Shown here piece by piece: positions 1 through 64,000 of a DNA stretch of 64,000 nucleotides. Below the pieces are notes generated by a model. It made no database searches, was not told where the DNA came from, and saw nothing but the letters and a program-made list of their open reading frames with translations. The DNA comes from Streptomyces sp. Je 1-332 (GTDB lineage Bacteria; Actinomycetota; Actinomycetes; Streptomycetales; Streptomycetaceae). Within the stretch, counting starts at the first letter, position 1, and each line of letters begins with the position of its first letter. A program made the position numbers and the translations under genes. The stretch is from positions 5,084,001 to 5,148,000 of the forward strand of contig NZ_CP160402.1 of assembly GCF_040730185.1 (NCBI RefSeq). The letters are read 5' to 3'.

Positions 1-96
1 CGCGCCTCCCGCCTGGAGGGGACCGGGCCCCCGGTCTCATATGAGGCCAGGCACGTGTCCCGGGTCAAGAGGCGGGCGCCCCGGAGCTTTTCGGCC

Positions 97-600
97 TTAC
101 GAGGCGGGCGCGTCCGGGGCCGGCTGCGAGGCCTGGCGGGCGGAGAGCGCGGAATTGAAGCGCGTGAGGAGCGTGCAGAAGCTCTCGCGCTCCTCCGGGG
201 ACCAGTCGCCGGTCAGCTCGGCCATGAGGTCACGCCGTGACGAGCGCACTTCGTTGAGGCGCGCCTCGCCGCGCGGCGACAGCTGGAGCACGACGGCGCG
301 GCCGTCCTCGGGGTGCGAGGTGCGCTTGACGAGACCGGTGTCGACCAGCGGGGCGACCTGCCGGGTGACCGTCGAGGAGTCGATGCCCATGCTCGCCGCG
401 AGCGCTTTGACACCCATCGGCCCCTCCTTGTCGAGGCGGTTGAGCAGCAGGTACGCGGCGCGGTCCATGGAGTTGCGGACCTGTCCTACGCCGCCGAGGC
501 GGGTCTGCTCCGCACGGCGGGCGAACACGGCCACTTGGTGCTGCAGCGTGTCGAGGAGGCCGGGATCGCTGGCGGTCGTCATGTCCGGAGTTGTGGGCAT
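97..600 (-). CDS. MarR-family transcriptional regulator
   Basis: A 167-aa winged-helix regulator. Residues about 45-115 form the MarR fold: a helix ending in NRLDKEGP, a recognition region SMGIDSSTVTRQVAPLVDTG, then a wing with the usual D-G-R (HPEDGRAV). MarR proteins bind short palindromes as dimers and usually release them when a phenolic or similar ligand binds. The ATG at 600 has only a weak ribosome site; an ATG six codons downstream is an alternative. It is divergent from the threonine dehydratase gene, with about 145 bp between them, so it could act on that shared region, but no clear operator was seen. The ligand cannot be read from the sequence. Confidence 0.88.
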   Translation of the reverse strand: MPTTPDMTTASDPGLLDTLQHQVAVFARRAEQTRLGGVGQVRNSMDRAAYLLLNRLDKEGPMGVKALAASMGIDSSTVTRQVAPLVDTGLVKRTSHPEDGRAVVLQLSPRGEARLNEVRSSRRDLMAELTGDWSPEERESFCTLLTRFNSALSARQASQPAPDAPAS

Positions 601-745
601 GGCCGGGGGCTCACTTCATGCGAGGGCGATGGGTTGGGGGACAGGGTACGCGGCCGGGACGCGGGGCGTACCGGCGCTGCGCAAACCAGTCTCGGCACGT
701 GGGCACCGCAGGAGGACCCCGGTGTGAACTGGGAGACTTGCGGTC

Positions 746-1975
746 ATGAGCTACCGCACGCCTCACTCCTTGCCTTCGGTCACCCTCGACGACGTGCGCG
801 GCGCCCAGAAGATGCTCTCGGGCGTGTCCCGGATGACGGCGATGGAAGGCAGCAGGCACCTGTCGCAGCTGGTGGGCGCGCCGGTGCACTTCAAGTGCGA
901 GAACCTCCAGCGGACGGGTTCGTTCAAGCTGCGCGGCGCGTACGTACGGATCGCGGGCCTGCTCCCCGAGGAGCGCGCGGCCGGTGTGGTCGCCGCGAGC
1001 GCGGGCAACCACGCGCAGGGCGTGGCCCTCGCGTCCTCGCTGCTCGGCGTGCGGTCCACGGTGTTCATGCCGGTGGGCGCGCCGCTGCCCAAGGTCGCGG
1101 CGACCCGTGAGTACGGCGCGGAGGTGCGGCTGCACGGCCAGGTGGTCGACGAGACGCTTGCCGCGGCCCAGGAGTACGCCGACGAGACGGGCGCGGTCTT
1201 CATCCACCCCTTCGACCACCCCGACATCATCGCGGGGCAGGGCACGGTGGGCCTGGAGATCCTGGAGCAGTGCCCCGAGCTGCGCACCCTGGTCCTCGGC
1301 GTCGGCGGCGGCGGGCTCGCCGCTGGCATCGCGGTGGCCGTCAAGACGCTGCGCCCGGACGTCAAGGTGATCGGCGTGCAGGCCGCGGGCTCGGCGGCGT
1401 ATCCCCCCTCGCTCGCGGCGGGGCACCCGGTGGCGATCGAGAACCCGGCGACGATGGCCGACGGCATCAAGGTCGGGCGCCCCGGCGACGTGCCGTTCCG
1501 GATCATCGACGAGCTCCTGGACGGCATCGTCACCGTCTCCGAGGACGAGCTGTCCAGCGCGCTGCTGCTCTGCCTGGAGCGGGCCAAGATGGTCGTCGAG
1601 CCGGCGGGCGCGAGCCCCGTCGCGGCGCTCCTGAGCAGGCCGCGGGAGTTCGAGGGCCCGGTGGTCGCCCTCCTGTCGGGCGGCAATGTCGACCCGCTCC
1701 TGATGCAGCGGATCCTGCGCCACGGCATGGCGGCGGGGGGCCGCTATCTGTCGCTGCGCCTGCGCCTCACGGACCGGCCGGGAGCGCTGGCCACGCTGCT
1801 CGGGGTGTTGTCGGTGGTCGACGCCAACGTCCTGGACGTGGGCCATGTGCGGACCGATCCGCGGCTCGGACTCACGGAGGTGGAGGTGGAGTTGCACCTG
1901 GAGACCAAGGGGCCCGCGCACTGCACCGAGGTCGGCACGGCTCTGCGCGAGGCGGGTTACACCGTCATCGGCTGA
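746..1975 (+). CDS. ilvA: Threonine ammonia-lyase (threonine dehydratase) with ACT domain
   Basis: A 409-aa fold-type II PLP enzyme that converts L-threonine to 2-oxobutanoate and ammonia, feeding isoleucine synthesis or threonine breakdown. The PLP lysine lies in TGSFKLRGAY, near residue 58. The glycine-rich phosphate loop is GVGGGGLAAG. The C-terminal 80 residues (RYLSLRLRLTDRPGALATLL onward) form a single ACT domain. That is the short 'catabolic/biodegradative plus ACT' layout, not the two-domain regulatory region of E. coli IlvA. The symbol is therefore a family-level choice; tdcB would also fit. The stop codon lies inside the first unit of a tandem repeat that continues downstream. Confidence 0.9.
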   Translation: MSYRTPHSLPSVTLDDVRGAQKMLSGVSRMTAMEGSRHLSQLVGAPVHFKCENLQRTGSFKLRGAYVRIAGLLPEERAAGVVAASAGNHAQGVALASSLLGVRSTVFMPVGAPLPKVAATREYGAEVRLHGQVVDETLAAAQEYADETGAVFIHPFDHPDIIAGQGTVGLEILEQCPELRTLVLGVGGGGLAAGIAVAVKTLRPDVKVIGVQAAGSAAYPPSLAAGHPVAIENPATMADGIKVGRPGDVPFRIIDELLDGIVTVSEDELSSALLLCLERAKMVVEPAGASPVAALLSRPREFEGPVVALLSGGNVDPLLMQRILRHGMAAGGRYLSLRLRLTDRPGALATLLGVLSVVDANVLDVGHVRTDPRLGLTEVEVELHLETKGPAHCTEVGTALREAGYTVIG

Positions 1976-2081
1976 CGGCTGCACCTCTCATCGGCCGACG
2001 GCCTGCACTCCTCATCGGCCGACGGGCCTGCACTCCTCATCGGCTGACGCGCCTACACCCACGTCGGCCGACGGCGCGGGC
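1965..2081. repeat. Tandem repeat grown from the 3' end of the threonine dehydratase gene
   Basis: Four units of 23-25 bp begin at 1965, 1988, 2012 and 2037, followed by a partial fifth. Each starts TCATCGGCYGACG. The first unit contains the last codons and the TGA stop of the dehydratase gene; the later units are non-coding copies of that gene end. Confidence 0.85.
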
Positions 2082-2152
2082 TCATCGAAATTCCCCTGCA
2101 TCAGGCTCCGTTCCCCGCTATTTTGCGTTATCCACAGGCTTCGCCCAACCCG

Positions 2153-2182
2153 TTGAAGAGACGCGATGTATCGCGTTATGGT
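2153..2182 (+). promoter_or_regulatory. Probable drrAB promoter with an embedded palindromic operator
   Basis: TTGAAG at 2153-2158 and TATGGT at 2177-2182 are 18 bp apart and form a plausible -35/-10 pair. Between them sits ACGCGAT-GT-ATCGCGT (2161-2176), with perfect 7-bp arms. A repressor bound here would block the promoter. The size and symmetry suit a TetR-like protein, but no such gene is adjacent in this window. Confidence 0.6.
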
Positions 2183-2271
2183 GTGTCTCACGTCACTGGT
2201 CGCCGGGCGCGTCATACCCGGCAAATCTAAGCTTTCCGTAGAAACTCACCCAAACCACTGGGGGAACCCAC

Positions 2272-3288
2272 ATGCCAGGCGCCATCTACGCCGAGGGACT
2301 GGTGAAGACCTTCGGCGACGTAAGGGCTCTGGACGGCGTCGATCTGGATGTCCCGGAAGGCACCGTGCTCGGCCTCCTCGGGCCGAACGGCGCGGGCAAG
2401 ACGACGGCGGTGCGCTGTCTGACGACGCTTCTCACGCCGGACAGCGGGCGCGCGGTCGTCGCGGGCATCGACGTACTCAAGAATCCGAACGAAGTGCGGC
2501 GCTCGATCGGCCTCTCGGGCCAGTTCGCCGCGGTCGACGAGTACCTCACGGGCCGCGAGAACCTCCAGATGGTCGGCCAGCTCTACCAGATGAGGGCGAA
2601 GGAAGCGAAGGTCAGGGCGGGCGAGCTGCTCGACCGGTTCCATCTCGCCGACGCCGCCGACCGCCCCTCCAAGACGTATTCGGGAGGCATGCGCCGCCGT
2701 CTCGACCTCGCCGCGGCGCTCGTCGTGTCACCCCCGGTGATGTTCATGGACGAGCCGACGACGGGCCTCGACCCGCGCAACCGCCAGCAGCTCTGGGAGG
2801 TCATCCAGGAGCTGGTCTCGGGCGGCACGACCCTGCTGCTCACCACCCAGTACCTCGAAGAGGCCGACCACCTGGCGCACGACATCTGCGTCATCGACCA
2901 CGGCCGCGTCATCGCGCGCGGCACCTCGGACCAGCTCAAGGCGCAGACCGGCGGCGAGCGCGTCGAGGTCGTGGTGCACGAGCGCGAGGACATCACCGCC
3001 GCCGTCGAGGTCCTGCGGGGCCTCGGCAAGGGCGAGGTCGCCGTAGAGAACCACACCCGCAAGCTCACGGTCCCCGTCTCCGGCGGCGCCAAGCTGCTCG
3101 CCGAGGTCATCCGCGAGCTGGACGCCCGCGGGGTCGAGATCGACGACATCGGGCTGCGCCGCCCGACCCTGGACGACGTGTTCATCTCGCTGACGGGCCA
3201 TGCCGCCGAGGTGACCGACGAGGGGAACGGCGAGGCGGAAGACGCCCAGGGCGCCCAGGGCAAGGCCAAGAAGGAGGCCGACAAGTGA
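2272..3288 (+). CDS. DrrA-type ABC transporter ATP-binding protein
   Basis: A 338-aa nucleotide-binding subunit of a two-gene drug or lipid exporter. The Walker A motif GPNGAGKT is at 37-44, the Q-loop glutamine at about 84, the signature YSGGM at 136-140 and Walker B VMFMDE at 156-161. The position usually filled by the switch histidine is glutamine (TTQYLEEAD), which is typical of the daunorubicin-resistance DrrA branch. The C-terminal 100 residues match the DUF4162-like tail of that family. The gene overlaps its permease by 4 bp (GTGA), so the two are translationally coupled. The substrate is unknown; no antibiotic biosynthetic genes are nearby. Confidence 0.92.
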   Translation: MPGAIYAEGLVKTFGDVRALDGVDLDVPEGTVLGLLGPNGAGKTTAVRCLTTLLTPDSGRAVVAGIDVLKNPNEVRRSIGLSGQFAAVDEYLTGRENLQMVGQLYQMRAKEAKVRAGELLDRFHLADAADRPSKTYSGGMRRRLDLAAALVVSPPVMFMDEPTTGLDPRNRQQLWEVIQELVSGGTTLLLTTQYLEEADHLAHDICVIDHGRVIARGTSDQLKAQTGGERVEVVVHEREDITAAVEVLRGLGKGEVAVENHTRKLTVPVSGGAKLLAEVIRELDARGVEIDDIGLRRPTLDDVFISLTGHAAEVTDEGNGEAEDAQGAQGKAKKEADK

Positions 3289-4142
3289 GCACCGCCACCG
3301 GCATCGTGAACAAGTCCACGACGGGCCCCAGGCCCGCGGGCGGCATCGGCCAGTCCGTCAGGGACTCCCTGGTCGTCGCCAAGCGCAACCTCATCCGGAT
3401 GTCGCGCATCCCGGAGATGGTCATCTTCGGCCTGATCCAGCCGATCATGTTCGTGGTGATGTTCAGCTACGTGTTCGGCGGCTCGATGCAGATCGGGGCC
3501 AGCACCGACCCTTCGGTGTACCGCAACTTCCTGATGGCGGGCATCTTCGCGCAGACCGTCACGTTCGCCACCGCCGGCGCGGGGGCCGGTATCGCCGACG
3601 ACATGCACAAGGGCCTCATCGACCGCTTCCGGTCGCTGCCCATGGCCCGCGGCGCCGTCCTCACCGGCCGGACCATCGCCGACCTCGTCCAGACCGCGCT
3701 CACCCTGGTAGTGCTCGCGATCGTCGCGCTCCTGGTCGGCTGGCGCGTCCACGAGGGCATCGGCAAGGCGCTGGCCGCCTTCGGCCTGCTGCTCCTCCTC
3801 GGGTACGCCTTCACCTGGATCGGCGCGCTGATCGGCCTGTCGGTCCGCACCCCGGAGGCGGCCACATCGGGCGGCCTGATCTGGCTCTTCCCGGTCACGT
3901 TCATCTCGAACGCCTTCGTGGACTCCAGCAACCTGACGCCCTGGCTGCGCCACGTCGCCGACTGGAACCCCTTCAGCGCGACCGTCCAGGCCTGCCGCGA
4001 ACTCTTCGGCAACCCCGGTGTCTCCACGTCCACGGCCTGGCCCATGCAGCACCCCGTCTGGGCCTCGGTGATCTACTCCATCCTGATCGTCGTGGTCTTC
4101 CGCACCCTCGCGGTCCGCAAGTACCGCTCGGCCACCGCCTGA
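3285..4142 (+). CDS. DrrB-type ABC-2 transporter permease
   Basis: A 285-aa integral membrane protein with about six hydrophobic segments, the first near MVIFGLIQPIMFVVMFSYVF and the last near VWASVIYSILIVVVFRTLAV. It is the ABC-2 permease partner of the upstream ATPase. The GTG at 3285 shares four bases with the ATPase stop (GTGA), and this sets the start. Together they should form an A2B2 exporter in the plasma membrane. The conserved cytoplasmic loop between helices 2 and 3 reads DDMHKGLIDRFRSLPMARGAV, as expected for DrrB proteins. Confidence 0.9.
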   Translation: MSTATGIVNKSTTGPRPAGGIGQSVRDSLVVAKRNLIRMSRIPEMVIFGLIQPIMFVVMFSYVFGGSMQIGASTDPSVYRNFLMAGIFAQTVTFATAGAGAGIADDMHKGLIDRFRSLPMARGAVLTGRTIADLVQTALTLVVLAIVALLVGWRVHEGIGKALAAFGLLLLLGYAFTWIGALIGLSVRTPEAATSGGLIWLFPVTFISNAFVDSSNLTPWLRHVADWNPFSATVQACRELFGNPGVSTSTAWPMQHPVWASVIYSILIVVVFRTLAVRKYRSATA

Positions 4143-4150
4143 CGCCGGAC

Positions 4151-4195
4151 ACGCGAAAGGCCCCCGGCGCCACGTGCGCCGGGGGCCTTTCGCGT
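4151..4195. terminator. Bidirectional terminator between drrB and greA
   Basis: A perfect 20-bp stem (4151-4170 with 4176-4195) around a 5-base loop. The stem includes AAAGG/CCTTT, so transcripts from either strand end in a T-rich side. It lies between two convergent genes. Confidence 0.85.
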
Positions 4196-4216
4196 CAACC
4201 GAAGAGCCAAGAGGCC

Positions 4217-4714
4217 TCAGGCCTGGTACGGCTTCGCCTGGAGGATCTTCACCGAGGCGAGCTTGCCGTTCGGCAGTTCGTACTGCGCGTCCTCGCCGAT
4301 CTTCTTGCCGTTCACGCCGCTGCCGAGCGGGGACTGCGGCGAGTACGTCTCGATGTCGGAGCTCGCGTACTCGCGGGAGGCGAGCAGGAACGTCAGGGTG
4401 TCGTCCTCGTCACCGTCAAAGGCGATCGTCACGACCATGCCCGGCGCGACCACGCCGTCCGCGGCCGGCGCCTCGCCGACCTTCGCATGCTCAAGGAGCT
4501 GGGTCAGCTGGCGGACGCGGAGCTCCTGCTTGCCCTGCTCCTCCTTGGCCGCGTGGTACCCGCCGTTCTCGCGCAGGTCGCCCTCCTCACGTGCCGCCGC
4601 GATCTTCGTAGCGATCTCGGTGCGCGCGGGACCAGACAGGTACTCCAGCTCGGCCTTGAGCTGGTTGTACGCCTCCTGGGTCAGCCAGGTGACGTTCTCG
4701 CTGGTCTGGGTCAC
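4217..4714 (-). CDS. greA: Transcription elongation factor GreA
   Basis: A 165-aa GreA. Residues about 5-75 form the coiled-coil finger that enters the RNA polymerase secondary channel, with the acidic tip and following segment in EEGDLRENGGYHAAKEEQG. Residues 85-165 form the FKBP-like domain (GSGVNGKKIGEDAQYELPNG). It helps cleave backtracked RNA and restarts stalled polymerase. The GTG at 4714 is chosen because GAGGAG lies five bases upstream; an in-frame start ten codons earlier has no such site and would add residues absent from GreA. It is convergent with the exporter genes. Confidence 0.95.
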   Translation of the reverse strand: MTQTSENVTWLTQEAYNQLKAELEYLSGPARTEIATKIAAAREEGDLRENGGYHAAKEEQGKQELRVRQLTQLLEHAKVGEAPAADGVVAPGMVVTIAFDGDEDDTLTFLLASREYASSDIETYSPQSPLGSGVNGKKIGEDAQYELPNGKLASVKILQAKPYQA

Positions 4715-4936
4715 AGGTGCTCCTCGTAGGTACTGGGAATACAAAGCATCGCCCTACCCAGAAGGATGTTCCCTCACGGGTGGGCGAAACCACGAGCCTA
4801 ACAATTCAGGCGCGTGAGGGGGAGGACATAAGCCGTCAGAAATACGTCGACGCAGGTGAGAGCCGATACGCCGGGGGCGTCGGCCGGTCAGCGTGACGCG
4901 TGGGGCGGCCTGTCGACGGCCCGCAGACGGCCCGCG

Positions 4937-5344
4937 TCAGTCGGAGTGGCAGCCGAGCAGCTCGGCGCTCGTCCCGCGTGCCTTCGTGCGCAGCGTGACG
5001 ACCTTGTCGATCCGGCCCTCGTTCTGGTCGAACCGGAAGTCCGCGCGGCCCACCTCTTCGCCGTCCTCGGCCTGTGAGCGCAGGGTGCAGTAGCCCTTGG
5101 CGTCCGCGTCCTTGCGCACCTCCAGGTGCACCTTGACCGCGCTCGCCGACACGACGTCGAACTTGATCACTTCGCCGCTGACCTTGGTGCCGGAGACGTA
5201 GTCGTATCCGAACCAGCCGATCATCAGGAGGAAGAGCACACCGAGGACCCCACCGGTGATCTTCAGCTTCCGGTCCGCGCGCTCGTCGGCCGAGCGCGAG
5301 TGGCCGTATCGACCCTCGACGGGCTTCTCGCTCACGGCCGTCAT
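4937..5344 (-). CDS. DUF4307 membrane-anchored protein
   Basis: A 135-aa protein with a charged N-terminus, one transmembrane helix at about residues 33-52 (ITGGVLGVLFLLMIGWFGYD) and an extracytoplasmic beta-rich domain holding two cysteines (GYCTLRS and LLGCHSD) that could pair. This matches the actinobacterial DUF4307 family, whose function is not established. The ATG at 5344 has AGGAGG six bases upstream; the longer reading frame lacks a ribosome site. It is divergent from mca, and this arrangement is conserved in streptomycetes as far as I recall, so the two may share regulation. Confidence 0.8.
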   Translation of the reverse strand: MTAVSEKPVEGRYGHSRSADERADRKLKITGGVLGVLFLLMIGWFGYDYVSGTKVSGEVIKFDVVSASAVKVHLEVRKDADAKGYCTLRSQAEDGEEVGRADFRFDQNEGRIDKVVTLRTKARGTSAELLGCHSD

Positions 5345-5457
5345 GATCGTCCTCCTGGAAAAGGGATGCCGGAATTTTCCGCCCCCCGGTTCCGTCACTA
5401 TAGAAGCCGCCCATTGCGCCATATTGACCAGGGCGCCGGATCACTGAGGATCGAGTC

Positions 5458-6339
5458 TTGACTGAGCAGCTGCGACTGATGGCCGTCCATGCCCACCCCG
5501 ACGACGAGTCGTCCAAGGGCGCGGCCACCATGGCCAAGTACGTGTCCGAGGGGGTGGACGTGCACGTCGTGACCTGCACGGGCGGGGAGCGCGGCGACAT
5601 CCTCAACCCCAAGCTCCAGGGTGACAAGTACATCCAGGAGAACATCCACGAGGTGCGCCGCAAGGAGATGGACGAGGCCCGCGAGATCCTCGGCGTCAAG
5701 CAGGACTGGCTCGGCTTCGTCGATTCGGGTCTGCCCGAGGGTGACCCGCTGCCGCCGCTGCCCGAGGGCTGCTTCGCGCTGGAGGACGTCGACAAGGCGG
5801 CCGGTGAGCTGGTCCGGCAGATCCGTTCCTTCCGTCCGCAGGTCATCACGACGTACGACGAGAACGGCGGCTATCCGCACCCCGACCACATCATGACCCA
5901 CAAGATCACGATGGTGGCCTTCGACGGTGCGGCGGACGCCGAGAAGTACCCGGAGAGCGAGTTCGGCCCGGTCTTCCAGCCGCAGAAGCTCTACTACAAC
6001 CAGGGCTTCAACCGCCCCCGCACCGAGGCGCTGCACAAGGCGATGCTCGACAAGGGCCTGGAGTCGCCCTACGGGGACTGGCTGAAGCGCTGGGACGAGT
6101 TCGAGCGGGTCGAGCGGACGCTGACCACGCACGTTCCCTGCGCCGACTTCTACGAGGTCCGCGACCGGGCGCTGATCGCGCACGCCACGCAGATCGACCC
6201 CGAGGGCGGCTGGTTCCGCGTGCCGATGGAGCTCCAGAAGGAGGTCTGGCCCACGGAGGAGTACGAGCTCGCGAAGTCGCTCGTCGATACATCCCTCCCC
6301 GAGGACGACCTCTTTGCGGGCATCCGCGACAATGCCTAG
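5458..6339 (+). CDS. mca: Mycothiol S-conjugate amidase
   Basis: A 293-aa zinc amidase of the LmbE/MshB family. Mca cleaves mycothiol conjugates of electrophiles into glucosaminyl-inositol and a mercapturic acid, which is exported. The metal motif AHPDDES is at residues 11-17, and the third zinc histidine lies in GGYPHPDHIMTH, near 144. The length fits Mca (about 290 aa); MshB has a different C-terminus. The TTG start at 5458 is preceded by GAGGA. Its presence supports an actinomycete host, since mycothiol is confined to that group. A small membrane protein gene overlaps its end. Confidence 0.93.
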   Translation: MTEQLRLMAVHAHPDDESSKGAATMAKYVSEGVDVHVVTCTGGERGDILNPKLQGDKYIQENIHEVRRKEMDEAREILGVKQDWLGFVDSGLPEGDPLPPLPEGCFALEDVDKAAGELVRQIRSFRPQVITTYDENGGYPHPDHIMTHKITMVAFDGAADAEKYPESEFGPVFQPQKLYYNQGFNRPRTEALHKAMLDKGLESPYGDWLKRWDEFERVERTLTTHVPCADFYEVRDRALIAHATQIDPEGGWFRVPMELQKEVWPTEEYELAKSLVDTSLPEDDLFAGIRDNA

Positions 6340-6586
6340 CGTGAACGCACATCTGGCAATGACGCATCTCGTCCCTCTCGCCAAAGAGGTCGACGATGAC
6401 AAGGTGACCCCGGGTGTTCTCGGCTTCATCGTCTTCGCGGTGATGGCCCTCGCCGTCTGGGGGCTGATGAAGTCGATGAACAAGCACATGCGGAAGGTCG
6501 ACTTCAAGGAGCCCGCGGGGTCCGGCAAGGGTGAGGCGAAGCCCGCCGAGGCCGAGCCCGCCGAGGCCGAGGCCCGCAAGGGCTGA
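6332..6586 (+). CDS. Small single-pass membrane protein
   Basis: An 84-aa protein with one transmembrane helix (TPGVLGFIVFAVMALAVWGLM, about residues 29-49), a basic stretch after it (KSMNKHMRK) and a low-complexity Ala/Glu/Pro/Lys tail with PAEAEPAEAEA. It overlaps the end of mca by eight bases, so it is probably co-transcribed and coupled. None of the possible starts (6332 ATG, 6341 GTG, 6359 ATG) has a good ribosome site; the first is used. Function unknown; similar small proteins sit beside mca in related genomes, as I recall. Confidence 0.72.
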   Translation: MPSVNAHLAMTHLVPLAKEVDDDKVTPGVLGFIVFAVMALAVWGLMKSMNKHMRKVDFKEPAGSGKGEAKPAEAEPAEAEARKG

Positions 6587-6660
6587 CCCGCCCTCGCCGG
6601 GAGCTGGCCCGTCCTCGCCGGGAGCTGGCGCCCTCGCTGAGAGCTAGCCCGCCCTCGTCA
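6587..6660. repeat. Short tandem repeat joining two convergent gene ends
   Basis: Three to four imperfect units of about 20 bp (CCCTCGCCGGGAGCTGGC and variants) fill the gap between the stop codons of the small membrane protein and the NB-ARC gene. The last unit contains the TAG stop (minus strand) of the NB-ARC gene. Confidence 0.75.
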
Positions 6661-9600
6661 CCGTCACTCCCATCACCTCACGGGAGTGACGGTTCGGCAC
6701 CATGCCCAGGCGCCAGGCCTGCCAGCCCGCCTCCAGCTCGGCGCCGCGCTCCAGGAGCAGGCCGAACGCCTCCATGTAGTCGGCGAGCTTGCCGTCGCGC
6801 GTCGGGTGGCCGGCGCGGGCCAGCTGGCTGAGTTCCTCCTGGGCGACGGCGGTGCCGATCTCCCAGCCGCCGGGCGAGCCGTAGGGCAGCAGGGTGCAGC
6901 GCAGGAAGCGGGCCCAGTCCTCGCCCCTGCGGTCGCCGTACGACGCGAACAGCGCCGCCGCCTCGTCGCACAGAGCCAGCGCCTGCTGGGCGCGCGTGTT
7001 CCCCGCGTCCACGACCGCGAGCTCCAGACACGTCCAGGCCTCGCCGTGCGCGACCCCGATGCGCTGGAAGTCGGCGCGGGCGTCGACCAGGAGCTGGCGG
7101 GCGAAGCCGGAGTTGCGCAGCGACCCCGTCTGGGCGGCGCGCTGGTCGCGGGTCACGCGCGCCGAGTGATGCCGCGCGCAGGCCAGGCCGTACACGTCCC
7201 GCATCCGCGAGAACATCGTCCGCGAGCGCTCCAGCTCGCGCACCGCCTGGTCCAGGCTGCCCGCCTCCTCCAGGGCCTGGCCCAGGTAGTAGGCGCTCCA
7301 CGCCTCGCCGCGCGCGTCCTCGTTGTCGCGGTGCCGGGAGACCGCCTGCCGCAGCCCGTCGACCGCGGCCGATGCGTCGCCGTCGACAAGCCGGGCCCGC
7401 GCGAGCTGCGTCAGGGCCCATGCCTCGCCGCGGCCGTCACGCGTACGCCCGTACAGGTCGAGGGCTCCCCGCAGCTGCTCCTCCGCGCGCGGTACGTCGC
7501 CCATGCGCAGGCAGAGCTGGCCCAGCTGGAAGTGCGCCCAGGCCTCGCCGTGCAGGGAGTCGTTCTCGCGGTGCAGGACGAGCGAGGTCTCCAGGAGGCC
7601 GAGGGCCTGGTTGAGGTTGGCGCGGTCACGCTCCACCGCGGCGAGGGCGTGCATCGTCCAGGCGCGGTCACCGGCGAGCTCGTCCGGGGCCTGCAGATCG
7701 AGGGCCTCCCGCAGCCGCGCCGACGCCTCCGTCAGGTTTCCCTGGTGGTGCAGGGTGATCCCCAGGGAGCACAGGGCGAGGGCGGCGCCCGCGTCCTGAT
7801 GGGCCTCCATGTACAGGTCCACGACGGACGTCAGGGTCGTGCGCGCCTGGTCGAGCTCGCCGAGCTGACGGGACGCGATGCCGGTGCGCCACTGCACGCT
7901 CCGTGAGAGAAGCCCCTGCCCGACGGCCTGCGTGAGCTCGCTGATCTCGCCAAGGCGGTAGAGGTCGCCGCGCAGCAGGCAGTAGTCGCACAGGGCGCCC
8001 AGGAGATGGAGCACCGCCTCCTGGTCCACGCCCTCCGCGTGCCGCAGCGCCGCCGTGATGAAGCTGGACTCGTCGTCGAGCCAGCGCAGGGCCGCGTCGA
8101 GCGAGGAGAAGCCGTGCCGGTCGAACTGGCCCGCCCGCGTCGACATCTTGCCGTCGACCAGGCGGATCACCGATCCGGCGAGCTCGCTGTAGCTGACGAT
8201 CAGGCGTTCCTGCGCGGCGGTGCGCTCGCCGGGCTCCTCCTCGTCGATGAGGCGGGCGAGGGCGAAGGCCCGTACGAGGTCGTGCAGGCGGTAGCGGGTG
8301 CCGCGCACGTGGTCGACGAGGCCCGCGCGCGAGAGCGCGGTCAGCTGGCGGCCCGCCTCCTGCTCGTCGGAGCCGAGCAGGGCAGCGGCGGCGGCCGCCC
8401 CCAGCGACGCGCGGCCCGCGAGCGCGAGCCTGCGCAGCAGACGCCGCGCGGGCTCGCTCTGGTCGGTGTAGCGCATCCACAGGACGCGCTCCACGGGGTC
8501 CACAGGGCCGTACGCGGCCAGGTCCGCGGCCAGCTGCGTCGCCGTGCGCGAGCCGATCGACGACCCGGCGACGCGCAGGGCGAGCGGTAAGCCGCCGCAC
8601 AACTCCCGTACGGCTTCGGCGGATTCGGCGTCATAGGGCCCGGAGGCGTCCTCGGCCGCTTCCCTCAGGAGCTCCTCGGCGCCCGCCGCGTCCAGCGGCT
8701 CCACCGGCAGCTGGTGCACCCAGGCGGGCAGGTCGGCGGGGAGGTCGAGGGGCCCCCGGGTGGTGACGAGCACGAGGCTGTCGGAGCGCTCGGGCACCAG
8801 CGTGCGCACCTGCTCCGGGTCGCTCGCGTCGTCGAGCACGACGGTCACCGCGAGGCCGGTCAGATACTGGTGGTAGATCTCGCTGAGCCGCTTGACCTGC
8901 TGTTCCTGCGAGGAACGCTCACGGAAGAGCAGCTGCTCGCGCGGGGCGCCCAATCGATTCAGCAGGTGCAGGAGCGCGTCCCGCGTGGACAGCGGCTGTG
9001 AGCTCTCGCCCCGCAGGTCGACGACGCACGCGCCCCGGAACTGGTCCCGCAGATCGTGCGCGGCCCGCACGGCGAGCGAGGAGCGCCCGGAGCCGGGCGC
9101 GCCGTGCAGCACGACGACGGTGGGCCGGGTCTCGGTGCTGGCCCGCGCGGCGTGCACCCACTGGGCGACGCGGGCGAGCTCGGCCCGGCGCCCCGCGAAC
9201 GGCCCGTCGGGCGCGGGAAGTTGGGTGAAGGACTGCTCCAGTACGGTACGCCGCCGAGCCGCCGCGCTCTTGTCCGTGCCGCGCAGCTGCGGCGACGCCT
9301 TCTTCTTGCCGGTGGAGGTCTGCAACACCCGCTGCTGGTCGAGGAAGGGCCGGATGCCCCGCACGTCGAGGGCCGTCAGCCACTGCAGCCGCAGCTGCGC
9401 GGGCCCGCCCGGCTGGCTGATCGCACCGGCGCGACGGCTGGCCGCGGGTACGTGCGCCGCGGTGACCTTCAGAACGGTGGTGGCCGCGCCGACGACGGCG
9501 ACGGCGGCGCCCGCGCCCATGGCGGTCGACACCGCGGTCCCCAGGACCAGGTCGGCAAGACACGCGCCCACAGCGGCAACTGCCGCCACCAGCAGCGGAG

Positions 9601-9838
9601 TTCCCGCCCCTTCCCTGGCATACCGCTGCCGGAAGGAGAGCTGCCCCGCCTCCGCCTCGTCGACGGCCTGCGCGTACGCGGCGTACTCCTCGGCGGCGGT
9701 CTGCTCCATGGTGTCCAAGGCGCCACGGGCCCGCGAGAGCAGCACACCCCCGTCGATACGACCGCCGGAGCGCCGCACCTCTTCCTCCACCGCCCGCACC
9801 AACAGCCGCTCGGCTTCGGCCCGATGGCTGTCCCGCAT
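6644..9838 (-). CDS. Membrane-anchored NB-ARC/TPR (NLR-like STAND) ATPase
   Basis: A 1064-aa multidomain protein. Residues 1-75 are helical; about 80-126 form two hydrophobic helices (PLLVAAVAAVGACLADLVLG and the following Ala/Gly/Val stretch). After a linker the NB-ARC module starts at FAGRRAEL (about 214), with P-loop GAPGSGRSS at 246-254, Walker B VVLDD at 333-337 and the GLPLAL motif at 416-421. A winged-helix region follows, then about 12 TPR-like helical repeats from about 590 to 1000 with recurring GEAW and LGQ. STAND proteins are ATP-switched sensors that oligomerise. There is no SARP or other DNA-binding domain, so it is not a typical AfsR regulator. The ATG at 9838 has GGAGGGGG upstream. 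It may belong with the conflict operon next to it. Confidence 0.85.
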   Translation of the reverse strand: MRDSHRAEAERLLVRAVEEEVRRSGGRIDGGVLLSRARGALDTMEQTAAEEYAAYAQAVDEAEAGQLSFRQRYAREGAGTPLLVAAVAAVGACLADLVLGTAVSTAMGAGAAVAVVGAATTVLKVTAAHVPAASRRAGAISQPGGPAQLRLQWLTALDVRGIRPFLDQQRVLQTSTGKKKASPQLRGTDKSAAARRRTVLEQSFTQLPAPDGPFAGRRAELARVAQWVHAARASTETRPTVVVLHGAPGSGRSSLAVRAAHDLRDQFRGACVVDLRGESSQPLSTRDALLHLLNRLGAPREQLLFRERSSQEQQVKRLSEIYHQYLTGLAVTVVLDDASDPEQVRTLVPERSDSLVLVTTRGPLDLPADLPAWVHQLPVEPLDAAGAEELLREAAEDASGPYDAESAEAVRELCGGLPLALRVAGSSIGSRTATQLAADLAAYGPVDPVERVLWMRYTDQSEPARRLLRRLALAGRASLGAAAAAALLGSDEQEAGRQLTALSRAGLVDHVRGTRYRLHDLVRAFALARLIDEEEPGERTAAQERLIVSYSELAGSVIRLVDGKMSTRAGQFDRHGFSSLDAALRWLDDESSFITAALRHAEGVDQEAVLHLLGALCDYCLLRGDLYRLGEISELTQAVGQGLLSRSVQWRTGIASRQLGELDQARTTLTSVVDLYMEAHQDAGAALALCSLGITLHHQGNLTEASARLREALDLQAPDELAGDRAWTMHALAAVERDRANLNQALGLLETSLVLHRENDSLHGEAWAHFQLGQLCLRMGDVPRAEEQLRGALDLYGRTRDGRGEAWALTQLARARLVDGDASAAVDGLRQAVSRHRDNEDARGEAWSAYYLGQALEEAGSLDQAVRELERSRTMFSRMRDVYGLACARHHSARVTRDQRAAQTGSLRNSGFARQLLVDARADFQRIGVAHGEAWTCLELAVVDAGNTRAQQALALCDEAAALFASYGDRRGEDWARFLRCTLLPYGSPGGWEIGTAVAQEELSQLARAGHPTRDGKLADYMEAFGLLLERGAELEAGWQAWRLGMVPNRHSREVMGVTVTRAG

Positions 9839-10030
9839 ATGGATCCCCCTCCGAGAGCAACATCTGAGATCACCAGTCACCTGCGTTCACAAGTGTCCTG
9901 CGTAGGAGCCTTCGACGCGAGGGCGTCAGCGGATCACGTGGGAGCACCACCAAGACGCCTTCGCCCGTAGCCCAGCGCGCGGCCACGAAGCCCGAACCCG
10001 CGCGGCTCGCCGCGGGCCCGTGGCAGCTGC

Positions 10031-10044
10031 GCACCGTCCGGTGC
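10031..10044 (-). terminator. Small hairpin after the four-gene operon
   Basis: GCACC-GTCC-GGTGC lies directly beyond the TAG stop of the last operon gene and could end its transcript. It has no T-run, so its strength is uncertain. Confidence 0.4.
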
Positions 10045-10046
10045 GG

Positions 10047-10592
10047 CTACCGCTCCACGCGGCGCAGGAACTGCCAGCCCAGGACGATCAAAGCGAGCGT
10101 CTGCACGAGAGAAGTGAGCGCGAGCAAGGGCTGAACGGTAGGAGAGCACCAGAACGCGGCCGTGCAGACCATCGGCAACACCAGGTACGCGAACAGGTCC
10201 ACCGCGGTCTGAAGCCGCTTGCGCATGGTGCGGCCTGCAACGTTGCGGTGGTAGACCTCCCAGCCGAACATCGTGCCGTGGGTGGAGGCGAGTTCCCCCA
10301 GGCGCGGTCCCAGTTGGTCGCGGACGTAGTAGCTGATTGCCGAGACCTTCTCGTCGTTGACCAGGTAGGTCCATCCCAGAATGAGGCAGATCACGGGGAC
10401 GGAGAGGAGTAGTCGGAACTGTCCGCTCTGGACGGTGATAGCCACGACCGCAGTGGCCGCGGCGAGCGTGAAATAGAGCAGGTTGTCGCGGAATCCTATG
10501 CGGGCCTTCTGTTCCTCCTTGAGGCGGTCGTATTCGGTCAGCAAGATTTTTCCCTCGGTGACATCATCCGTGGAATTCACAGGCATTCCCAT
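10047..10592 (-). CDS. Small polytopic membrane protein of the Nudix-nucleosidase operon
   Basis: A 181-aa protein. A charged helix (TEYDRLKEEQKARIGFRDN) leads into two close transmembrane segments (LLYFTLAAATAVVAITV and LLLSVPVICLILGWTYLV). A cytoplasmic region of about 60 residues follows, then two further hydrophobic segments near the C-terminus. The start is 14 bases after the stop of the upstream gene, so it is co-transcribed. The layout of a short amphipathic helix plus a helical hairpin recalls SLATT-type pore effectors of nucleotide-linked conflict systems. That is resemblance only; I do not recognise the family. An ATG two codons later is also possible. Confidence 0.72.
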   Translation of the reverse strand: MGMPVNSTDDVTEGKILLTEYDRLKEEQKARIGFRDNLLYFTLAAATAVVAITVQSGQFRLLLSVPVICLILGWTYLVNDEKVSAISYYVRDQLGPRLGELASTHGTMFGWEVYHRNVAGRTMRKRLQTAVDLFAYLVLPMVCTAAFWCSPTVQPLLALTSLVQTLALIVLGWQFLRRVER

Positions 10593-10606
10593 GCTCGAAT
10601 TCAGGA

Positions 10607-12586
10607 TCACCCGGCGAACTGAAATGGCGTCAGGTTGTCGGGGCTGTGTCGTTCGATCCAACCCTTCCCGTCTGCCGCGATCCCCTCCAGTAGGCGGAAG
10701 GTATGGGTGGATCCGGCCGCGCTGAGGTTGATCTCGGAGATTTCCCTGGAATTCTCGTCCGGCGCCAGTTGATGGGCATCGGCGTCCTTGACGCGTATCT
10801 TCCTGGCTGGCCCGTTGGTGAGGACGAGTTCCAGGTCGTAGCCTCCATCGACGTTCTCCGCGACCTGGACGGAGGACAGAGCGTCGAAGCGGTAGTTGCT
10901 CCGCTGTTCGTTCTTGCGCGTTGCGTCGGAGAAGCTGAACTCGGAGCTCATCTCGCGGATGCCGTCCTGGGTGAACAGGAACAAGCGGAACACGTAGTGC
11001 GAGTACCGCCAGGGGCCGCGCCTGACGCGCCCTCGTTTGTAGGAAGGGGCGGGGGAAACCAGGATGGTGTGGGTGATCAGATCGCGCCAGGTGAGCCGGT
11101 GGTGCCGGAGCGCCTCATCGACGAACGAAGTCTTGTCGCAGGCGAGCCAAGTCTCCATTTGCTGCTCGCTGGGACGCGTGGTGTCCAGGAGGGACTGCCA
11201 GCGCTGGTGCGCAGCCTGTCGTGCTGTCAGTTGCTCACGGTACTTCAGGGTCTCCCTGGCCAGCCGGTGCTCTTCACGCCGGACCTGCAGCCACAGCGAA
11301 GCGGTTGCGTGCCCGGACCAGGCAGCACCGAGCATGGCAAGGAAAGCCCATAGCGATCTAGGCGAGGGGGCACCCGAAACTGCCGTTTCGAACGCGGTCA
11401 GAGCCGTGACGCCGAGAACGGCTAGGGCCACCACGGTCACGGCCTTCGTCTTGACAGGAGTCCGGCTATGGCGGTGATCTTCGAATAGGGTGCCGTTGTT
11501 GTGGCGGTTCCTGGCGTCCTCAGCGAGGTACCGGATCAACCAGGTGACCCGGTCCACACCGACCCGGCTCTCCCGATAAAGGTCCGCGATCTCGGCGGCG
11601 AGGCTGTTGCGGACCTGAGCGGTGTGGGCGAGCCAGGCGTCCGGCGTGAACTCGTGTGGCGTGCGAACGCTGAAGTAGTGATCGAACGAATGGCGGACGC
11701 GTTTGGTGAACCCGTCCTCGTCTGAGGAAGGACTGTACGTGTGCGGGATGCGAGCCCCGGCAGTGAGGTGCAACCGGGGTTCCTGGCACCACCGGTCACC
11801 GAAGCGGGCGGCAGTCAGACCCGCGCTGAGCGCCACCAGTAACTCGACGGTCGCCTCGGCCGCATCCGAGATCAGTGCCAGGCACCAGAGGAGCACGCTG
11901 CTGATGATGAACAGGACTGTGCGGACAGGGAGGGCCGCCTCGGCGGCGGCAGCGGTGCTCGGGTGGGGCTGAACGGCGCGCGCCCCGATAGGGGCAGGCG
12001 CGAAGTAGGCCCAGACCCGCCGGCTCCGGTCGTTGCCGAACCGCCCCGCCCTGGCTCGTTCACAGGTCTCCGCCCACAGGTCGTCTTTCAGTCCTCCGGT
12101 GAGCATGAGGTCGAGGTGGCGGAGGATTGCGTTGTGCTGGCGGAGCGGCAGATCTTGCAGCTGCTTCAGCACTGGGCCGGTCTCGCCGTGGGCGGTGCTG
12201 AGCACCGTCAGCAGGCCGAAAGTGACGCGCAGAGCTTCTTTCCACTCGTCCTCGGCGAAGGTCTGTACGAGCCCGGAGCTGTAGTGGAGCCGTTGGACCT
12301 CTTCGGCACTGAGGTCGTCGTAGGTGCGTGCGCTGAGCACGGCGAGCGCCCAGTGGAAACGAACTTCCGCGCTGTCGTACCCGTGAGCGATCGCATCAGT
12401 GATCATTTCGCGGGCGCGGCTGGGGATGCCGTCCTCCAGTAGCCGCACGCCCACCCTGTACTTCTCCTGGGGTGAAGCGTCCGGGTGGACGAAGTAGACA
12501 CTGGAGTTGTGTACGGTCTCAGCCTGGATTCCGACGGTGGAGTCGTATGCGGCCGAGTTGTATGCGGCATCGCTGGTCTGGCTCAT
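10607..12586 (-). CDS. Large membrane protein carrying the shared STVGI motif
   Basis: A 659-aa protein. Residues 14-32 (YDSTVGIQAETVHNSSVYF) are a hydrophobic, alternating motif that closely matches one in the upstream nucleosidase. Residues 36-200 are helical and TPR-like (SPQEKYRVGVRLLEDGIPSR). Two pairs of transmembrane helices follow, near 222-265 and 397-450, with a soluble segment between them. The C-terminal 170 residues look beta-rich (YKRGRVRRGPWRYSHYVF, YDLELVLTNGPARKIRVK). The start overlaps the nucleosidase stop by four bases (ATGA). No catalytic motif was recognised. It may be a membrane effector or scaffold recruited through the motif. Confidence 0.78.
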   Translation of the reverse strand: MSQTSDAAYNSAAYDSTVGIQAETVHNSSVYFVHPDASPQEKYRVGVRLLEDGIPSRAREMITDAIAHGYDSAEVRFHWALAVLSARTYDDLSAEEVQRLHYSSGLVQTFAEDEWKEALRVTFGLLTVLSTAHGETGPVLKQLQDLPLRQHNAILRHLDLMLTGGLKDDLWAETCERARAGRFGNDRSRRVWAYFAPAPIGARAVQPHPSTAAAAEAALPVRTVLFIISSVLLWCLALISDAAEATVELLVALSAGLTAARFGDRWCQEPRLHLTAGARIPHTYSPSSDEDGFTKRVRHSFDHYFSVRTPHEFTPDAWLAHTAQVRNSLAAEIADLYRESRVGVDRVTWLIRYLAEDARNRHNNGTLFEDHRHSRTPVKTKAVTVVALAVLGVTALTAFETAVSGAPSPRSLWAFLAMLGAAWSGHATASLWLQVRREEHRLARETLKYREQLTARQAAHQRWQSLLDTTRPSEQQMETWLACDKTSFVDEALRHHRLTWRDLITHTILVSPAPSYKRGRVRRGPWRYSHYVFRLFLFTQDGIREMSSEFSFSDATRKNEQRSNYRFDALSSVQVAENVDGGYDLELVLTNGPARKIRVKDADAHQLAPDENSREISEINLSAAGSTHTFRLLEGIAADGKGWIERHSPDNLTPFQFAG

Positions 12587-12987
12587 GCTCGCTCACCGGC
12601 CGCCGCCACCATGGGGGCCAGCTCGGCCACCAGTGCGGGGCACTCCGCGACCAACCCACGCAGCCTCTTGAGCGTCATGGCAGTCCGCTTCGACGATTCG
12701 GGGGTGTTCCTCCCGGCTGTCCGGAGGGCGGAGTCCAGATCGTTCAGGGCCTCTCGGTAGGTGTCCTCGTCGAGGGCGCCCTCAGTACGGTGCCGCCCCA
12801 ACTGCTCGCGGAAGCCGTTCAGCTCCGCGATCAGGTCCGTCGTGCCGGATGCCTTCGGGGCCGAGTTCATGTGGACACTGCTGCCCATGACCGAGCCGGC
12901 CATGATACCGACGGTGCTGTTGTGTGCGGTGTTGCTGACGCGTCGGTCCAACCTGTCGGCCGAACGGACCCCGTCGTCCTGAGACAT
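12583..12987 (-). CDS. Possible internal translation product: motif plus helical domain alone
   Basis: An in-frame ATG at codon 254 of the nucleosidase gene is preceded by AGAAGGAGACCGCA, a ribosome site as good as any in the operon with six bases of spacing. Initiation here would give a 134-aa protein made only of the STVGI motif and the helical domain. It would begin MSQ, as the next protein in the operon also does. It could be a free adaptor. Whether it is made is untested. Confidence 0.4.
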   Translation of the reverse strand: MSQDDGVRSADRLDRRVSNTAHNSTVGIMAGSVMGSSVHMNSAPKASGTTDLIAELNGFREQLGRHRTEGALDEDTYREALNDLDSALRTAGRNTPESSKRTAMTLKRLRGLVAECPALVAELAPMVAAAGERA

Positions 12988-13746
12988 TGCGGTCTCCTTC
13001 TGTTCCCCCAACAACTCCACTGCTAAGCGGGTGGCGAACGCAGCTGCGTTCGCCACGGCCCGTGGCTGCCAGCTGCGGTCCGTAGCACTGTTTTTCGTGC
13101 CGTCCGCCCGGTCGCTGATCCCTCGGACGATGGCCACCGGAGCCCCGTTGAGATGGCCGGCTTGTGCCACACCTGCAGCCTCCATCTCGATGGCGAGTGC
13201 GTCGTTGTAGTGCTGTCGGATCCACTTCGCTTCGTCCGAGATCATCGAGTTCTGGACGACCTCTCCAGCGGCGATCGCCCCGAAGCACACCCGCGGCATG
13301 TCCTCGTAACCGGCCGTGGGGTCCGCCCAGTCGTTCAGGCGGGCCAGGTGTGCAGCGAGCTGGCTGATGCCGTGCGGTGCTTCCCACACCCGAGGGCGGG
13401 CTTTGAGTCCATCGTCCTCGCTGGTGCCGCCGTGGTAGGCGTACACGTGTGTCGCCATCACCACGTCGCCCAGCCTGGCGGTCTCCCACAGGGCTCCAGC
13501 GACCCCGACGAACAGCACGGCCACCGGCGAGAATTCCTGAATCGCGCGTTCGGCGATCACTGCTGCGGAACTGTTCCCCTTGCTCGTCAGGCCGAGTGCG
13601 ACACGGCACGATGTGCCCTGCACAGTTCCCACCTCGAACCGGGTACCACGCTTATGACGATGCACCTGCGTACCCGCGAGCTTCTGGCGCACAGCCTGGT
13701 ATTCAAGATTGAGGGCAGTGAGAACCACCACTTGGCCACTTGGCAT
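12583..13746 (-). CDS. PNP/MTAN-family nucleosidase fused to a motif-bearing helical domain
   Basis: A 387-aa protein. Residues 1-250 match the nucleoside phosphorylase/nucleosidase fold: a GxAG-like loop GVAGAL (81-86), the substrate-binding segment IEMEAAG (186-192) and RGISDRAD (208-215), whose Asp is the usual purine-contacting acid of MTA/SAH nucleosidases. Residues 275-293 (HNSTVGIMAGSVMGSSVHM) repeat a motif found in the next protein. Residues 302-387 are a small helical bundle. In bacteria such domains often serve as nucleotide-depleting effectors or as ligand generators. The ATG abuts the Nudix stop with no gap, and AAGGAGG lies within the end of that gene. An internal ATG at 12987 has its own strong ribosome site. 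Confidence 0.85.
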   Translation of the reverse strand: MPSGQVVVLTALNLEYQAVRQKLAGTQVHRHKRGTRFEVGTVQGTSCRVALGLTSKGNSSAAVIAERAIQEFSPVAVLFVGVAGALWETARLGDVVMATHVYAYHGGTSEDDGLKARPRVWEAPHGISQLAAHLARLNDWADPTAGYEDMPRVCFGAIAAGEVVQNSMISDEAKWIRQHYNDALAIEMEAAGVAQAGHLNGAPVAIVRGISDRADGTKNSATDRSWQPRAVANAAAFATRLAVELLGEQKETAMSQDDGVRSADRLDRRVSNTAHNSTVGIMAGSVMGSSVHMNSAPKASGTTDLIAELNGFREQLGRHRTEGALDEDTYREALNDLDSALRTAGRNTPESSKRTAMTLKRLRGLVAECPALVAELAPMVAAAGERA

Positions 13747-14490
13747 CTATGCCTCCTTCTCTTTCGTGATCTCTTCCATCACGGATGGCGCGGGTCGGAT
13801 CAGCGGGGGGAACAGCATCGTCTTCGGGCCGGTCCGGTACAGCCGTGCCGGCCGTCCTCCTGTGGTCCTGCGATTCGTGCCTACTGGGACGATGAACCCC
13901 TTTACGGCTTGGACCTTTCGGTAGAAATTGCGAGTGTCGAGTTCGGTGCCCCAGACGGCTTCGTACACTTGTTGTAGCTCTGTGATGGTGAAGTTTTCTC
14001 TGCAGAATGCTGTGGCCAGAGAAGAGAACTCGAGCTTGGTGCGCGCGCGTTCGATCCCGTCGCTAACGATTCGGCGGTGATCAAAGGCGAGCTTCACTTC
14101 ACCGGACAGGACGGCTTCTGCGGGAACCCACGCGGCATCGGTGGCATCCGTTCCCGCGACCGGCTCCGGCAGCCTCGGTGCGATCGCCAGGTGGGCTACG
14201 GATACGACTCGGCCCCGAGGATCACGGCCCGAGTCCCCGTACACGGCCAGCTGTTCAAGGTGGACCGAACCGGCGGGTAGGGCGGTTTCCTCGCTCAGTT
14301 CGCGGTGGGCGGCATCCAAAATCTCCTCATCGCCGTGGCTCAGAAATCCTCCGGGCAGCGCCGAGATGCCACGGAAGGGATCTTCACCCCTCTCCACCAG
14401 GAGCACGTGGAGGCGGCTCTCCCTCAGCGTCAGGATCACGAGGTCGACCGTCAGCAGTACAGGAGGAGGTGACCACACGTCATGTTGCAT
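13747..14490 (-). CDS. NrtR-like Nudix/winged-helix transcriptional regulator
   Basis: A 247-aa protein. Residues about 10-150 form a Nudix domain (ALPGGFLSHGDEEILDAAHR, then ELSEETAL). The Nudix box is altered: one extra residue between the first glycine and REL, and Ala in place of the final Gly, so hydrolysis may be lost. Residues about 155-225 form a winged helix (FTITELQQVYEAVWG, DTRNFYRK). NrtR proteins use the Nudix fold to sense ADP-ribose or related nucleotides and repress their operon. The ATG at 14490 lacks a ribosome site, which fits a leaderless transcript; a TTG three codons earlier is an alternative. It is first in the operon and lies under a palindrome. Confidence 0.85.
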   Translation of the reverse strand: MQHDVWSPPPVLLTVDLVILTLRESRLHVLLVERGEDPFRGISALPGGFLSHGDEEILDAAHRELSEETALPAGSVHLEQLAVYGDSGRDPRGRVVSVAHLAIAPRLPEPVAGTDATDAAWVPAEAVLSGEVKLAFDHRRIVSDGIERARTKLEFSSLATAFCRENFTITELQQVYEAVWGTELDTRNFYRKVQAVKGFIVPVGTNRRTTGGRPARLYRTGPKTMLFPPLIRPAPSVMEEITKEKEA

Positions 14491-14493
14491 GTC

Positions 14494-14527
14494 GTGCAAG
14501 GTACTTCAGTTACTGTCACTTGCACAA
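14494..14527 (-). promoter_or_regulatory. Promoter and 32-bp palindromic operator of the Nudix operon
   Basis: GTGCAAGGTAC (14494-14504) and GTCACTTGCAC (14515-14525) are inverted repeats matching at 9 of 11 positions around a 10-bp spacer. On the minus strand TTGTGC (14527-14522) and TACCTT (14503-14498) are 18 bp apart. That would place the transcript start close to the ATG at 14490. The palindrome covers both promoter elements, as expected for autorepression by the NrtR-like product. Confidence 0.62.
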
Positions 14528-14681
14528 TAAGGAAGTCGCCGTGCCAGGGTCGGCCATGGTGGCGAAGGGCGAGCGGGGCGTGTGTGGAGGGTTCCAACCC
14601 GGTCGGCCCCGCCGACGGCAAGGCTGCAGACCAGTCCGGCGATGGGTGTCGTCGGTGGGGCTGTCGCGCAGATGCAGACCG

Positions 14682-15248
14682 TCAGATGGAACCCAGGTCG
14701 ACATTGACGGAGAAGGGTGCAGCAGTCTTGATCGCGGCGGTGAACATCTCGCCGTCCCTGTAGCTCTTGGTCGCAGGGTCGAGGACGTAGGTGTAGACGA
14801 TGGGAACGCCGGTGGCGGCCTGCTCGACCCGCCAGTAGAAGGGGATGCCGGCCTTGGCGTACTGGTCGACCTTTACGACCCGGTCCGTGGTTTCCGAACC
14901 GGGCGACACGATCTCGACGACCAGAAGCACGTGCTCGGGGCGGGTGGGCGTGAGGTCGATGGTTTCCGCCCGGTAGACGATGACGTCCGGACGGCGGTTG
15001 GTGAGTGGAACGTCCTGCAGGCGGACGTCGAAGTCCGTGTCTGCGTTCCAGTCGGGGCCCGCGGCTGCGTCCAGGGCATTGGCCAGGATGCGGGCCAGCC
15101 GGTTGTGGCGCTTCGAGGCGCTCGGGCTCACGACGACCATCCCGTCCACGATTTCGATGCCGGTGCACTGCTCCTCGGACCAGGAGTCGTACTGTTCCGC
15201 GCTGATCTGCGTATGCATCCAGGCGGGCGCCACCATCTCGGCGGTCAT
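14682..15248 (-). CDS. Uma2-family (DUF820) putative endonuclease
   Basis: A 188-aa protein with the PD-(D/E)xK nuclease core of the Uma2 family: RRPDVIVY supplies the Asp, VVEIVSPGS the Glu, and [17 protein letters not shown] the Lys and conserved tail. The N-terminus ([28 protein letters not shown]) is also typical. Uma2 genes are abundant in streptomycetes and cyanobacteria. Nuclease activity is inferred from the fold, and a biological role is not settled. AAGGAGG sits eight bases before the ATG. It lies upstream of the Nudix operon on the same strand, about 190 bp away, but that operon has its own promoter. Confidence 0.85.
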
Positions 15249-15385
15249 GGTGTACCTCCTTCGAGAGGAGCCTCGGCAGTTCCGGCACTCTTGTGCTCAG
15301 CCTACTGTCCTGCGATGCGGCGCACCGGATTCGGAAGATGGTGGGCTTCGCCCTCAGGGCGAAGCGCTGTGAGAGCCTGGATGGC

Positions 15386-17407
15386 ATGAACCGGCTAGCT
15401 GGTGTGACCTCGCCTTATCTGCTTCAGCACGCTGACAATCCGGTCGACTGGTGGCCCTGGGAACCGGAGGCATTCGAGGAAGCGCGACGGCGCGATGTAC
15501 CCGTCTTGCTGTCGGTCGGCTACTCCGCGTGCCACTGGTGCCACGTCATGGCGCACGAGTCCTTCGAGGACGCCGGCACGGCCGCCTTCCTGAACGCGAA
15601 CTTCGTCAGCGTCAAGGTCGACCGCGAGGAGCGGCCCGACATCGACGCCGTCTACATGGAGGCCGTACAGGCCGCGACCGGCCAGGGTGGCTGGCCCATG
15701 ACGGTCTTCCTCACGCCCGACGCCGAGCCCTTCTACTTCGGCACGTACTTCCCGCCCGAGCCCCGGCACGGCATGCCCTCCTTCCAGCAGGTGGCCGACG
15801 GGGTCCGGCGTGCCTGGGAGGACCGGCGTGACGAGGTCGCCGAGGTCGCCGGGAAGATCGTGCGGGACCTCGCCGACCGGCAGCTGGCGTTCGGCGCCGA
15901 CGAACTGCCCGGCGAGGACGAGCTCGCCCAGGCGCTGCTCGGCCTGACGCGCGACTACGACGCCTCGCGCGGCGGCTTCGGGGGTGCGCCCAAGTTCCCG
16001 CCGTCCATGGTCGTGGAGTTCCTGCTGCGGCACTACGCCCGCACCGGCTCCGAGGGCGCCCTCCAGATGGCGGCCGACACCTGCGAGCGGATGGCGCGCG
16101 GCGGCATCTACGACCAGCTGGGCGGCGGCTTCGCGCGGTACTCCGTGGACCGGGAGTGGGTCGTGCCCCACTTCGAGAAGATGCTGTACGACAACGCCCT
16201 GCTCTGCCGGGTCTACGCCCACCTGTGGCGGGCCACGGGCTCGGACCTCGCGCGGCGCGTGGCTCTGGAGACGGCCGACTTCATGGTGCGCGAACTGCGC
16301 ACGAACGAGGGCGGTTTCGCCTCCGCGCTCGACGCCGACAGCGAGGACGCGGCGAGCGGCAAACACGTCGAGGGCGCGTACTACGTGTGGACGCCGGAGC
16401 AGCTGCGCGAGGTGCTCGGCGACGCCGACGCGGAGTTGGCCGCGACGTACTTCGGGGTGACGGAGGAAGGGACCTTCGAGGAGGGCGCCTCCGTGCTCCA
16501 ACTCCCCGACACGGGCGGTGTGGTGGCCGACGCCGCGCGGATCTCCTCGATCCGGGAGCGGCTGCTCGCGGCGCGCTCGGAGCGCCCCGCGCCCGGCCGG
16601 GACGACAAGATCGTCGCCGCCTGGAACGGGCTCGCCGTCGCCGCGCTCGCGGAGGTCGGCACGTACTTCGACCGGCCGGACCTGGTGGCGGCGGCGGTGG
16701 GCGCGGGCGATCTGCTCGTGCGGCTGCACATGGACGACAGGGCGCGCCTCTCCCGTACGTCCAAGGACGGTCAAGTCGGCGCCAACGCAGGTGTGTTGGA
16801 GGACTACGCCGACGTCGCCGAGGGGTTCCTCGCGCTGGCCTCCGTGACGGGGGAGGGCGTGTGGCTGGAGTTCGCCGGGTTCCTGCTCGACCACGTGCTC
16901 GGGCAGTTCGTGGACGCGGAGTCCGGATCCCTGTACGACACGGCGGCGGACGCCGAGCAGTTGATCCGCCGGCCGCAGGACCCCACGGACAACGCGGTGC
17001 CGTCCGGGTGGACGGCGGCTGCGGGGGCGCTCCTCTCGTACGCGGCGCAGACCGGCGCCGAGCCGCATCGCCTCGCGGCGGAGCGGGCGTTGGGTGTGGT
17101 GAAGGGGCTCGCGCCGCGTGCTCCGCGGTTCATCGGGCACGGGCTCGCGGTGGCCGAGGCCGCGCTCGACGGGCCGCGTGAGGTCGCGGTGATCGGTTCC
17201 GTGGGCGGGGAGTTGCATCGCACCGCCCTGCTGGGGACGGCGCCGGGGGCTGTGGTCTCGGTCGGCCCCGAGGGGGGCGACGAGCTGCCGCTGCTCGCGG
17301 GGAGGGGCATGGTGGGCGGACTTCCGGCGGCTTACGTCTGCCGCCGGTTCGTCTGCGACGCGCCGACGGTGGATGCGGGGGAGTTGGCGGCGAAGCTTTC
17401 GGGCTGA
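15386..17407 (+). CDS. YyaL/DUF255 thioredoxin-domain protein
   Basis: A 673-aa protein of the YyaL/SSP411 family. The N-terminal 160 residues form a thioredoxin-like domain with SACHWCHVM (CxxC at 49-52). The rest is an (alpha/alpha)-barrel resembling N-acylglucosamine 2-epimerases and glycosidases, with [26 protein letters not shown] and AWNGLA. The length is normal for the family. Its reaction has not been defined in bacteria. The ATG at 15386 is chosen because the protein aligns from MNRL; the 31 codons upstream look non-coding. Confidence 0.88.
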
Positions 17408-17428
17408 CGCCTGGGGGTTCTTTTCCCC

Positions 17429-17495
17429 AACCCCGCCCCTTCCCGAAAACTCGCTCGGCGCGAGGGCCCCTCCTCAGCCGGGAAGGGGCGGGGTT
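17429..17495. terminator. Inverted repeat between YyaL-type and Mut7-C genes
   Basis: AACCCCGCCCCTTCCC (17429-17444) pairs perfectly with GGGAAGGGGCGGGGTT (17480-17495) across 35 bases. It lies between convergent genes and overlaps the 3' end of the Mut7-C gene. It probably works as a bidirectional terminator. Confidence 0.55.
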
Positions 17496-18235
17496 GAGGT
17501 TGGGGTTGGGGTTGGGGAGAATTCCGCGACCGCCCCCGCCACGATCCCCTCCAGCCGGTCATGATGGGCTCCCCGCCAGTACACCCGCCCGCACTCCCCG
17601 CACTCCGCGAACACGTCGTACGACCCCCGGGTGCCGCCCTCCAGGCGGTCCGCCACGTCCTCCTTGGTGGCCGCCCGCAGGGAGCCGTTGCAGGCCGTGC
17701 ATCGCGTCCAGGGGGCCAGTGCGGGGGCGAACCGGCCCAGCACGTCCCGCAGTTGCTCCTCCGGCGCGTCGCTGTAGACGTACGCCCCGGCCCACAGCTC
17801 CCGCCGCCGCAACAGCCCCCGGTCCCTGCTCAGCAGCACCCGCCGCTCGGCGGCCGAGCGCGTGGCGAGGGCGGGGTCGCCGATGTCCGTGCTCTCGTAC
17901 GCCGCGTCGACGCCCAGGAGCCGCAACCGGCGGGCCAGCGTGCCGAGATGGACGTCGAGGAGGAAGCGCAGAGGGGCGCCGGGGACGGGCTGGGGGCGCG
18001 GGACGGCGCGGACCTCCACCGACTCGTCCGCCGACGGGACGTGCGAGACGGGGACTTCGGCGCCGTCCACGAAGAGCGAGCCGACCTCCGTCAACGGCAC
18101 CCCGAGCGACTCGACGACGTGCCCGAGCGTGGACACGCCGTCCGTAACGGCCTTGGTGGGACCGCCCCTTCGCTCGTGCGGGACGAAAATGCCCAGCTCG
18201 GGGGCGAAGCGGATGAGGATCTCGGGACCGTCCAT
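17474..18235 (-). CDS. Mut7-C RNase-domain protein with ubiquitin-like N-terminus
   Basis: A 253-aa protein. Residues 1-85 form a ubiquitin-like (Mut7-C ub) domain. Residues 88-170 form a PIN-like Mut7-C RNase core with acidic residues at D94 (FLLDVHLG) and D138 (LLSRDRG). A zinc ribbon follows (C179, C182, C212, C215). This order is standard for the bacterial family, which is predicted to cut RNA. The last 15 residues are Thr/Pro repeats encoded by GGGGTT-like DNA, which overlaps an inverted repeat; this low-complexity tail is probably not functional. Confidence 0.85.
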   Translation of the reverse strand: MDGPEILIRFAPELGIFVPHERRGGPTKAVTDGVSTLGHVVESLGVPLTEVGSLFVDGAEVPVSHVPSADESVEVRAVPRPQPVPGAPLRFLLDVHLGTLARRLRLLGVDAAYESTDIGDPALATRSAAERRVLLSRDRGLLRRRELWAGAYVYSDAPEEQLRDVLGRFAPALAPWTRCTACNGSLRAATKEDVADRLEGGTRGSYDVFAECGECGRVYWRGAHHDRLEGIVAGAVAEFSPTPTPTSTPPLPG

Positions 18236-18300
18236 GCGGTCAGGATGGCATGCGGTCAGCTACGGCGACCGGGTATTTTCCCGAGGGATCTCCCCGGGGC

Positions 18301-18592
18301 GCACGCGCGAGTCAGGCCTCCCGCGTGCCCGTGCCGAAGCCGTCGACCAGCATGCTCAGGGGCGCGGTCGACCAGCTCGCCCAGGTCGTCCCCGTGGCTG
18401 TCATCCCCGGGGCGCACGCGCGAGTCAGACCTCCCGCGTGCCCGTGCCGAAGCCGGTGATCAGCATGCCGAGGGCTCGGTCCACCAGAGTGCCCAGGTCG
18501 TCCTCGTGGCTGTGTTCAGCCCAGTACGCCGCCGTCTGCGTGAGGGCGGCGGTGAGGATCATCGCGAACGCCCGGACCCCACCTACCCAGGG
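18301..18592. repeat. Two decayed copies of the TetR gene 3' end
   Basis: Each copy begins GCACGCGCGAGTCA, at 18301 and 18414; the parent sequence begins at 18594. The 18414 copy runs about 165 bp and still translates to the last ~50 residues of the TetR protein, stop included, with few changes. The 18301 copy is about 100 bp and has a one-base frameshift. These remnants fill the gap between the Mut7-C and TetR genes. Confidence 0.88.
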
Positions 18593-18604
18593 TGCACGCG
18601 CGAG

Positions 18605-19249
18605 TCAGGCCTCCTGCGCGCCCGTGCCGAAGCCGGCGATCAGCATGCCGAGGGCTCGGTCCACCAGGGTGCCCAGGTCGTCCTCGTGGCCGTGCTCGGC
18701 CCAGTACGCCGCCGTTTCCGTGAGTGCCGCGGTGAGGCTCATCGCGAACACCCGGACCTCCAGTTCCTCGGGGTCGCGGCCCGCGCGTTCCGCGATGACG
18801 CGGCACAGCATCCGGCCGGTGACCGACATGCTTTCCAGGAGCCGGGAGCGGACCGCGGGGACCTCGATCATCAGGCGGGTGCGGAGGCGCGAGACCTCCG
18901 GCTCCTCCGTGAAGCCGAGGCTCACCGCCCTGCGCAGCACGTGCCGCAAGGACTCCACGATCGGCTCGTCCGCGGGGCGCGCCCGCAGATCGTCCTCCAG
19001 GAGCGGGTCGTACTCGTCGGTGAGGACGATGTCCTCCTTGGTGGGGAAGTACCGGAAGACGGTGGACGGCGACACCTCCGCGGCCTCGGCGATCTGCTCG
19101 ACCGTCGTCGCGTCGTACCCCTGCTCCTCGATCAGCCGGTAGGTGGCCTCACGGATCGCGATGCGCGTCTTGAGCTTCTTCCGTTCGCGGAGCCCCAGCT
19201 GGGAGCCCTGCGAGGAAGCGGTGATTCGTGCGGCCGTCATGGCGTTCAT
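18605..19249 (-). CDS. TetR-family regulator of the adjacent MFS pump
   Basis: A 214-aa regulator with a TetR DNA-binding helix-turn-helix at about residues 28-65 (IREATYRLIEEQGYDATTVE, then EAAEVSPSTVFRYFPTKED). The C-terminal ligand domain is of the AcrR-like type. The start lies two bases after the stop of the MFS gene on the same strand, so both are in one operon, and it probably represses that operon. The ATG at 19240 is an alternative start. Its 3' end has been copied twice downstream. Confidence 0.88.
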   Translation of the reverse strand: MNAMTAARITASSQGSQLGLRERKKLKTRIAIREATYRLIEEQGYDATTVEQIAEAAEVSPSTVFRYFPTKEDIVLTDEYDPLLEDDLRARPADEPIVESLRHVLRRAVSLGFTEEPEVSRLRTRLMIEVPAVRSRLLESMSVTGRMLCRVIAERAGRDPEELEVRVFAMSLTAALTETAAYWAEHGHEDDLGTLVDRALGMLIAGFGTGAQEA

Positions 19250-19251
19250 TG

Positions 19252-20805
19252 TCAGGCATCCTCGATCCGCCGTGCCATGTCGCCGTCGTCCGGCGGCGCG
19301 GGATCCGACTTCGGCAGCAGCGCGGCGACCAGCAGCGCCGTCACAAGCGCCGCGACACCGCTCACCAGGAGGACCGTCACCATGCCGTCGATGTACGCCT
19401 CGTCGGCGGAGTCGGCGAGCCGGGAAACCCCGAGCCGTTCGGCGACCGCGTGGGCGGCCACCACCGACTCGCCCGACGCCTCCGCTGCCGCGTCCGGGAT
19501 CGTGCCGGTGTCGAGGCGGTCGACATACACGCTGGAGAGCAGCGAGCCGAGCAGGGCGATGCCGATGGCGCTGCCGACCTGCCGCACGGTCATCAGGAGC
19601 CCCGCGCCCGATCCCGCCCGCTCCACGGGCAGCGCCCCGAGGGCCGAGTCCATGGCCGGCACGACGGCGAAGCCGAAGCCGACCCCGGCGACGGTGAGCC
19701 ACAGCGCGGTGAAGCCGTAGCCGGAGTCGGGCGTCGTACGGCTGCCGAGGATCGCCGCGAAGGCGAGGACGACGAGCCCGGCGCTGATCACCGCACGCGC
19801 CCCGAAGCGGCGTACGACGGGCTCCGCGCCCTTCGCCGCGACGAGGAGGCCGCCCATCATCGGCAGCATCCGCAGACCGGTGCCGAAGGCGTCATGCCCG
19901 AGCACCGCCTGCAGATACTGCGGAAGCACGAACATCAGGCCCGACAGGACGAACATGACGAGCGTCGCCGCGACCGTGTTGAGCAGGAAGCCGCGGTGGC
20001 GCAGCAGGGACATGTCGAGCATCGGGCGCGGCATGTTCCGTTCGCGCAGGACGAGCCCGGTGAGCAGGACGGCCGCCCCGGCGAACATGCCGAGGATCAG
20101 CGGGTCGCCCCAGCCCCGTACGGGGGCTTCGATGATCGCGTAGATGAGCGCGCCGAGCCCGGCCGCGGTGAGGGCGGTGGCGGCGACGTCGACCTTGGGG
20201 GCGGACGGATCGGTCGTCTCCGGGAGCAGGAAGACGCAGGCCGTGATCCCGATGCCCACCATGGGGACATTGATCAGGAAGATCGAGCCCCACCAGAAGT
20301 GGTCGAGGAGCCAGCCGCCCACGATCGGCCCGAGCGGGGCGCCGAGCGCGGAGGCCGCGGAGACGATGCCGATGGCCTTGGTCCGCTCGCCGGGGGCGAA
20401 GAGCGCCGGCAGCACCGCGAGAGCGAGGGGCATGACGAGCGCGCCGCCCATGCCCATGACCGCCCGTGCCACGACGACCAGCTCCACCGAGTCGACGAAG
20501 GTGCCGATCAACGAGCCCACCAGGAAGATCCCGAGCCCGGTGACCAGCATCCGGCGGCGCCCGAACCGGTCGCCGAGCAGCCCGGCCGGAAGCATCAGGG
20601 CCGCGAACACGACGACGTACGCGTCCGCCATCCACTGCTGTTCGCCCGTGCTCGCGTCCAGTTGTCCGGCCATCGTCGGCAGGGCGACGTTGAGGATCGT
20701 CATGTCGAAACCGAGCACGAGCATGCTCGCGACCAGGGCGGCGAGCGCCCACCAGCGGCGTGGGTCCTGCCGTTGTGCGGCAGACGAGCTTGTGACAGTG
20801 GCCAT
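19252..20805 (-). CDS. DHA2-type MFS multidrug efflux transporter
   Basis: A 517-aa protein with about 14 transmembrane helices, as in the EmrB/QacA (DHA2) family. Motif A is GLLGDRFGRRRM in the 2-3 loop and motif C is GAPLGPIVGGWL in helix 5. FDMTILNVALPTM in helix 1 is the family D1 motif with its charged Asp. It should export cationic or lipophilic drugs by proton antiport. It is followed directly by its TetR gene, and a palindrome lies just before its start codon. Confidence 0.92.
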   Translation of the reverse strand: MATVTSSSAAQRQDPRRWWALAALVASMLVLGFDMTILNVALPTMAGQLDASTGEQQWMADAYVVVFAALMLPAGLLGDRFGRRRMLVTGLGIFLVGSLIGTFVDSVELVVVARAVMGMGGALVMPLALAVLPALFAPGERTKAIGIVSAASALGAPLGPIVGGWLLDHFWWGSIFLINVPMVGIGITACVFLLPETTDPSAPKVDVAATALTAAGLGALIYAIIEAPVRGWGDPLILGMFAGAAVLLTGLVLRERNMPRPMLDMSLLRHRGFLLNTVAATLVMFVLSGLMFVLPQYLQAVLGHDAFGTGLRMLPMMGGLLVAAKGAEPVVRRFGARAVISAGLVVLAFAAILGSRTTPDSGYGFTALWLTVAGVGFGFAVVPAMDSALGALPVERAGSGAGLLMTVRQVGSAIGIALLGSLLSSVYVDRLDTGTIPDAAAEASGESVVAAHAVAERLGVSRLADSADEAYIDGMVTVLLVSGVAALVTALLVAALLPKSDPAPPDDGDMARRIEDA

Positions 20806-20817
20806 GAATTGAGAGTA

Positions 20818-20830
20818 ACTATCAAATAGT
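20818..20830. promoter_or_regulatory. Probable TetR operator before the MFS-tetR operon
   Basis: ACTAT-CAA-ATAGT lies 13 bp upstream of the MFS ATG. Its AT-rich arms stand out in this GC-rich genome, and its position would block transcription of the MFS-TetR pair. Confidence 0.5.
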
Positions 20831-20900
20831 AGTCACCGTCAAGAGGTGCACGTGCGCGTCCGGGCGCGTGCGTCCGGGCATGCGCGTCCGGGCATGCAAA

Positions 20901-20960
20901 TGGCCGCGGCTCGAAAGCCGCGGCCATGAGAGAGCGGAGGGGGCAGGTAGCCCCTCCGCT
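20901..20960. terminator. Double hairpin downstream of the haemolysin III gene
   Basis: A perfect 11-bp stem with CGAA loop (20901-20926) lies next to a 10-bp stem with an 8-base loop (20933-20960). The second is four bases beyond the haemolysin-III stop. Together they should end its minus-strand transcript. Confidence 0.75.
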
Positions 20961-20964
20961 GGTT

Positions 20965-21711
20965 CTATCCGTGCCGGTAAGCCACCAGCGAGATGCCCAC
21001 GTAGTGCACCGCGAACGCGGCCAGCGTCAGGGAGTGGAAGACCTCGTGGAAGCCGAAGAAGCGCGGGGAGGGGTTGGGGCGCTTGATGCCGTAGATCACG
21101 CCGCCCGCGCTGTAGAGCAGCCCGCCCACGATCACCAGGACCAGGACGGCGACGCCGCCCGCCCGCAGGAAGTCGGGCAGGAAGAAGACCGCGGCCCAGC
21201 CCATGGCGATGTAACAGGGGGTGTAGAGCCAGCGGGGCGCGCCGACCCAGAAGACCCGGAAGAGAATGCCGGCCACCGCCGCGCCCCAGACGCCCCAGAG
21301 CAGCCACTGCCCCTTGGAGTCGGGCAGGAGCAGCATCGTCAGCGGGGTGTACGTGCCCGCGATGATCAGGAAGATGTTGGCGTGGTCGAGTCTGCGCAGT
21401 ACGCCGTCCGCGCGCGGACTCCAGGTGCCCCGGTGGTAGATCGCGCTGACTCCGAAGAGCAGGCACGCCGACAGGACGTAGATCCCGCAGGCGATCCGCG
21501 CGCGCGTGGAGTCCGTGAGCGCCAGCAGCACGATGCCCGAGACGAGCACCGCCGGGAACATGCCCGCGTGCAGCCAGCCGCGCATCTTGGGCTTCACTTC
21601 CGCGAGGTCGGGAAGCGGCAGGGCGTCGAGCACGGACGAGTCGGAGCTGGAGGCCGCGTCGCGGCCGTTGGTCTTGCTGTTCGTGATCGCGTCAGGGACG
21701 GGAGCGGTCAT
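20965..21711 (-). CDS. Haemolysin III / PAQR-family membrane protein
   Basis: A 248-aa protein with about seven transmembrane helices. It carries the conserved PAQR/YqfA residues: SAIYHRGTW, LDHANIFLIIAGTYTP, and GFHEVFHSLT with its His pair. These histidines and the Asp form the zinc-hydrolase-like site of the superfamily. In bacteria, members affect membrane lipid balance; true haemolysis is not implied. The N-terminal 40 residues are polar and Ser/Ala-rich. It is divergent from the PEPCK gene. Confidence 0.88.
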   Translation of the reverse strand: MTAPVPDAITNSKTNGRDAASSSDSSVLDALPLPDLAEVKPKMRGWLHAGMFPAVLVSGIVLLALTDSTRARIACGIYVLSACLLFGVSAIYHRGTWSPRADGVLRRLDHANIFLIIAGTYTPLTMLLLPDSKGQWLLWGVWGAAVAGILFRVFWVGAPRWLYTPCYIAMGWAAVFFLPDFLRAGGVAVLVLVIVGGLLYSAGGVIYGIKRPNPSPRFFGFHEVFHSLTLAAFAVHYVGISLVAYRHG

Positions 21712-21770
21712 GGGAGAAATCGTACCTACGCAACCGTAAGTTAGGCATCAGTCAGGGGAGAACCGTGGCG

Positions 21771-21872
21771 CACAAGTGGCGATGCTCACGGTGATACCCG
21801 AGCGTACAAGTGACGGATTCGCGTACGGCAGGCCGACCGGGCGAGTGGCGATACTCACGCCGCTCACTTGTG
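21771..21872. promoter_or_regulatory. Repeat-rich upstream region of the PEPCK gene
   Basis: The divergent gap of about 310 bp holds two copies of AGTGGCGATRCTCACG (21775-21790 and 21844-21859). CACAAGTG at 21771 and CACTTGTG at 21865 form an inverted pair, with a further ACAAGTGACG near 21805. Spaced boxes of this kind could bind a regulator of the haemolysin-III gene or of gluconeogenic expression. No known operator was recognised. Confidence 0.4.
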
Positions 21873-22021
21873 ACGCCCCCTGGACATATGCGCGGATGCG
21901 TCGGATGATCAAATGAGTGCGGTCGGCACCGGATGAGCGCCAGAGGGATCAACACGTGAAGCGTCCGGGTCGCAGCCCCCACGGGGCAACAAACCTATAA
22001 ACCCCTCGTATAGGAGCAATC

Positions 22022-23875
22022 GTGGCGCGCGACATCGCGGCTCCCCTTCTCTCTGAGACTCTGGGCACCGTTCCCACCAACCACCAGGAGCTCGTCTCCT
22101 GGGTGAACGAGATCGTCGAACTGACGCAGCCGGACAGCGTGGTCTGGTGTGACGGATCCGAGGCCGAGTACGAGCGCCTGTGCGAGGAGCTCGTCGCCAA
22201 GGGCACCTTCAAGAAGCTCGACCCGACGCTGCGCCCGAACTCGTACTACGCGGCCTCCGACCCGACCGACGTCGCGCGCGTCGAGGACCGCACCTTCATC
22301 TGCTCCGAGAAGGAAGAGGACGCGGGCCCGACCAACCACTGGAAGGCCCCCGCCGAGATGCGGGAGATCTTCCAGGGCTCGGACGGCGAGGGTGGTGTCT
22401 TCCGCGGCTCGATGCGCGGCCGCACGATGTACGTCGTGCCCTTCTGCATGGGCCCGGTCGGCTCGCCGCTGTCCGCGATCGGCGTGGAGATCACCGACTC
22501 CGCGTACGTCGCCGTCTCCATGCGCACCATGACCCGCATGGGCCAGGCGGTCCTGGACGAGCTCGGCGACGACGGCTTCTTCGTGAAGGCCGTCCACACG
22601 CTCGGTGCCCCGCTCGAAGCGGGCGAGGCCGACGTCCCGTGGCCCTGCAACTCCACGAAGTACATCTCGCACTTCCCCGAGGACCGCGAGATCTGGTCGT
22701 ACGGCTCGGGCTACGGCGGCAACGCCCTGCTCGGCAAGAAGTGCTACGCCCTGCGCATCGCCTCCGTCATGGCGCGCGACGAGGGCTGGCTGGCCGAGCA
22801 CATGCTGATCCTCAAGCTGACGCCCCCGCAGGGCGAGTCGAAGTACGTCGCCGCCGCGTTCCCGAGCGCCTGCGGCAAGACCAACCTCGCCATGCTGGAG
22901 CCGACGACCCGCGGCTGGACCGTCGAGACCATCGGCGACGACATCGCCTGGATGCGTTTCGGCGAGGACGGCCGGCTCTACGCGATCAACCCCGAGGCCG
23001 GCTTCTTCGGCGTCGCGCCCGGCACCGGCGAGCACACCAACGCCAACGCCATGAAGACCCTGTGGGGCAACTCGGTCTTCACGAACGTCGCGCTCACCGA
23101 CGACAACGACGTCTGGTGGGAGGGCATGACGGAGGAGACTCCCGCCCACCTCACCGACTGGAAGGGCAACGACTGGACCCCCGAGTCGGGCGTCCCGGCG
23201 GCCCACCCGAACGCCCGCTTCACCACGCCCGCCTCGCAGTGCCCGATCATCGCGCCCGAGTGGGAGGACCCCAAGGGCGTGCCGATCTCGGCGATCCTCT
23301 TCGGCGGCCGGCGCGCCAGCGCGGTGCCGCTGGTGACGGAGTCCTTCAACTGGCAGCACGGCGTCTTCCTCGGCGCGAACGTGGCCAGCGAGAAGACCGC
23401 CGCGGCCGAGGGCAAGGTCGGCGAGCTGCGCCGCGACCCGTTCGCGATGCTGCCGTTCTGCGGCTACAACATGGGCGACTACATGGCCCACTGGGTCAAG
23501 GTCGGCGCGGACAAGCCCGACCAGTCGAAGCTCCCGAAGATCTACTACGTGAACTGGTTCCGCAAGAACGCCGAGGGCAAGTTCGTGTGGCCCGGCTTCG
23601 GCGAGAACTCCCGCGTCCTGAAGTGGATCGTGGACCGGCTCGACGGCAAGGCGGAGGGCGTCGAGACGCCCATCGGCATCCTGCCGACGGTCGACTCGCT
23701 GGACACCGAGGGCCTCGACCTGGCCAAGGACGACCTGGAGTTCCTGCTCACGGTCGACAAGGAGGTCTGGCGCGACGAGGCCTCGCTGGTCCCCGAGCAC
23801 CTGAACACCTTCGGCGACCACACGCCCAAGGAACTGTGGGACGAGTACCGCGCCCTGGTGCAGCGTCTCGGCTGA
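22022..23875 (+). CDS. pckG: Phosphoenolpyruvate carboxykinase (GTP)
   Basis: A 617-aa GTP-dependent PEPCK, which converts oxaloacetate plus GTP to PEP, GDP and CO2. The kinase P-loop FPSACGKTN lies at about 280-288, with GDDIAWMRF following. RNSYYAAS-like substrate residues are near the N-terminus ([11 protein letters not shown]), and [11 protein letters not shown] is the hallmark of the GTP class. The length matches the family. The GTG start has TAGGAG six bases upstream. It links the TCA cycle to gluconeogenesis, or carboxylates PEP in reverse. Confidence 0.96.
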
Positions 23876-23901
23876 CGATCCCGTATCCCGGGTAGGTGGC
23901 T

Positions 23902-23935
23902 CCCGGTCCGAGCGCCTAGAGGCGTTCGGACCGGG
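23902..23935 (+). terminator. Terminator of the PEPCK gene
   Basis: A 15-bp stem (23902-23916 with 23921-23935, one G-T pair) around a TAGA loop, 26 bases after the stop codon. Confidence 0.8.
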
Positions 23936-23948
23936 GCCGTTCATGGGC

Positions 23949-23990
23949 CGTGCCCGAAGGGGCGCGGGGAACTGCGCGCCCAGCCACGGC
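23949..23990. repeat. Dispersed streptomycete intergenic repeat
   Basis: The stretch containing GGGGCGCGGGGAACTGCGCG and then CAGCCACGGCG matches a short sequence I recall as very common between genes in Streptomyces genomes. Its role is unknown. The assignment rests on memory of the pattern, not on a second copy in this window. Confidence 0.45.
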
Positions 23991-24025
23991 GCATCCGCGG
24001 TCGCGCAAGCAGCCTTCGCGGTAGC

Positions 24026-24436
24026 TCAGTGGGCGCCGACCAGCCGGGCCGCGCCCGCATGCGCATCCATACGTCGCGCGGCGAGAATCGCGGCGGCCGT
24101 GTCCGCCCGGGACGCGGCCACAACCAGCGCACGCCCGGCGAGGGCGTGGGCGCGCTGGTGCAGGGCGGTGAGGTGCGGTTCGTGAATGGCGCTCACCACG
24201 GCCGAGCGGACGGGCGGCAGGCCGCCGCGCAGCCGGGCCACCTCGGCCGACAGCTGCTCGGCGGCGTCGTCCAGATCGGCGGCGGGCGCGAGGGCGCGCA
24301 GCTCGTCCGTGACGGCGAGCAGCGCGGCCAGATGCGCGGCGAGCTGGATGTCCAGCTCCTCCTCGCGGGAGCGGTGGGGGAAGTCGCCCGGGTCGGCCAT
24401 GGCATGGACCGACTTGGTGCGGATCGGCTCGTACAT
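24026..24436 (-). CDS. Small helical protein of unknown function
   Basis: A 136-aa Ala/Arg/His-rich protein, predicted helical throughout (for example EEELDIQLAAHLAALLAVTD and the RAHALAGRALVVAASRADTA stretch), with no membrane segment or known motif. AGGAGG lies eight bases before the ATG, which supports translation. It sits between pckG and an aminotransferase gene, with its own short upstream gap of lower GC. I do not recognise the family. Confidence 0.65.
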   Translation of the reverse strand: MYEPIRTKSVHAMADPGDFPHRSREEELDIQLAAHLAALLAVTDELRALAPAADLDDAAEQLSAEVARLRGGLPPVRSAVVSAIHEPHLTALHQRAHALAGRALVVAASRADTAAAILAARRMDAHAGAARLVGAH

Positions 24437-24527
24437 GGGATGGCCTCCTGGCGGGTAGCTTGAAAGCCATCCTACATTAGATTCAGTCTAAAGTTGAGTC
24501 GGGTAGCTCTCCGGAGTCGGTACGGGG

Positions 24528-25739
24528 CTAGGGCTGGCTGTAGCCCTCCAGGAAGGTGCCGATCCGCGTCACGGCCTCGGTCAGGTCGGTCACCGTGGGC
24601 AGCGTGACGACCCGGAAGTGATCGGGCTCCGGCCAGTTGAAGCCGGTGCCGTGGACGACCATGATCTTCTCGGCGCGCAGCAGGTCGAGCACCATCTGGC
24701 GGTCGTCCTTGATCTTGAAGACCTTCGGGTCGAGCCGCGGGAAGAGATAGAGCGAACCCTTCGGCTTCACGCAGCTCACGCCGGGGATCTGCGTCAGCAG
24801 GTCGTACGCCGTGTCGCGTTGCTCCACCAGCCGGCCGCCCGGCAGTACGAGGTCGTTGATGGTCTGGCGTCCGCTGAGCGCCGCGACCACGCCGTGCTGA
24901 CCCGGCATGTTCGCGCACAGGCGCATGTTCGCGAGGATCGTCAGACCCTCGATGTACGAGGACGCGTGCGCCTTCGGACCCGAGATCGCCACCCAGCCGA
25001 CGCGGTAACCGGCGACTCGATACGCCTTCGACATGCCGTTGAAGGTGAGGGTGAGCAGGTCGGGGGCGATGGCGGCGGTGGGGGTGTGGACCGCGTCGTC
25101 GTAGAGGATCTTGTCGTAGATCTCGTCCGAGCAGACCAGGAGATTGTGGCGGCGCGCGATGTCCGTCAGGCCGCGCAGCATGTCCTCGCTGTAGACGGCG
25201 CCCGTCGGGTTGTTCGGGTTGATGATCACGAGCGCCTTGGTGCGGTCGGTCACCTTGCGCTCGATGTCGGCGAGGTCCGGCATCCAGTCCGCCTGCTCGT
25301 CGCAGCGGTAGTGCACGGCCGTGCCGCCGGAGAGTGAGACCGCGGCCGTCCACAGCGGGTAGTCCGGGGCCGGTACGAGGACCTCGTCACCGTCGTCGAG
25401 CAGGCCCTGCATGGCCATCACGATCAGCTCGGAGACGCCGTTGCCGATGAAGACGTGCTCCACGTCGGTCTCGATGCCCAGGGTCTGGTTGTGCATGACC
25501 ACCGCGCGACGGGCCGCGAGGAGACCCTTCGCGTCGCCGTAGCCGTGCGCGTCGCCGACGTTGCGGAGGACGTCCTCCAGGATCTCGGGCGGGCACTCGA
25601 AGCCGAAGGCGGCGGGGTTGCCGGTGTTGAGCTTGAGGATGCGGTGGCCCGCGGCTTCCAGGCGCATCGCCTCCTCGAGTACCGGGCCCCGGATCTCGTA
25701 ACAGACGTTGGCGAGCTTCGTCGACTGGATGACCTGCAT
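24528..25739 (-). CDS. Class I/II PLP aminotransferase, AlaA-like
   Basis: A 403-aa fold-type I aminotransferase. It has the conserved NPNNPTGAVY, SDEIYDKILYDD and the PLP lysine in SFNGMSKAYRVAGYRVGW-like sequence (TFNGMSKAYR). KLNTGNPAAFGFECP near the N-terminus is typical of the AlaA/AlaC (YfbQ) branch, which makes alanine from pyruvate and glutamate. The ATG at 25739 is used because the first 66 codons of the longer frame are unlike any aminotransferase. Substrate assignment is by family resemblance. Confidence 0.88.
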   Translation of the reverse strand: MQVIQSTKLANVCYEIRGPVLEEAMRLEAAGHRILKLNTGNPAAFGFECPPEILEDVLRNVGDAHGYGDAKGLLAARRAVVMHNQTLGIETDVEHVFIGNGVSELIVMAMQGLLDDGDEVLVPAPDYPLWTAAVSLSGGTAVHYRCDEQADWMPDLADIERKVTDRTKALVIINPNNPTGAVYSEDMLRGLTDIARRHNLLVCSDEIYDKILYDDAVHTPTAAIAPDLLTLTFNGMSKAYRVAGYRVGWVAISGPKAHASSYIEGLTILANMRLCANMPGQHGVVAALSGRQTINDLVLPGGRLVEQRDTAYDLLTQIPGVSCVKPKGSLYLFPRLDPKVFKIKDDRQMVLDLLRAEKIMVVHGTGFNWPEPDHFRVVTLPTVTDLTEAVTRIGTFLEGYSQP

Positions 25740-25972
25740 GTCCGCGAGCTTACGGGCGCACAACGAGACCCGCCTCGTGTTTTGCGCCACGTAGCGCAGG
25801 GGGGCGTAGGGGGGGAGGAGGCAGGGGGGGCAGGGGGAGGCGGAGAGAAGCGTCCTGTCAGCGGTCAGCTCTGTCCGTATGCGGTCTTGTCCTCGCGGCC
25901 GGGTGCCCCAACAATGCGCATGACAAAACCGAAACAACTTCGGTCACACAGTCATCAGAGGGGACCCCCCAC

Positions 25973-26806
25973 ATGAACAAGCCTCTCGTCGGTGCGTGCT
26001 TCGCCGTGCTGCTCCTCGGAGCGACGGCGGCGCCCGCGACGGCCGTCAGTGACGAACGCCCCGCCAAAGCCAAGGCGGTTGACTTCGCCGGGACGGTGGC
26101 GCTGAGCAACTGTTCCGGCTCCGTCGTCCGCGTGCCCGACTCGCAGCCCGGCGACCCTGCGCTCGTGATGTCCAACGGCCACTGCCTGGAGAGCGGCTTC
26201 CCGGCGCCCGGTGAGGTCGTCGTCGACAAGCCGTCCTCGCGCAGCTTCACTCTCCTCGACTCCAGCGGCGGTGACGCGGGCACGGTCAAGGCGAGCAAGA
26301 TCGCGTACGGGACGATGACCGACACCGACCTCTCGCTCTACGAACTCACCAGCACCTACAGCGAGATCGAGAGCCAGTTCGGCATCAAGGCGCTCGAACT
26401 GAACGCGGCGCGCCCGGAGCAGGGCAAGGCGATCACCGTCGTCTCCGGCTACTGGAAGAAGATGTACAAGTGCAGCATCGACGGCTTCGCGTACCGCCTC
26501 AAGGAGGGGAACTGGACCTGGAAGGACTCGGTCCGCTACACCCCCGACTGCCAGACGATCGGCGGCACTTCGGGCTCTCCGGTGGTCGATGACGCGACCG
26601 GCAAGGTGGTCGCCGTCAACAACACCGGCAACGAGAGCGGCGAGGAGTGCACGGACAACAATCCGTGCGAGGTAGACGAGAACGGCAAGGTGACGGTCCG
26701 CGAGGGCATCAACTACGCCCAGCAGACGTACGGCGTCGTGCCGTGCGTGGCGCCCGGCAACAAGATCGACCTGAGCCGCGAGGGCTGCGAGCTCCCCAAG
26801 CCGTAA
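25973..26806 (+). CDS. Secreted trypsin-like serine protease, copy 1
   Basis: A 277-aa secreted protein. The signal peptide is about residues 1-24, ending near ATAAPATA. The catalytic triad can be read as H70 (SNGHCLES), D119 (MTDTDLSLYEL) and S202 (GGTSGSPVV). The GTSGSP form of the nucleophile motif, in place of GDSGGP, is known in glutamyl endopeptidase-like and V8-like bacterial enzymes. Cysteines at 47/71 and in CTDNNPCE could form disulphides. A close paralogue follows directly, so the pair is a tandem duplication. The cleavage specificity cannot be read from the sequence. Confidence 0.86.
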   Translation: MNKPLVGACFAVLLLGATAAPATAVSDERPAKAKAVDFAGTVALSNCSGSVVRVPDSQPGDPALVMSNGHCLESGFPAPGEVVVDKPSSRSFTLLDSSGGDAGTVKASKIAYGTMTDTDLSLYELTSTYSEIESQFGIKALELNAARPEQGKAITVVSGYWKKMYKCSIDGFAYRLKEGNWTWKDSVRYTPDCQTIGGTSGSPVVDDATGKVVAVNNTGNESGEECTDNNPCEVDENGKVTVREGINYAQQTYGVVPCVAPGNKIDLSREGCELPKP

Positions 26807-26820
26807 GGGTCCGTTCCTCG

Positions 26821-26882
26821 GCGGGACCGGCTCTCCCCGGCCGGTCCCGCCATCGGTCGGACCGGCTCTCCCCGGCCGGTCC
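26821..26882. terminator. Duplicated hairpin between the two protease genes
   Basis: GCGGGACCGG/CCGGTCCCGC (26821-26850) is followed by a near-copy with GGACCGG/CCGGTCC stems (26859-26882). The whole unit, including the CTCTCCCCGG loop, is tandemly repeated. Confidence 0.7.
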
Positions 26883-26999
26883 CGCCGAAATGCAAGAGTT
26901 CTCACCCCTTGTCCCTGATTCACGGCCCCCCGAAGAATGCCCATGACAACAACACAGGGCACGGCACAGCCACATGCAGCTACAAGGGGGGCTCCACAC

Positions 27000-27884
27000 A
27001 TGAAGAAGGCTCTCGCGGGCGGGTTACTCGCCCTCACCCTCGTAGGGTTCGGCTCCGCTCCCGCGATCGCGGTTCCGGACAGCGCACCGTCGAAGCCGGC
27101 GGTCGGGGAGGCCGCGGCTGGGGAGGCCGCGAAGAAGGGCGTCGACTTCGCGGGCACCGTCGCGCTCAGCAACTGCTCGGGCTCCGTCGTCCGGATGCCG
27201 CAGTCGAAGGCGGACGACCCCGCCCTCGTCCTCTCCAACGGCCACTGCCTGGAGACCGGGTTCCCGGCGGCGGGCGAGGTCATCGTCGACCAGCCGTCCA
27301 CCCGCACCTTCGAGCTCCTGGACGCGAAGGGCGCGGAGAAGGCGACGCTCACGGCGAGCAAACTCTCGTACGCGACGATGACCGACACCGACATCTCGCT
27401 CTACCAACTCACCACCAGCTACGCCGACATCAAGAAGAAGTACGGCATCAAGGCGCTGGAGATCGAGGACGACCACCCGGTCAGGAAGCGGGCGGTCACC
27501 GTCGTCTCCGGGTACTGGAAAGAGACGTACACCTGCAAGATCGACGGGTTCGCGTACCGCCTCAAGGAGGGGGAGTGGACCTGGAAGGACTCCGTCCGCT
27601 ACACCCCCGAGTGCCAGACCATCGGCGGCACGTCCGGCTCACCGGTGATCGACCACAAGACCGGCAAGGTCACCGCCGTCAACAACACGGGGAACGAGGA
27701 CGGCGAGCGCTGCACCCTCAACAACCCGTGCGAGGTGGACCGGAAGGGCAACGTGACGGTCCGGCACGGCATCAACTACGCACAGCAGACGTACGGGATC
27801 GTGCCCTGCGTCGGACACGACAGCAAGATCGACCTCACCCGCAAGGGCTGCAAGCTGCCGCGTCCGGCGGCGAGGCGGGGGTAG
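27000..27884 (+). CDS. Secreted trypsin-like serine protease, copy 2
   Basis: A 294-aa paralogue of the preceding protease, nearly collinear with it. It has the same SNGHCLETG histidine, MTDTDISLYQL aspartate and GGTSGSPVI serine motifs, and the same GYWK, CKIDGFAYRLKEG and YAQQTYGIVPC blocks. It differs mainly in a longer Ala/Lys-rich propeptide (GEAAAGEAAKKG). The signal peptide ends near APAIA. The start at 27000 is chosen because the basic-hydrophobic signal begins there and AAGGGGGG lies upstream. Confidence 0.86.
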   Translation: MKKALAGGLLALTLVGFGSAPAIAVPDSAPSKPAVGEAAAGEAAKKGVDFAGTVALSNCSGSVVRMPQSKADDPALVLSNGHCLETGFPAAGEVIVDQPSTRTFELLDAKGAEKATLTASKLSYATMTDTDISLYQLTTSYADIKKKYGIKALEIEDDHPVRKRAVTVVSGYWKETYTCKIDGFAYRLKEGEWTWKDSVRYTPECQTIGGTSGSPVIDHKTGKVTAVNNTGNEDGERCTLNNPCEVDRKGNVTVRHGINYAQQTYGIVPCVGHDSKIDLTRKGCKLPRPAARRG

Positions 27885-27907
27885 CGGCTTCGCGCCTTCC
27901 GACGTAC

Positions 27908-27952
27908 GTGGCCCCCGTCTCCGTCCCACCGACGGGGCGGGGGCCGTTCGCC
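27908..27952. terminator. Terminator between protease and FG-GAP genes
   Basis: GGCCCCCGTC pairs with GACGGGGCGGGGGCC with a small bulge. It lies between convergent genes. Confidence 0.6.
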
Positions 27953-27953
27953 G

Positions 27954-29378
27954 TCAGTCCTGCATGGCCTCGCCGAAGCGCGAGCCGGCCGCGAGGCCGA
28001 ACTCGGCCGAGCTGAGGGACTGGGAACCGGAGCCGGTGAGACCGGACGACGTACCCGGCAGGGTCCACAGGCCACCGCTGCGGTTGTTCTCGAAGGAGGC
28101 TGTCACCGCCAGGTCGCCCTTGCCGTTCTTGTCGTAGTCGGCGATCCGGACCCGTGCACCGAAGAGGTCCCCGGCCTCCGCGGCGCCCGGAACTCCGGCG
28201 GTGTCCTGGGAGATGCGCACGACTCCGGACTGCGAGACACCGGAGGCGGTTCCGCGGAACACGGTCACGTCACCGGCGTTGTCCAGGTCGCCGAGCTGTT
28301 CGCCGTTGGCGCCGACCACCAGTTCGGCCTTGCCGTCGCCGGTGATGTCACCGATCGCCACCGAGGCACCCCAGTTGTCGCCGTCCTCGTTGACGCCGGG
28401 CACACCGGTGCTGTTCTGGTGCAGGGTCATCGGCTCGCCGAAGCCCGTCCGGCTGCCGTAGCGGACGGTGACATAGCCGGAGCCGTTGCTGGGGTCGTCG
28501 ATGGAGAAGGAGCCGGGCCAGGTCAGAGAGGTCGCCATGTCGTCGTAGCCGTCGCCGTTGATGTCGCCGAGAGTGACGGCGGTGTCTCCGTCCTCCACGC
28601 GCTGGATGCGGTTCGGGCGGCCCTCCTGGCCCGTGAAGACGGCGGTGCCCGGACGTCCGGTGCCGGGATCGCCGGTTACCGCCAGGTCGTCCTTGCCGTC
28701 CCCGTTGACGTCGCCCACGGCCGCCTCCGAGAACCGCAGGCCCGCACTGGATGACGTCAGGGTGTGAGCAGGGACCGGCTTGCTGCCCCGGGCCATGCCG
28801 CCCTCGTAGACAACGACCGCGCCCGGCTCGATCACCGCGAGGTCCGCGCCGCTGTCGCCGGTGAAGTCCCCCACCGCGACGTCCCAGCCGTGGTACTGCC
28901 ACTGCTCCGGATTCTCCACAGTGGTCGTGGTGCTGCTGGTGAACGGCTTGGTGCCGCCCCACAGGATGGTGACGCTGCCCTGGCCCTCAACGGCCTCCAC
29001 ATCCTCGCCGTCGGCGCCCACGACGAGGTCCGCGAATCCATCACCGTCGAGATCGCCGCTGGCCATCGAGATCCCGAAGTGGTCACTGTCTTCCGGCGTA
29101 CCCGGTACTCCCGCGGAGCTCTGCGTGAGAGAGACCTTCTTGGTGGTCAGGCCGTCGGCCGACCCGAGAGCCACGACCACCTCACCCGCGGCCTGCGCCC
29201 CGCCGACGGTCTTGTACGGAGCGCCGATCGCGAGGTCCCGGTGCCCGTCGCCATTGAAGTCGTCGGCGAGCTTGGCGGGAGCGGCGGCAGCCGACGCCAC
29301 TGGACCAACGACGAGCAGACCGCCGGTCAGCGCGGTGACGGCCGCGGTGGCGACGACGGTACGGAAGGGCAGGGGCAT
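27954..29378 (-). CDS. Secreted FG-GAP (integrin-like) repeat protein
   Basis: A 474-aa protein with a signal peptide (residues 1-33, ending near ASAAAAPA). Seven repeats each carry a calcium-loop DxNxDxxxD-like motif: DFNGDGHRD, DLDGDGFAD, DFTGDSGAD, DVNGDGKDD, DINGDGYDD, DITGDGKAE and DYDKNGKGD. Such repeats fold into a beta-propeller and bind calcium. No enzyme domain is attached, so it probably binds a surface ligand or acts structurally outside the cell. GGAG lies about ten bases upstream of the ATG. Confidence 0.88.
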   Translation of the reverse strand: MPLPFRTVVATAAVTALTGGLLVVGPVASAAAAPAKLADDFNGDGHRDLAIGAPYKTVGGAQAAGEVVVALGSADGLTTKKVSLTQSSAGVPGTPEDSDHFGISMASGDLDGDGFADLVVGADGEDVEAVEGQGSVTILWGGTKPFTSSTTTTVENPEQWQYHGWDVAVGDFTGDSGADLAVIEPGAVVVYEGGMARGSKPVPAHTLTSSSAGLRFSEAAVGDVNGDGKDDLAVTGDPGTGRPGTAVFTGQEGRPNRIQRVEDGDTAVTLGDINGDGYDDMATSLTWPGSFSIDDPSNGSGYVTVRYGSRTGFGEPMTLHQNSTGVPGVNEDGDNWGASVAIGDITGDGKAELVVGANGEQLGDLDNAGDVTVFRGTASGVSQSGVVRISQDTAGVPGAAEAGDLFGARVRIADYDKNGKGDLAVTASFENNRSGGLWTLPGTSSGLTGSGSQSLSSAEFGLAAGSRFGEAMQD

Positions 29379-29485
29379 GAAGGTTCACTCCTTGGAGCTG
29401 TGCTGGACGGTGCCATAGACAGCCAAGGGGATCGAAGGGTTGTACGAGGGGGGTGTGCGTCGGGGGGGCGCGGATTCCGTTTGCC

Positions 29486-29534
29486 GACTCCCGACTCCCG
29501 AGTCCCGAGTCCCGAGTCCCGGGTCCCGGGTCCC
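29486..29534. repeat. Seven-copy 7-bp minisatellite
   Basis: Two GACTCCC, three GAGTCCC and two GGGTCCC units follow each other without gaps between the divergent FG-GAP and hypothetical genes. Confidence 0.9.
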
Positions 29535-29635
29535 GCAACCGGACGGGACGCCACCCGGTGACGCCCGGCACCGCCGGTGAGACGTTGCCCGTGGCACGCC
29601 CCGCCGGACGGGCCGGCGGGTGCGAAGGGGGCACC

Positions 29636-30247
29636 ATGACCAAGATGATCGGTCACGTGGAGTACGCGAATGACGAGGCGGAAGCGACCGAACTGCTCAC
29701 GGAGTACAGCGAGTCGATCGGCCTCCCCTGGGGCCTGATCCCGCAACGCAAGCGCGAAGCCTCCGTCCGTATCGCGACCTACGAGGACAAGAACAACGGT
29801 CTGGCGGCGGCCAAGAAGACCTTCGACGACGACGTGAGGGAACAGCGGGTCGCGGAACGGGTGGCGGAACGCAAGGCGGCCATCCAGAAGCAGGCCGACT
29901 CCTTGGTGAAAGCGGTAGGAGTGAAGAGCAACGCCGGCCTGCTCCTTGACCTGTGCAGGCACCACTACGAGCAGGCCAACAACCCCAACTTCACCTTCGG
30001 CTCAGGCATGACGGAGTCCGAGTACGCCACGTTCCAGGAGGAGTGGGAGGAGGCCGCCCAGCTGGCCACGCAGCGCTACAACCAGTTCACGAACCTCTAC
30101 TCGACCGAGATCCAGGACAAGGAGGCCCTCGGCAAGGGCCAGGTCGGAGACACGTTGGCCACGCGTGGGAGGCAGGGCAACGTGTTCGTGACGGTCGTGG
30201 GCGCGAAGTTCAACGCCCACATCGACATCAAGGGCAGGAAGAAGTAG
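29636..30247 (+). CDS. Cytoplasmic protein of unknown function
   Basis: A 203-aa charged protein without signal peptide or membrane segment. The middle (about residues 60-110, RVAERVAERKAAIQKQADSL) looks like a coiled coil, and the N-terminal half has alternating helix (ANDEAEATELLTEYSES). I do not recognise the family. The ATG at 29636 follows a GAAGGGGG ribosome site. Codon use is ordinary for the genome. It is immediately upstream of the 1.8-kb repeat island, so its 3' end may lack a normal terminator. Confidence 0.68.
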   Translation: MTKMIGHVEYANDEAEATELLTEYSESIGLPWGLIPQRKREASVRIATYEDKNNGLAAAKKTFDDDVREQRVAERVAERKAAIQKQADSLVKAVGVKSNAGLLLDLCRHHYEQANNPNFTFGSGMTESEYATFQEEWEEAAQLATQRYNQFTNLYSTEIQDKEALGKGQVGDTLATRGRQGNVFVTVVGAKFNAHIDIKGRKK

Positions 30248-30499
30248 CGGCGGGCTGGGGTCACCGAAGGGTGGCTTTGCTGGGCCGGGGGCGTTGCTGC
30301 TTGCCGGGGTCATCCGGTTGTCCGGAGGTTGGCGGTTCCGGGCCGGGAGTCAAGGGCGCTCCGCTGCGCTACGCGTCGGCTTCGCCGATTCCGCTGCGCT
30401 CCACCCTTGACTCCCGCCCCTCCACCACGCGAGGGAAGACGACCGGACGGCCCAAGGGGCGGGACTCTCGGGGACTGCCGGGGGCTGTTCGGTTTTCCT

Positions 30500-30790
30500 G
30501 CCGGGTGCGGACTGGTTCGTCGGGGGTGCCCGGTGGTGGGCGGGGTGCGCGGCCGGCTCGGGAACGGGTGAGGGTGTCGTCAAGCGGGTGCGGACTGGTT
30601 CGTTGGGGGTGGCCGGTGGTGGGTGGGGTGCGCGGCTCGTTCGGGAATGGGCCCCGGGCTCGTCAAGCGACTGCCGACCGGATCTTCCGGGGTGACCGGG
30701 ACGGGAAGACGGGCGCGGGCCCGTCGGGAACGGGTCCCGGTCTCGTCAAGCGTCTACCGGCCGGATCTTCCGGGGTGGCCGTCAGGGGAC
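30500..30790. repeat. Left array of the 83-bp repeat
   Basis: GTCAAGCG recurs at 30578, 30661 and 30744, exactly 83 bp apart; about 3.5 copies. The sequence is the reverse complement of the right array. Confidence 0.88.
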
Positions 30791-30840
30791 GAGGTGAGCG
30801 GCGGGTCCCGGAGGGACGAGGGGCTCGCCGAGACCCGCAC

Positions 30841-30880
30841 CGCATCGGCACGCATCGGCACGCATCGGCACGCGTGGGCA
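30841..30880. repeat. Four-copy 10-bp repeat
   Basis: GCATCGGCAC occurs three times in tandem, then once as GCGTGGGCAC, in the unique centre of the palindrome. Confidence 0.85.
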
Positions 30881-31189
30881 CGACGGTGACACGCAGCTGA
30901 CGAGGAGCCCGTTCACTCACCGAGCAGCGCGCCGTGGGCTGGTGGGGGGGTGCGGCACCTATTTCCGAGAAGGCGCATCGGCCAACGCGCGCGCCCCCCA
31001 ACTTCCAGAACACAACTTTGGCAAGTAGGTGCGCCACAGCACCAGAGCATGAGAGCGCCACGGCACGATCACGCGGTGTGCAGAAAAGTCCCACCGATCC
31101 CCGCCCCCGCATGTGGGAGAGCGGGAATTATCTGCACCTGGCACTCCACCGAGCCCGCGCACGTCTCCAAGCCCCGGCCACCCGCGCAC

Positions 31190-31868
31190 ATCCGGTCGGC
31201 AGACGCCTGACGAGACCGAGCGCACTTCCCGACGGTTTCGCGCCCGTCTTCCCGTCCCGGTCACCCCGGAAGGTCCGTCCGGTAGACGCTTGACGAGACC
31301 GGGACCCGTTTCCGACGGGCTCGCGCCCGTCTTCCCGTCCCGGCCCCCCGGAAGATCCGGTCGGCAGACGCTTGACGAGACCTTCGCCCGTCTCCGAGTC
31401 GGCCGCGCACCCCGCCCGCCGCCGGGTGCCCCCGACGAACTGGTCCGCGGCCGCTTGACGAGACCTTCGCCCGTCTCCGAGTCGGCCGCGCACCCCGCCC
31501 GCCGCCGGGTGCCCCCGACGAACTGGTCCGCGGCCGCTTGACGAGACCTTCGCCCGTCTCCGAGCCGGCTGCGCACCCCGCCCGCCGCCGGGTGCCCCCG
31601 ACGAACTGGTCCGCGGCCGCTTGACGACACCCTCACCCGTTCCCGAGCCGGCCGCGCACCCCGCCCACCACCGGGCACCCCCGACGAACTGGTCCGCGGC
31701 CGCTTGACGAGACCTTCGCCCGTCTCCGAGCCGGCTGCGCACCCCGCCCGCCGCCGGGTGCCCCCGACGAACTGGTCCGCGGCCGCTTGACGAGACCCTC
31801 GCCCGTCTCCGAGCCGGCCGCGCACCCCACCCACCACCGGCCACCCCCGACGAACCAGTCCGCACCCG
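31190..31868. repeat. Right array of the 83-bp repeat
   Basis: GCTTGACGAGACC or a close variant recurs with the reference base at 31206, 31289, 31371, 31454, 31537, 31620, 31703 and 31786, a spacing of 82-83 bp, giving eight copies. Most contain CCGACGAACTGGTCCGCGGC and GCGCACCCCGCCC. The first two copies are a diverged subtype. There are no unique spacers, so this is not a CRISPR array. Confidence 0.92.
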
Positions 31869-32120
31869 GCACGGAAACCCCAACAAGGTGGCGGCAGTGG
31901 TCGAGAGTCCCGCCCCTTGGGCCGTCCGGTCGTCTTCCCTCGCGTGGTGGAGGGGCGGGTGTCAAGGGTGGAGCGCAGCGGAATCGGCGAAGCCGACGCG
32001 TAGCGCAGCGGAGCGCCCTTGACTCCCGGCCCGGAACCGCCAACCTCGGGACACCGGATGGCCCCGGCAAGCAGCAACGCCCCCGGCCCAGCAAAGCCGC
32101 CCTGCCGTGGCCCCAACCCC

Positions 32121-33725
32121 CTACGGCGTCCGGCGGACGGAGCCGCCCGCGAGGATGTCCGTGCGTCGGCCGTCCTTCATTACGAACTTGCCGTCGATCA
32201 GGACGTGCGGGATGCCTGTCGGCAGGGTGCGGGGAGCGTCGAAGGTGGAGCCCGCCGCGACCGTCTCCGGGTCGAAGAGCACCAGGTCGGCGCGGTAGCC
32301 CTCGCGTACGAGGCCCCGGTCGGGCAGGCGCAGGCGGGCCGCCGGGCGGCCGGTGAGGTGGGCGACGCAGTCCTCCAGGGTGAGGACGCCGAGCTCGCGT
32401 ACGTAGCGGCCGAGGTACTGCGGGAACGTGCCGTACGCGCGCGGGTGCGGCTTGAAGCCCTGGAGGATGCCGTCGCTGCCACCCGTGTGCACGGGATGGC
32501 GCATGATCGCCTGGACGTTCTCCTCGTGGCCGACGTGCTGCAGGATCGTCGACCCGAGCTTGTCGTTGATGAGGAGGCGCCGGCCGGTGATCCAGGGCTC
32601 CTCGCCGCGCTGGGCAGCCGACTCAGCGATGGTCTTGCCGACGCAGGAGGCCAGACCGGGGTCGCTCACACCGGAGATCTCGATCTTGTCCCACTCGATC
32701 GGTACGCCGTGACAGCCGTCGGCGCCGATGACCTCCATGTGGTGGCGGATCTTCTCGGCGGTCTCGTCGTCCTGGAGCCGGGCGAGGATCGCGTCGGGCC
32801 CGCCCTCGCTGGCCCAACTGGGCAGCATGGCGACGAGAGTCGTGCAGCCGGGGGTGTAGGGGTAGGTGTCGAGCGTGATGTCGGCGCCGCCGGCGAGCGC
32901 GTCGTCGAGGAGCGCGAGCAGGTCGGGCGCCTTGCCCTTGTTCACGCCGAAGTTCATGGTGGCGTGCGCGAGGTGGAGGGGGCAGTTCGCGGTGCGGGTG
33001 AGGTTGACCATCTCCTCGTACGCCTGGAGGGCGCCGGCACCGTAACTGCGGTGGTGGGGGCAGTAGTAACCGTTGAACTGGGCCACCACCTTGCAGAGCT
33101 CGGTGAGTTCGGAGTCGTCGGCGTACATGCCGGGGGTGTAGGTGAGCCCGGAGGACATGCCGACGGCCCCCTGCTCCATGCCCTCGGCGACGAGCTGCTT
33201 CATGTGCTCGACCTCGGCGGCGGTGGCCGGGCGGTCGTCCCAGCCGACCGCGTACATGCGGACGGTGCCTTGGGGGATGAGGTAGGCCGCGTTCACGGCG
33301 GTGCCCTGCCGGTCGAGACGGTCCAGGTACTCGCCGACGGTGCGCCAGTCGAAGTCGATGTCGTTGCCGTCGCCGTTCCAGCCGGTGATGGCCTGGCGGA
33401 CCTGGGCGAGGGTGCGGTCGTCTACGGGGGCGTAGCTGAGGCCGTCCTGGCCGATGACCTCCAGGGTGACGCCCTGGGCGGCCTTCGCGCTGTGGTCCGG
33501 GTCGCGGAGGAGGGCGAGGTCGCTGTGGGCGTGCATGTCGATGAAACCGGGGGCGAGTGCCAGGCCTTGGGCGTCCACTGTCTTGGCCCCCGCGAGCCGG
33601 GGACCGTCGCCCTCACCTTCCCTGCGGATCTCGGTGATCCGCCCCTCGTGTACGCCGACATCGGCTCGGTAGGAGGCACCTCCGGTGCCGTCGATGACGC
33701 GTGCGTCCCGGATCACCAGGTCCAT
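32121..33725 (-). CDS. N-acyl-D-amino-acid deacylase (amidohydrolase)
   Basis: A 534-aa amidohydrolase of the D-aminoacylase family. The metal motif is GFIDMHAHSDL (HxH at 65-67), followed by the zinc/CO2-contact region CPLHLAHATMNFG and the catalytic Asp in HTGGSDGIL. These enzymes remove acyl groups from N-acyl-D-amino acids. The ATG at 33725 starts the conserved MDLVIRDARVIDGTGG. It lies on the opposite strand to the kinase operon but in one functional cluster with the deaminase, kinase, RidA and permease. N-acetyl-D-glucosaminate, itself an N-acyl-D-amino acid, is the substrate I infer. Confidence 0.87.
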   Translation of the reverse strand: MDLVIRDARVIDGTGGASYRADVGVHEGRITEIRREGEGDGPRLAGAKTVDAQGLALAPGFIDMHAHSDLALLRDPDHSAKAAQGVTLEVIGQDGLSYAPVDDRTLAQVRQAITGWNGDGNDIDFDWRTVGEYLDRLDRQGTAVNAAYLIPQGTVRMYAVGWDDRPATAAEVEHMKQLVAEGMEQGAVGMSSGLTYTPGMYADDSELTELCKVVAQFNGYYCPHHRSYGAGALQAYEEMVNLTRTANCPLHLAHATMNFGVNKGKAPDLLALLDDALAGGADITLDTYPYTPGCTTLVAMLPSWASEGGPDAILARLQDDETAEKIRHHMEVIGADGCHGVPIEWDKIEISGVSDPGLASCVGKTIAESAAQRGEEPWITGRRLLINDKLGSTILQHVGHEENVQAIMRHPVHTGGSDGILQGFKPHPRAYGTFPQYLGRYVRELGVLTLEDCVAHLTGRPAARLRLPDRGLVREGYRADLVLFDPETVAAGSTFDAPRTLPTGIPHVLIDGKFVMKDGRRTDILAGGSVRRTP

Positions 33726-33872
33726 GGGGGTGCCTCTCCTGCTTGTCACTTTGCTGCGGGCTGTACGTGGTGCACCCGGCCTCCGGCCGGGTTGTGTCTC
33801 CCACCCGCACCACCCGTGCGACTCTCGTCGCCGGGTGCGGGTGGCCCTGGCGGGGGCGAGCCACCATCGGCG

Positions 33873-34006
33873 ACTGCGGGGCAATCGGGTGGGTGGGTGG
33901 GAGACATCCGCCGCGAAGCGGCGGTTCAGGCTCTTCGCCCGCGGACCCGGCTGCGGGGCAGTCGCGTGGGTGGGTGGGGGACACCCGCCGCGGAGCGGCG
34001 GTTCAG
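33873..34006. repeat. Tandem hairpin element between deaminase and deacylase genes
   Basis: Two units (about 33873-33928 and 33950-34006) each hold TGCGGGGCARTCG, a GGGTGGGTGGG run and a CCGCCGC...GCGGCGG hairpin. The hairpins could terminate or attenuate deaminase transcripts. A rearranged copy lies at 44151-44215. Confidence 0.75.
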
Positions 34007-34029
34007 GGGATCCGCCCAAGACCCAGGGG

Positions 34030-35337
34030 TCAGAAATAGGTACGGACGTAGTCCGTGACCGTCCCGTCCGCCTCGACCAGAGGAATCAGCTGCCACTTGT
34101 CGAAGGCCGTGCAGGGGTGGGAGAGACCGAGCCCCACCCAGTCGCCCACGGCGAGATCCGCCTCGGGCGCCGTACGGACCCACCCGTGCTGGTCGGAGAG
34201 CCCCGTCACCGCGACCCCCGTGGCGGGCCGGTCCACCCCGTCACGGTGGACGACCTGCGCCTCGGGCAGGTCGAGGTCGTACGCCGCATCCCGCTTGCCC
34301 GCGTTGATGAACGCCTGCTCGGACGTGGGCCGGGACACCACCTGCGTCCAGAGCCGGAACGCCGGGTGCAGCGCGCCCTCGTCCGGGATGCGGTTGAAGG
34401 GGGTCAGGTGGCGGTAGTGACCGTCGTCATGAGAGACGTACGCCCCGGAGCGGAGCAACTTCACCACGGGCACCGACAGTTCGGGAAGCTCCGCGAAGAC
34501 GTCCGCCACCGCGTCGAACCACGCGCTGCCACCCGCGCTGACGACGATCTCGTCCAGGTCGGCGAACCGGTTCGCCTTGTCGAACTCGACCGCGAGCGCG
34601 GTGAGGCGGCGCAGCCAGTCCCGTACGCGCTCGGGCGTCGCGTCAGGCACCTCACCCTCGTACCCGGCGACACCCACCAGACGCAGCGTGTCCGCCGCCG
34701 CGACCGCGTTGGCGATCTCGACGCACTCGGCCTCGGTCCGCACGCCCGTGCGCGCCCCGTCACCCGCGCCGAGCTCCACCACGACGTCGACGGGACGCGT
34801 CGCGCCCGCCTCGCGCAGCGCGGCGTCCATCAGGGCGACGCCGGGCACGGAATCGACGTAGCAGATGAAGCGGAAGGAGGGGTCCGCCGCCAGCTCGCCC
34901 GCGATCCAGCGCAGCGCCGCCGCGTCCACCAGTTCGTTGGCGAGGAAGATCCGCTCGACGCCGTAGGCCCGCGCCACCCGCACCTGGTGCGGCACGGCGA
35001 GGGTGATGCCCCACGCACCCCGCTCCAGCTGACGCGCGAAGAGCTGCGGCGCCATGGACGTCTTGCCGTGCGGGGCGAAGGCGAGGCCGTGCCGCTCGGA
35101 GTACGTCTCCATCAGCGCGAGGTTGTGCTCGAGGCGCTCGGCGGAGAGTGCGAGGACGGGGGTGGTGAAACCGTCAGTGAAGAGGTTCCTGCGCTGGGCC
35201 GCGAGCTCGCCGACCGTCAGGCCCTCCGCGTCCGGCGGAAGGCCCTTGAAGCGGTGGTCGACCCGCTCATCTGCGAGCCGGTCGAGCTCCCGGGCGGAAC
35301 GTCCGGCGGAGCGGTCGGCTGCGTTGTCGGCGGCCAT
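34030..35337 (-). CDS. Fold-type III PLP amino-acid deaminase (D-serine dehydratase-like)
   Basis: A 435-aa enzyme of the alanine-racemase-fold D-serine dehydratase/D-threonine aldolase family. The PLP lysine is K92 in FAPHGKTSMAPQL. The C-terminal SHPCTAFDKW supplies His and Cys, which bind zinc in eukaryotic-type D-serine dehydratases. The reaction type is beta-elimination of water and ammonia from a D-amino acid to give a 2-oxo acid. With the neighbouring deacylase and KDG-type kinase, the likely substrate is D-glucosaminate, giving 2-keto-3-deoxygluconate. D-serine or D-threonine cannot be excluded. Its promoter region is shared with the divergent kinase gene. Confidence 0.85.
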   Translation of the reverse strand: MAADNAADRSAGRSARELDRLADERVDHRFKGLPPDAEGLTVGELAAQRRNLFTDGFTTPVLALSAERLEHNLALMETYSERHGLAFAPHGKTSMAPQLFARQLERGAWGITLAVPHQVRVARAYGVERIFLANELVDAAALRWIAGELAADPSFRFICYVDSVPGVALMDAALREAGATRPVDVVVELGAGDGARTGVRTEAECVEIANAVAAADTLRLVGVAGYEGEVPDATPERVRDWLRRLTALAVEFDKANRFADLDEIVVSAGGSAWFDAVADVFAELPELSVPVVKLLRSGAYVSHDDGHYRHLTPFNRIPDEGALHPAFRLWTQVVSRPTSEQAFINAGKRDAAYDLDLPEAQVVHRDGVDRPATGVAVTGLSDQHGWVRTAPEADLAVGDWVGLGLSHPCTAFDKWQLIPLVEADGTVTDYVRTYF

Positions 35338-35358
35338 GGCGCCTCCTCGAAAAGGTGC

Positions 35359-35390
35359 GTTGCGTTATGTGCAACGGTCATTGCGTATGT
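35359..35390. promoter_or_regulatory. Probable IclR operator in the divergent promoter
   Basis: GTTGC-GTTATGT-GCAAC (35359-35375) is a palindrome in the gap between the deaminase and kinase genes. TTGCGTTATGT and TTGCGTATGT form an overlapping direct repeat (35361-35390). IclR proteins bind such short TTGC/GCAA palindromes, and an IclR gene lies in the kinase operon. Confidence 0.5.
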
Positions 35391-35465
35391 CGCTTACTGC
35401 TGTCTAACATCCGAGCCAACGCCGGGTCAACGGATCCGGACCGTCGGTTGAGGGGCAGGAAGATC

Positions 35466-36698
35466 GTGACCGCAGAGGCCGCAAACGCCGCACAGGCCGC
35501 ACAGGCGGCAGTGGCCACGCAGGCGGCAGAGGCCGCCCAGGCTGCAGCGGCCACGCAGGCAGCAGTGGCCGCACAGGCAGCAGTGGCCGCACAGCCGGCA
35601 GTGGACGTCGTCGCGCTCGGCGAGTCCATGGTCACGTTCCTGCCCTCCCGCGCGGGCCGCCTCGCCGACGTCCCCTCCTTCGATCGCGGAATCGGCGGCG
35701 CCGAGTCGAACGTCGCCTGCGCGCTCGCCGCGGCCGGCCACCGCACCCGCTGGGTCAGCCGCGTCGGCGCCGACGGCTTCGGGGACCACCTCGTCGAGGC
35801 CATCGCCCGCTACGGCGTCGACACCCGGTGCGTCGGCCGCGACCCGCACCGCCCCACCGGCATCTACTTCCGCACCGCCGACGACCGCGACACCGACGCC
35901 CACGAGGTCCTCTACTACCGCGCGGGATCGGCCGCGTCGGCGATGGCACCGCGCAGCGTCGACCGCGAGGCCCTGGACGCCGGCCGCATCCTGCACCTCT
36001 CCGGCATCACCGCGGCCCTCTCCGCGGACTGCCTCGCCCTCCTGCGCGACCTGACCGCGCCCCGCCCCGGCCGGCCGCTCGTGTCGTTCGACGTGAACTA
36101 CCGCCCGGGTCTCTGGAGCGCCGGGACCGGCGAAGGCCCGGCTGTCCTGCTCGACCTCGCCCGCGGCGCCGACCTCGTCTTCGTCGGCGAGGACGAGGCC
36201 GCCGACGCCTGGGGCGTCACCGGCGGCCCCGACGCCATCCGCGCCGTGCTCCCCGAGCCCGCGACCCTCGTCGTCAAGCAGGGCAGCGGCGGCGCCACCG
36301 TCTACACGGAAGACCTCCCCGAAGGTGCGCCCGCCGTCTTCCAACCGGCGCTCAAGGTCGACGTCGTCGCCCCCGTCGGCGCCGGGGACGCCTTCGCCGC
36401 CGGGTTCCTCTCCGCGACCCTGCGCGGACTGGACGCCGAGCGGCGCCTGCGCCACGGGCACCTCATGGCGGCCGCCGCGCTCACCGTCCCCGGGGACCTC
36501 GCGACACCGCCCGCGAGGGCGCACACCGACCGTCTCGCCGCACTGGACGCCGAGGCCTGGGGGACACTTCGTCTCGGCCCGGGCTGGACGGACGGCGTCC
36601 CCGGAAACGCCCCCGGGAACGTCTCCGGAAACGCCCCCGGAGACGTTCCCGAGAACGACGCCGCGAACACCGAGGCCAAGGAGGAGGCACGTACATGA
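35466..36698 (+). CDS. kdgK: PfkB-family 2-keto-3-deoxygluconate kinase
   Basis: A 410-aa sugar kinase. The PfkB signatures are GGAESNVACALAAAG and, near residue 305, VGAGDAFAAGF with the catalytic Asp. FDVNYRPGLW is typical of the KdgK branch, which phosphorylates KDG at O6. Two odd parts flank the domain: an N-terminal Ala/Gln repeat of about 40 residues (AAQAAQAAVATQAAEAAQA) and a Gly/Asn/Pro repeat tail (PGNAPGNVSGNAPGDV). The GTG at 35466 has AGGAAG upstream; a GTG near 35602, beginning VDVVALGES, would remove the repeat. The stop overlaps the IclR start by four bases. Confidence 0.85.
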   Translation: MTAEAANAAQAAQAAVATQAAEAAQAAAATQAAVAAQAAVAAQPAVDVVALGESMVTFLPSRAGRLADVPSFDRGIGGAESNVACALAAAGHRTRWVSRVGADGFGDHLVEAIARYGVDTRCVGRDPHRPTGIYFRTADDRDTDAHEVLYYRAGSAASAMAPRSVDREALDAGRILHLSGITAALSADCLALLRDLTAPRPGRPLVSFDVNYRPGLWSAGTGEGPAVLLDLARGADLVFVGEDEAADAWGVTGGPDAIRAVLPEPATLVVKQGSGGATVYTEDLPEGAPAVFQPALKVDVVAPVGAGDAFAAGFLSATLRGLDAERRLRHGHLMAAAALTVPGDLATPPARAHTDRLAALDAEAWGTLRLGPGWTDGVPGNAPGNVSGNAPGDVPENDAANTEAKEEART

Positions 36699-37453
36699 GC
36701 CAGACCGTCGACCGAGCCCTGTCCATCCTGCCGCTGCTCGCCGAAGGCCCCGCCGACCTCGGCCAGGTCGCCGAGCGTCTCGAGGTGCACAAGTCCACCG
36801 CCCTGCGGCTCCTGCGCACACTCCACGAACACGGCCTGGTCTACCGCCAGTCCGACCAGCGCTACCGCCTGGGCGCCCGCCTCTTCGCGCTCGCGCAGGA
36901 GGCCGTCGAGAACCTCGACGTACGCGAGATCGCGCACCCCCACCTCCTCGCGCTCAACGAGAAGTGCGGCCACACCGTGCACCTCGCGGTCTACGAGGAG
37001 CAGGAAGTCCTCTACATCGACAAGGTCGAGAGCCGCTACCCGGTGCGGATGTACTCGCGCATCGGCAAGCCGGTGGCGATCACGGTCGCCGCCGTCGCCA
37101 AGCTGCTGCTCTCCGACTTTCCCGAGGCCGAGCGCCGCGCCATCGCGGAGAAGCTCGACTACCCCACATACACGTCCCGTTCGACGCCCAACGCCGCCGC
37201 GTTCCTCAAGGAACTCGGCACCGTGCGCGAACAGGGATGGGCCACCGACCTCGGTGGCCACGAGGAGTCCATCAACTGCATCGGGGCCCCCATCCGCGGT
37301 GCGGACGGCCGGGTCGTCGCCGCCATGTCGGTCTCAGCGCCGAACGTCGTCGTCACCGCCGACGAACTCCTCACGCTGCTCCCGCTGGTGCGCCGTACGG
37401 CGGACGCCATCAGCCGGGAGTACTCCGGCAAGTCACCCCTCAAGGAAGTCTGA
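36695..37453 (+). CDS. IclR-family transcriptional regulator
   Basis: A 252-aa regulator. The N-terminal winged helix is at residues 1-65 (SQTVDRALSILPLLAEGPAD, then VHKSTALRLLRTLHEHG). The C-terminal IclR effector domain includes GHTVHLAVYEEQEVLYIDKV and CIGAPIRGADGRVVAAMSVS. The ATG overlaps the kinase stop (ATGA), so it is coupled to the kinase. It probably controls the divergent kinase and deaminase promoters in response to a sugar acid; the palindrome at 35359 is a candidate site. Confidence 0.92.
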   Translation: MSQTVDRALSILPLLAEGPADLGQVAERLEVHKSTALRLLRTLHEHGLVYRQSDQRYRLGARLFALAQEAVENLDVREIAHPHLLALNEKCGHTVHLAVYEEQEVLYIDKVESRYPVRMYSRIGKPVAITVAAVAKLLLSDFPEAERRAIAEKLDYPTYTSRSTPNAAAFLKELGTVREQGWATDLGGHEESINCIGAPIRGADGRVVAAMSVSAPNVVVTADELLTLLPLVRRTADAISREYSGKSPLKEV

Positions 37454-37460
37454 ACGACCG

Positions 37461-37880
37461 ATGACCGAGAACACCGTAAAGACCGCGCTCACCCCGGCAA
37501 CCCACACCACCCCGCCCGCGAAGTTCTCCCACGGCGTGAAGAAGGGCAACATCCTTCAGGTCGCCGGTCAGGTCGGCTTCCTCCCGGCGGAGGAGGGCAA
37601 GGCCCCCACCCCCGCGGGCCCCACCCTGCGCGAGCAGACCCTCCAGACCTTCGCCAACGTCAAGGCGATCCTCGAAGAGGGCGGCGCGACCTGGGACGAC
37701 GTGATGATGATGCGCGTCTACCTCACGGACGTGGACCACTTCGCCGAGATGAACGAGATCTACAACGCGTACTTCGAGGAGCAGGGCCTCAAGGCCCCCG
37801 CCTCGGCCCGCACCACGGTCTACGTGGGCCTGCCCAAGGGTCTGCTCATCGAGATCGACGCGCTGGCTGTCCTCGGCTGA
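37461..37880 (+). CDS. RidA-family imine/enamine deaminase
   Basis: A 139-aa RidA/YjgF/UK114 protein with ILQVAGQVGF, NVKAILEEGGATWDDV and SARTTVYVGLPKG, where the Arg binds the carboxylate. RidA speeds hydrolysis of the 2-aminoacrylate-type enamine or imine released by PLP dehydratases. That fits the PLP deaminase encoded 2 kb away and supports a shared pathway. It starts seven bases after the IclR stop. Its last 36 bp, stop included, are duplicated in tandem downstream. Confidence 0.92.
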   Translation: MTENTVKTALTPATHTTPPAKFSHGVKKGNILQVAGQVGFLPAEEGKAPTPAGPTLREQTLQTFANVKAILEEGGATWDDVMMMRVYLTDVDHFAEMNEIYNAYFEEQGLKAPASARTTVYVGLPKGLLIEIDALAVLG

Positions 37881-37922
37881 TCAGCCGAGACCGACGCGCC
37901 GGCCGTCCTCGGCTGATCAGCC
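37851..37922. repeat. 36-bp tandem duplication of the RidA gene end
   Basis: Units 37851-37886 and 37887-37922 match at 33 of 36 positions and each includes the TGA. Each contains GGCTGATCAGCC, a palindrome that folds into a hairpin over the stop codon and could terminate transcription. Confidence 0.9.
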
Positions 37923-38053
37923 GGGCGCCGCGCTTCTGAACTGAACAAACCCCCGCAAGCCGTACGTCTTCACGGCGCGGTGCCAACTCCCCTGGTGGCG
38001 CCGCGCCGTGATCCCCCCTGCCCCGAAAGCCCCATGCACTTACGAGGTCAAAG

Positions 38054-39541
38054 ATGTCCCCGTCCCTCTCCACCGCGCTCGCGGCCGCCGCCCCCGAGGC
38101 CCCACCGCACACCGGCGGAATCCTCACCCTGATCGACGGCACCGCCGGCCTGCTGACCGTCGCCGCGCTCGGCATCGTGCTTCTCCTCTTCCTGATCATC
38201 AAGGTCAGGCTGCAGCCCTTCGTGGCGCTGCTCGCGGTCTCCATAGTCGTCGGCCTCTCGGCCGGCCTCTCCGTCACCGAACTCTTCGGCACGGTCCAGA
38301 AGTCCGACGCGGTCTCCGTCATCGAGTCCGGCATGGGCGGCATCCTCGGCCATGTGGCGATCATCATCGGCCTCGGCACGATGCTCGGCGCGATCCTGGA
38401 GGTGTCGGGTGGCGCAGAGGTCCTCGCCTCCCGCCTCCTGGGCCTCTTCGGCGAGAAGCGCGCCCCCCTCGCGATGGGCCTGACGGGCCTCATATTCGGC
38501 ATCCCGGTCTTCTTCGACGTCGGCATCTTCGTCCTCGCGCCGATCGTGTACGCCGCCGCCAAGCGCAGCGGCAAGTCGATCCTGCTCTACTGCCTGCCGC
38601 TGCTCGCGGGTCTCTCGATGACCCACGCGTTCCTGCCCCCGCACCCCGGCCCCGTGGCCGCCGCCGGTCTGCTCCACGTGGACCTCGGCTGGGTCATCCT
38701 GATGGGCCTGATATGCGGCATACCCGCCGTCATCGCGGCCTGGGTCTACTCCGCCTGGATCGGCAAGCGCATCTTCGTGCCCGTCCCGCAGGACATGGTC
38801 GAGGCCGCCGAGGAAGCCAGGTCGGCCGTCGTCGCCGAGCAGCGCGCCGCGGGCGTGGAGCCGGGCGAGAAGCCGGTGCCGCTGGGCATCGTCTTCGCGA
38901 TCATCGGAACGCCGCTGTTCCTGATCCTCCTCGCGACCTTCTCGTCGATCGCCTTCGACCCCTCGACCCTGCGCAGCGTCATCGAGTTCTTCGGCAGCCC
39001 CTTCGTGGCCCTGACGATCGCCCTGCTCATGGCGTACTACCTGCTCGGCATCCGGCGCGGCTGGTCGCGCAAGTCCCTCGAGACGGTGTCGACTTCGTCC
39101 CTCAAGCCGGTCGGCAACATCCTGCTCGTGGTCGGCGCCGGCGGTATCTTCGGCGCGGTCCTCAAGGCGAGCGGCGTGGCCGGGGCCCTCTCGGAGACCT
39201 TCCAGGACGTGGGCCTGCCGATCATCGTCCTCGCCTACCTGCTCTCCCTGGTGCTCCGCGTGGCCCAGGGCTCGGCGACGGTGGCGATCGTGACGACGGC
39301 GGGCATCGTGGCCCCGCTCCTGTCCGAGGGCGACTACTCCCAGGCCTTCATCGCCCTGGTCATCATGGCGATCTCGGCGGGCTCGATCTTCGCCTCGCAC
39401 GTCAACGACGGCGGCTTCTGGATGGTGGCGAAGTACTTCGGCATCTCGGAGCGCGACACACTGAAGACGTGGACGGTCCTGGAGTCGGTCCTCTCCCTGG
39501 CCGGGTTCGCGGTGGCGGCCGTGGTGAGCCTGTTCGTGTAG
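38054..39541 (+). CDS. GntP-family gluconate-type permease
   Basis: A 495-aa membrane protein with 12-14 hydrophobic helices. It has GntP features: GFGGMLG-like GLGTMLGAILEVSGGAEVLA, FGIPVFFDVGIFVLAPIVYA, THAFLPPHPGPVAAA, GSATVAIVTTAGI and SHVNDGGFWMVAKYFG. GntP proteins import gluconate and other sugar acids with protons. It is the last gene of the kinase-IclR-RidA run, about 175 bp after RidA, and is the likely importer of the sugar acid handled by this cluster. Confidence 0.92.
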   Translation: MSPSLSTALAAAAPEAPPHTGGILTLIDGTAGLLTVAALGIVLLLFLIIKVRLQPFVALLAVSIVVGLSAGLSVTELFGTVQKSDAVSVIESGMGGILGHVAIIIGLGTMLGAILEVSGGAEVLASRLLGLFGEKRAPLAMGLTGLIFGIPVFFDVGIFVLAPIVYAAAKRSGKSILLYCLPLLAGLSMTHAFLPPHPGPVAAAGLLHVDLGWVILMGLICGIPAVIAAWVYSAWIGKRIFVPVPQDMVEAAEEARSAVVAEQRAAGVEPGEKPVPLGIVFAIIGTPLFLILLATFSSIAFDPSTLRSVIEFFGSPFVALTIALLMAYYLLGIRRGWSRKSLETVSTSSLKPVGNILLVVGAGGIFGAVLKASGVAGALSETFQDVGLPIIVLAYLLSLVLRVAQGSATVAIVTTAGIVAPLLSEGDYSQAFIALVIMAISAGSIFASHVNDGGFWMVAKYFGISERDTLKTWTVLESVLSLAGFAVAAVVSLFV

Positions 39542-39691
39542 CCCCGTTCGCGCAACACCGACACCTCGCAACACCGACACCCCGAAACCGCGACACCCCG
39601 CGGGCCCGGACGCGTGAGGGCGTCCGGGCCCGCGACGTCGTCTTCGGCCAACCCCTTGTGCCGCGCGCCGCCATGCGGTTTCTTGATCGGC

Positions 39692-41023
39692 ATGGCTGAT
39701 ACGACAGGCAGTGGCACTGCCACGGGAGATGCGGCACCCCAGCCCCGCAAGTCCAGCTGGAAATACATCGGGCCGGGCATCGTCGTCGCCGCGACCGGCG
39801 TCGGCGCGGGCGACCTCGTCGCCACGCTCATCGCGGGCAGCAACTTCGGCTACACCCTGCTCTGGGCCGCCGTCATCGGCTGCGTCGTCAAGATCTCGCT
39901 CGCCGAGGCCTGCGGACGCTGGCACCTGGCGACCGGCCGCACCCTCTTCGACGGCTGGGCGAGCCTCGGGCGCTGGACGTCGTGGTACTTCGGGATCTAC
40001 GTCGTGATCTGGGGCTTCGTGTACGGGGCGGCGGCCATGTCGTCGTCCGGCCTGCCGCTTCAGGCCCTCTTCCCCGACGTCATGGATCTCAAGTGGTGGG
40101 CGATCCTGACCGGCCTCGTCGGCCTGGTCTTCGTCTGGTTCAACAAGTACTCCGTCTTCGAGAAGGTCATGACGGTGCTCGTCGGCATCATGTTCGTCGT
40201 CACCGTCTATCTCGCCATCCGCGTCACCCCGAACCTGGGCGACGCGTTCGCGGGCCTGCTGCCGGTGCTGCCCGACGAGAAGGACTCCATCCTCAACACG
40301 CTCGGCCTGATCGGCGGCGTCGGTGGCACCATCACCCTTGCCGCGTACGGCTACTGGGTCAACGCCAAGGGCTGGACGAACACCGGCTGGATGAAGGTGA
40401 TGCGGCTCGACAACCGCGTCGCGTACATCACCACCGGCGTCTTCGTCGTCGCCATGCTCTTCGTGGGCGCCGAGCTGCTGCACTCCGCGAACGTCGCGAT
40501 CGCCGGTGGCGACAAGGGGTTGGTGCAGCTCTCCGACATCCTGGAGAAGGAGTACGGAGGGGCCACCGCCAAGCTCTTCCTGATCGGCTTCCTCGCCACG
40601 TCCTTCACCTCGCTCATCGGCGTCTGGCACGGCGTGAGCCTGATGTTCGCGGACTTCGTCGAGCGCTACCGCAAGCTGCGGGCGGGCGCCGACTCGAAGG
40701 CCCTGTCCGGCGCGGAGGTGGCGTCCGGAGCCCGCGAGAAGTCGGTGCCGTTCCGCGCGTACCTGCTGTGGCTCACGTTCCCGCCGATGATTCTCCTCTT
40801 CCAGGGCGAGCCGTTCCGCCTCATCATCATCTACGGCGTGCTCGGCGCGGCCTTCATGCCCTTCCTCGCGCTCACCCTGGTCTGGCTCCTCAACTCCTCG
40901 CGCACGCCCAGCGAGTGGCGCAACGGCTGGCTCAGCAACGGCATGCTGGCGATCGCGGGCCTGCTGTTCCTGGTCCTGTGCGTCAAGCAGATCACGGACC
41001 AGGACTGGAGCAGTTTCTTCTAG
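39692..41023 (+). CDS. Nramp-family metal transporter with a non-canonical binding site
   Basis: A 443-aa protein with 11 or so helices and overall Nramp features (IGPGIVVAATGVGAGDLVAT, GSNFGYTLLW, LAEACGRWHLATGRTL). Canonical Nramps bind Mn2+/Fe2+ through DPGN in helix 1 and a Met in helix 6 (MPHN). Here helix 1 reads GVGAGD and helix 6 reads GGVGGTITLAAYGYW, so both sites differ. It may carry another ion, such as Mg2+ or Al3+, or have another role. The ATG at 39692 follows a short gap after repeats of CAACACCGACACC. Confidence 0.82.
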   Translation: MADTTGSGTATGDAAPQPRKSSWKYIGPGIVVAATGVGAGDLVATLIAGSNFGYTLLWAAVIGCVVKISLAEACGRWHLATGRTLFDGWASLGRWTSWYFGIYVVIWGFVYGAAAMSSSGLPLQALFPDVMDLKWWAILTGLVGLVFVWFNKYSVFEKVMTVLVGIMFVVTVYLAIRVTPNLGDAFAGLLPVLPDEKDSILNTLGLIGGVGGTITLAAYGYWVNAKGWTNTGWMKVMRLDNRVAYITTGVFVVAMLFVGAELLHSANVAIAGGDKGLVQLSDILEKEYGGATAKLFLIGFLATSFTSLIGVWHGVSLMFADFVERYRKLRAGADSKALSGAEVASGAREKSVPFRAYLLWLTFPPMILLFQGEPFRLIIIYGVLGAAFMPFLALTLVWLLNSSRTPSEWRNGWLSNGMLAIAGLLFLVLCVKQITDQDWSSFF

Positions 41024-41041
41024 CGCCCCGCCGTACATGCC

Positions 41042-41071
41042 GCAGCGCCGCCGGGGGAGCGGCGGCGCTGC
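41042..41071. terminator. Bidirectional terminator between Nramp and chitinase genes
   Basis: GCAGCGCCGCC and GGCGGCGCTGC form a perfect 11-bp stem with an 8-base loop between convergent genes. Confidence 0.8.
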
Positions 41072-41101
41072 AGGTGTGGGGATACGACCGCCGGGTTTCG
41101 G

Positions 41102-42115
41102 CTACGGCAGCCCGTGGACGTGCGGGCCGACCGCCTTGGACCAGGCGTTGCCGTCCGCCGCGTCCCAGTTCGTCGACCAGGTCATCGCACCCCGGATGTC
41201 GGGGTACGTCTTGGACGGCTTGAAGGAACCGCAGCTGGTGCCCTTCGCCAGGCAGTCGAGGGCCTGGTTCACCACGGACGGCGAGACGTAGCCGCCGCCG
41301 GCCGCCTTCGCCGACGCCGGGACGCCTATGCCGACCTGGGACGGGGCGAGGCCGCCCTCCAGCTGGATGCAGGCGAGCGCGGTGAGGAAGTCGACCGAGC
41401 CCTGGCTGTAGACCTTGCCGTCACAGCCCAGCATCGAACCGCTGTTGTAGTACTGCATGTTGACGACGGTGAGGATGTCCTTCACCGCGAGCGCCGTCTT
41501 GAAGTACTCGTTCGACGTCGACTGCATGTCGATCGTCTGCGGCGCCATGGTCAGAACGAACCCCGAACCCGCCTTCCCGGCAAGGGATTTCAGGGCCTGT
41601 GACATGTACGTCGAGTTGAGCCCGTTCTCCAGGTCGATGTCGACGCCGTCGAAGCCGTACTCCTGCATGAGCTTGTACGCCGAGTCGGCGAAGGCGGTCG
41701 CCGACGCGCCGTCGTTGACGGACACCGCGCCCTTCTCGCCGCCGACCGAGAGGATCACGGACTTCCCGGCCGCCTGCTTGGCCTTGATGTCGGCCTTGAA
41801 CTGGTCGACGGTGTACCCGCCGAGCCCGGCCGAGTCGAGGTTGAAGGCCAGCTCGCCCGGCGTGCCGGTCGCGTCCGCGAAGGAGACCGCGATGATGTCG
41901 TACTCGTCCTGTACGTCGCTCAGCTTCTGGACCGTGGCGCCGTTGTCGAAGTTCTGCCAGTAGCCCGTCACCGCGTGCTTCGGCACGGCGCGGGTGTCGG
42001 CGTCGGCGTTGTCGGCGCCGCCGGTGAGCAGGCCGGTGAGCGCGAGGGCGAGTGCCGTGGTCAGACCGATGACGGACCCTGCCTTCCTGCGTGTCCTGCC
42101 GCGTGCGTGGTCCAC
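41102..42115 (-). CDS. Secreted GH18 chitinase, single-domain
   Basis: A 337-aa chitinase with a signal peptide of about 40 residues starting with basic RGRTRRK. The GH18 substrate motif SVGG is at 123-126, and the catalytic DGVDIDLE at 156-163 puts the acid at E163. MQYYNS and the final MTWSTNWD complete the barrel. There is no carbohydrate-binding or FnIII domain. The GTG at 42115 has GGAGG upstream; no ATG fits. A DasR-type operator sits in the promoter, so it should respond to N-acetylglucosamine status. Confidence 0.92.
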   Translation of the reverse strand: MDHARGRTRRKAGSVIGLTTALALALTGLLTGGADNADADTRAVPKHAVTGYWQNFDNGATVQKLSDVQDEYDIIAVSFADATGTPGELAFNLDSAGLGGYTVDQFKADIKAKQAAGKSVILSVGGEKGAVSVNDGASATAFADSAYKLMQEYGFDGVDIDLENGLNSTYMSQALKSLAGKAGSGFVLTMAPQTIDMQSTSNEYFKTALAVKDILTVVNMQYYNSGSMLGCDGKVYSQGSVDFLTALACIQLEGGLAPSQVGIGVPASAKAAGGGYVSPSVVNQALDCLAKGTSCGSFKPSKTYPDIRGAMTWSTNWDAADGNAWSKAVGPHVHGLP

Positions 42116-42205
42116 TTCTGCCTCCGGTGGGGGGAGTTGGGGCTTTCGGAGCGTTTCTACGGGGCGAACTCGGCCCTGTGGGGGGGCGTTCTTGGTCGTA
42201 CAAGC

Positions 42206-42230
42206 TGGTCCAGACCAATCGGGTTGTCAA
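42206..42230 (-). promoter_or_regulatory. Chitinase promoter with a DasR-type operator
   Basis: TGGTCCAGACCA (42206-42217) matches the DasR responsive element TGGTCTAGACCA at all but one position. On the minus strand TTGACA (42230-42225) is a good -35 box, and the operator lies just after it, as in known Streptomyces chitinase promoters. The direct repeat CTCTGACGAGAC occurs twice just upstream. Confidence 0.75.
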
Positions 42231-42398
42231 TACCTCTGACGAGACCTCTGACGAGACCTCCGAGGCCGCCTCTCACACCACCCGGGCCCCGCGAGTCCGG
42301 CCAACCTCTGCGTGAACAGTGGGAAGTTGGGTGTTGAGGTGGCGATGACCTGGATAAGGTGCTGAGGCAGAAGTGCACGAAGACCGGGGGGTGTGCGT

Positions 42399-43313
42399 AT
42401 GCCGACCGCCATAGCCGTCACCGGCCCTGACCTGGTGCTGCCGTCGCCCGACCGGCACACCCCGTCCGCGGCCGTACTGCAGAGTGCCGTCCAGTCACCG
42501 CGGACGTACTCCCTCGACCAGGCGCTCACCGAGATGCACACGCTCATCGAGCACCACGGCTATGTGATCGTCCTCTGCCCCGCGTCGGCGCCGCCGGCCC
42601 TGGTCCAGCGCATGCACGCGATCCGCTCCGTCCTGGAGAGCGACCGCATCGCCATCCTGCGCCCCGACCTGCCGCCGCTCGGCCTCGCGGTCCTCGCGCT
42701 CCAGCTCCGCCAGCTCTCCATCTGCGACTTCAGCCCCGGCGTGCTCGCCTCGGCGGCCCGCCTCCTCTCCCACTACATCTACGCGGGCGCGCTGCTCGGC
42801 TCGGTGGCGAAGCTGGACCGCGTCCCGGTCACGCTCCAGTCCCACGCGAAGTCATGGATGCCGGGCACCCAGTTCGCCGTCCTGGCGACTCCCCGGCCCG
42901 AGCTGATCAAAGTGACGGGGGAAGCGATGCTCCCCGGCCCCGGATTCGGTACGAAGATGCTGTACGCCAACGGGCAACTGGGGTCCGACTGGGTCACCGA
43001 AGCCCTCGCTCCCGCCTGGCGGACCCAGGGGGTGGCGGAGGCGCGCCTGCCGGGGGAGTCCGCGCGGTGGTGGGCGACGGGCAAGCTCGTCGAGTTCGCC
43101 GCGGCGATCCCCGACATCTCCGTGCTCTACCAACTGGTGTCGTCCGTCCGCCGCGACGACTGCCACTGGTGCGGTCTGGAACTCATCGGCGACCGCTGCG
43201 GCTTCTGCGCCGCGCCGTTGCTGCCGCCGCCGGAACGCGCGGCGCCGGCACCCGCCGCCCGCGCCTCCGCTTCCGCTTCCCCCGTACGGGCGCTGCCGCG
43301 AGGCGCGACGTAG
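42399..43313 (+). CDS. Tad-locus protein of unknown function with C-terminal zinc ribbon
   Basis: A 304-aa protein. The middle (about residues 60-200) has alternating helices and strands without a known motif. The C-terminus has CHWCGLELIGDRCGFC, a four-cysteine zinc ribbon, then an Ala/Pro/Ser tail. It precedes cpaB and is in the same direction, so it may be part of the pilus operon. The ATG at 42399 is preferred because GGGGGG lies seven bases upstream; a GTG at 42393 is too close to that site. Confidence 0.7.
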   Translation: MPTAIAVTGPDLVLPSPDRHTPSAAVLQSAVQSPRTYSLDQALTEMHTLIEHHGYVIVLCPASAPPALVQRMHAIRSVLESDRIAILRPDLPPLGLAVLALQLRQLSICDFSPGVLASAARLLSHYIYAGALLGSVAKLDRVPVTLQSHAKSWMPGTQFAVLATPRPELIKVTGEAMLPGPGFGTKMLYANGQLGSDWVTEALAPAWRTQGVAEARLPGESARWWATGKLVEFAAAIPDISVLYQLVSSVRRDDCHWCGLELIGDRCGFCAAPLLPPPERAAPAPAARASASASPVRALPRGAT

Positions 43314-43406
43314 ACCAGGCCCCTGTCGTGCACTGCCCCGAACTGAACGCGCGCCACCCCGCTCACTGTCCGTAGCCGTCCGCACCCGATCGAGGTAGTC
43401 CGGTTC

Positions 43407-44120
43407 ATGAACTCACGCCAGCGCCGCGGCGTCATCCTGCTGGTCCTTTCGGTCCTGGCCGCGTTCGGCGCGTTCGCGGGCGTCCTCTCGGTGATCCGGG
43501 ACGTGAACTCGAAGGTGGGGCCCGAGGTCGCCGCGTACAAGCTCAAGGGGGACATCGCCCCCTACAAGGAGCTGAGCGCGGACCAGTTCGAGAAGGTCGA
43601 GATGCCGGAGCGTTGGCTCTCGGAGAACGCGGTCACCGATCTGCGCCAGGTCCGCGGCAAGATCGCGGTGACGGAGCTGCGGGAGGGGTCGCTGCTCCAG
43701 ACGGACATGATCGTCGACCGCCCCGAACTCGATCCGGGGCAGCAGGAGATCGCCATCATGATCGACGCGGCGACGGGTGTGGCGGGCAAGATCACGCCCG
43801 GCGCGACGGTCAACATCTACGCCACTTTCAAGGCCGAGACCGACAACGCCAAGGACCAGTCGAAGGTCATCGTCGAGTCGGCGAAGGTGATCGACGTGGG
43901 CAAGCTGACGGCCCTGGACCCGGACCAGGACGACCGCAGCAGCCGTCGTACGGCGACGGAAGCGGTGCCGATCACGTTCGCCCTGGACACGGCGGACGCG
44001 CAGCGCGTGGCGTACGCGGAGTCGTTCGCGACACACGTACGGCTCGCCTTGGTCGGCCAGGGCGAGGAACCCGCCATCCCCCGGGGCGACCGAACGTACA
44101 CACTCGACGAGGACAAGTAG
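43407..44120 (+). CDS. cpaB: CpaB/RcpC pilus assembly protein
   Basis: A 237-aa protein with an N-terminal membrane helix (GVILLVLSVLAAFGAFAGVL), then a SAF-like domain (LKGDIAPYKELSADQFEKVE) and the CpaB/RcpC beta-rich domain (TGVAGKITPGATVNIYATF). In Tad systems CpaB sits at the envelope and helps thread or stabilise the Flp fibre. Streptomycetes have no outer membrane, so here it presumably acts at the cell-wall face. It is the first recognised gene of the Tad locus. Confidence 0.86.
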   Translation: MNSRQRRGVILLVLSVLAAFGAFAGVLSVIRDVNSKVGPEVAAYKLKGDIAPYKELSADQFEKVEMPERWLSENAVTDLRQVRGKIAVTELREGSLLQTDMIVDRPELDPGQQEIAIMIDAATGVAGKITPGATVNIYATFKAETDNAKDQSKVIVESAKVIDVGKLTALDPDQDDRSSRRTATEAVPITFALDTADAQRVAYAESFATHVRLALVGQGEEPAIPRGDRTYTLDEDK

Positions 44121-44150
44121 GGGGCCTGCGCATGAGGCGACGCACGTGTG

Positions 44151-44215
44151 AACCGCCGCTGCGCGGCGGATCTCTCCCGATCACCCCGTGGGGCAATCGG
44201 GTGGGTGGGCGGGAA
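44151..44215. repeat. Hairpin element between cpaB and the TadZ-TadE gene
   Basis: AACCGCCGC-TGC-GCGGCGG (from 44151) and GGGGCAATCGGGTGGGTGGG match parts of the tandem element at 33873-34006, in a different order. It lies inside the pilus operon and could partly attenuate transcription. Confidence 0.7.
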
Positions 44216-44307
44216 ATGCCTGTGCGGCGGCACCAACTGCCGGGTGACAGTGGCCGGGACGTCCAGGCCGCAGGTGCCCCGCAGCCCCTGCCAGGAGGCG
44301 AGGCCGT

Positions 44308-45933
44308 ATGACGACCCGCATCCTCCCCGCCGTGGGGGACATGGACGCGGCCCGCGCGCTGTCGACGCTGACGGGACAGCTGCCGGACGCCGAACCCGCC
44401 CTGCCCGTCGCAGACTCCACCGCCCTGCTCGACCACCTGGCAAGACTCGCCGCGGAGTCACTCGACGAGCTCCCCGAAGTCGTCCTCATCCATGAGCGCA
44501 TCGGCCCCGTCCCCGCCCTGGACCTGATCCGCGACCTCGTACTCCGCTTCCCCGCGGTAGGCGTCATCCTCATCACCGCCGACACCAGCCCCGCCCTCCT
44601 CACCGCCGCGATGGACTCCGGCGCCCGCGGCATCGTCGGCTTCCCCCTCGCGTACGACGCGCTCGCCGAGCGGGTGCACGCGGCGGCCGCCTGGTCGGCG
44701 GGGATGCGCAGGCACCTGGGCAGCGCCGGCATAGAGCTCTACGCCGGGCCGGGGGAGACCCAGGGCGGCGGCCACGTCGTCGCGGTCAGCGGGGCCAAGG
44801 GAGGCGTGGGAACCACCCTCGCCACCGTCCAACTCGCCCTCGCGGCAAAGGCGTCCGGCCGCAGCGTCGCCCTCCTCGACCTGGATCTCCAGGCCGGCGA
44901 CGTCTCCTCGTACCTGGACGTGCAGTTCCGCCGTTCCATCGCCGACCTCGCGTCGATCACCGACATCACCCCCCGCGTCCTCCAGGACGCCGTCTACACC
45001 CACGAGACCGGCATCGGCCTCCTCCTGGCCCCCGGCGAGGGCGAGCGGGGCGAGGAGATCACCGACCGGGTGGCCCGTCAGACGCTCAGCGCCCTGCGCA
45101 GCCGCTACGACGTCGTGCTCGTCGACTGCGGTACGTACGTCACCGGGGCGAGCGCGGCGGCGATCGAACTCGCCGACCAGGCGATCCTCCTCGTTACCCC
45201 GGACGTCGTCTCCGTACGCGCCGCCAAGCGCATGGTGCGCCTGTGGGACCGCCTCCAGATCCGCAAGGCGGAGGAGACGCTCACCGTCGTCAACCGCCAC
45301 GGCAAGGGCGCGGAGATCCAGCCCTCCCTGGTGGAAAGGGTGACGGGGACACGCGTGGCCCGCACCACCGTGCCCGCGAACTTCAAGGAACTACAGGGCG
45401 CGGTCGACGCGGGTCGGATGCAGGACCTGGACAGCAAGTCCTCGGTGAAGCAGGCGCTGTGGGCGCTGGCGGGCGAGCTGGGCCTGGTGGACCCGGAGGC
45501 GGCGTCCACCGGGCCCAAACGGCTGACGCTCCGCAAGCGGGCCACAGCCGCACACCAGAACGACCGGGGCGCCGTAACCCTGGAGTTCGCCGGGATGTTC
45601 CCGCTGCTGCTCGCCGTGATGGGCCTCCTGTGGCAGTGCGCGCTGTACGGCTACACCTTCTCCCTGGCGGGCAACGCGGCGGACGAGGCCGCGCGTGCGG
45701 CGACGGCGGCGTACGCGGTGGGGGAGGGCGGCGCGGCGGCATGCGAGGCCGCGGCGAAGGAGCACCTGCCGTCGGCGTGGCAGGGCGCGGAGGTGGCCTG
45801 CACAGACGAGGGAACGGTGTGGAAGGCCCACGTGGACGCGGACGTACCGCTGTTCTTCCCCGGGGTCGACGCGGGGTGGAGCGTGAGCGGGGAGGCGGGC
45901 GCGGCGAAGGAGGGCGAGGACGGCGATGGGTAA
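44308..45933 (+). CDS. TadZ/CpaE ATPase fused to a TadE minor pilin
   Basis: A 541-aa fusion. Residues 1-130 form a response-receiver-like domain. Residues 155-395 form a MinD/ParA-like CpaE (TadZ) ATPase with deviant Walker A SGAKGGVGTT (161-170) and VVLVDCGTY. After a linker, residues 418-541 are a complete TadE pseudopilin: DRGAVTLEFAGMFPLLLAVM with a prepilin-type site G421|A422 and Glu at +5, then a helix and an extracellular domain with two cysteines. TadZ marks the pilus site; TadE is a minor pilin. The frame is continuous with no stop. Cleavage at G421 would free the pilin. AGGAGG precedes the ATG. Confidence 0.88.
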   Translation: MTTRILPAVGDMDAARALSTLTGQLPDAEPALPVADSTALLDHLARLAAESLDELPEVVLIHERIGPVPALDLIRDLVLRFPAVGVILITADTSPALLTAAMDSGARGIVGFPLAYDALAERVHAAAAWSAGMRRHLGSAGIELYAGPGETQGGGHVVAVSGAKGGVGTTLATVQLALAAKASGRSVALLDLDLQAGDVSSYLDVQFRRSIADLASITDITPRVLQDAVYTHETGIGLLLAPGEGERGEEITDRVARQTLSALRSRYDVVLVDCGTYVTGASAAAIELADQAILLVTPDVVSVRAAKRMVRLWDRLQIRKAEETLTVVNRHGKGAEIQPSLVERVTGTRVARTTVPANFKELQGAVDAGRMQDLDSKSSVKQALWALAGELGLVDPEAASTGPKRLTLRKRATAAHQNDRGAVTLEFAGMFPLLLAVMGLLWQCALYGYTFSLAGNAADEAARAATAAYAVGEGGAAACEAAAKEHLPSAWQGAEVACTDEGTVWKAHVDADVPLFFPGVDAGWSVSGEAGAAKEGEDGDG

Positions 45934-46426
45934 CCCGGCAGCGCCGCGTACCGCCGGACACCGGCTCCGCCGAGTCCGCCCGCAAACGCCGGCCGGGCTG
46001 AACCACCGACGCCGAAGCGTTCGGCGCCCGCAGAGCCAGGAGCGGACCCGGCACCCCCTGCGAAAGAGAACGCGCCTCGACGACGACCGAGGCGTATCCA
46101 TGCTCGAATTCGCCGGCTTCCTCCCCATCCTGCTCCTCATCGGCCTGGCCGCCATCCAACTGGGCCTCGTCGGTTACGCGGTGAATCAGGCGGGATCAGG
46201 CGCCCGCGCCGCGGCACGCGTCGCCTCCCAGGGTGAGGGCGGCGAGGCGGCGGGCCTCGCGGCGATGGACGGAAGCCTCGACGCCGGGGTCGTCATCAGC
46301 GGGGGCGGCGCCACGACGACGGCGGACGTCACCGTCCAAGTCCCCACACTGCTCCCCTTTGTGGACGGATGGTCCGTCACGAAGTCGGCGACCATGCCCA
46401 ACGACGATGACGAAGACGGGAGCTGA
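45926..46426 (+). CDS. Second TadE-like minor pilin with long basic leader
   Basis: A 166-aa protein. The first 56 residues are strongly basic (RRSVRRPQSQERTRHPLRKR). DRGVSMLEFAGFLPILLLIG follows, with a prepilin-type cleavage site G56|V57 and Glu at +5, then one membrane helix and an extracellular domain. Leaders of Tad pilins are usually far shorter. The start overlaps the end of the fusion gene, so both are coupled. It is probably a minor pilin, or a TadF-like partner. Confidence 0.83.
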   Translation: MGNPAAPRTAGHRLRRVRPQTPAGLNHRRRSVRRPQSQERTRHPLRKRTRLDDDRGVSMLEFAGFLPILLLIGLAAIQLGLVGYAVNQAGSGARAAARVASQGEGGEAAGLAAMDGSLDAGVVISGGGATTTADVTVQVPTLLPFVDGWSVTKSATMPNDDDEDGS

Positions 46427-46436
46427 GAGAGAACAG

Positions 46437-47795
46437 ATGAGCCTCCGCGACCGCATAGCGACCCCGAACGACCACGGCAAGGGAAACGACCCCAGCCGCG
46501 ACGACAGCCTCGTGGCCGTCTACCGCTCCAAGCTCCTGGAAGAGATCGACCTCGCCGAGATGTCGTCCCTCACCACGGCGGACCGCCGCGTCCGCCTCGA
46601 ACGCGTCATGGGCCACATCATCAGCCGCGAGGGCCCCGTCCTCTCGACCTCGGAGCGCTCCCAGCTCATCCGCCGCGTCGTGGACGAGGCCCTGGGACTC
46701 GGCGTACTGGAACCGCTCCTCGCCGACGCCTCCATCACGGAGATCATGGTCAACGGCCCCGACTCGATCTTCGTCGAGCGCGCCGGACGCGTCGAACAGC
46801 TCCCCCTCCGCTTCGCGTCGAACGACCAGCTCATGCAGACCATCGAACGCATCGTCTCCACGGTCAACCGCCGCGTCGACGAGTCGAACCCGATGGTCGA
46901 CGCGCGCCTGCCCACCGGCGAGCGCGTGAACGTGATCATCCCGCCACTGGCCCTCACCGGCGCGACGCTCACCATCCGCCGCTTCCCGCGCGCGTACACG
47001 CTGCACGAGCTGATCGGCCTCGGCTCGCTCGACGAGCACATGCTGCTCCTGCTCTCCGCCTTCGTACGGGCCCGCTTCAACATCATCGTCAGCGGCGGAA
47101 CGGGCTCCGGAAAGACGACGCTCCTCAACGCCCTCTCCGGCCTCCTCCCCGCCCACGAACGCATCATCACCATCGAGGACTCGGCCGAACTGCAACTCCA
47201 GCAGGACCACGTGATCCGCCTCGAATCCCGGCCCCCGAACGTCGAGGGCAAGGGCCAGATCACCATCCGCGACCTGGTCCGCAACAGCCTCCGTATGCGC
47301 CCCGACCGCATCATCGTCGGCGAGGTCCGAGGCGGCGAGACCCTCGACATGCTGCAAGCCATGTCGACGGGCCACGACGGTTCCCTCGCCACGGTCCACG
47401 CGAACACGGCGGAGGACGCCCTGATGCGCCTGCAGACCCTCGGATCGATGTCGGAGGTGCAGATCCCCTTCGAGGCGCTGAAGGACCAGATCAACTCGGC
47501 GGTGGACGTGGTCGTTCAGCTGGCCAGGCACGCGGAAGGCTCCCGCAAGGTCGCCGAGATCGTCCTGCTCGTCTCGCACGGCCGCGAACAGTTCCGCATC
47601 GCCCCGGCGACCCGCTTCGTGCCGCACCAGCCGGGCGGCAACGGCCTGGACCGCCGCGTGCACGGCTACTTCGAGCATCTGCCGCTTCCGCGCTCCGTCG
47701 CCGAGCGGCTGTACGTCGCGGGAGAGCCGGTGCCGCCCGGTTTCGGCGTGGCCCAGGCCATCGACGTACTGAACACGAGAGAGGCCATCGGCTGA
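46437..47795 (+). CDS. tadA: TadA/CpaF pilus ATPase
   Basis: A 452-aa secretion ATPase of the CpaF/TadA type. Walker A is SGGTGSGKTTLLNAL, the Asp box is ITIEDSAELQL, Walker B is IVGEVRGGETLDML, and the His box is GSLATVHANT. It forms a hexamer at the inner face of the membrane that powers pilus assembly. The start follows the TadE stop by ten bases, and the stop overlaps the tadB start by one base (TGATG). Confidence 0.94.
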   Translation: MSLRDRIATPNDHGKGNDPSRDDSLVAVYRSKLLEEIDLAEMSSLTTADRRVRLERVMGHIISREGPVLSTSERSQLIRRVVDEALGLGVLEPLLADASITEIMVNGPDSIFVERAGRVEQLPLRFASNDQLMQTIERIVSTVNRRVDESNPMVDARLPTGERVNVIIPPLALTGATLTIRRFPRAYTLHELIGLGSLDEHMLLLLSAFVRARFNIIVSGGTGSGKTTLLNALSGLLPAHERIITIEDSAELQLQQDHVIRLESRPPNVEGKGQITIRDLVRNSLRMRPDRIIVGEVRGGETLDMLQAMSTGHDGSLATVHANTAEDALMRLQTLGSMSEVQIPFEALKDQINSAVDVVVQLARHAEGSRKVAEIVLLVSHGREQFRIAPATRFVPHQPGGNGLDRRVHGYFEHLPLPRSVAERLYVAGEPVPPGFGVAQAIDVLNTREAIG

Positions 47796-48739
47796 TGGAG
47801 AACCAAGCCGCCCTCCTGGCCCTGGGCGCCACGATCCTGACGGGCACGCTCGCCGTCGCGGGAGTCCACGCGTACGCGTCCGGCCGTGCCCAGCGCCAGG
47901 CCCTGGTCGACCGCCTGGCGATCGGCCCCGGCACCGGGAGCGGCTCGGGCCGCGGCAGGCGCTTCGGCGCGGTCGACCGCCGTCTGCGCCGTACCCGCCT
48001 GGGCCGCTCCATCCACCTGCGCCTCTCGGCGACGGGCCTCGACCTGACAACGGGCGAGTTCTTCGTCTACGTCGTGGCCGTCGTCGCCGCGCTCTGGCTG
48101 ATGGCGGCGGCCACACTGGCCCCCTTCTTCGGCCCGATCGCGGGCCTGGTGGCGGTCTGGAGTGCGGTGGTCTTCCTCAACTGGCAACGCCAGAAGCGCA
48201 TTGAGGCGTTCATCAACCAACTCCCCGACGTGGCCCGCATCCTGGCGAACGCCACGGCGGCGGGCCTGGCCCTGCGCACCTCACTGGCGATGGCGGCGGA
48301 GGAGCTGGAAGCGCCGGCGGGCGAGGAACTCTCCATGGTGGCCGACCAGTTGACGCTGGGCCGCTCGATCGACGACACGCTGGGCGAACTGGCGCAGCGC
48401 CTCCCGTCCCGCGAACTGATCGTCCTCGTGACGACCCTGGTCCTCTCCAACAAGGCGGGCGGCTCGGTGGTGAACTCCCTGCGCAACCTCACGCAGACCC
48501 TGGAAGACCGCAAGGAGACGCGACGCGAGGTCCGCACGATGCTCTCGGAGGTCCACGCGACGGCGTTCACCGTCCCACTCCTGGGCCTCGGCTCGCTGCT
48601 CCTCATCAACTCCTCCAACGAAGGCGCGCTGGCGAGGGTGACAGGCTCCCCGATGGGCCAGATGCTGATCCTGATCTCACTCGGCCTGTACGCGGTGGGC
48701 TTCTTCGTGATCAGGCGCCTCGGCAAGATCGAAGTGTAG
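47795..48739 (+). CDS. tadB: TadB inner-membrane platform protein
   Basis: A 314-aa protein with the type II secretion F domain (about residues 130-270, INQLPDVARILANATAAGLA, LRNLTQTLEDRKETRREV) and about four membrane helices. It pairs with TadC to couple the TadA motor to pilin extraction. Its start overlaps tadA by one base. Confidence 0.92.
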   Translation: MENQAALLALGATILTGTLAVAGVHAYASGRAQRQALVDRLAIGPGTGSGSGRGRRFGAVDRRLRRTRLGRSIHLRLSATGLDLTTGEFFVYVVAVVAALWLMAAATLAPFFGPIAGLVAVWSAVVFLNWQRQKRIEAFINQLPDVARILANATAAGLALRTSLAMAAEELEAPAGEELSMVADQLTLGRSIDDTLGELAQRLPSRELIVLVTTLVLSNKAGGSVVNSLRNLTQTLEDRKETRREVRTMLSEVHATAFTVPLLGLGSLLLINSSNEGALARVTGSPMGQMLILISLGLYAVGFFVIRRLGKIEV

Positions 48740-48751
48740 GGAGCGGTCGAC

Positions 48752-49642
48752 GTGTTCGGTCTGGCGATGGCGGCCGTGATGGGCCTGGCGGTGGCGGGGG
48801 TGTGCCAGGGCATCCGCATGTACCGGGCGGAGGCGAAACTCCCCTCGGACCTGGCGATCGCCCTGGAGGTGGGCGCCACCCGCGTCTCGACGGCGGGCTC
48901 GGCGGTGGACCGCCTCGGCATACGCTTCGCGCCGCTGGTCCTGCGCCTGATGGGCCCGAAACGCGTGGACGCCAAGCGCCGCAAGATAGACATGGCAGGC
49001 AACCCCGGAGGCCTGACGATCGACCGCTACGCGGCACGCAGAGCGGTGTACGGCATCTTCGGCACGGTCATGGCCCTGGTCTTCCTCACCAACGGCTCAT
49101 CCCTCTTCGGCCTCCTGACCTTCGCCTTCGGAGTGACGGCGGCGGACGGACTGATCTGGCAGGCGATACGGGAACGCCGCGAGGTCATCGACCGCACCCT
49201 GCCGGACTTCCTGGACGTCCTCGCGGTGGTGGTCTCGGCGGGCCTCGGCTTCCGCCAGGCCCTAGACCGCGTGGCGGAACGCTACGAGGGCCCCTGGGCG
49301 GACGAACTCCGCATCACCCTCCGCCAGATGGACATGGGAGTGAGCCGCCGCCAGGCCTTCGACGAACTACGCCGCAGAAACGCCTCCGAACAGGTCTCCC
49401 AGTTCGTCTCGGCGCTCCAGCAGGGCGAGGAACTGGGCTCACCGATCGCGGACACCCTGATCCAACTGGCAACGGACATGCGCCGCACGGACGCCCAGAA
49501 CTCCCGCCGCAGGGCGGCGAAAACGATCCCCAAGGCAACGATGGTGACGCTGGTGTTCATGCTTCCGGCCACGATGATCCTGATCGCGGCGGGGATGTTT
49601 CTCGGTTCGGGTTCGGACTTCGGCTCGATCCTGGGGAAGTGA
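48752..49642 (+). CDS. tadC: TadC inner-membrane platform protein
   Basis: A 296-aa GspF-family protein: LPDFLDVLAVVVSAGLGFRQ, DELRRRNASEQVSQFVSALQ, SRRRAAKTIPKATMVTLVFM. It has about four membrane helices and is the partner of TadB. The GTG at 48752 follows GGGAG, 13 bases after the tadB stop. Confidence 0.91.
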   Translation: MFGLAMAAVMGLAVAGVCQGIRMYRAEAKLPSDLAIALEVGATRVSTAGSAVDRLGIRFAPLVLRLMGPKRVDAKRRKIDMAGNPGGLTIDRYAARRAVYGIFGTVMALVFLTNGSSLFGLLTFAFGVTAADGLIWQAIRERREVIDRTLPDFLDVLAVVVSAGLGFRQALDRVAERYEGPWADELRITLRQMDMGVSRRQAFDELRRRNASEQVSQFVSALQQGEELGSPIADTLIQLATDMRRTDAQNSRRRAAKTIPKATMVTLVFMLPATMILIAAGMFLGSGSDFGSILGK

Positions 49643-49649
49643 GGACGCC

Positions 49650-49916
49650 ATGACCGGCTCGCAGAGCGGCGGGACGATCGCTGGTATCAAGCCACTGCAC
49701 CAAACCCCTTCGCGCCTGCAACCAAATATGGGACAGTCGCCCGGAGGGTGGGAGGGTTGCGATGCCCCCGGGGATGGCCCCAGTCGAGCCCTGCTAGCCC
49801 AACCACCCTTTGCAAAAGGCGAGTTCACGGTATTCACGGGAGGGGAAGTCGTGAAACGCAAGGAACCACCACCGGCCCCACCAAGGACCTCCACCGCACA
49901 CCCCCGGGGTGCGTGA
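49650..49916 (+). CDS. Doubtful small ORF between tadC and flp
   Basis: An 88-aa Pro/Gly-rich frame whose ATG lies seven bases after the tadC stop with GAGG upstream. It has no membrane segment or motif, and its codon use is not convincingly coding. The 445-bp stretch to flp is lower in GC than the tad genes and may instead hold the promoter of the pilin gene, whose product is needed in large amounts. Confidence 0.25.
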   Translation: MTGSQSGGTIAGIKPLHQTPSRLQPNMGQSPGGWEGCDAPGDGPSRALLAQPPFAKGEFTVFTGGEVVKRKEPPPAPPRTSTAHPRGA

Positions 49917-50087
49917 TGACCTCGCCCCCGGGGAAGAGAACTCGCCAACTTCCGCGTAACAGAAGGCATTGGTTGCGGAGAGTGGCTGTTGGGTCACAAG
50001 ATCTCGCGTACGTTGCCTATGACGACAGCGGCGTCGGAAGTGGTTGCGCCAGCAGTGCGGGTATCGGGTGGGAGAGAAGGGGCCGTC

Positions 50088-50306
50088 GTGCTGAAGGATC
50101 GCGTACTCAGAGTCTGGATCGACTGGACGGTGACCGTTGCTTCCCGGGTTCGGGGGAAGGGGCGGGATGCGGGGGCTGGGTTTGTGGAGTATGCGGGGTT
50201 GATGATTTTGATCGCGGGGATCTATACGTTGATCGACAGTCTGGCCCTGGACAACAAGATCTCCACGGCCATTGGCAACGCTGTGGGCGACGTAATCGGC
50301 GGGTGA
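50088..50306 (+). CDS. flp: Flp-type major pilin
   Basis: A 72-aa pilin. A basic leader (SRVRGKGRDAG) ends at a prepilin site G29|A30, followed by AGFVEYAGLMILIAGIYTLI with Glu at +5 and Tyr at +6, the Flp signature. The mature protein is one hydrophobic helix plus a short tail of about 20 residues. The GTG at 50088 is chosen for AAGGGG upstream and for normal Flp length; in-frame ATGs further up lack ribosome sites. No prepilin peptidase gene lies in the window. Confidence 0.85.
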   Translation: MLKDRVLRVWIDWTVTVASRVRGKGRDAGAGFVEYAGLMILIAGIYTLIDSLALDNKISTAIGNAVGDVIGG

Positions 50307-50914
50307 CACCCCGCCCCTCCCTGCGAAGCGATCGCGGGCAGACTCTCCCCATCTACATCTGGATGACGGGGATTCTGCTTTTCGTTGCGTTCGCCTTCTT
50401 TGCGTTCGCTCAAGCGGCTTCGGCGCGTAACGGCGCGCAATCGGCGGCCGACGCGGCAGCGTTGGCTGCTGCGCAGGACTCCAGGGATGAGCTGGTCGAT
50501 GGACTGGGTCAGGCCATCGGTGACGGCGACGCTTGGCTCGACTGGTTGGACGGCGACAAGTTCACCGGTGACGGGGCCCAAGGGGCGGCTGACGCGTTGG
50601 CCGCTGATAACGACTCGGCCGTAACTGGCTTTGGTCCGGAGGAAGTGAGCGGATTTCCGGGCTACCGGGTCGAGATCGAGACCAATTACACCGTAGGCGA
50701 TTCGATCATCCCCGGTACGGAGTCCCAACACGCCAAGGCGTCGGCGACCGCGGTCATCAAGCCGCGCTGCGGCATCACCCCTGCTTCTGACCCGGAGAAA
50801 GAGGTGGAGTTCGAGTGTGACGGCGGAGCTTCCTTCGAGATCGATCCTGACGACTTCGATCTAGAGGATCTGCCGGACGCATCTGCTCTCTTCTCCGTGC
50901 ATCTGGCCGACTGA
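50303..50914 (+). CDS. TadG-like pilus assembly protein
   Basis: A 203-aa protein. The N-terminus DRGQTLPIYIWMTGILLFVA plus FAQAASARNGAQSAADAAAL matches the TadE/TadG-like family (putative Flp pilus-assembly domain). The C-terminal half is acidic, with cysteines in PRCGITP and FECDGG. There is no von Willebrand domain, so it is shorter than classical TadG. The GTG overlaps the flp stop by four bases (GTGA). Codon use here is less GC-biased than in tadABC. Confidence 0.82.
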   Translation: MTPRPSLRSDRGQTLPIYIWMTGILLFVAFAFFAFAQAASARNGAQSAADAAALAAAQDSRDELVDGLGQAIGDGDAWLDWLDGDKFTGDGAQGAADALAADNDSAVTGFGPEEVSGFPGYRVEIETNYTVGDSIIPGTESQHAKASATAVIKPRCGITPASDPEKEVEFECDGGASFEIDPDDFDLEDLPDASALFSVHLAD

Positions 50915-50947
50915 CACAGCGATCGACGAAAGAAGGAAGCCGTAGCG

Positions 50948-51544
50948 ATGAACATTCGGCGCACCATGAAGACTCGCAGGGCGATGACCGCTGTGGCGTT
51001 CACTACTGGGCTGGTCCTCACGGTCGCTGGCTGCGGCGGTGGTGGGGGCGACGACAAGTCCGACCAGGACTCCAAGCCTTCCGCGCCGGCAAAGAGTGAC
51101 GACGGTGGGGGTGAGAAGAAGGAGTCGCAGGCTCCCCCAGCCGACGAGGCGCTTGCCGAATCCAAGGGGGACGGGGTGACGCTGGTAATCAACTCTGCCA
51201 AGCGTGATGAGGGCGGCTTCCTTACCGTCGCAGGCAAGGTGACGAACACCTCTGGTGGTCTGTGGACCGGAGGCCAATGGCGCGGAGATGAGAAGGAGTT
51301 GCAGAAGAATGGCGGCTCCATTGCTGGTGCCAGCCTCGTGGACGAACAGGGGAAGAAGCGGTACCTGGTCCTGCGAGACACCTCTGGGCGCTGCCTCTGC
51401 ACCAAGTTCGAAGGCGGCATCGACTCGGGGAACACCGTCGACTGGTTCGCGCAGTTCCCCGCCCCTCCGGAGGGGACGAACAAGTTGACGTTCCAAGTGG
51501 GCGGGATGGCCCCCGCTGCCATCGAACTCTCCGAGGGCGAGTGA
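50948..51544 (+). CDS. Lipoprotein of the Tad locus
   Basis: A 198-aa lipoprotein with signal peptide and lipobox LTVAGC (lipidated Cys near residue 28). A Gly/Asp/Ser/Lys linker of about 50 residues follows, then a beta-rich domain (GVTLVINSAKRDEGGFLTVA, KVTNTSGGLW). The domain resembles DUF4352-type or immunoglobulin-like modules. AAGGAAG lies upstream. It is placed between tadG-like and OmpA-like genes, so it may anchor the fibre at the membrane. Confidence 0.78.
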   Translation: MNIRRTMKTRRAMTAVAFTTGLVLTVAGCGGGGGDDKSDQDSKPSAPAKSDDGGGEKKESQAPPADEALAESKGDGVTLVINSAKRDEGGFLTVAGKVTNTSGGLWTGGQWRGDEKELQKNGGSIAGASLVDEQGKKRYLVLRDTSGRCLCTKFEGGIDSGNTVDWFAQFPAPPEGTNKLTFQVGGMAPAAIELSEGE

Positions 51545-51547
51545 CCC

Positions 51548-52198
51548 ATGGGCCACCCACGATCACGCACCCTCACGACAGCCACCGCCACCCTCACGGC
51601 CCTGGTCCTCCTGACCGTCACGCCCGCATCCGCCGACGACGAAGACCCCAGCGCCCCCCCGGGCAGCACCACCACATCCCCGCCCCCCGAGGTCGACTCC
51701 AACAGCCCGGGTCTGAAGCTCGCCGACGGTGCGACCCTCGCCCCGGCGAAGGTCCTGGACATCAAGTCCGTGGTCGAGGACCTCGGCGGCGAGGAACGCC
51801 GCGAGGACACCAACACCGACGTCAAGTTCGCACTGCAGGCAGAGGTCCTGTTCCCCAAGGACAGCAACAAGCTGAATCCGGAGGCGAACGCCCGTATCAA
51901 GGCGATCGCGGAGGAGGCCAAGGCGCAGAAGGCGACGAACGTCAGGGTGTTCGGCTTCACGGACAACCTCGGCTCGTACAGCCACGGCAAGACCCTGTCC
52001 CGCAAGCGCGCGGAAGCGGTGCACGACAAGCTTGCGAGCTACCTGGGCCCCGAAGTCACCTACTCCGTACGCGGCTACAGCGAGGACTATCCGATCGCGG
52101 ACAACACCTCCGAGCAGGGCCGCAAGAAGAACCGCCGAGTCGAGGTCACGTTCCCGCGAGGAACGGCAGGAGGCGCCGAAACGGGCAAGCAGAGCTAG
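51548..52198 (+). CDS. Secreted OmpA-family peptidoglycan-binding protein
   Basis: A 216-aa protein with a signal peptide (ending near TPASA). A Pro/Ser/Thr linker is followed by an OmpA C-terminal domain (about residues 95-205): LFPKDSNKLNPEAN, VFGFTDNLGS, LSRKRAEAVHDKL and GRKKNRRVEV, where the Asp and Arg contact diaminopimelate. It starts three bases after the lipoprotein stop. It probably fixes the pilus base to the cell wall. Confidence 0.86.
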   Translation: MGHPRSRTLTTATATLTALVLLTVTPASADDEDPSAPPGSTTTSPPPEVDSNSPGLKLADGATLAPAKVLDIKSVVEDLGGEERREDTNTDVKFALQAEVLFPKDSNKLNPEANARIKAIAEEAKAQKATNVRVFGFTDNLGSYSHGKTLSRKRAEAVHDKLASYLGPEVTYSVRGYSEDYPIADNTSEQGRKKNRRVEVTFPRGTAGGAETGKQS

Positions 52199-52243
52199 GC
52201 GCGGGCCTTGCCCCTGACGCCGGCCCGCGAACCACAATGGCCC

Positions 52244-52987
52244 ATGGACGGCAAGAACAACGATCACACGAAGCCCAGCCAGCCCAGTGAGCCCAGCAAG
52301 AGCGAGTGGAAGAGGATCCGGGAGGGGCTGCGCTTCGGGCAGGTCTTCACCGGAACGGTGGTCCGCGTCCCCAAGCCCGGCGCGATCGGACTCTTCGTGG
52401 ACATCGGGCTCCCGGTGGGCGGCTTCGTCGACGTCCTGCTCCTGCCGACGGCAGCGGAGGCCTGGCCCGCCGAAGGCACGGTCACCAGCTTCGAGGTGTG
52501 GTGGGCGGCCCCGGATCGGGCGCAGATCCGCCTGAAGCCGCTCGAACCGGCATACCTGAACGAGGACTTCGACGACCTCGTGGCGAGACTGCGCCCCGGC
52601 TGGCCCTCCCTGGCAGGGCAGCCCATGGACTACATGGAGCGGATGATCGAAACCCTGAAACGGGAGTTCGGCGCCGAAGACGGAAGCTTCCTGCTCCGTC
52701 TGCGGTGCGACCTGACCTGGGACCGTTCGGCCTTCACCCGCCTGGAACGGGCCATGCGAGCCGTCTGCGCACACTTCCAGCCGACATCCCAGCTCGACCG
52801 ATGGCTGGCCGAGGGCTTCTACGAGATCGCGATCGCTGTGCCGGAGTGGACCGCGCACCCCGACTTCCCGCGCCCGACCCCCGCCGCCTACTACGAGGAC
52901 TGCCTGGAACGCATCCGCGACCTGGCCGACTGGTTCTTCAGGGGCGAGTCCTCGTACCTGGAAGGGCATGTCTGGGCCGATCTATAA
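52244..52987 (+). CDS. S1-like domain protein of unknown function
   Basis: A 247-aa protein. Residues 22-80 (LRFGQVFTGTVVRVPKPGAI, then FVDIGLPVGGFVDVLLLP) look like an S1/OB nucleic-acid-binding fold. The remaining 165 residues hold a second module of the kind seen in streptomycete immunity-type or SMI1-neighbour proteins, without a clear motif. The ATG at 52244 is chosen because MDGKNNDH begins a polar, disordered leader. It probably does not belong to the pilus operon. Confidence 0.7.
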   Translation: MDGKNNDHTKPSQPSEPSKSEWKRIREGLRFGQVFTGTVVRVPKPGAIGLFVDIGLPVGGFVDVLLLPTAAEAWPAEGTVTSFEVWWAAPDRAQIRLKPLEPAYLNEDFDDLVARLRPGWPSLAGQPMDYMERMIETLKREFGAEDGSFLLRLRCDLTWDRSAFTRLERAMRAVCAHFQPTSQLDRWLAEGFYEIAIAVPEWTAHPDFPRPTPAAYYEDCLERIRDLADWFFRGESSYLEGHVWADL

Positions 52988-53499
52988 GGTCCCCTCCACA
53001 AGCTCCAAGGCCAGGAGCACGACCACACTCGGGACAGCGTGCGCCATCGGCGCCATGCGCACCGCGTGAGCCGAGAGGGGCGACGCGCCATGAAACGGAG
53101 CTCAGGTGCGACGAGGGCGGAAACAGGCGGACGTGGCGTTGGCGCCTCCGACCGCACGAGGAAATGCGCTGAGGCAGGGCCCCGGCAAGAACCCAAACCC
53201 CCGGGCCCTGGCAGCGACACGACGGGCCGACCACCCCGGTCGGCAGGCGCTTGACGAAACCACCCCCGCCCCGAGGCAACCGCGCACCCCGCCCCCCCCC
53301 AGCAGCCTTAAGTCCGCCCCCACCCCACCGCCTCCCGACCGCGAGGCTGTCCTCGTACATGTGATGGCGGGTGATGAGGCCCGCCTCGACGGTGAGATGC
53401 AGCGCGAAGCGCGCACGGTAGGGGTGGCCCGTCGACCGCGCGATTACCTTCGGAGTAATGGGCGCGAGCCCCGGCCCCGTGCGATGCGAAGATCGGTCC
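52988..53499. other. Gene-free stretch with a stray copy of the 83-bp repeat
   Basis: No credible gene lies here. Bases about 53210-53300 contain CCCGGTCGGCAGGCGCTTGA and GCGCACCCCGCC, matching the unit of the 30-32 kb island. A run of ten C follows near 53290. Confidence 0.75.
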
Positions 53500-54258
53500 A
53501 TGAGCAGTTTCGACACACTTGTGGCGGAAGCCGAGTCGGCCCCGACCGAGGGCTGGGACTTCTCCTGGTTCGAGGGGAGGGCCTCGGAGGAGCGGCCCTC
53601 CTGGCGGTACGCCCACGCCATGGGGGAGCGGCTAGGGCACGCCACCGCCTCCCTCGACATCCAGACCGGCGGCGGTGAGGTCCTCGCCTCCGCGCCCTCG
53701 CTCCCGCCGCTCGCCGTCGCCACGGAGGGGTGGGCGCCGAACGTCGCCAAGGCAACCGCCCTGCTGCATCCGCGGGGCGTGGTGGTCGTTTCCTCGCCGG
53801 AGGACGCGCCGCTGCCCTTCGCCGCGGAGGCCTTCGACCTGGTCACAAGCCGGCACCCGGTGAAGGCACATTTCGACGAGATCGCGCGCGTGCTGCGCCC
53901 CGGGGGCACGTACTTCGCCCAGCACGTGGGCCCCGCCAGCGTCTTCGAGGTCGTCGAGTACTTTCTCGGGCCCCAGCCCGACCACGTACGGAACGGGCGT
54001 CACCCCGACGGCGAACGTGCCGAGGCGGAGGCGGCGGGTCTGGAGATCGTCGACCTGCGGGCCGAGCGGCTCCAGATGGAGTTCTACGACATCGGGGCCG
54101 TCATCCACTTCCTGCGGAAGGTCGTGTGGATGGTGCCGGACTTCTCGGTGGAGCGGTACTGGTCGCGGCTGCGGGAACTGCATGACCAGATCGAGGCGGA
54201 GGGCTCGTTCGTGGCCCACAGCACGCGTCATCTCTTCGACGCCCGTAAGAAGAGCTAA
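53500..54258 (+). CDS. SAM-dependent methyltransferase (type 11-like)
   Basis: A 252-aa class I methyltransferase. The SAM loop is SLDIQTGGGEVLA, followed by the acidic strand, PLPFAAEAFDLVTSRH (motif after beta-4) and EIARVLRPGGTYFAQHVG. The C-terminal part (ERLQMEFYDIGAVIHFLRKV) is found in small-molecule methyltransferases. The substrate is unknown. The final 20 bp, stop included, are perfectly duplicated. Confidence 0.85.
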   Translation: MSSFDTLVAEAESAPTEGWDFSWFEGRASEERPSWRYAHAMGERLGHATASLDIQTGGGEVLASAPSLPPLAVATEGWAPNVAKATALLHPRGVVVVSSPEDAPLPFAAEAFDLVTSRHPVKAHFDEIARVLRPGGTYFAQHVGPASVFEVVEYFLGPQPDHVRNGRHPDGERAEAEAAGLEIVDLRAERLQMEFYDIGAVIHFLRKVVWMVPDFSVERYWSRLRELHDQIEAEGSFVAHSTRHLFDARKKS

Positions 54259-54280
54259 CCGCCCGTAAGAAGAGCTAACC
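54241..54280. repeat. 20-bp perfect duplication of the methyltransferase gene end
   Basis: GCCCGTAAGAAGAGCTAACC occurs twice without a gap; the first copy contains the TAA stop. Confidence 0.95.
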
Positions 54281-54424
54281 GTCCGGGAGGGGGGAGCGGA
54301 TGACCAAGGCGGGAGTCCTCAAGGAGACGACCGCGGCGCCGAGCCACCTCGATTAACCCCTCCAAGCCCTCTAATCCTTCTAATCCCTCGACAGCGGTCA
54401 CGGTGATCGGGGACGCTTCGCGCG

Positions 54425-54931
54425 ATGACCAGAATCAATGACACCCCGCCCGCCTGGGACGACCGTACCCAGCTCACCACGTTCCTCGACTACGCACGGG
54501 AGACCGCCCGCGCCAAGTGCGACGGCGTCTCCGCGGAGAACGCCCGCAAGGCACTCCTGCCGGGCTCGCCGCTGATGACCATCAGCGGACTGATCAACCA
54601 CCTCCGCTGGGTCGAGTACTACTGGTTCCAGGTGGTCTTCCTCGGCGAGGAAGACCGGGCCCCCATGACGGACGAGGACCCCGACCGCGAGATGCGTATC
54701 GCCGTCGACTTCCCGCTCACGCAGTTGCTCGACGAGTACGCCGAACAGAGCGCCCGCTACCGCGAACTGGTCGCAGGGAACGCCCTGGACAAGCAGGCCC
54801 AGCGAACCATCCGTAACGGCCTCCACGTCGACCTGCGCTGGATCCTCCTCCACCTCACCGAGGAGACGGCCCGCCACAACGGCCACCTGGACATCCTGCG
54901 CGAAATGCTCGACGGCACGACCGGCGACTAG
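54425..54931 (+). CDS. DinB-family (DUF664) protein
   Basis: A 168-aa four-helix-bundle protein. Metal-site histidines lie in INHLRWVEYYWF and EETARHNGHLDILREM, the pattern of DUF664/DinB-like proteins. Relatives include mycothiol- or bacillithiol-dependent transferases; the exact reaction here is unknown. Given an mca gene in the same window, mycothiol use is possible. Confidence 0.87.
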   Translation: MTRINDTPPAWDDRTQLTTFLDYARETARAKCDGVSAENARKALLPGSPLMTISGLINHLRWVEYYWFQVVFLGEEDRAPMTDEDPDREMRIAVDFPLTQLLDEYAEQSARYRELVAGNALDKQAQRTIRNGLHVDLRWILLHLTEETARHNGHLDILREMLDGTTGD

Positions 54932-55006
54932 GCCCGAGTAGGGCATGACTGAGGTACAGCTGAGGCACGACTGAGGCTCGACTGGGGCACGTCCAGATAC
55001 GGCTGC

Positions 55007-56227
55007 CTAGGCGTGCGCCCCCACCGTCACCTCTCCCATCACCAACTCCGCCGTCCCTTCCAGCACTTCCCCCACCCGCTCCACCTGCCCCGCGAGCTCC
55101 CGCTCCTGGGTGGCGTTCAGCGCCCCCAGTGGCTCCACCGTGACCGTCAGCCTTCGGCCGGAGCGGCGCTGGTGCCAGACTCCCGCGACGACCCCGTCGA
55201 CCAGCATCACGGGGAAGTTGCCGGCCTGGCCCCCGGCCAGCGCCCGCTCGTAGGCCCGGCCCGGGAAGAGCCGCTCACGCGGGTGGGAGGCGATCACGTA
55301 CGCGTCGAAATACGGCAGCAGCCGCACTCCCCGCACCAGTTCCTCTGTCTCGCCTGGCTCCCGGGGAAACTCCGCGTCACCCACGACCACCCACGCCGAA
55401 ACGGGTGCCGACGCCGACGACATTGACGGCCCCCCGCCCATCTCCACCCCTTCGATCTCCCCGGCAGCCGCCAGTCCCCCGAACACGTCCTTCACCCAAC
55501 CACCCGGCGCCGCAGCCCACTTGGCGAACTGGGCCGGGGTCGCGGGGCCGTACGCGTACAGGAAGCGTCGTACCAGCCGCGCCGTCGCCTCCTCGGCGGA
55601 GAGCGTCGGCTCCCCGGAGTCGGTGGTGGGCGGGCGCGTGTACGTCACCTTGCGGCCCCGGTTCGGTGCGAAGCACAACGCCCCGCGGTGGCCCGCCAGA
55701 TGCATCACCGAGCGCCAGCGCGGCCACATCCCCTGGAAGGCGGGCATCACCAGGTCACCCGCCCAGGGCCCCGTACGCGCCACGACCTCGTCGCCGAGTT
55801 CGTCGATGGTCAGCTGGGCCCCGTCGAGCGCTTCTCCGATCGCGCTCACGATCTCCTCCGTCTGGGCAGGAGTCAGCCGGTCGCCCGCCTTGAAGGGGCT
55901 CGGCCCGTACGGGATCGCCGACAACGCGGCTGTCCACAGAGGGAGTTGTGCGGTTGGCAGCAGGTGGATCGTGCCGCGTGGTCCGTACGTCTTGACCAGG
56001 CTCGGCTCCTCACCCCACAGCGCATCCCGTACGTCCTGCCGGTTCGCCCCGTCCATCCGCAACCCCACCGAGAGCTCGGCGGCGGACATCACCTGCGCCT
56101 GTGCGGCAAGCATGGCGTCGACCACCTCGCCGGCCCCCGCCTCGCCCGGTTTGGCCGGCGCCCGCAGGAACTGCCGCTCCATGCGACGGGCGTTGGCGGC
56201 GCTCCATGAAACAACGGCCCCGGTCAT
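55007..56227 (-). CDS. AlkZ-like DNA glycosylase (HTH_42 family)
   Basis: A 406-aa protein of the winged-helix HTH_42 family. Residues 43-45 are QAQ, matching the catalytic QxQ motif of AlkZ/YcaQ enzymes, which excise bulky alkylated bases and unhook interstrand crosslinks. Three winged-helix modules can be traced (to about residue 280), followed by a beta-barrel region with FDAYVIASHPRERLFPG and VDGVVAGVWHQRRSGR. It is divergent from an HxlR regulator gene. Homologues occur widely in streptomycetes, some as self-resistance genes, but no genotoxin cluster is visible here. Confidence 0.85.
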   Translation of the reverse strand: MTGAVVSWSAANARRMERQFLRAPAKPGEAGAGEVVDAMLAAQAQVMSAAELSVGLRMDGANRQDVRDALWGEEPSLVKTYGPRGTIHLLPTAQLPLWTAALSAIPYGPSPFKAGDRLTPAQTEEIVSAIGEALDGAQLTIDELGDEVVARTGPWAGDLVMPAFQGMWPRWRSVMHLAGHRGALCFAPNRGRKVTYTRPPTTDSGEPTLSAEEATARLVRRFLYAYGPATPAQFAKWAAAPGGWVKDVFGGLAAAGEIEGVEMGGGPSMSSASAPVSAWVVVGDAEFPREPGETEELVRGVRLLPYFDAYVIASHPRERLFPGRAYERALAGGQAGNFPVMLVDGVVAGVWHQRRSGRRLTVTVEPLGALNATQERELAGQVERVGEVLEGTAELVMGEVTVGAHA

Positions 56228-56288
56228 CGGCGTTCCCCTTCAGTACTCTCGATCCAGTCAGTGGCTCTGCGGACACGAGGAGTGGACC

Positions 56289-56735
56289 ATGCCGAAGAGC
56301 GGCGCGGAGGTTGATTCGGGCAGCGTCATGGAAAGCACAGGGATGGCCAGGCAGAGCATCACGGGAAGCGGCAACGTGGGCAAGACGCTGTACGCCTGCG
56401 GCCTGGACGCGGCCGTGGACGTCGTCGGCGGCAAGTGGAAGCCGATGATCCTCTGGGCGCTGTCCGCGGGCACGACGATGCGCTTCGGCGAGCTCCGCCG
56501 GAACATCACCGGCATCAGCGAGAAGGTGCTCATCCAGCAGCTGCGCGAGCTGGAGTCCGACGGCATCGTGCACCGCGAGGTGTACCGGGAGGTGCCGCCG
56601 AAGGTCGAGTACTCGCTGACCCCCCTCGGCCTGTCCCTGAACGAGGCGCTGATCCCGCTGGGCGTGTGGGGCGACGAGCACATGGAGGAGCTGGTGGCCA
56701 ACAGGGACTGCAAGAAGTCGGGCAAAGTCGCCTGA
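56289..56735 (+). CDS. HxlR-family transcriptional regulator
   Basis: A 148-aa winged-helix regulator. The HxlR core starts at LYACGLDAAVDVVGGKWKPM and continues with MRFGELRRNITGISEKVLIQ and LTPLGLSLNEALIPLGVW. The Cys in the first helix is the redox- or electrophile-sensitive position of several family members. The ATG at 56289 has GAGGAG six bases upstream. It may control the divergent glycosylase gene. Confidence 0.9.
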   Translation: MPKSGAEVDSGSVMESTGMARQSITGSGNVGKTLYACGLDAAVDVVGGKWKPMILWALSAGTTMRFGELRRNITGISEKVLIQQLRELESDGIVHREVYREVPPKVEYSLTPLGLSLNEALIPLGVWGDEHMEELVANRDCKKSGKVA

Positions 56736-56984
56736 CGAAAAAACGCCACTGATGGTTGCGTGGCGCGCCGATCGTTAGCCAAGTGATCCCGGAACAGGTG
56801 GCGTTGATTCCGCATCGTTATCGCCACCGGCTCGATCTGAGGCCGCACATCACGTAAGTTCAGACCAAGGCGAATTCGCGTGAGCAAAGCCACGTGTGCG
56901 GTGCCGCGCGGTGGAGGGGGCTGCGCGGCCCCGCGCGCCTTCCCCCATCTGCTCCCGGCCTGCTCCCGGCCTCCTGCTCCCGGC

Positions 56985-57317
56985 CTACTCCACCTCCACC
57001 CGCAGCCGCACGCCCCGGCCGACGCGCCACCCCGCCATCGCCCCGGCCTCCGCCTCCAGTACATGCCGGGCCCGCAGCCGGGGGCGCCCGATCCGCCCCG
57101 GACGCATCGTCCGCACCGACAGCACCCGTAGCCCCCGGTCCAGGTAAGCCACATCTATGGCGAACCGCATCCGCACCGTGTGCACGCTGGTCGCCGGGGT
57201 CAGCAGCAGGGCCCCGGTCACCCCGTCCCGGCCGAGCAGCCCGCGCCTCCGCGCGCTCGGGGAATCCGCGATCTCCAGGGGGAGGGCCCGACCGCTCGGC
57301 AGAAGAAGCGACGCCAT
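56985..57317 (-). CDS. DUF192-family protein
   Basis: A 110-aa protein of the DUF192 (COG1430) family, with SARRRGLLGRDGVTGALLL, HTVRMRFAIDVAYLD and VLEAEAGAMAGWRVGRG. The family folds into a small beta-barrel and often carries a signal peptide; here there is none. Function unknown. The 25-bp stretch just upstream (CGCCCCACCCGCCYGCCGCG) is repeated in tandem. Confidence 0.82.
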   Translation of the reverse strand: MASLLLPSGRALPLEIADSPSARRRGLLGRDGVTGALLLTPATSVHTVRMRFAIDVAYLDRGLRVLSVRTMRPGRIGRPRLRARHVLEAEAGAMAGWRVGRGVRLRVEVE

Positions 57318-57479
57318 GCGAGCCGAAGCTAGCGCCCCACCCGCCCGCCGCGTCAAGCGCCCCACCCGCCTGCCGCGTCAAGGGAGCCCCTGCCCACGTC
57401 CCTCCTGTGGGCTACCGCCGTACAGGGCTGAAATCTGTCGCCAGCGGCCGAAATCCGGTGGCAGAACAGGGTCGCGGAG

Positions 57480-57626
57480 TTGTCGGGCGGTTTCGGAGAG
57501 TAGTTGTGGCATGCCGATGCGCGCGGCATCCCTTACGAAGGGTTATGGTGGAAACCCCCCCTCGGGCCGGTCCATCTCCCCCCCATGGACCGGCCCGATT
57601 TTTTTGTGCCGGATATGGTCAGGGAC
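57480..57626 (+). promoter_or_regulatory. Structured leader ending in an intrinsic terminator
   Basis: Upstream of the next gene are three hairpins: ATGCCG...CGGCAT near 57511-57530, CCCTTACGAAGGG near 57530-57545, and a perfect 13-bp stem (57563-57575 with 57585-57597) followed by A and seven T (57599-57605). The last is a textbook rho-independent terminator only 21 bases before the start codon. It could be an attenuator or riboswitch expression platform, or the end of a small RNA. Confidence 0.6.
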
Positions 57627-58151
57627 ATGTCGAACCAGTTCCCTCCACCACCGTCCCCGCATGAGAACCCCCAAGCGGGCCTGCCCCGCTACACGGGCCC
57701 TGCGCAAGACCCCTACAACGGCTACGGCTACGGGTATGGGTACGGCTACGGTCCGGTCCAGCCGCAGAAGATGCCGGGCGGCGTCCGCGCCGCGCAGGTG
57801 ATCATCTGGGTGCTCTCGGGGATGTGCCTGCTCGGCTCCGTCCTCGGCGGCGTGCTGTACGGGCCTCGGGTCGCAGGCGCGGTTCTCGGGGGCAACTTCC
57901 TCCTGATACCGCTGTGCGTCCTGGCTTTCCGATACCACCTGCCGGGGCACGGGAAGCGTGTCGCGTCGATCGTGCTCAGCAGTGTGCAGATCCTGGTGGG
58001 ATTCGGCGCCCTTGGCCGAGGGGGTGGCCCGGGTGCCCTCATCCTCGTCGGCTGCTCGATCGCGCTCGTGATCCTGCTGAGCCAGGGTGGCGCGGGCGCC
58101 TGGTTCAAACGCCCGCGCACCCCCGCCCCGGGGCAGGGATACGCGGGCTGA
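57627..58151 (+). CDS. Membrane protein with Gly/Tyr-rich N-terminus
   Basis: A 174-aa protein. The first 50 residues are Pro/Gln/Gly/Tyr-rich (NGYGYGYGYGYGPVQPQ). Four hydrophobic helices follow (VIIWVLSGMCLLGSVLGGVL and three more). This layout is common among streptomycete membrane proteins of unknown role. The start is uncertain: ATG at 57627 or 57615; both lie directly after the terminator hairpin. The IS element is inserted soon after its end. Confidence 0.72.
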   Translation: MSNQFPPPPSPHENPQAGLPRYTGPAQDPYNGYGYGYGYGYGPVQPQKMPGGVRAAQVIIWVLSGMCLLGSVLGGVLYGPRVAGAVLGGNFLLIPLCVLAFRYHLPGHGKRVASIVLSSVQILVGFGALGRGGGPGALILVGCSIALVILLSQGGAGAWFKRPRTPAPGQGYAG

Positions 58152-58164
58152 GGCGTTCCGCCAG

Positions 58165-59679
58165 GACCAGCCCCGCCAGGGCGCCCCCCGTTATGTTTTC
58201 CGCGGTCCTGCAAGAGGGCCGCTGGCCTCCGGGCCCGGCATGGCTGGTCCCCCCTGTCGAAGCGATGACCTGGGGGGTGGTGCCACCGGGCCCGAGAGGC
58301 GCCGTTGGAGACGCTGATGAGAGGTCCGACTACCGCCCGGCCGAGCGCAATGCCCGGTCCTTCGCAGGCGGCAGGTCTGCATAACGTGGATGCGCGCACG
58401 ACGCCAACGCCCAGGCCAGCACGCACAACGTCCGTTCGGGAGGACGGTTTGAACGAGTACGACGAGATAGGTGTCTTCCTGGGCCTGGACGTGGGGAAGA
58501 GCGCTCACCACGGACACGGACTCACCCCGGCCGGCAAGAAAGTCTTCGACAAGCAACTGCCCAACACCGAACCGAAGCTGCGGCAGGTCTTCGACAAGCT
58601 CCGCGAGAAGTTCGGCACCGTCCTGGTCGTCGTGGACCAGCCGGCCTCGATCGGCGCTCTGCCGCTGACAGTGGCCCGCGACACGGGCTGCCAGGTCGCC
58701 TACCTGCCGGGCCTTTCGATGCGACGGATCGCTGACCTCTACCCGGGCGAGGCAAAGACCGATGCCCGCGACGCGGCCGTCATCGCGGACGCCGCCCGCA
58801 CCATGCCGCACACCCTTCGCTCGCTTCAGCTGACCGACGAGATCACCGCCGAGCTCACCGTCCTCGTCGGCTTCGACCAGGACCTGGCGGCCGAGGCCAC
58901 CCGCACATCCAACCGGATCCGGGGCCTGCTCACCCAGTTCCACCCGTCCCTGGAACGGGTCCTGGGCCCGCGTCTGGATCACCCGGCGGTCACCTGGCTG
59001 CTGGAACGCTACGGATCCCCAGCCGCGCTGCGAAGAGCCGGACGCCGCAGGCTGGTTGAGGTGGTCCGGCCCAAAGCCCCGCGCATGGCAAAACGGCTGA
59101 CCGACGACGTCTTCGATGCACTCGACGAGCAGACCGTCGTGGTCCCGGGCACCGGCACCCTGGACATCGTGATCCCCTCGCTGGCCCGCTCGCTCGGCGC
59201 CGTTCACGAGCAACGACGGGCGGCAGAATCCCAGATCGCAGCCCTGCTGGAGGACCACCCTCTTTCCAAGGTCCTGACGTCGCTGCCCGGCGTCGGCGTC
59301 AGGACCGCCGCCGCACTGCTGGTCACCGTCGGCGACGGCACCAGCTTCCCCACCGCCGCCCACCTCGCCTCCTACGCCGGCCTCGCCCCCACCACCAAGT
59401 CCTCCGGGACCTCGATCCACGGCGAACACGCCCCACGGGGCGGCAACCGGCAGCTCAAACGCGCGATGTTCCTGTCCGCGTTCGCTGCCCTGCACGATCC
59501 TGCCTCCCGCACCTATTACGACAAATGCCGGGCCAGAGGAAAAACCCACACCCAAGCGCTCCTCCGCCTCGCCCGACAACGGATCAACGTGCTGTTTGCA
59601 ATGCTCCGCGACGGCACCTTCTACGAACCCAGAACCCCACGCCTCGCTTGACGAAAGACATAGAGGCACCCCCCCAGGA
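58165..59679 (+). mobile_element. IS110-family insertion sequence
   Basis: One transposase gene with about 280 bp of non-coding sequence on its left and very little on its right, the layout of IS110-group elements, which lack terminal inverted repeats. In this family the left non-coding end encodes the bridge RNA. The exact ends were not found. GGCGCCCCCC (about 58180) and GGCACCCCCC (about 59665) may mark the junction areas. Confidence 0.65.
58449..59651 (+). CDS. IS110-family transposase (DEDD recombinase)
   Basis: A 400-aa transposase. The N-terminal RuvC-like DEDD domain shows Asp in VFLGLDVGKSAH, Asp in VVVDQPAS and the acidic pair in TDARDAAVIAD. The C-terminal Tnp domain has LPGVGVRTAAALLVTVGD and FASYAGLAP-like LASYAGLAPTTKSSG, with the conserved Ser. 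The length and both domains are intact, so it is probably active. The TTG at 58449 is chosen for GGAGGA upstream and for family length. Confidence 0.92.
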   Translation: MNEYDEIGVFLGLDVGKSAHHGHGLTPAGKKVFDKQLPNTEPKLRQVFDKLREKFGTVLVVVDQPASIGALPLTVARDTGCQVAYLPGLSMRRIADLYPGEAKTDARDAAVIADAARTMPHTLRSLQLTDEITAELTVLVGFDQDLAAEATRTSNRIRGLLTQFHPSLERVLGPRLDHPAVTWLLERYGSPAALRRAGRRRLVEVVRPKAPRMAKRLTDDVFDALDEQTVVVPGTGTLDIVIPSLARSLGAVHEQRRAAESQIAALLEDHPLSKVLTSLPGVGVRTAAALLVTVGDGTSFPTAAHLASYAGLAPTTKSSGTSIHGEHAPRGGNRQLKRAMFLSAFAALHDPASRTYYDKCRARGKTHTQALLRLARQRINVLFAMLRDGTFYEPRTPRLA

Positions 59680-60717
59680 CTAACCCCGTCCGGCCCAGAT
59701 GTTGGTGCCGGGCGTGGACACCGCGTACGTGTCGATCTCGCTGAGCTCCTCGTCCGTGAGCTTCGGGCCCGCCAGTGCCGCGACGTTCTCCTCCAGCTGC
59801 TTCACGCTGGAGGCGCCGATCAGCGCCGAGGTCATCCGCTCGTCGCGCAGGACCCAGTTGAGCGCCAGCTGCGCGAGCGACTGGTCGCGGCGGGCCGCGA
59901 TGTCGTTCAGGCCGTTGAGCCGGCGCACGACCTCCTCGCTCAGGAGGTCGGGGTCGAGCGACTTGCCCTGCGTGGCGCGCGACCCCTCGGGGATGCCCTT
60001 CAGGTACTTGTTCGTGAGCAGGCCCTGCGCGAGCGGCACGAACGAGATGCAGCCCATCCCCGCGTCCTCGAGGGTGTCGAGCAGGCCGTCGTCCTCGGTC
60101 CAGCGGTTGATCATCGAGTACGAGGGCTGGTGGATGAGCGCGGGCACGCCCATCTCCCGCAGCAGCCGCGCCGCTTCGGCGGTCTGCTCGCTGTTGTAGG
60201 AGGAGACACCCACGTACAGCGCCTTGCCCTGCTGGACGGCGGACGCGAGCGCGCCCATCGTCTCCTCCAGCGGGGTCTCGGGGTCGAAGCGGTGCGAGTA
60301 GAAGATGTCGACGTAGTCGACGCCCATCCGCTTGAGCGAGGCGTCCAGGGACGACAGCAGGTACTTGCGCGAACCCCACTCGCCGTACGGGCCGGGGTGC
60401 ATGAGGTAGCCCGCCTTGGTCGAAATGACCAGTTCATCGCGGTACGGGGCGAAATCCTGGGCGAACAGCTTGCCGAAGTTGAGCTCGGCCGAACCGGCGG
60501 GCGGGCCGTAGTTGTTCGCCAGGTCGAAGTGGGTGACGCCCAGGTCGAAGGCGCGGCGCAGGATCGCGCGCTGGCTCTCCAGGGACTTGTCGTCACCGAA
60601 GTTGTGCCACAGGCCGAGGGAGACGGCGGGCAGCTTCAGGCCGCTGCGGCCCGTGCGCCGGTACTCCATGGCGTCGTAACGGTCCGCTGCTGCTCGGTAC
60701 AGAGACGTGTCGTTCAT
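59680..60717 (-). CDS. Aldo/keto reductase, Gpr/YghZ-like
   Basis: A 345-aa NADPH-dependent reductase. The catalytic tetrad can be read: Asp in DLANNYGP, Tyr in NYGP, Lys in ISTKAGYLM and His in FYSHRFDPETP. YRRTGRSGLKLPAVSLGLW and the C-terminal SSVKQLEENV match the AKR14 (YghZ, L-glyceraldehyde-3-phosphate reductase) group, which detoxifies reactive aldehydes. It is convergent with the IS element, whose right end lies against its stop codon. Confidence 0.9.
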   Translation of the reverse strand: MNDTSLYRAAADRYDAMEYRRTGRSGLKLPAVSLGLWHNFGDDKSLESQRAILRRAFDLGVTHFDLANNYGPPAGSAELNFGKLFAQDFAPYRDELVISTKAGYLMHPGPYGEWGSRKYLLSSLDASLKRMGVDYVDIFYSHRFDPETPLEETMGALASAVQQGKALYVGVSSYNSEQTAEAARLLREMGVPALIHQPSYSMINRWTEDDGLLDTLEDAGMGCISFVPLAQGLLTNKYLKGIPEGSRATQGKSLDPDLLSEEVVRRLNGLNDIAARRDQSLAQLALNWVLRDERMTSALIGASSVKQLEENVAALAGPKLTDEELSEIDTYAVSTPGTNIWAGRG

Positions 60718-60846
60718 GGGTACGAAGCTACTTCAGCGAGGGATCTTGCGGGGCCGGTGCCCGCGTCCCCCAGGGCGGAACCCCGCCCTCACAGCGGTAG
60801 GCTTTCGCCTTCGGGGACTGCCATCTGCATGGAGGGGCTGACAGAA

Positions 60847-61608
60847 GTGAACCTGCGCGACCTGGTGTACGGACTTTACGCACGCCGGGTGGAAGGCCGC
60901 CTCGACCACGACCAGGTGCCCAAGCACATCGGGGTCATCCTCGACGGCAACAGGCGCTGGGCGAAGGCGTCCGGCGGGACCACCGAACAGGGCCATCAGG
61001 CGGGCGCGTACAAGATCGAGGAGTTCCTCGGCTGGTGCGCCGAGACGGACGTCGAGGTCGTCACCCTCTGGATGCTGTCGACCGACAACTTCGACCGCCC
61101 CGAGCGGGAGCTCATCCCGCTGCTCGGCATCATCGAGGACACGGTCCGCAGCCTCGCCGCCGACGGCCGCTGGCGCGTGCACCACGTGGGCACGATGGAC
61201 CTCCTTCCCGCCCGCACCCAGGCCGTCCTCAAGGAGGCCGAGCAGGCCACCCACGGCAACAAGGGAATACTGGTCAACGTGGCCGTCGGTTACGGCGGCC
61301 GGCAGGAGATCGCCGACGCGGTCCGCTCGCTGATCCTGGACCACGCGGAGAAGGGCACGAGCCTGGAGGACGTCGCCGAGACCGTCGACGTCGACCTGAT
61401 CTCCAAGCACCTCTACACCCGCGGCCAGCCGGACCCCGACCTGGTGATCCGAACGAGTGGCGAGCAGCGTCTTTCCGGCTTCATGCTCTGGCAGTCGGCC
61501 CACTCCGAGTACTACTTCTGTGAAGTCTTCTGGCCGGCCTTCCGCAAGGTCGACTTCCTGCGTGCGCTGCGTGATTACGCGGCCAGGCACCGGCGCTACG
61601 GCGGCTGA
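60847..61608 (+). CDS. uppS: Isoprenyl transferase (cis-prenyl diphosphate synthase)
   Basis: A 253-aa cis-prenyltransferase. GVILDGNRRWAK carries the Mg-binding Asp near residue 33, followed by TLWMLSTDNFDRP and the C-terminal RTSGEQRLSGFMLWQSAHSE. It condenses isopentenyl diphosphate to make polyprenyl carriers for cell-wall synthesis. Actinomycetes often have two such enzymes with different chain lengths, so undecaprenyl length is not certain. GTG at 60847 follows GGAGGGG; an ATG six codons upstream is possible. Confidence 0.9.
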   Translation: MNLRDLVYGLYARRVEGRLDHDQVPKHIGVILDGNRRWAKASGGTTEQGHQAGAYKIEEFLGWCAETDVEVVTLWMLSTDNFDRPERELIPLLGIIEDTVRSLAADGRWRVHHVGTMDLLPARTQAVLKEAEQATHGNKGILVNVAVGYGGRQEIADAVRSLILDHAEKGTSLEDVAETVDVDLISKHLYTRGQPDPDLVIRTSGEQRLSGFMLWQSAHSEYYFCEVFWPAFRKVDFLRALRDYAARHRRYGG

Positions 61609-61940
61609 CGCCCCACGCGGCACGCGAGGTGCTCACGTCGGTGAGGCGCGAGTAACCCAGAGTTCACGGACGCGCCGTCATATGCCATGGCATGGCTGCG
61701 CTTGTTCGAGGGAATAAGCCTTCCAGGCCGACATCCGATTCACGGATGTCGGATCTCAGCGGGCGGCATGGGGCCGTCCGCCCGGGAGGCCCTTTGCACC
61801 AGGACGACCGTGCGGTGAGTACGGGCGAAGTGGAGGGCCGGAGCTCGGCCCGCGCACTGCGGCACGAGACCGGTCCGGACTTCTCCCGGCATCCTTCCCG
61901 TCGCTCCCCGACCTCATCCGAGGGGGTACGTCCTTCCGTG
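61609..61940 (+). other. Leader region between uppS and phoH
   Basis: No gene. It holds a perfect 10-bp hairpin (61728-61737 with 61743-61752, loop ATTCA), a second GGGCGG/CCGCCC stem just after it, and the palindrome ATGCCATGGCAT near 61683. The first hairpin may terminate uppS or act in the phoH leader. Confidence 0.55.
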
Positions 61941-63260
61941 GTGACCAGCACAAAGCGCCGCATGCCCGACAGGCGCACCTATGTTCTCGACACCAGCGTT
62001 CTGCTCGCAGACCCGAACTCCATGTACCGCTTCGACGAGCACGAAGTCGTGCTGCCCGTCGTCGTGGTCACGGAGCTCGAGGCGAAGCGGCACCATCCCG
62101 AGCTCGGCTACTTCGCCCGGCAGGCCCTGCGCCTCCTGGACGACTGCCGGGTCAGGCACGGTCGCCTGGACGCGCCGATCCCGATCGGCGACCTGGGCGG
62201 CTCGCTGCGCGTCGAGCTCAACCACTCCGATCCCGGCGTGCTTCCGGCCGGCTACCGGTTGGGGGACAACGACTCACGGATTCTCGCCGTAGCGCGCAAC
62301 CTCCAGGCAGAGGGATACGACGTCACCGTCGTGTCGAAGGATCTGCCTCTGAGGATCAAGGCGTCCTCGGTCGGCCTCCTCGCGGAGGAGTACCGCGCCG
62401 AACTCGCCATCACGGACTCCGGCTGGACCGGAATGTCCGAACTGACCCTCTCCGGCGAACAGGTGGACCTCCTCTTCGAAGAAGACACCCTGTACGTCCC
62501 CGAGGCGGCCGACCTGCCCGTCCACACGGGCCTCACCATCCAGTCGGAGAGGGGCAAGGCCCTCGGCCGTGTCACGGCCGACGGCAACGTCCGTCTCGTA
62601 CGCGGCGATCGTGAGGCCTTCGGCATCAAGGGGAGGAGTGCGGAGCAGCGCATCGCGCTGGATCTGCTGCTCGACCCGGACATCGGCATCCTGTCGATGG
62701 GCGGCCGGGCGGGCACCGGCAAGTCGGCTCTCGCGCTCTGCGCGGGACTTGAGGCGGTCCTGGAGCGCCGCCAGCACCAGAAGGTGATGGTCTTCCGGCC
62801 GCTGTACGCGGTGGGCGGGCAGGAGCTCGGCTATCTGCCCGGCACGGAGGCCGAGAAGATGGGCCCCTGGGCCCAGGCGGTCTTCGACACGCTCGGTTCG
62901 GTGGCGGGCAAGGCGGTCATCGAGGAGGTGACGGCGCGCGGCATGCTCGAAGTGCTCCCGCTCACCCATATCCGCGGGCGCTCGCTGCACGACGCGTTCG
63001 TGATCGTGGATGAGGCCCAATCCCTGGAGCGGAACGTCCTTCTGACCGTTCTGTCCAGGATCGGGGCGAACTCCCGTGTCGTCCTCACTCATGACGTCGC
63101 CCAGCGCGACAACCTCCGAGTGGGGCGGTACGACGGGGTAGTTGCCGTTGTGGAGAAGCTGAAGGGGCATCCGCTCTTCGCCCACGTCACGCTCACCCGC
63201 TCCGAGCGTTCGCAGATCGCGGCCCTCGTGACCGAGATGCTGGAGGACGGTTCGATCTGA
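61941..63260 (+). CDS. PIN-PhoH family ATPase/ribonuclease (PhoH2)
   Basis: A 439-aa protein. Residues 8-150 form a PIN RNase domain ([39 protein letters not shown] with its acidic residues). Residues 210-435 form a PhoH helicase-like ATPase ([45 protein letters not shown]). PhoH2 proteins are RNA-unwinding RNases, widespread in actinomycetes. The GTG at 61941 lies after GAGGGGG; the longer frame upstream is leader sequence. Confidence 0.9.
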
Positions 63261-63695
63261 CCGAGTTCACCCTGGTTGCAGGGGAGTTGGCGCCGCCCGG
63301 CGAAGCGAAGGAGCTTAGCCGGGCGGCGTCTTGGCGTTCGCCCTTTTCCGAAAAACTCCTGGGGCAAACGAGGTGTGAGCTTTCACACGCAACGGGGAAT
63401 TGCCTTGCGGCGTCCGGCTGGGGCAGAGTCTGGGTCCTGTCAGGCCCCGCATGCGACACACCTGTACCTTGGGGGTACCTCCCACGCATTAAGCAGTGGG
63501 GGAGGTACCGCAAACCGGAAACATCAGAACTTCATAGTGGCCGTCGCATGCCGCCCGAGCACCACGCGGCGCTCCCGTAACGGGGGTTGCCCATCGGGCC
63601 CGTGCCTCCCGTGACCGATACCAAGTGGAGGCCAGCGCCAGGGGCAAGATTGCGTCCGCGAGGTCACCTAGCGGGCGATGCTGGAAGGAAACCGT
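63261..63695 (+). other. Long structured leader before the last gene
   Basis: No gene. CGCCGCCCGGC/GCCGGGCGGCG (63291-63328) probably terminates phoH. A strong GGTACCTCCCAC...GTGGGGGAGGTACC hairpin lies at about 63474-63510. The last 150 bases contain several GC stems, ending in GCGTCCGC...GCGGGCG just before the ribosome site GGAAGGAAA. A riboswitch is possible but none was identified. Confidence 0.5.
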
Positions 63696-64000
63696 GTGAG
63701 CCGGATTTCGGTCCGGGGATTCGCCGTGGCATCCGCCACCGCGGTCACCACTGTTGGCGCTGTCGTCGGTGTCGCCTCGGGCAGCACCCCGGGCGCCTCG
63801 AATGACAACGACTTCGAGGCGACGGCAAGCGACGCGACACTCCTCGCAGACATCCCCGCGGGTCAGCAGGCCCAGGTGCAGACCGCGTCCCTGACGCAGC
63901 AGGCCGACGCGCAGGCCACGGCCGCCGACACGGCCGCGAAGAAGTCCGCGGCAGAAGCGGCCCGCAAGCAGGCCGCCGAGTCGGCGATCGCGAAGCAGAA
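63696..64000 (+). CDS. Secreted protein, probably a lytic transglycosylase (truncated by window end)
   Basis: The first 101 residues of a secreted protein. A signal-like segment (RGFAVASATAVTTVGAVVG) is followed by an acidic patch, then an Ala/Gln/Lys-rich helical region (AAKKSAAEAARKQAAESAIA). This N-terminus resembles streptomycete proteins that end in a transglycosylase SLT domain, as I recall; that domain lies outside the window. GTG at 63696 follows GGAAGGAAA. The gene continues past base 64000. Confidence 0.62.
   Translation, partial: MSRISVRGFAVASATAVTTVGAVVGVASGSTPGASNDNDFEATASDATLLADIPAGQQAQVQTASLTQQADAQATAADTAAKKSAAEAARKQAAESAIAKQ

Follow-up and report, generated by a model that had tools for sequence, protein, structure and literature searches.

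What does a compact, low-GC operon joining a Nudix-type regulator to a nucleosidase and two membrane proteins do for Streptomyces sp. Je 1-332? The locus was examined within a window comprising the whole 64-kb stretch of DNA analysed. The original prediction was of a candidate conflict system in which a nucleotide-sensing repressor, a nucleosidase and a membrane effector act together. On balance, we favour a related reading, namely that the operon encodes an amyloid-motif signalling system that lacks an NLR, in which a nucleosidase is the effector and control is by nucleotide sensing. The four genes lie on one strand, with the joints originally given: P0001 and P0002 abut (0 bp), P0002 and P0003 overlap by 4 bp, and P0003 and P0004 are separated by 14 bp.

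Positions 14490-13747, minus strand: P0001, NrtR-like regulator
Positions 13746-12583, minus strand: P0002, PNP/MTAN-fold nucleosidase
Positions 12586-10607, minus strand: P0003, membrane protein, 659 aa
Positions 10592-10047, minus strand: P0004, four-helix membrane protein, 181 aa

The lower GC content claimed for the island was also borne out, at 0.643 across positions 10047-14490 against 0.693 for the 64-kb window, and none of 298 equally long segments sliding within the window (step 200) was as low. Similarly, GC3 is 0.71-0.82 in the four operon genes, compared with 0.92-0.94 in the two neighbours measured.

Matches to P0003 were identified in 24 of 199 sampled genomes of the genus, comprising 18 near full length (own genome included) and six distant. 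All four genes occur in the same order and on one strand in 17 of the 18 genomes with a near-full-length P0003; the eighteenth locus (G167) is interrupted where contigs end, P0002, P0003 and a portion of P0004 lying on one contig and a portion of P0001 on a second. The 4-bp overlap between P0002 and P0003 is kept in 18/18 loci. In the window, the operon is flanked by three genes encoding DUF255/thioredoxin-like, PIG-L and Mut7-C proteins. A search for these in the 16 remaining complete loci placed a DUF255/thioredoxin-like gene, a PIG-L gene or both within the 19.5 kb retrieved in six loci and none of the three in ten, and the operon therefore sits at more than one chromosomal place. A downstream NB-ARC-TPR gene, P0005, was considered as a fifth part; counting matches of at least 40% identity, with weaker ones dropped, a relative lies by the operon in only 5/16 other complete loci (L030-L032, L034 and L036), and since all five belong to the six sharing the chromosomal site, P0005 is treated here as a neighbour.

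When 296 genomes of the class were searched with a distant relative of P0003 as query, 18 gave matches, of which two same-genus genomes (own genome and G133) and two very weak partial matches (G318 and G346) were set aside. The other 14 loci, fetched from seven genera belonging to two further families, carry without exception (14/14) an NrtR-like gene, then a PNP gene, then a P0003 relative, and a P0004 relative is nearby in one. The expected co-occurrence of the gene families was thus found, and the four-gene unit originally described stands within the genus; in other genera, the conserved core is the three-gene set of regulator, nucleosidase and membrane protein, with P0004 as an add-on. Three neighbours of the other-genera loci were also picked by eye, without a control set: PADLOC defence models matched two of them (at L223, Orf5 among others; at L217, a type IIG restriction enzyme) but not the third.

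P0002 comprises a nucleosidase domain of PNP/MTAN fold (residues about 6-241; PNP_UDP_1 over cut-off, 1.8e-32), as had been proposed, followed by a variable linker, a motif and a C-terminal helical adaptor domain. Whether phylogeny would place it among ordinary MTA/SAH salvage enzymes was examined in a 53-row tree with an arbitrary root, in which 39 effector-type rows (5 from this operon, 14 from other genera, 15 from other modules and 5 fused to longer proteins) lie opposite the MTANs. Two of the five fusion proteins are NB-ARC-like by BLAST. The effector-type nucleosidases are split from the MTANs by a 100/100 branch of length 3.09, for which the tool warns of long branches, and P0002 groups (100/100) with NB-ARC-linked nucleosidases. 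Residues aligned to Glu12, Glu174, Arg193, Ser196 and Asp197 of E. coli MTAN, which in numbering and role we take to be the catalytic positions, are intact in 39/39 effector-type rows. The positions presumed to form the hydrophobic 5'-alkylthio (methylthio) pocket of MTAN are replaced in 5/5 operon rows (Ile50 by Lys, Val102 by Thr, Phe105 by Asp, Pro113 by a gap and Phe207 by Asp); some MTAN-family rows vary at these positions too, yet are mostly hydrophobic. P0002 also scores under both MTAN equivalog cut-offs (57.0 vs 73.8 bits and 102.9 vs 169 bits). Taken together, tree, pocket and cut-offs rule out an ordinary MTA/SAH salvage enzyme, and the aligned residues suggest that the substrate is a nucleotide with a charged 5' group. 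The PADLOC PN-superfamily effector model matches P0002 at 3.5e-22, and no PADLOC model matches P0001, P0003 or P0004. A search for the TIR/PNP-associating SLOG domain in P0002 found none, PNP_UDP_1 being its sole Pfam domain.

P0003 is composed of an N-terminal motif, TPR-like repeats (residues about 30-168), a TM hairpin (about 213-266), a helical region, a further TM hairpin (about 378-435) and a C-terminal PH-like beta domain (about 503-600). Neither P0003 nor P0004 has a Pfam family over cut-off, Pfam gave no NTPase family for P0003 at E<=1, and MoxR, vWA and STAND NTPase domains were found by Pfam in none of the four operon proteins. P0003 also has no recognised ligand-binding domain. Foldseek returned no solved-structure match at E<=0.001 for P0003 or P0004, and a second look at P0003 with VIA-align was middling. 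The conflict-type logic of the original prediction fits the homology of P0002 to nucleosidases that are fused with, or linked to, NB-ARC-like proteins, but the enzyme, rather than the membrane protein named there, looks like the effector, and P0003 looks like a receptor or nucleator.

P0002 and P0003 have a short motif in common.

Positions 12862-12936, minus strand: amyloid-like (RHIM/BASS3-like) motif of P0002, residues 271-295, SNTAHNSTVGIMAGSVMGSSVHMNS
Positions 12482-12544, minus strand: amyloid-like motif of P0003, residues 15-35, DSTVGIQAETVHNSSVYFVHP

The P0002 motif forms a conserved island (mean top-residue fraction 0.82, vs 0.67 and 0.66 in the variable flanks), as does that near the N-terminus of P0003 (0.81, with 0.60 before it). 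The motif sharing noted from the outset is above chance when compared with shuffled sequences, the observed P0002/P0003 score being reached by 0-7 of 500 shuffles in 15 locus pairs, and the own-locus score by 0-10 of 500 in 14 further pairs. Motifs match by subfamily, with a mean own-locus score of 59.0 vs 45.8 for other loci; specificity at the level of single loci is unsupported, the own partner ranking first in only 2/14. In the cited passages of PMC7885112, a G-phi-Q-phi-G core is given for RHIM and PP motifs, and BASS3 is called RHIM-related. The cores in the window, GIMAG in P0002 and GIQAE in P0003, depart from this strict form: in P0002, Met takes the place of the Gln of the RHIM-type core (GIMA in 18/18 genus loci), the P0003 core closes in Glu, and the fourth core residue is Ala where RHIM has Ile/Val. 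Relatives from other genera fit the RHIM-type core better than the window's copies, a relaxed core being present in 11/14 of their PNPs (GVQAG or GIQAG in 7) and 9/14 of their P0003s. Other nucleosidases of P0002's group bear different C-terminal motifs. In 4/15 loci scanned, one of these is common to the PNP C-terminus and an N-terminal segment of neighbouring NB-ARC-like proteins; the NB-ARC labels derive from BLAST to P0005, and the single copy scanned (L128) lies below the NB-ARC cut-off (18.1 vs 23.5 bits).

Distant relatives of P0003 revealed an exchange of both enzyme and regulator. Six relatives from the genus and ten loci from a scan of named genomes, four of the ten already in the first set, gave 12 distinct loci. 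In eight of these, all in the genus, P0003 is preceded by a cyclase-like enzyme bearing a linker motif and C-terminal domain, and the enzyme by a Crp-family gene. Two Crp copies were confirmed by Pfam; the cyclase assignment is based on visual reading of the residue pattern and on a weak PDB profile match (E 0.049), and the single Crp-associated copy scanned gave no Pfam cyclase match. At L047, L162 and L163, a small enzyme-less protein of motif plus domain lies before P0003, while at L161 no adaptor gene was detected and the locus is counted as having no enzyme. P0003 relatives without any enzyme detected are those of three Actinoplanes loci and L047. Neither regulator was found by tblastn at L047, L161, L162 or L163, although L162 has only about 3 kb before P0003 and its regulator may be cut off. 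The cyclase-like proteins and P0002 have homologous C-terminal adaptor domains (hhalign Probab 96.8, compared with at most 1.7 in 20 shuffled-column controls; 99.1 for the other-genera set). Overall, NrtR accompanies PNP at 31 loci, Crp accompanies the cyclase-like enzyme at 8, and 4 have neither regulator nor enzyme; the 31 PNP loci yielded no relative of Crp, and the 8 cyclase loci none of P0001. The kind of regulator thus goes with the kind of enzyme; this correspondence amounts to about one independent switch rather than 39, because the cyclase-type P0003s form one clade (7 rows, 99/98) in the P0003 tree.

The regulator itself possesses a Nudix domain (PF00293, 3.7e-16) and an NrtR winged helix (NrtR_WHD, PF21906, 1.1e-17), both over cut-off, in keeping with its earlier description as an NrtR-like Nudix protein, and its best PDB match is 3gz5 (1.2e-31), labelled 'MutT/nudix family protein'. 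A score of 126.8 bits against the NCBIfam equivalog for the ADPR-responsive repressor (NF050029; cut-off 400) suggests a relative of that repressor, and does not imply that the two are the same regulator. Relatives of P0001 at E<=1e-50 are present in 195/199 genus genomes, operon copies counted. Thirteen sampled non-operon (core) copies are 55-57% identical to P0001 by BLAST, and the Nudix box is canonical in 13/13 of their aligned rows. Relative to the core paralog, the box of P0001 carries a one-residue insertion and a Gly to Ala change. An inserted residue occurs in 17/17 genus and 11/14 other-genera operon copies, and the final Gly of the box is lost in all 17 of the former and in 7 of the 11 latter copies with the insertion. 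From these sequence features, P0001 appears to be a degenerate-Nudix NrtR paralog dedicated to this operon. Upstream of it lie two further candidate elements.

Positions 14510-14530, minus strand: putative palindromic operator TTATTGTGCAAGTGACAGTAA, overlapping the promoter
Positions 14498-14527, minus strand: candidate promoter, read by eye, with -35 TTGTGC at 14527-14522 and -10 TACCTT at 14503-14498

Since the candidate -10 ends 7 nt from the ATG, the operon mRNA is perhaps leaderless. An upstream palindrome, which overlies promoter-like sequence and begins some 40 bp ahead of the ATG, was aligned in 17/17 complete genus loci, and a strict pattern fits 15 of these upstream regions. The operator pattern TTNTTGTNNNNNTGACA occurs once in its own 8.27-Mb genome. 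A stricter pattern occurs once each in 6/121 genomes, and all six sites lie immediately ahead of the regulator of this operon; as the operon is present in 12 of the 121, six copies are found and six missed, the own copy by one base. Core NrtR loci possess a related palindrome, TCGTC-N5-GACGA (13/13, read by eye), from which the operon's operator differs. Among the other genera, the operator pattern is present once each in 13/14 loci, and was not found at L221. It lies before the regulator in ten, and at L215, L216 and L219 in the gap between regulator and PNP, the genes there being 415-899 bp apart and, at L215, a second Nudix gene intervening between operator and PNP. These three gap cases tie the operator to the enzyme-P0003 genes.

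In the signalling system that we favour, P0003 would act in the membrane as receptor or nucleator, its N-terminal motif templating the matching linker motif of P0002 in response to a trigger. The ensuing clustering would switch on the PNP/MTAN-fold nucleosidase, which may cut the base off a nucleotide with a charged 5' group (candidates being ATP or NAD+), and base cleavage would result in cell arrest or death, or in a signal. P0001 would repress the operon from the dedicated operator over its promoter, and binding of an ADP-ribose-type nucleotide product in its degenerate Nudix pocket might release it, creating positive feedback. We infer such release from the M. smegmatis regulator MsNrtR, reported in the cited text to come off DNA with ADP-ribose (PMC6800001). 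P0004 would be an accessory membrane partner of the nucleosidase group. A broader and distinctly tentative possibility is that these loci represent a family of signalosomes working as closed loops, where a membrane receptor uses an amyloid motif to template an enzyme whose product is sensed by a transcription factor (NrtR-type with nucleosidase, Crp with cyclase, none without enzyme), so that one activation leads to self-sustaining induction.

A second-messenger switch without killing is a rather unlikely alternative. Here P0002 would free a base and the resulting signal would be read by P0001, and perhaps P0004, in the control of development or stress in hyphae. In the cited section, Kaur 2020 proposes messenger production as the role of PNP domains in conflict systems (PMC7159879), and the cyclase-like enzymes and Crp regulators accompanying P0003 relatives are signalling parts. 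However, the closest nucleosidase relatives of P0002 sit with NB-ARC-like proteins, and a table of PMC10952713 gives (d)ATP degradation as the activity of PNP effectors elsewhere.

The distribution of P0004 bears on a toxin-immunity arrangement, in which P0002 would be a toxin restrained at the membrane by P0004 (or P0003), with the motif mediating inhibition and not activation. P0004 is modelled as four helices (mean pLDDT 85.8), with no significant match to a known fold. Its relatives outside the operon, at 38 genus loci, have a PNP gene within 2.5 kb in 26, further off in two and none in ten. The PNP genes beside those 26 belong to several adaptor classes, so P0004 follows the enzyme and not the sensor, as would suit a restrainer. 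Conversely, P0004 is near only 1/14 other-genera loci and so cannot be a general antidote, while P0003 relatives also occur with the small enzyme-less adaptor (L047, L162 and L163), and we consider the arrangement improbable. These counts therefore indicate that P0004 tends to travel with the nucleosidase group and not with P0003, and it is an optional partner of the operon. Least credible is a metabolic operon of a nucleoside/NAD salvage enzyme and membrane protein under an ordinary NrtR: such a regulator governs NAD synthesis genes in mycobacteria, according to the cited text of PMC6800001, and the PNP fold and hydrolase residues are intact, but P0002 falls below both MTAN equivalog cut-offs and off the MTAN side of the tree, the distribution is patchy (18/199 genomes), motifs are shared, GC is low, and the operator is unlike the core paralog's.

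The favoured amyloid-motif system can be set beside several known ones, here as described in the cited parts of their sources. Bacterial amyloid signalling pairs (BASS; PMC7889193, PMC8086366, PMC7885112) likewise have a short motif common to adjacent genes, N-terminal in one and C-terminal of the effector domain in the other; however, they pair an NLR with an effector of Bell type (less often of CHAT or TIR type), whereas here a multi-pass membrane protein without a recognised NTPase occupies the receptor side and the operon includes a cognate regulator. Fungal PNP_UDP effectors with amyloid motifs (PUASM and others; PMC9815663) also combine a PNP_UDP domain with a C-terminal amyloid-like motif common to a partner, but their partners are NLRs (NACHT), their motif families differ, and the cited text describes no regulator gene. 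A PNP-fold enzyme in a defence setting is shared with CBASS, Detocs and NLR-like PNP immune effectors, listed as (d)ATP-degrading in a table of PMC10952713, from which P0002 differs in that no SLOG domain was found. MsNrtR, described as an auto-repressor without Nudix activity (PMC6800001), resembles P0001 in its Nudix domain, winged helix and palindromic site, but controls NAD synthesis genes, whereas P0001 is a putative dedicated paralog that has an operator to itself and a Nudix box altered in another way. NTP-dependent conflict systems with effector-associated domains (PMC7159879, PMC8195603) include PNP and cyclase domains as parts, with Crp-like regulators beside some, and differ in the MoxR, vWA or STAND NTPase domains that Pfam did not find in the operon proteins. 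No description of this gene combination was found in the open-licence literature searched; NLR-based amyloid pairs, fungal PNP effectors with amyloid motifs, PNP effectors that cut ATP, and NrtR itself come nearest among the published systems found.

If the favoured reading is right, bacterial amyloid-type immune signalling would need no NLR, as a membrane protein could serve as receptor, and nucleotide-destroying effectors would be tied to a transcription factor that reads the damage. Furthermore, the two enzyme/regulator pairs on one receptor scaffold would predict which molecule each regulator binds, and the operator could be used as a reporter.

The operon of NrtR-like regulator, PNP/MTAN-fold (PNP) nucleosidase and two membrane proteins is immediately flanked by two genes:
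6644-9838, - strand, P0005, an NB-ARC-TPR protein, downstream
14682-15248, - strand, a Uma2-family putative endonuclease gene, upstream
A relative of P0005 adjoins the operon in 5 of the 16 other genus loci carrying it whole, all five sharing one chromosomal site, and Uma2-family relatives lie within ~10 kb of it in L031, L032, L033 and L215, the last an operon locus from another genus. There, a further gene sits between those for the regulator and PNP:
L215:3939-4355, + strand, a short additional Nudix protein whose box is canonical

PNP proteins elsewhere carry other C-termini. One 'GDHIDFRGGTFYGPVIGK'-type motif occurs both at the C-termini of PNP proteins and, N-terminally, in NB-ARC-TPR-like proteins, in four loci with PNP genes nearby:
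L128:2206-4833
L133:2891-5122
L138:3625-5721
L148:12421-14667
Another C-terminal motif, 'GVVxAVQNGSxTIN', is carried by PNP proteins adjoining relatives of the small membrane protein P0004 (L120, L135, L157). The PNP proteins of L121, L123, L139, L143, L144 and L152 bear a C-terminal domain that looks helical (LTIRDLGxLADTLLAV... or a similar sequence) and may be an effector-associated domain. Also identified, 2.2 kb from a P0004 relative, was:
L146:3543-4187, + strand, a 214-aa protein with C-terminal end 'VIQARDIHGGINLG', a BASS3-like (RHIM-related amyloid signalling) motif

Distant relatives of the membrane protein P0003 occur in operons ordered as Crp regulator, motif-bearing cyclase-like enzyme and P0003-like membrane protein (L046, L048-L051, L165, L167, L169):
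L046:8449-12748, example
These operons are a sister system to that of the window.
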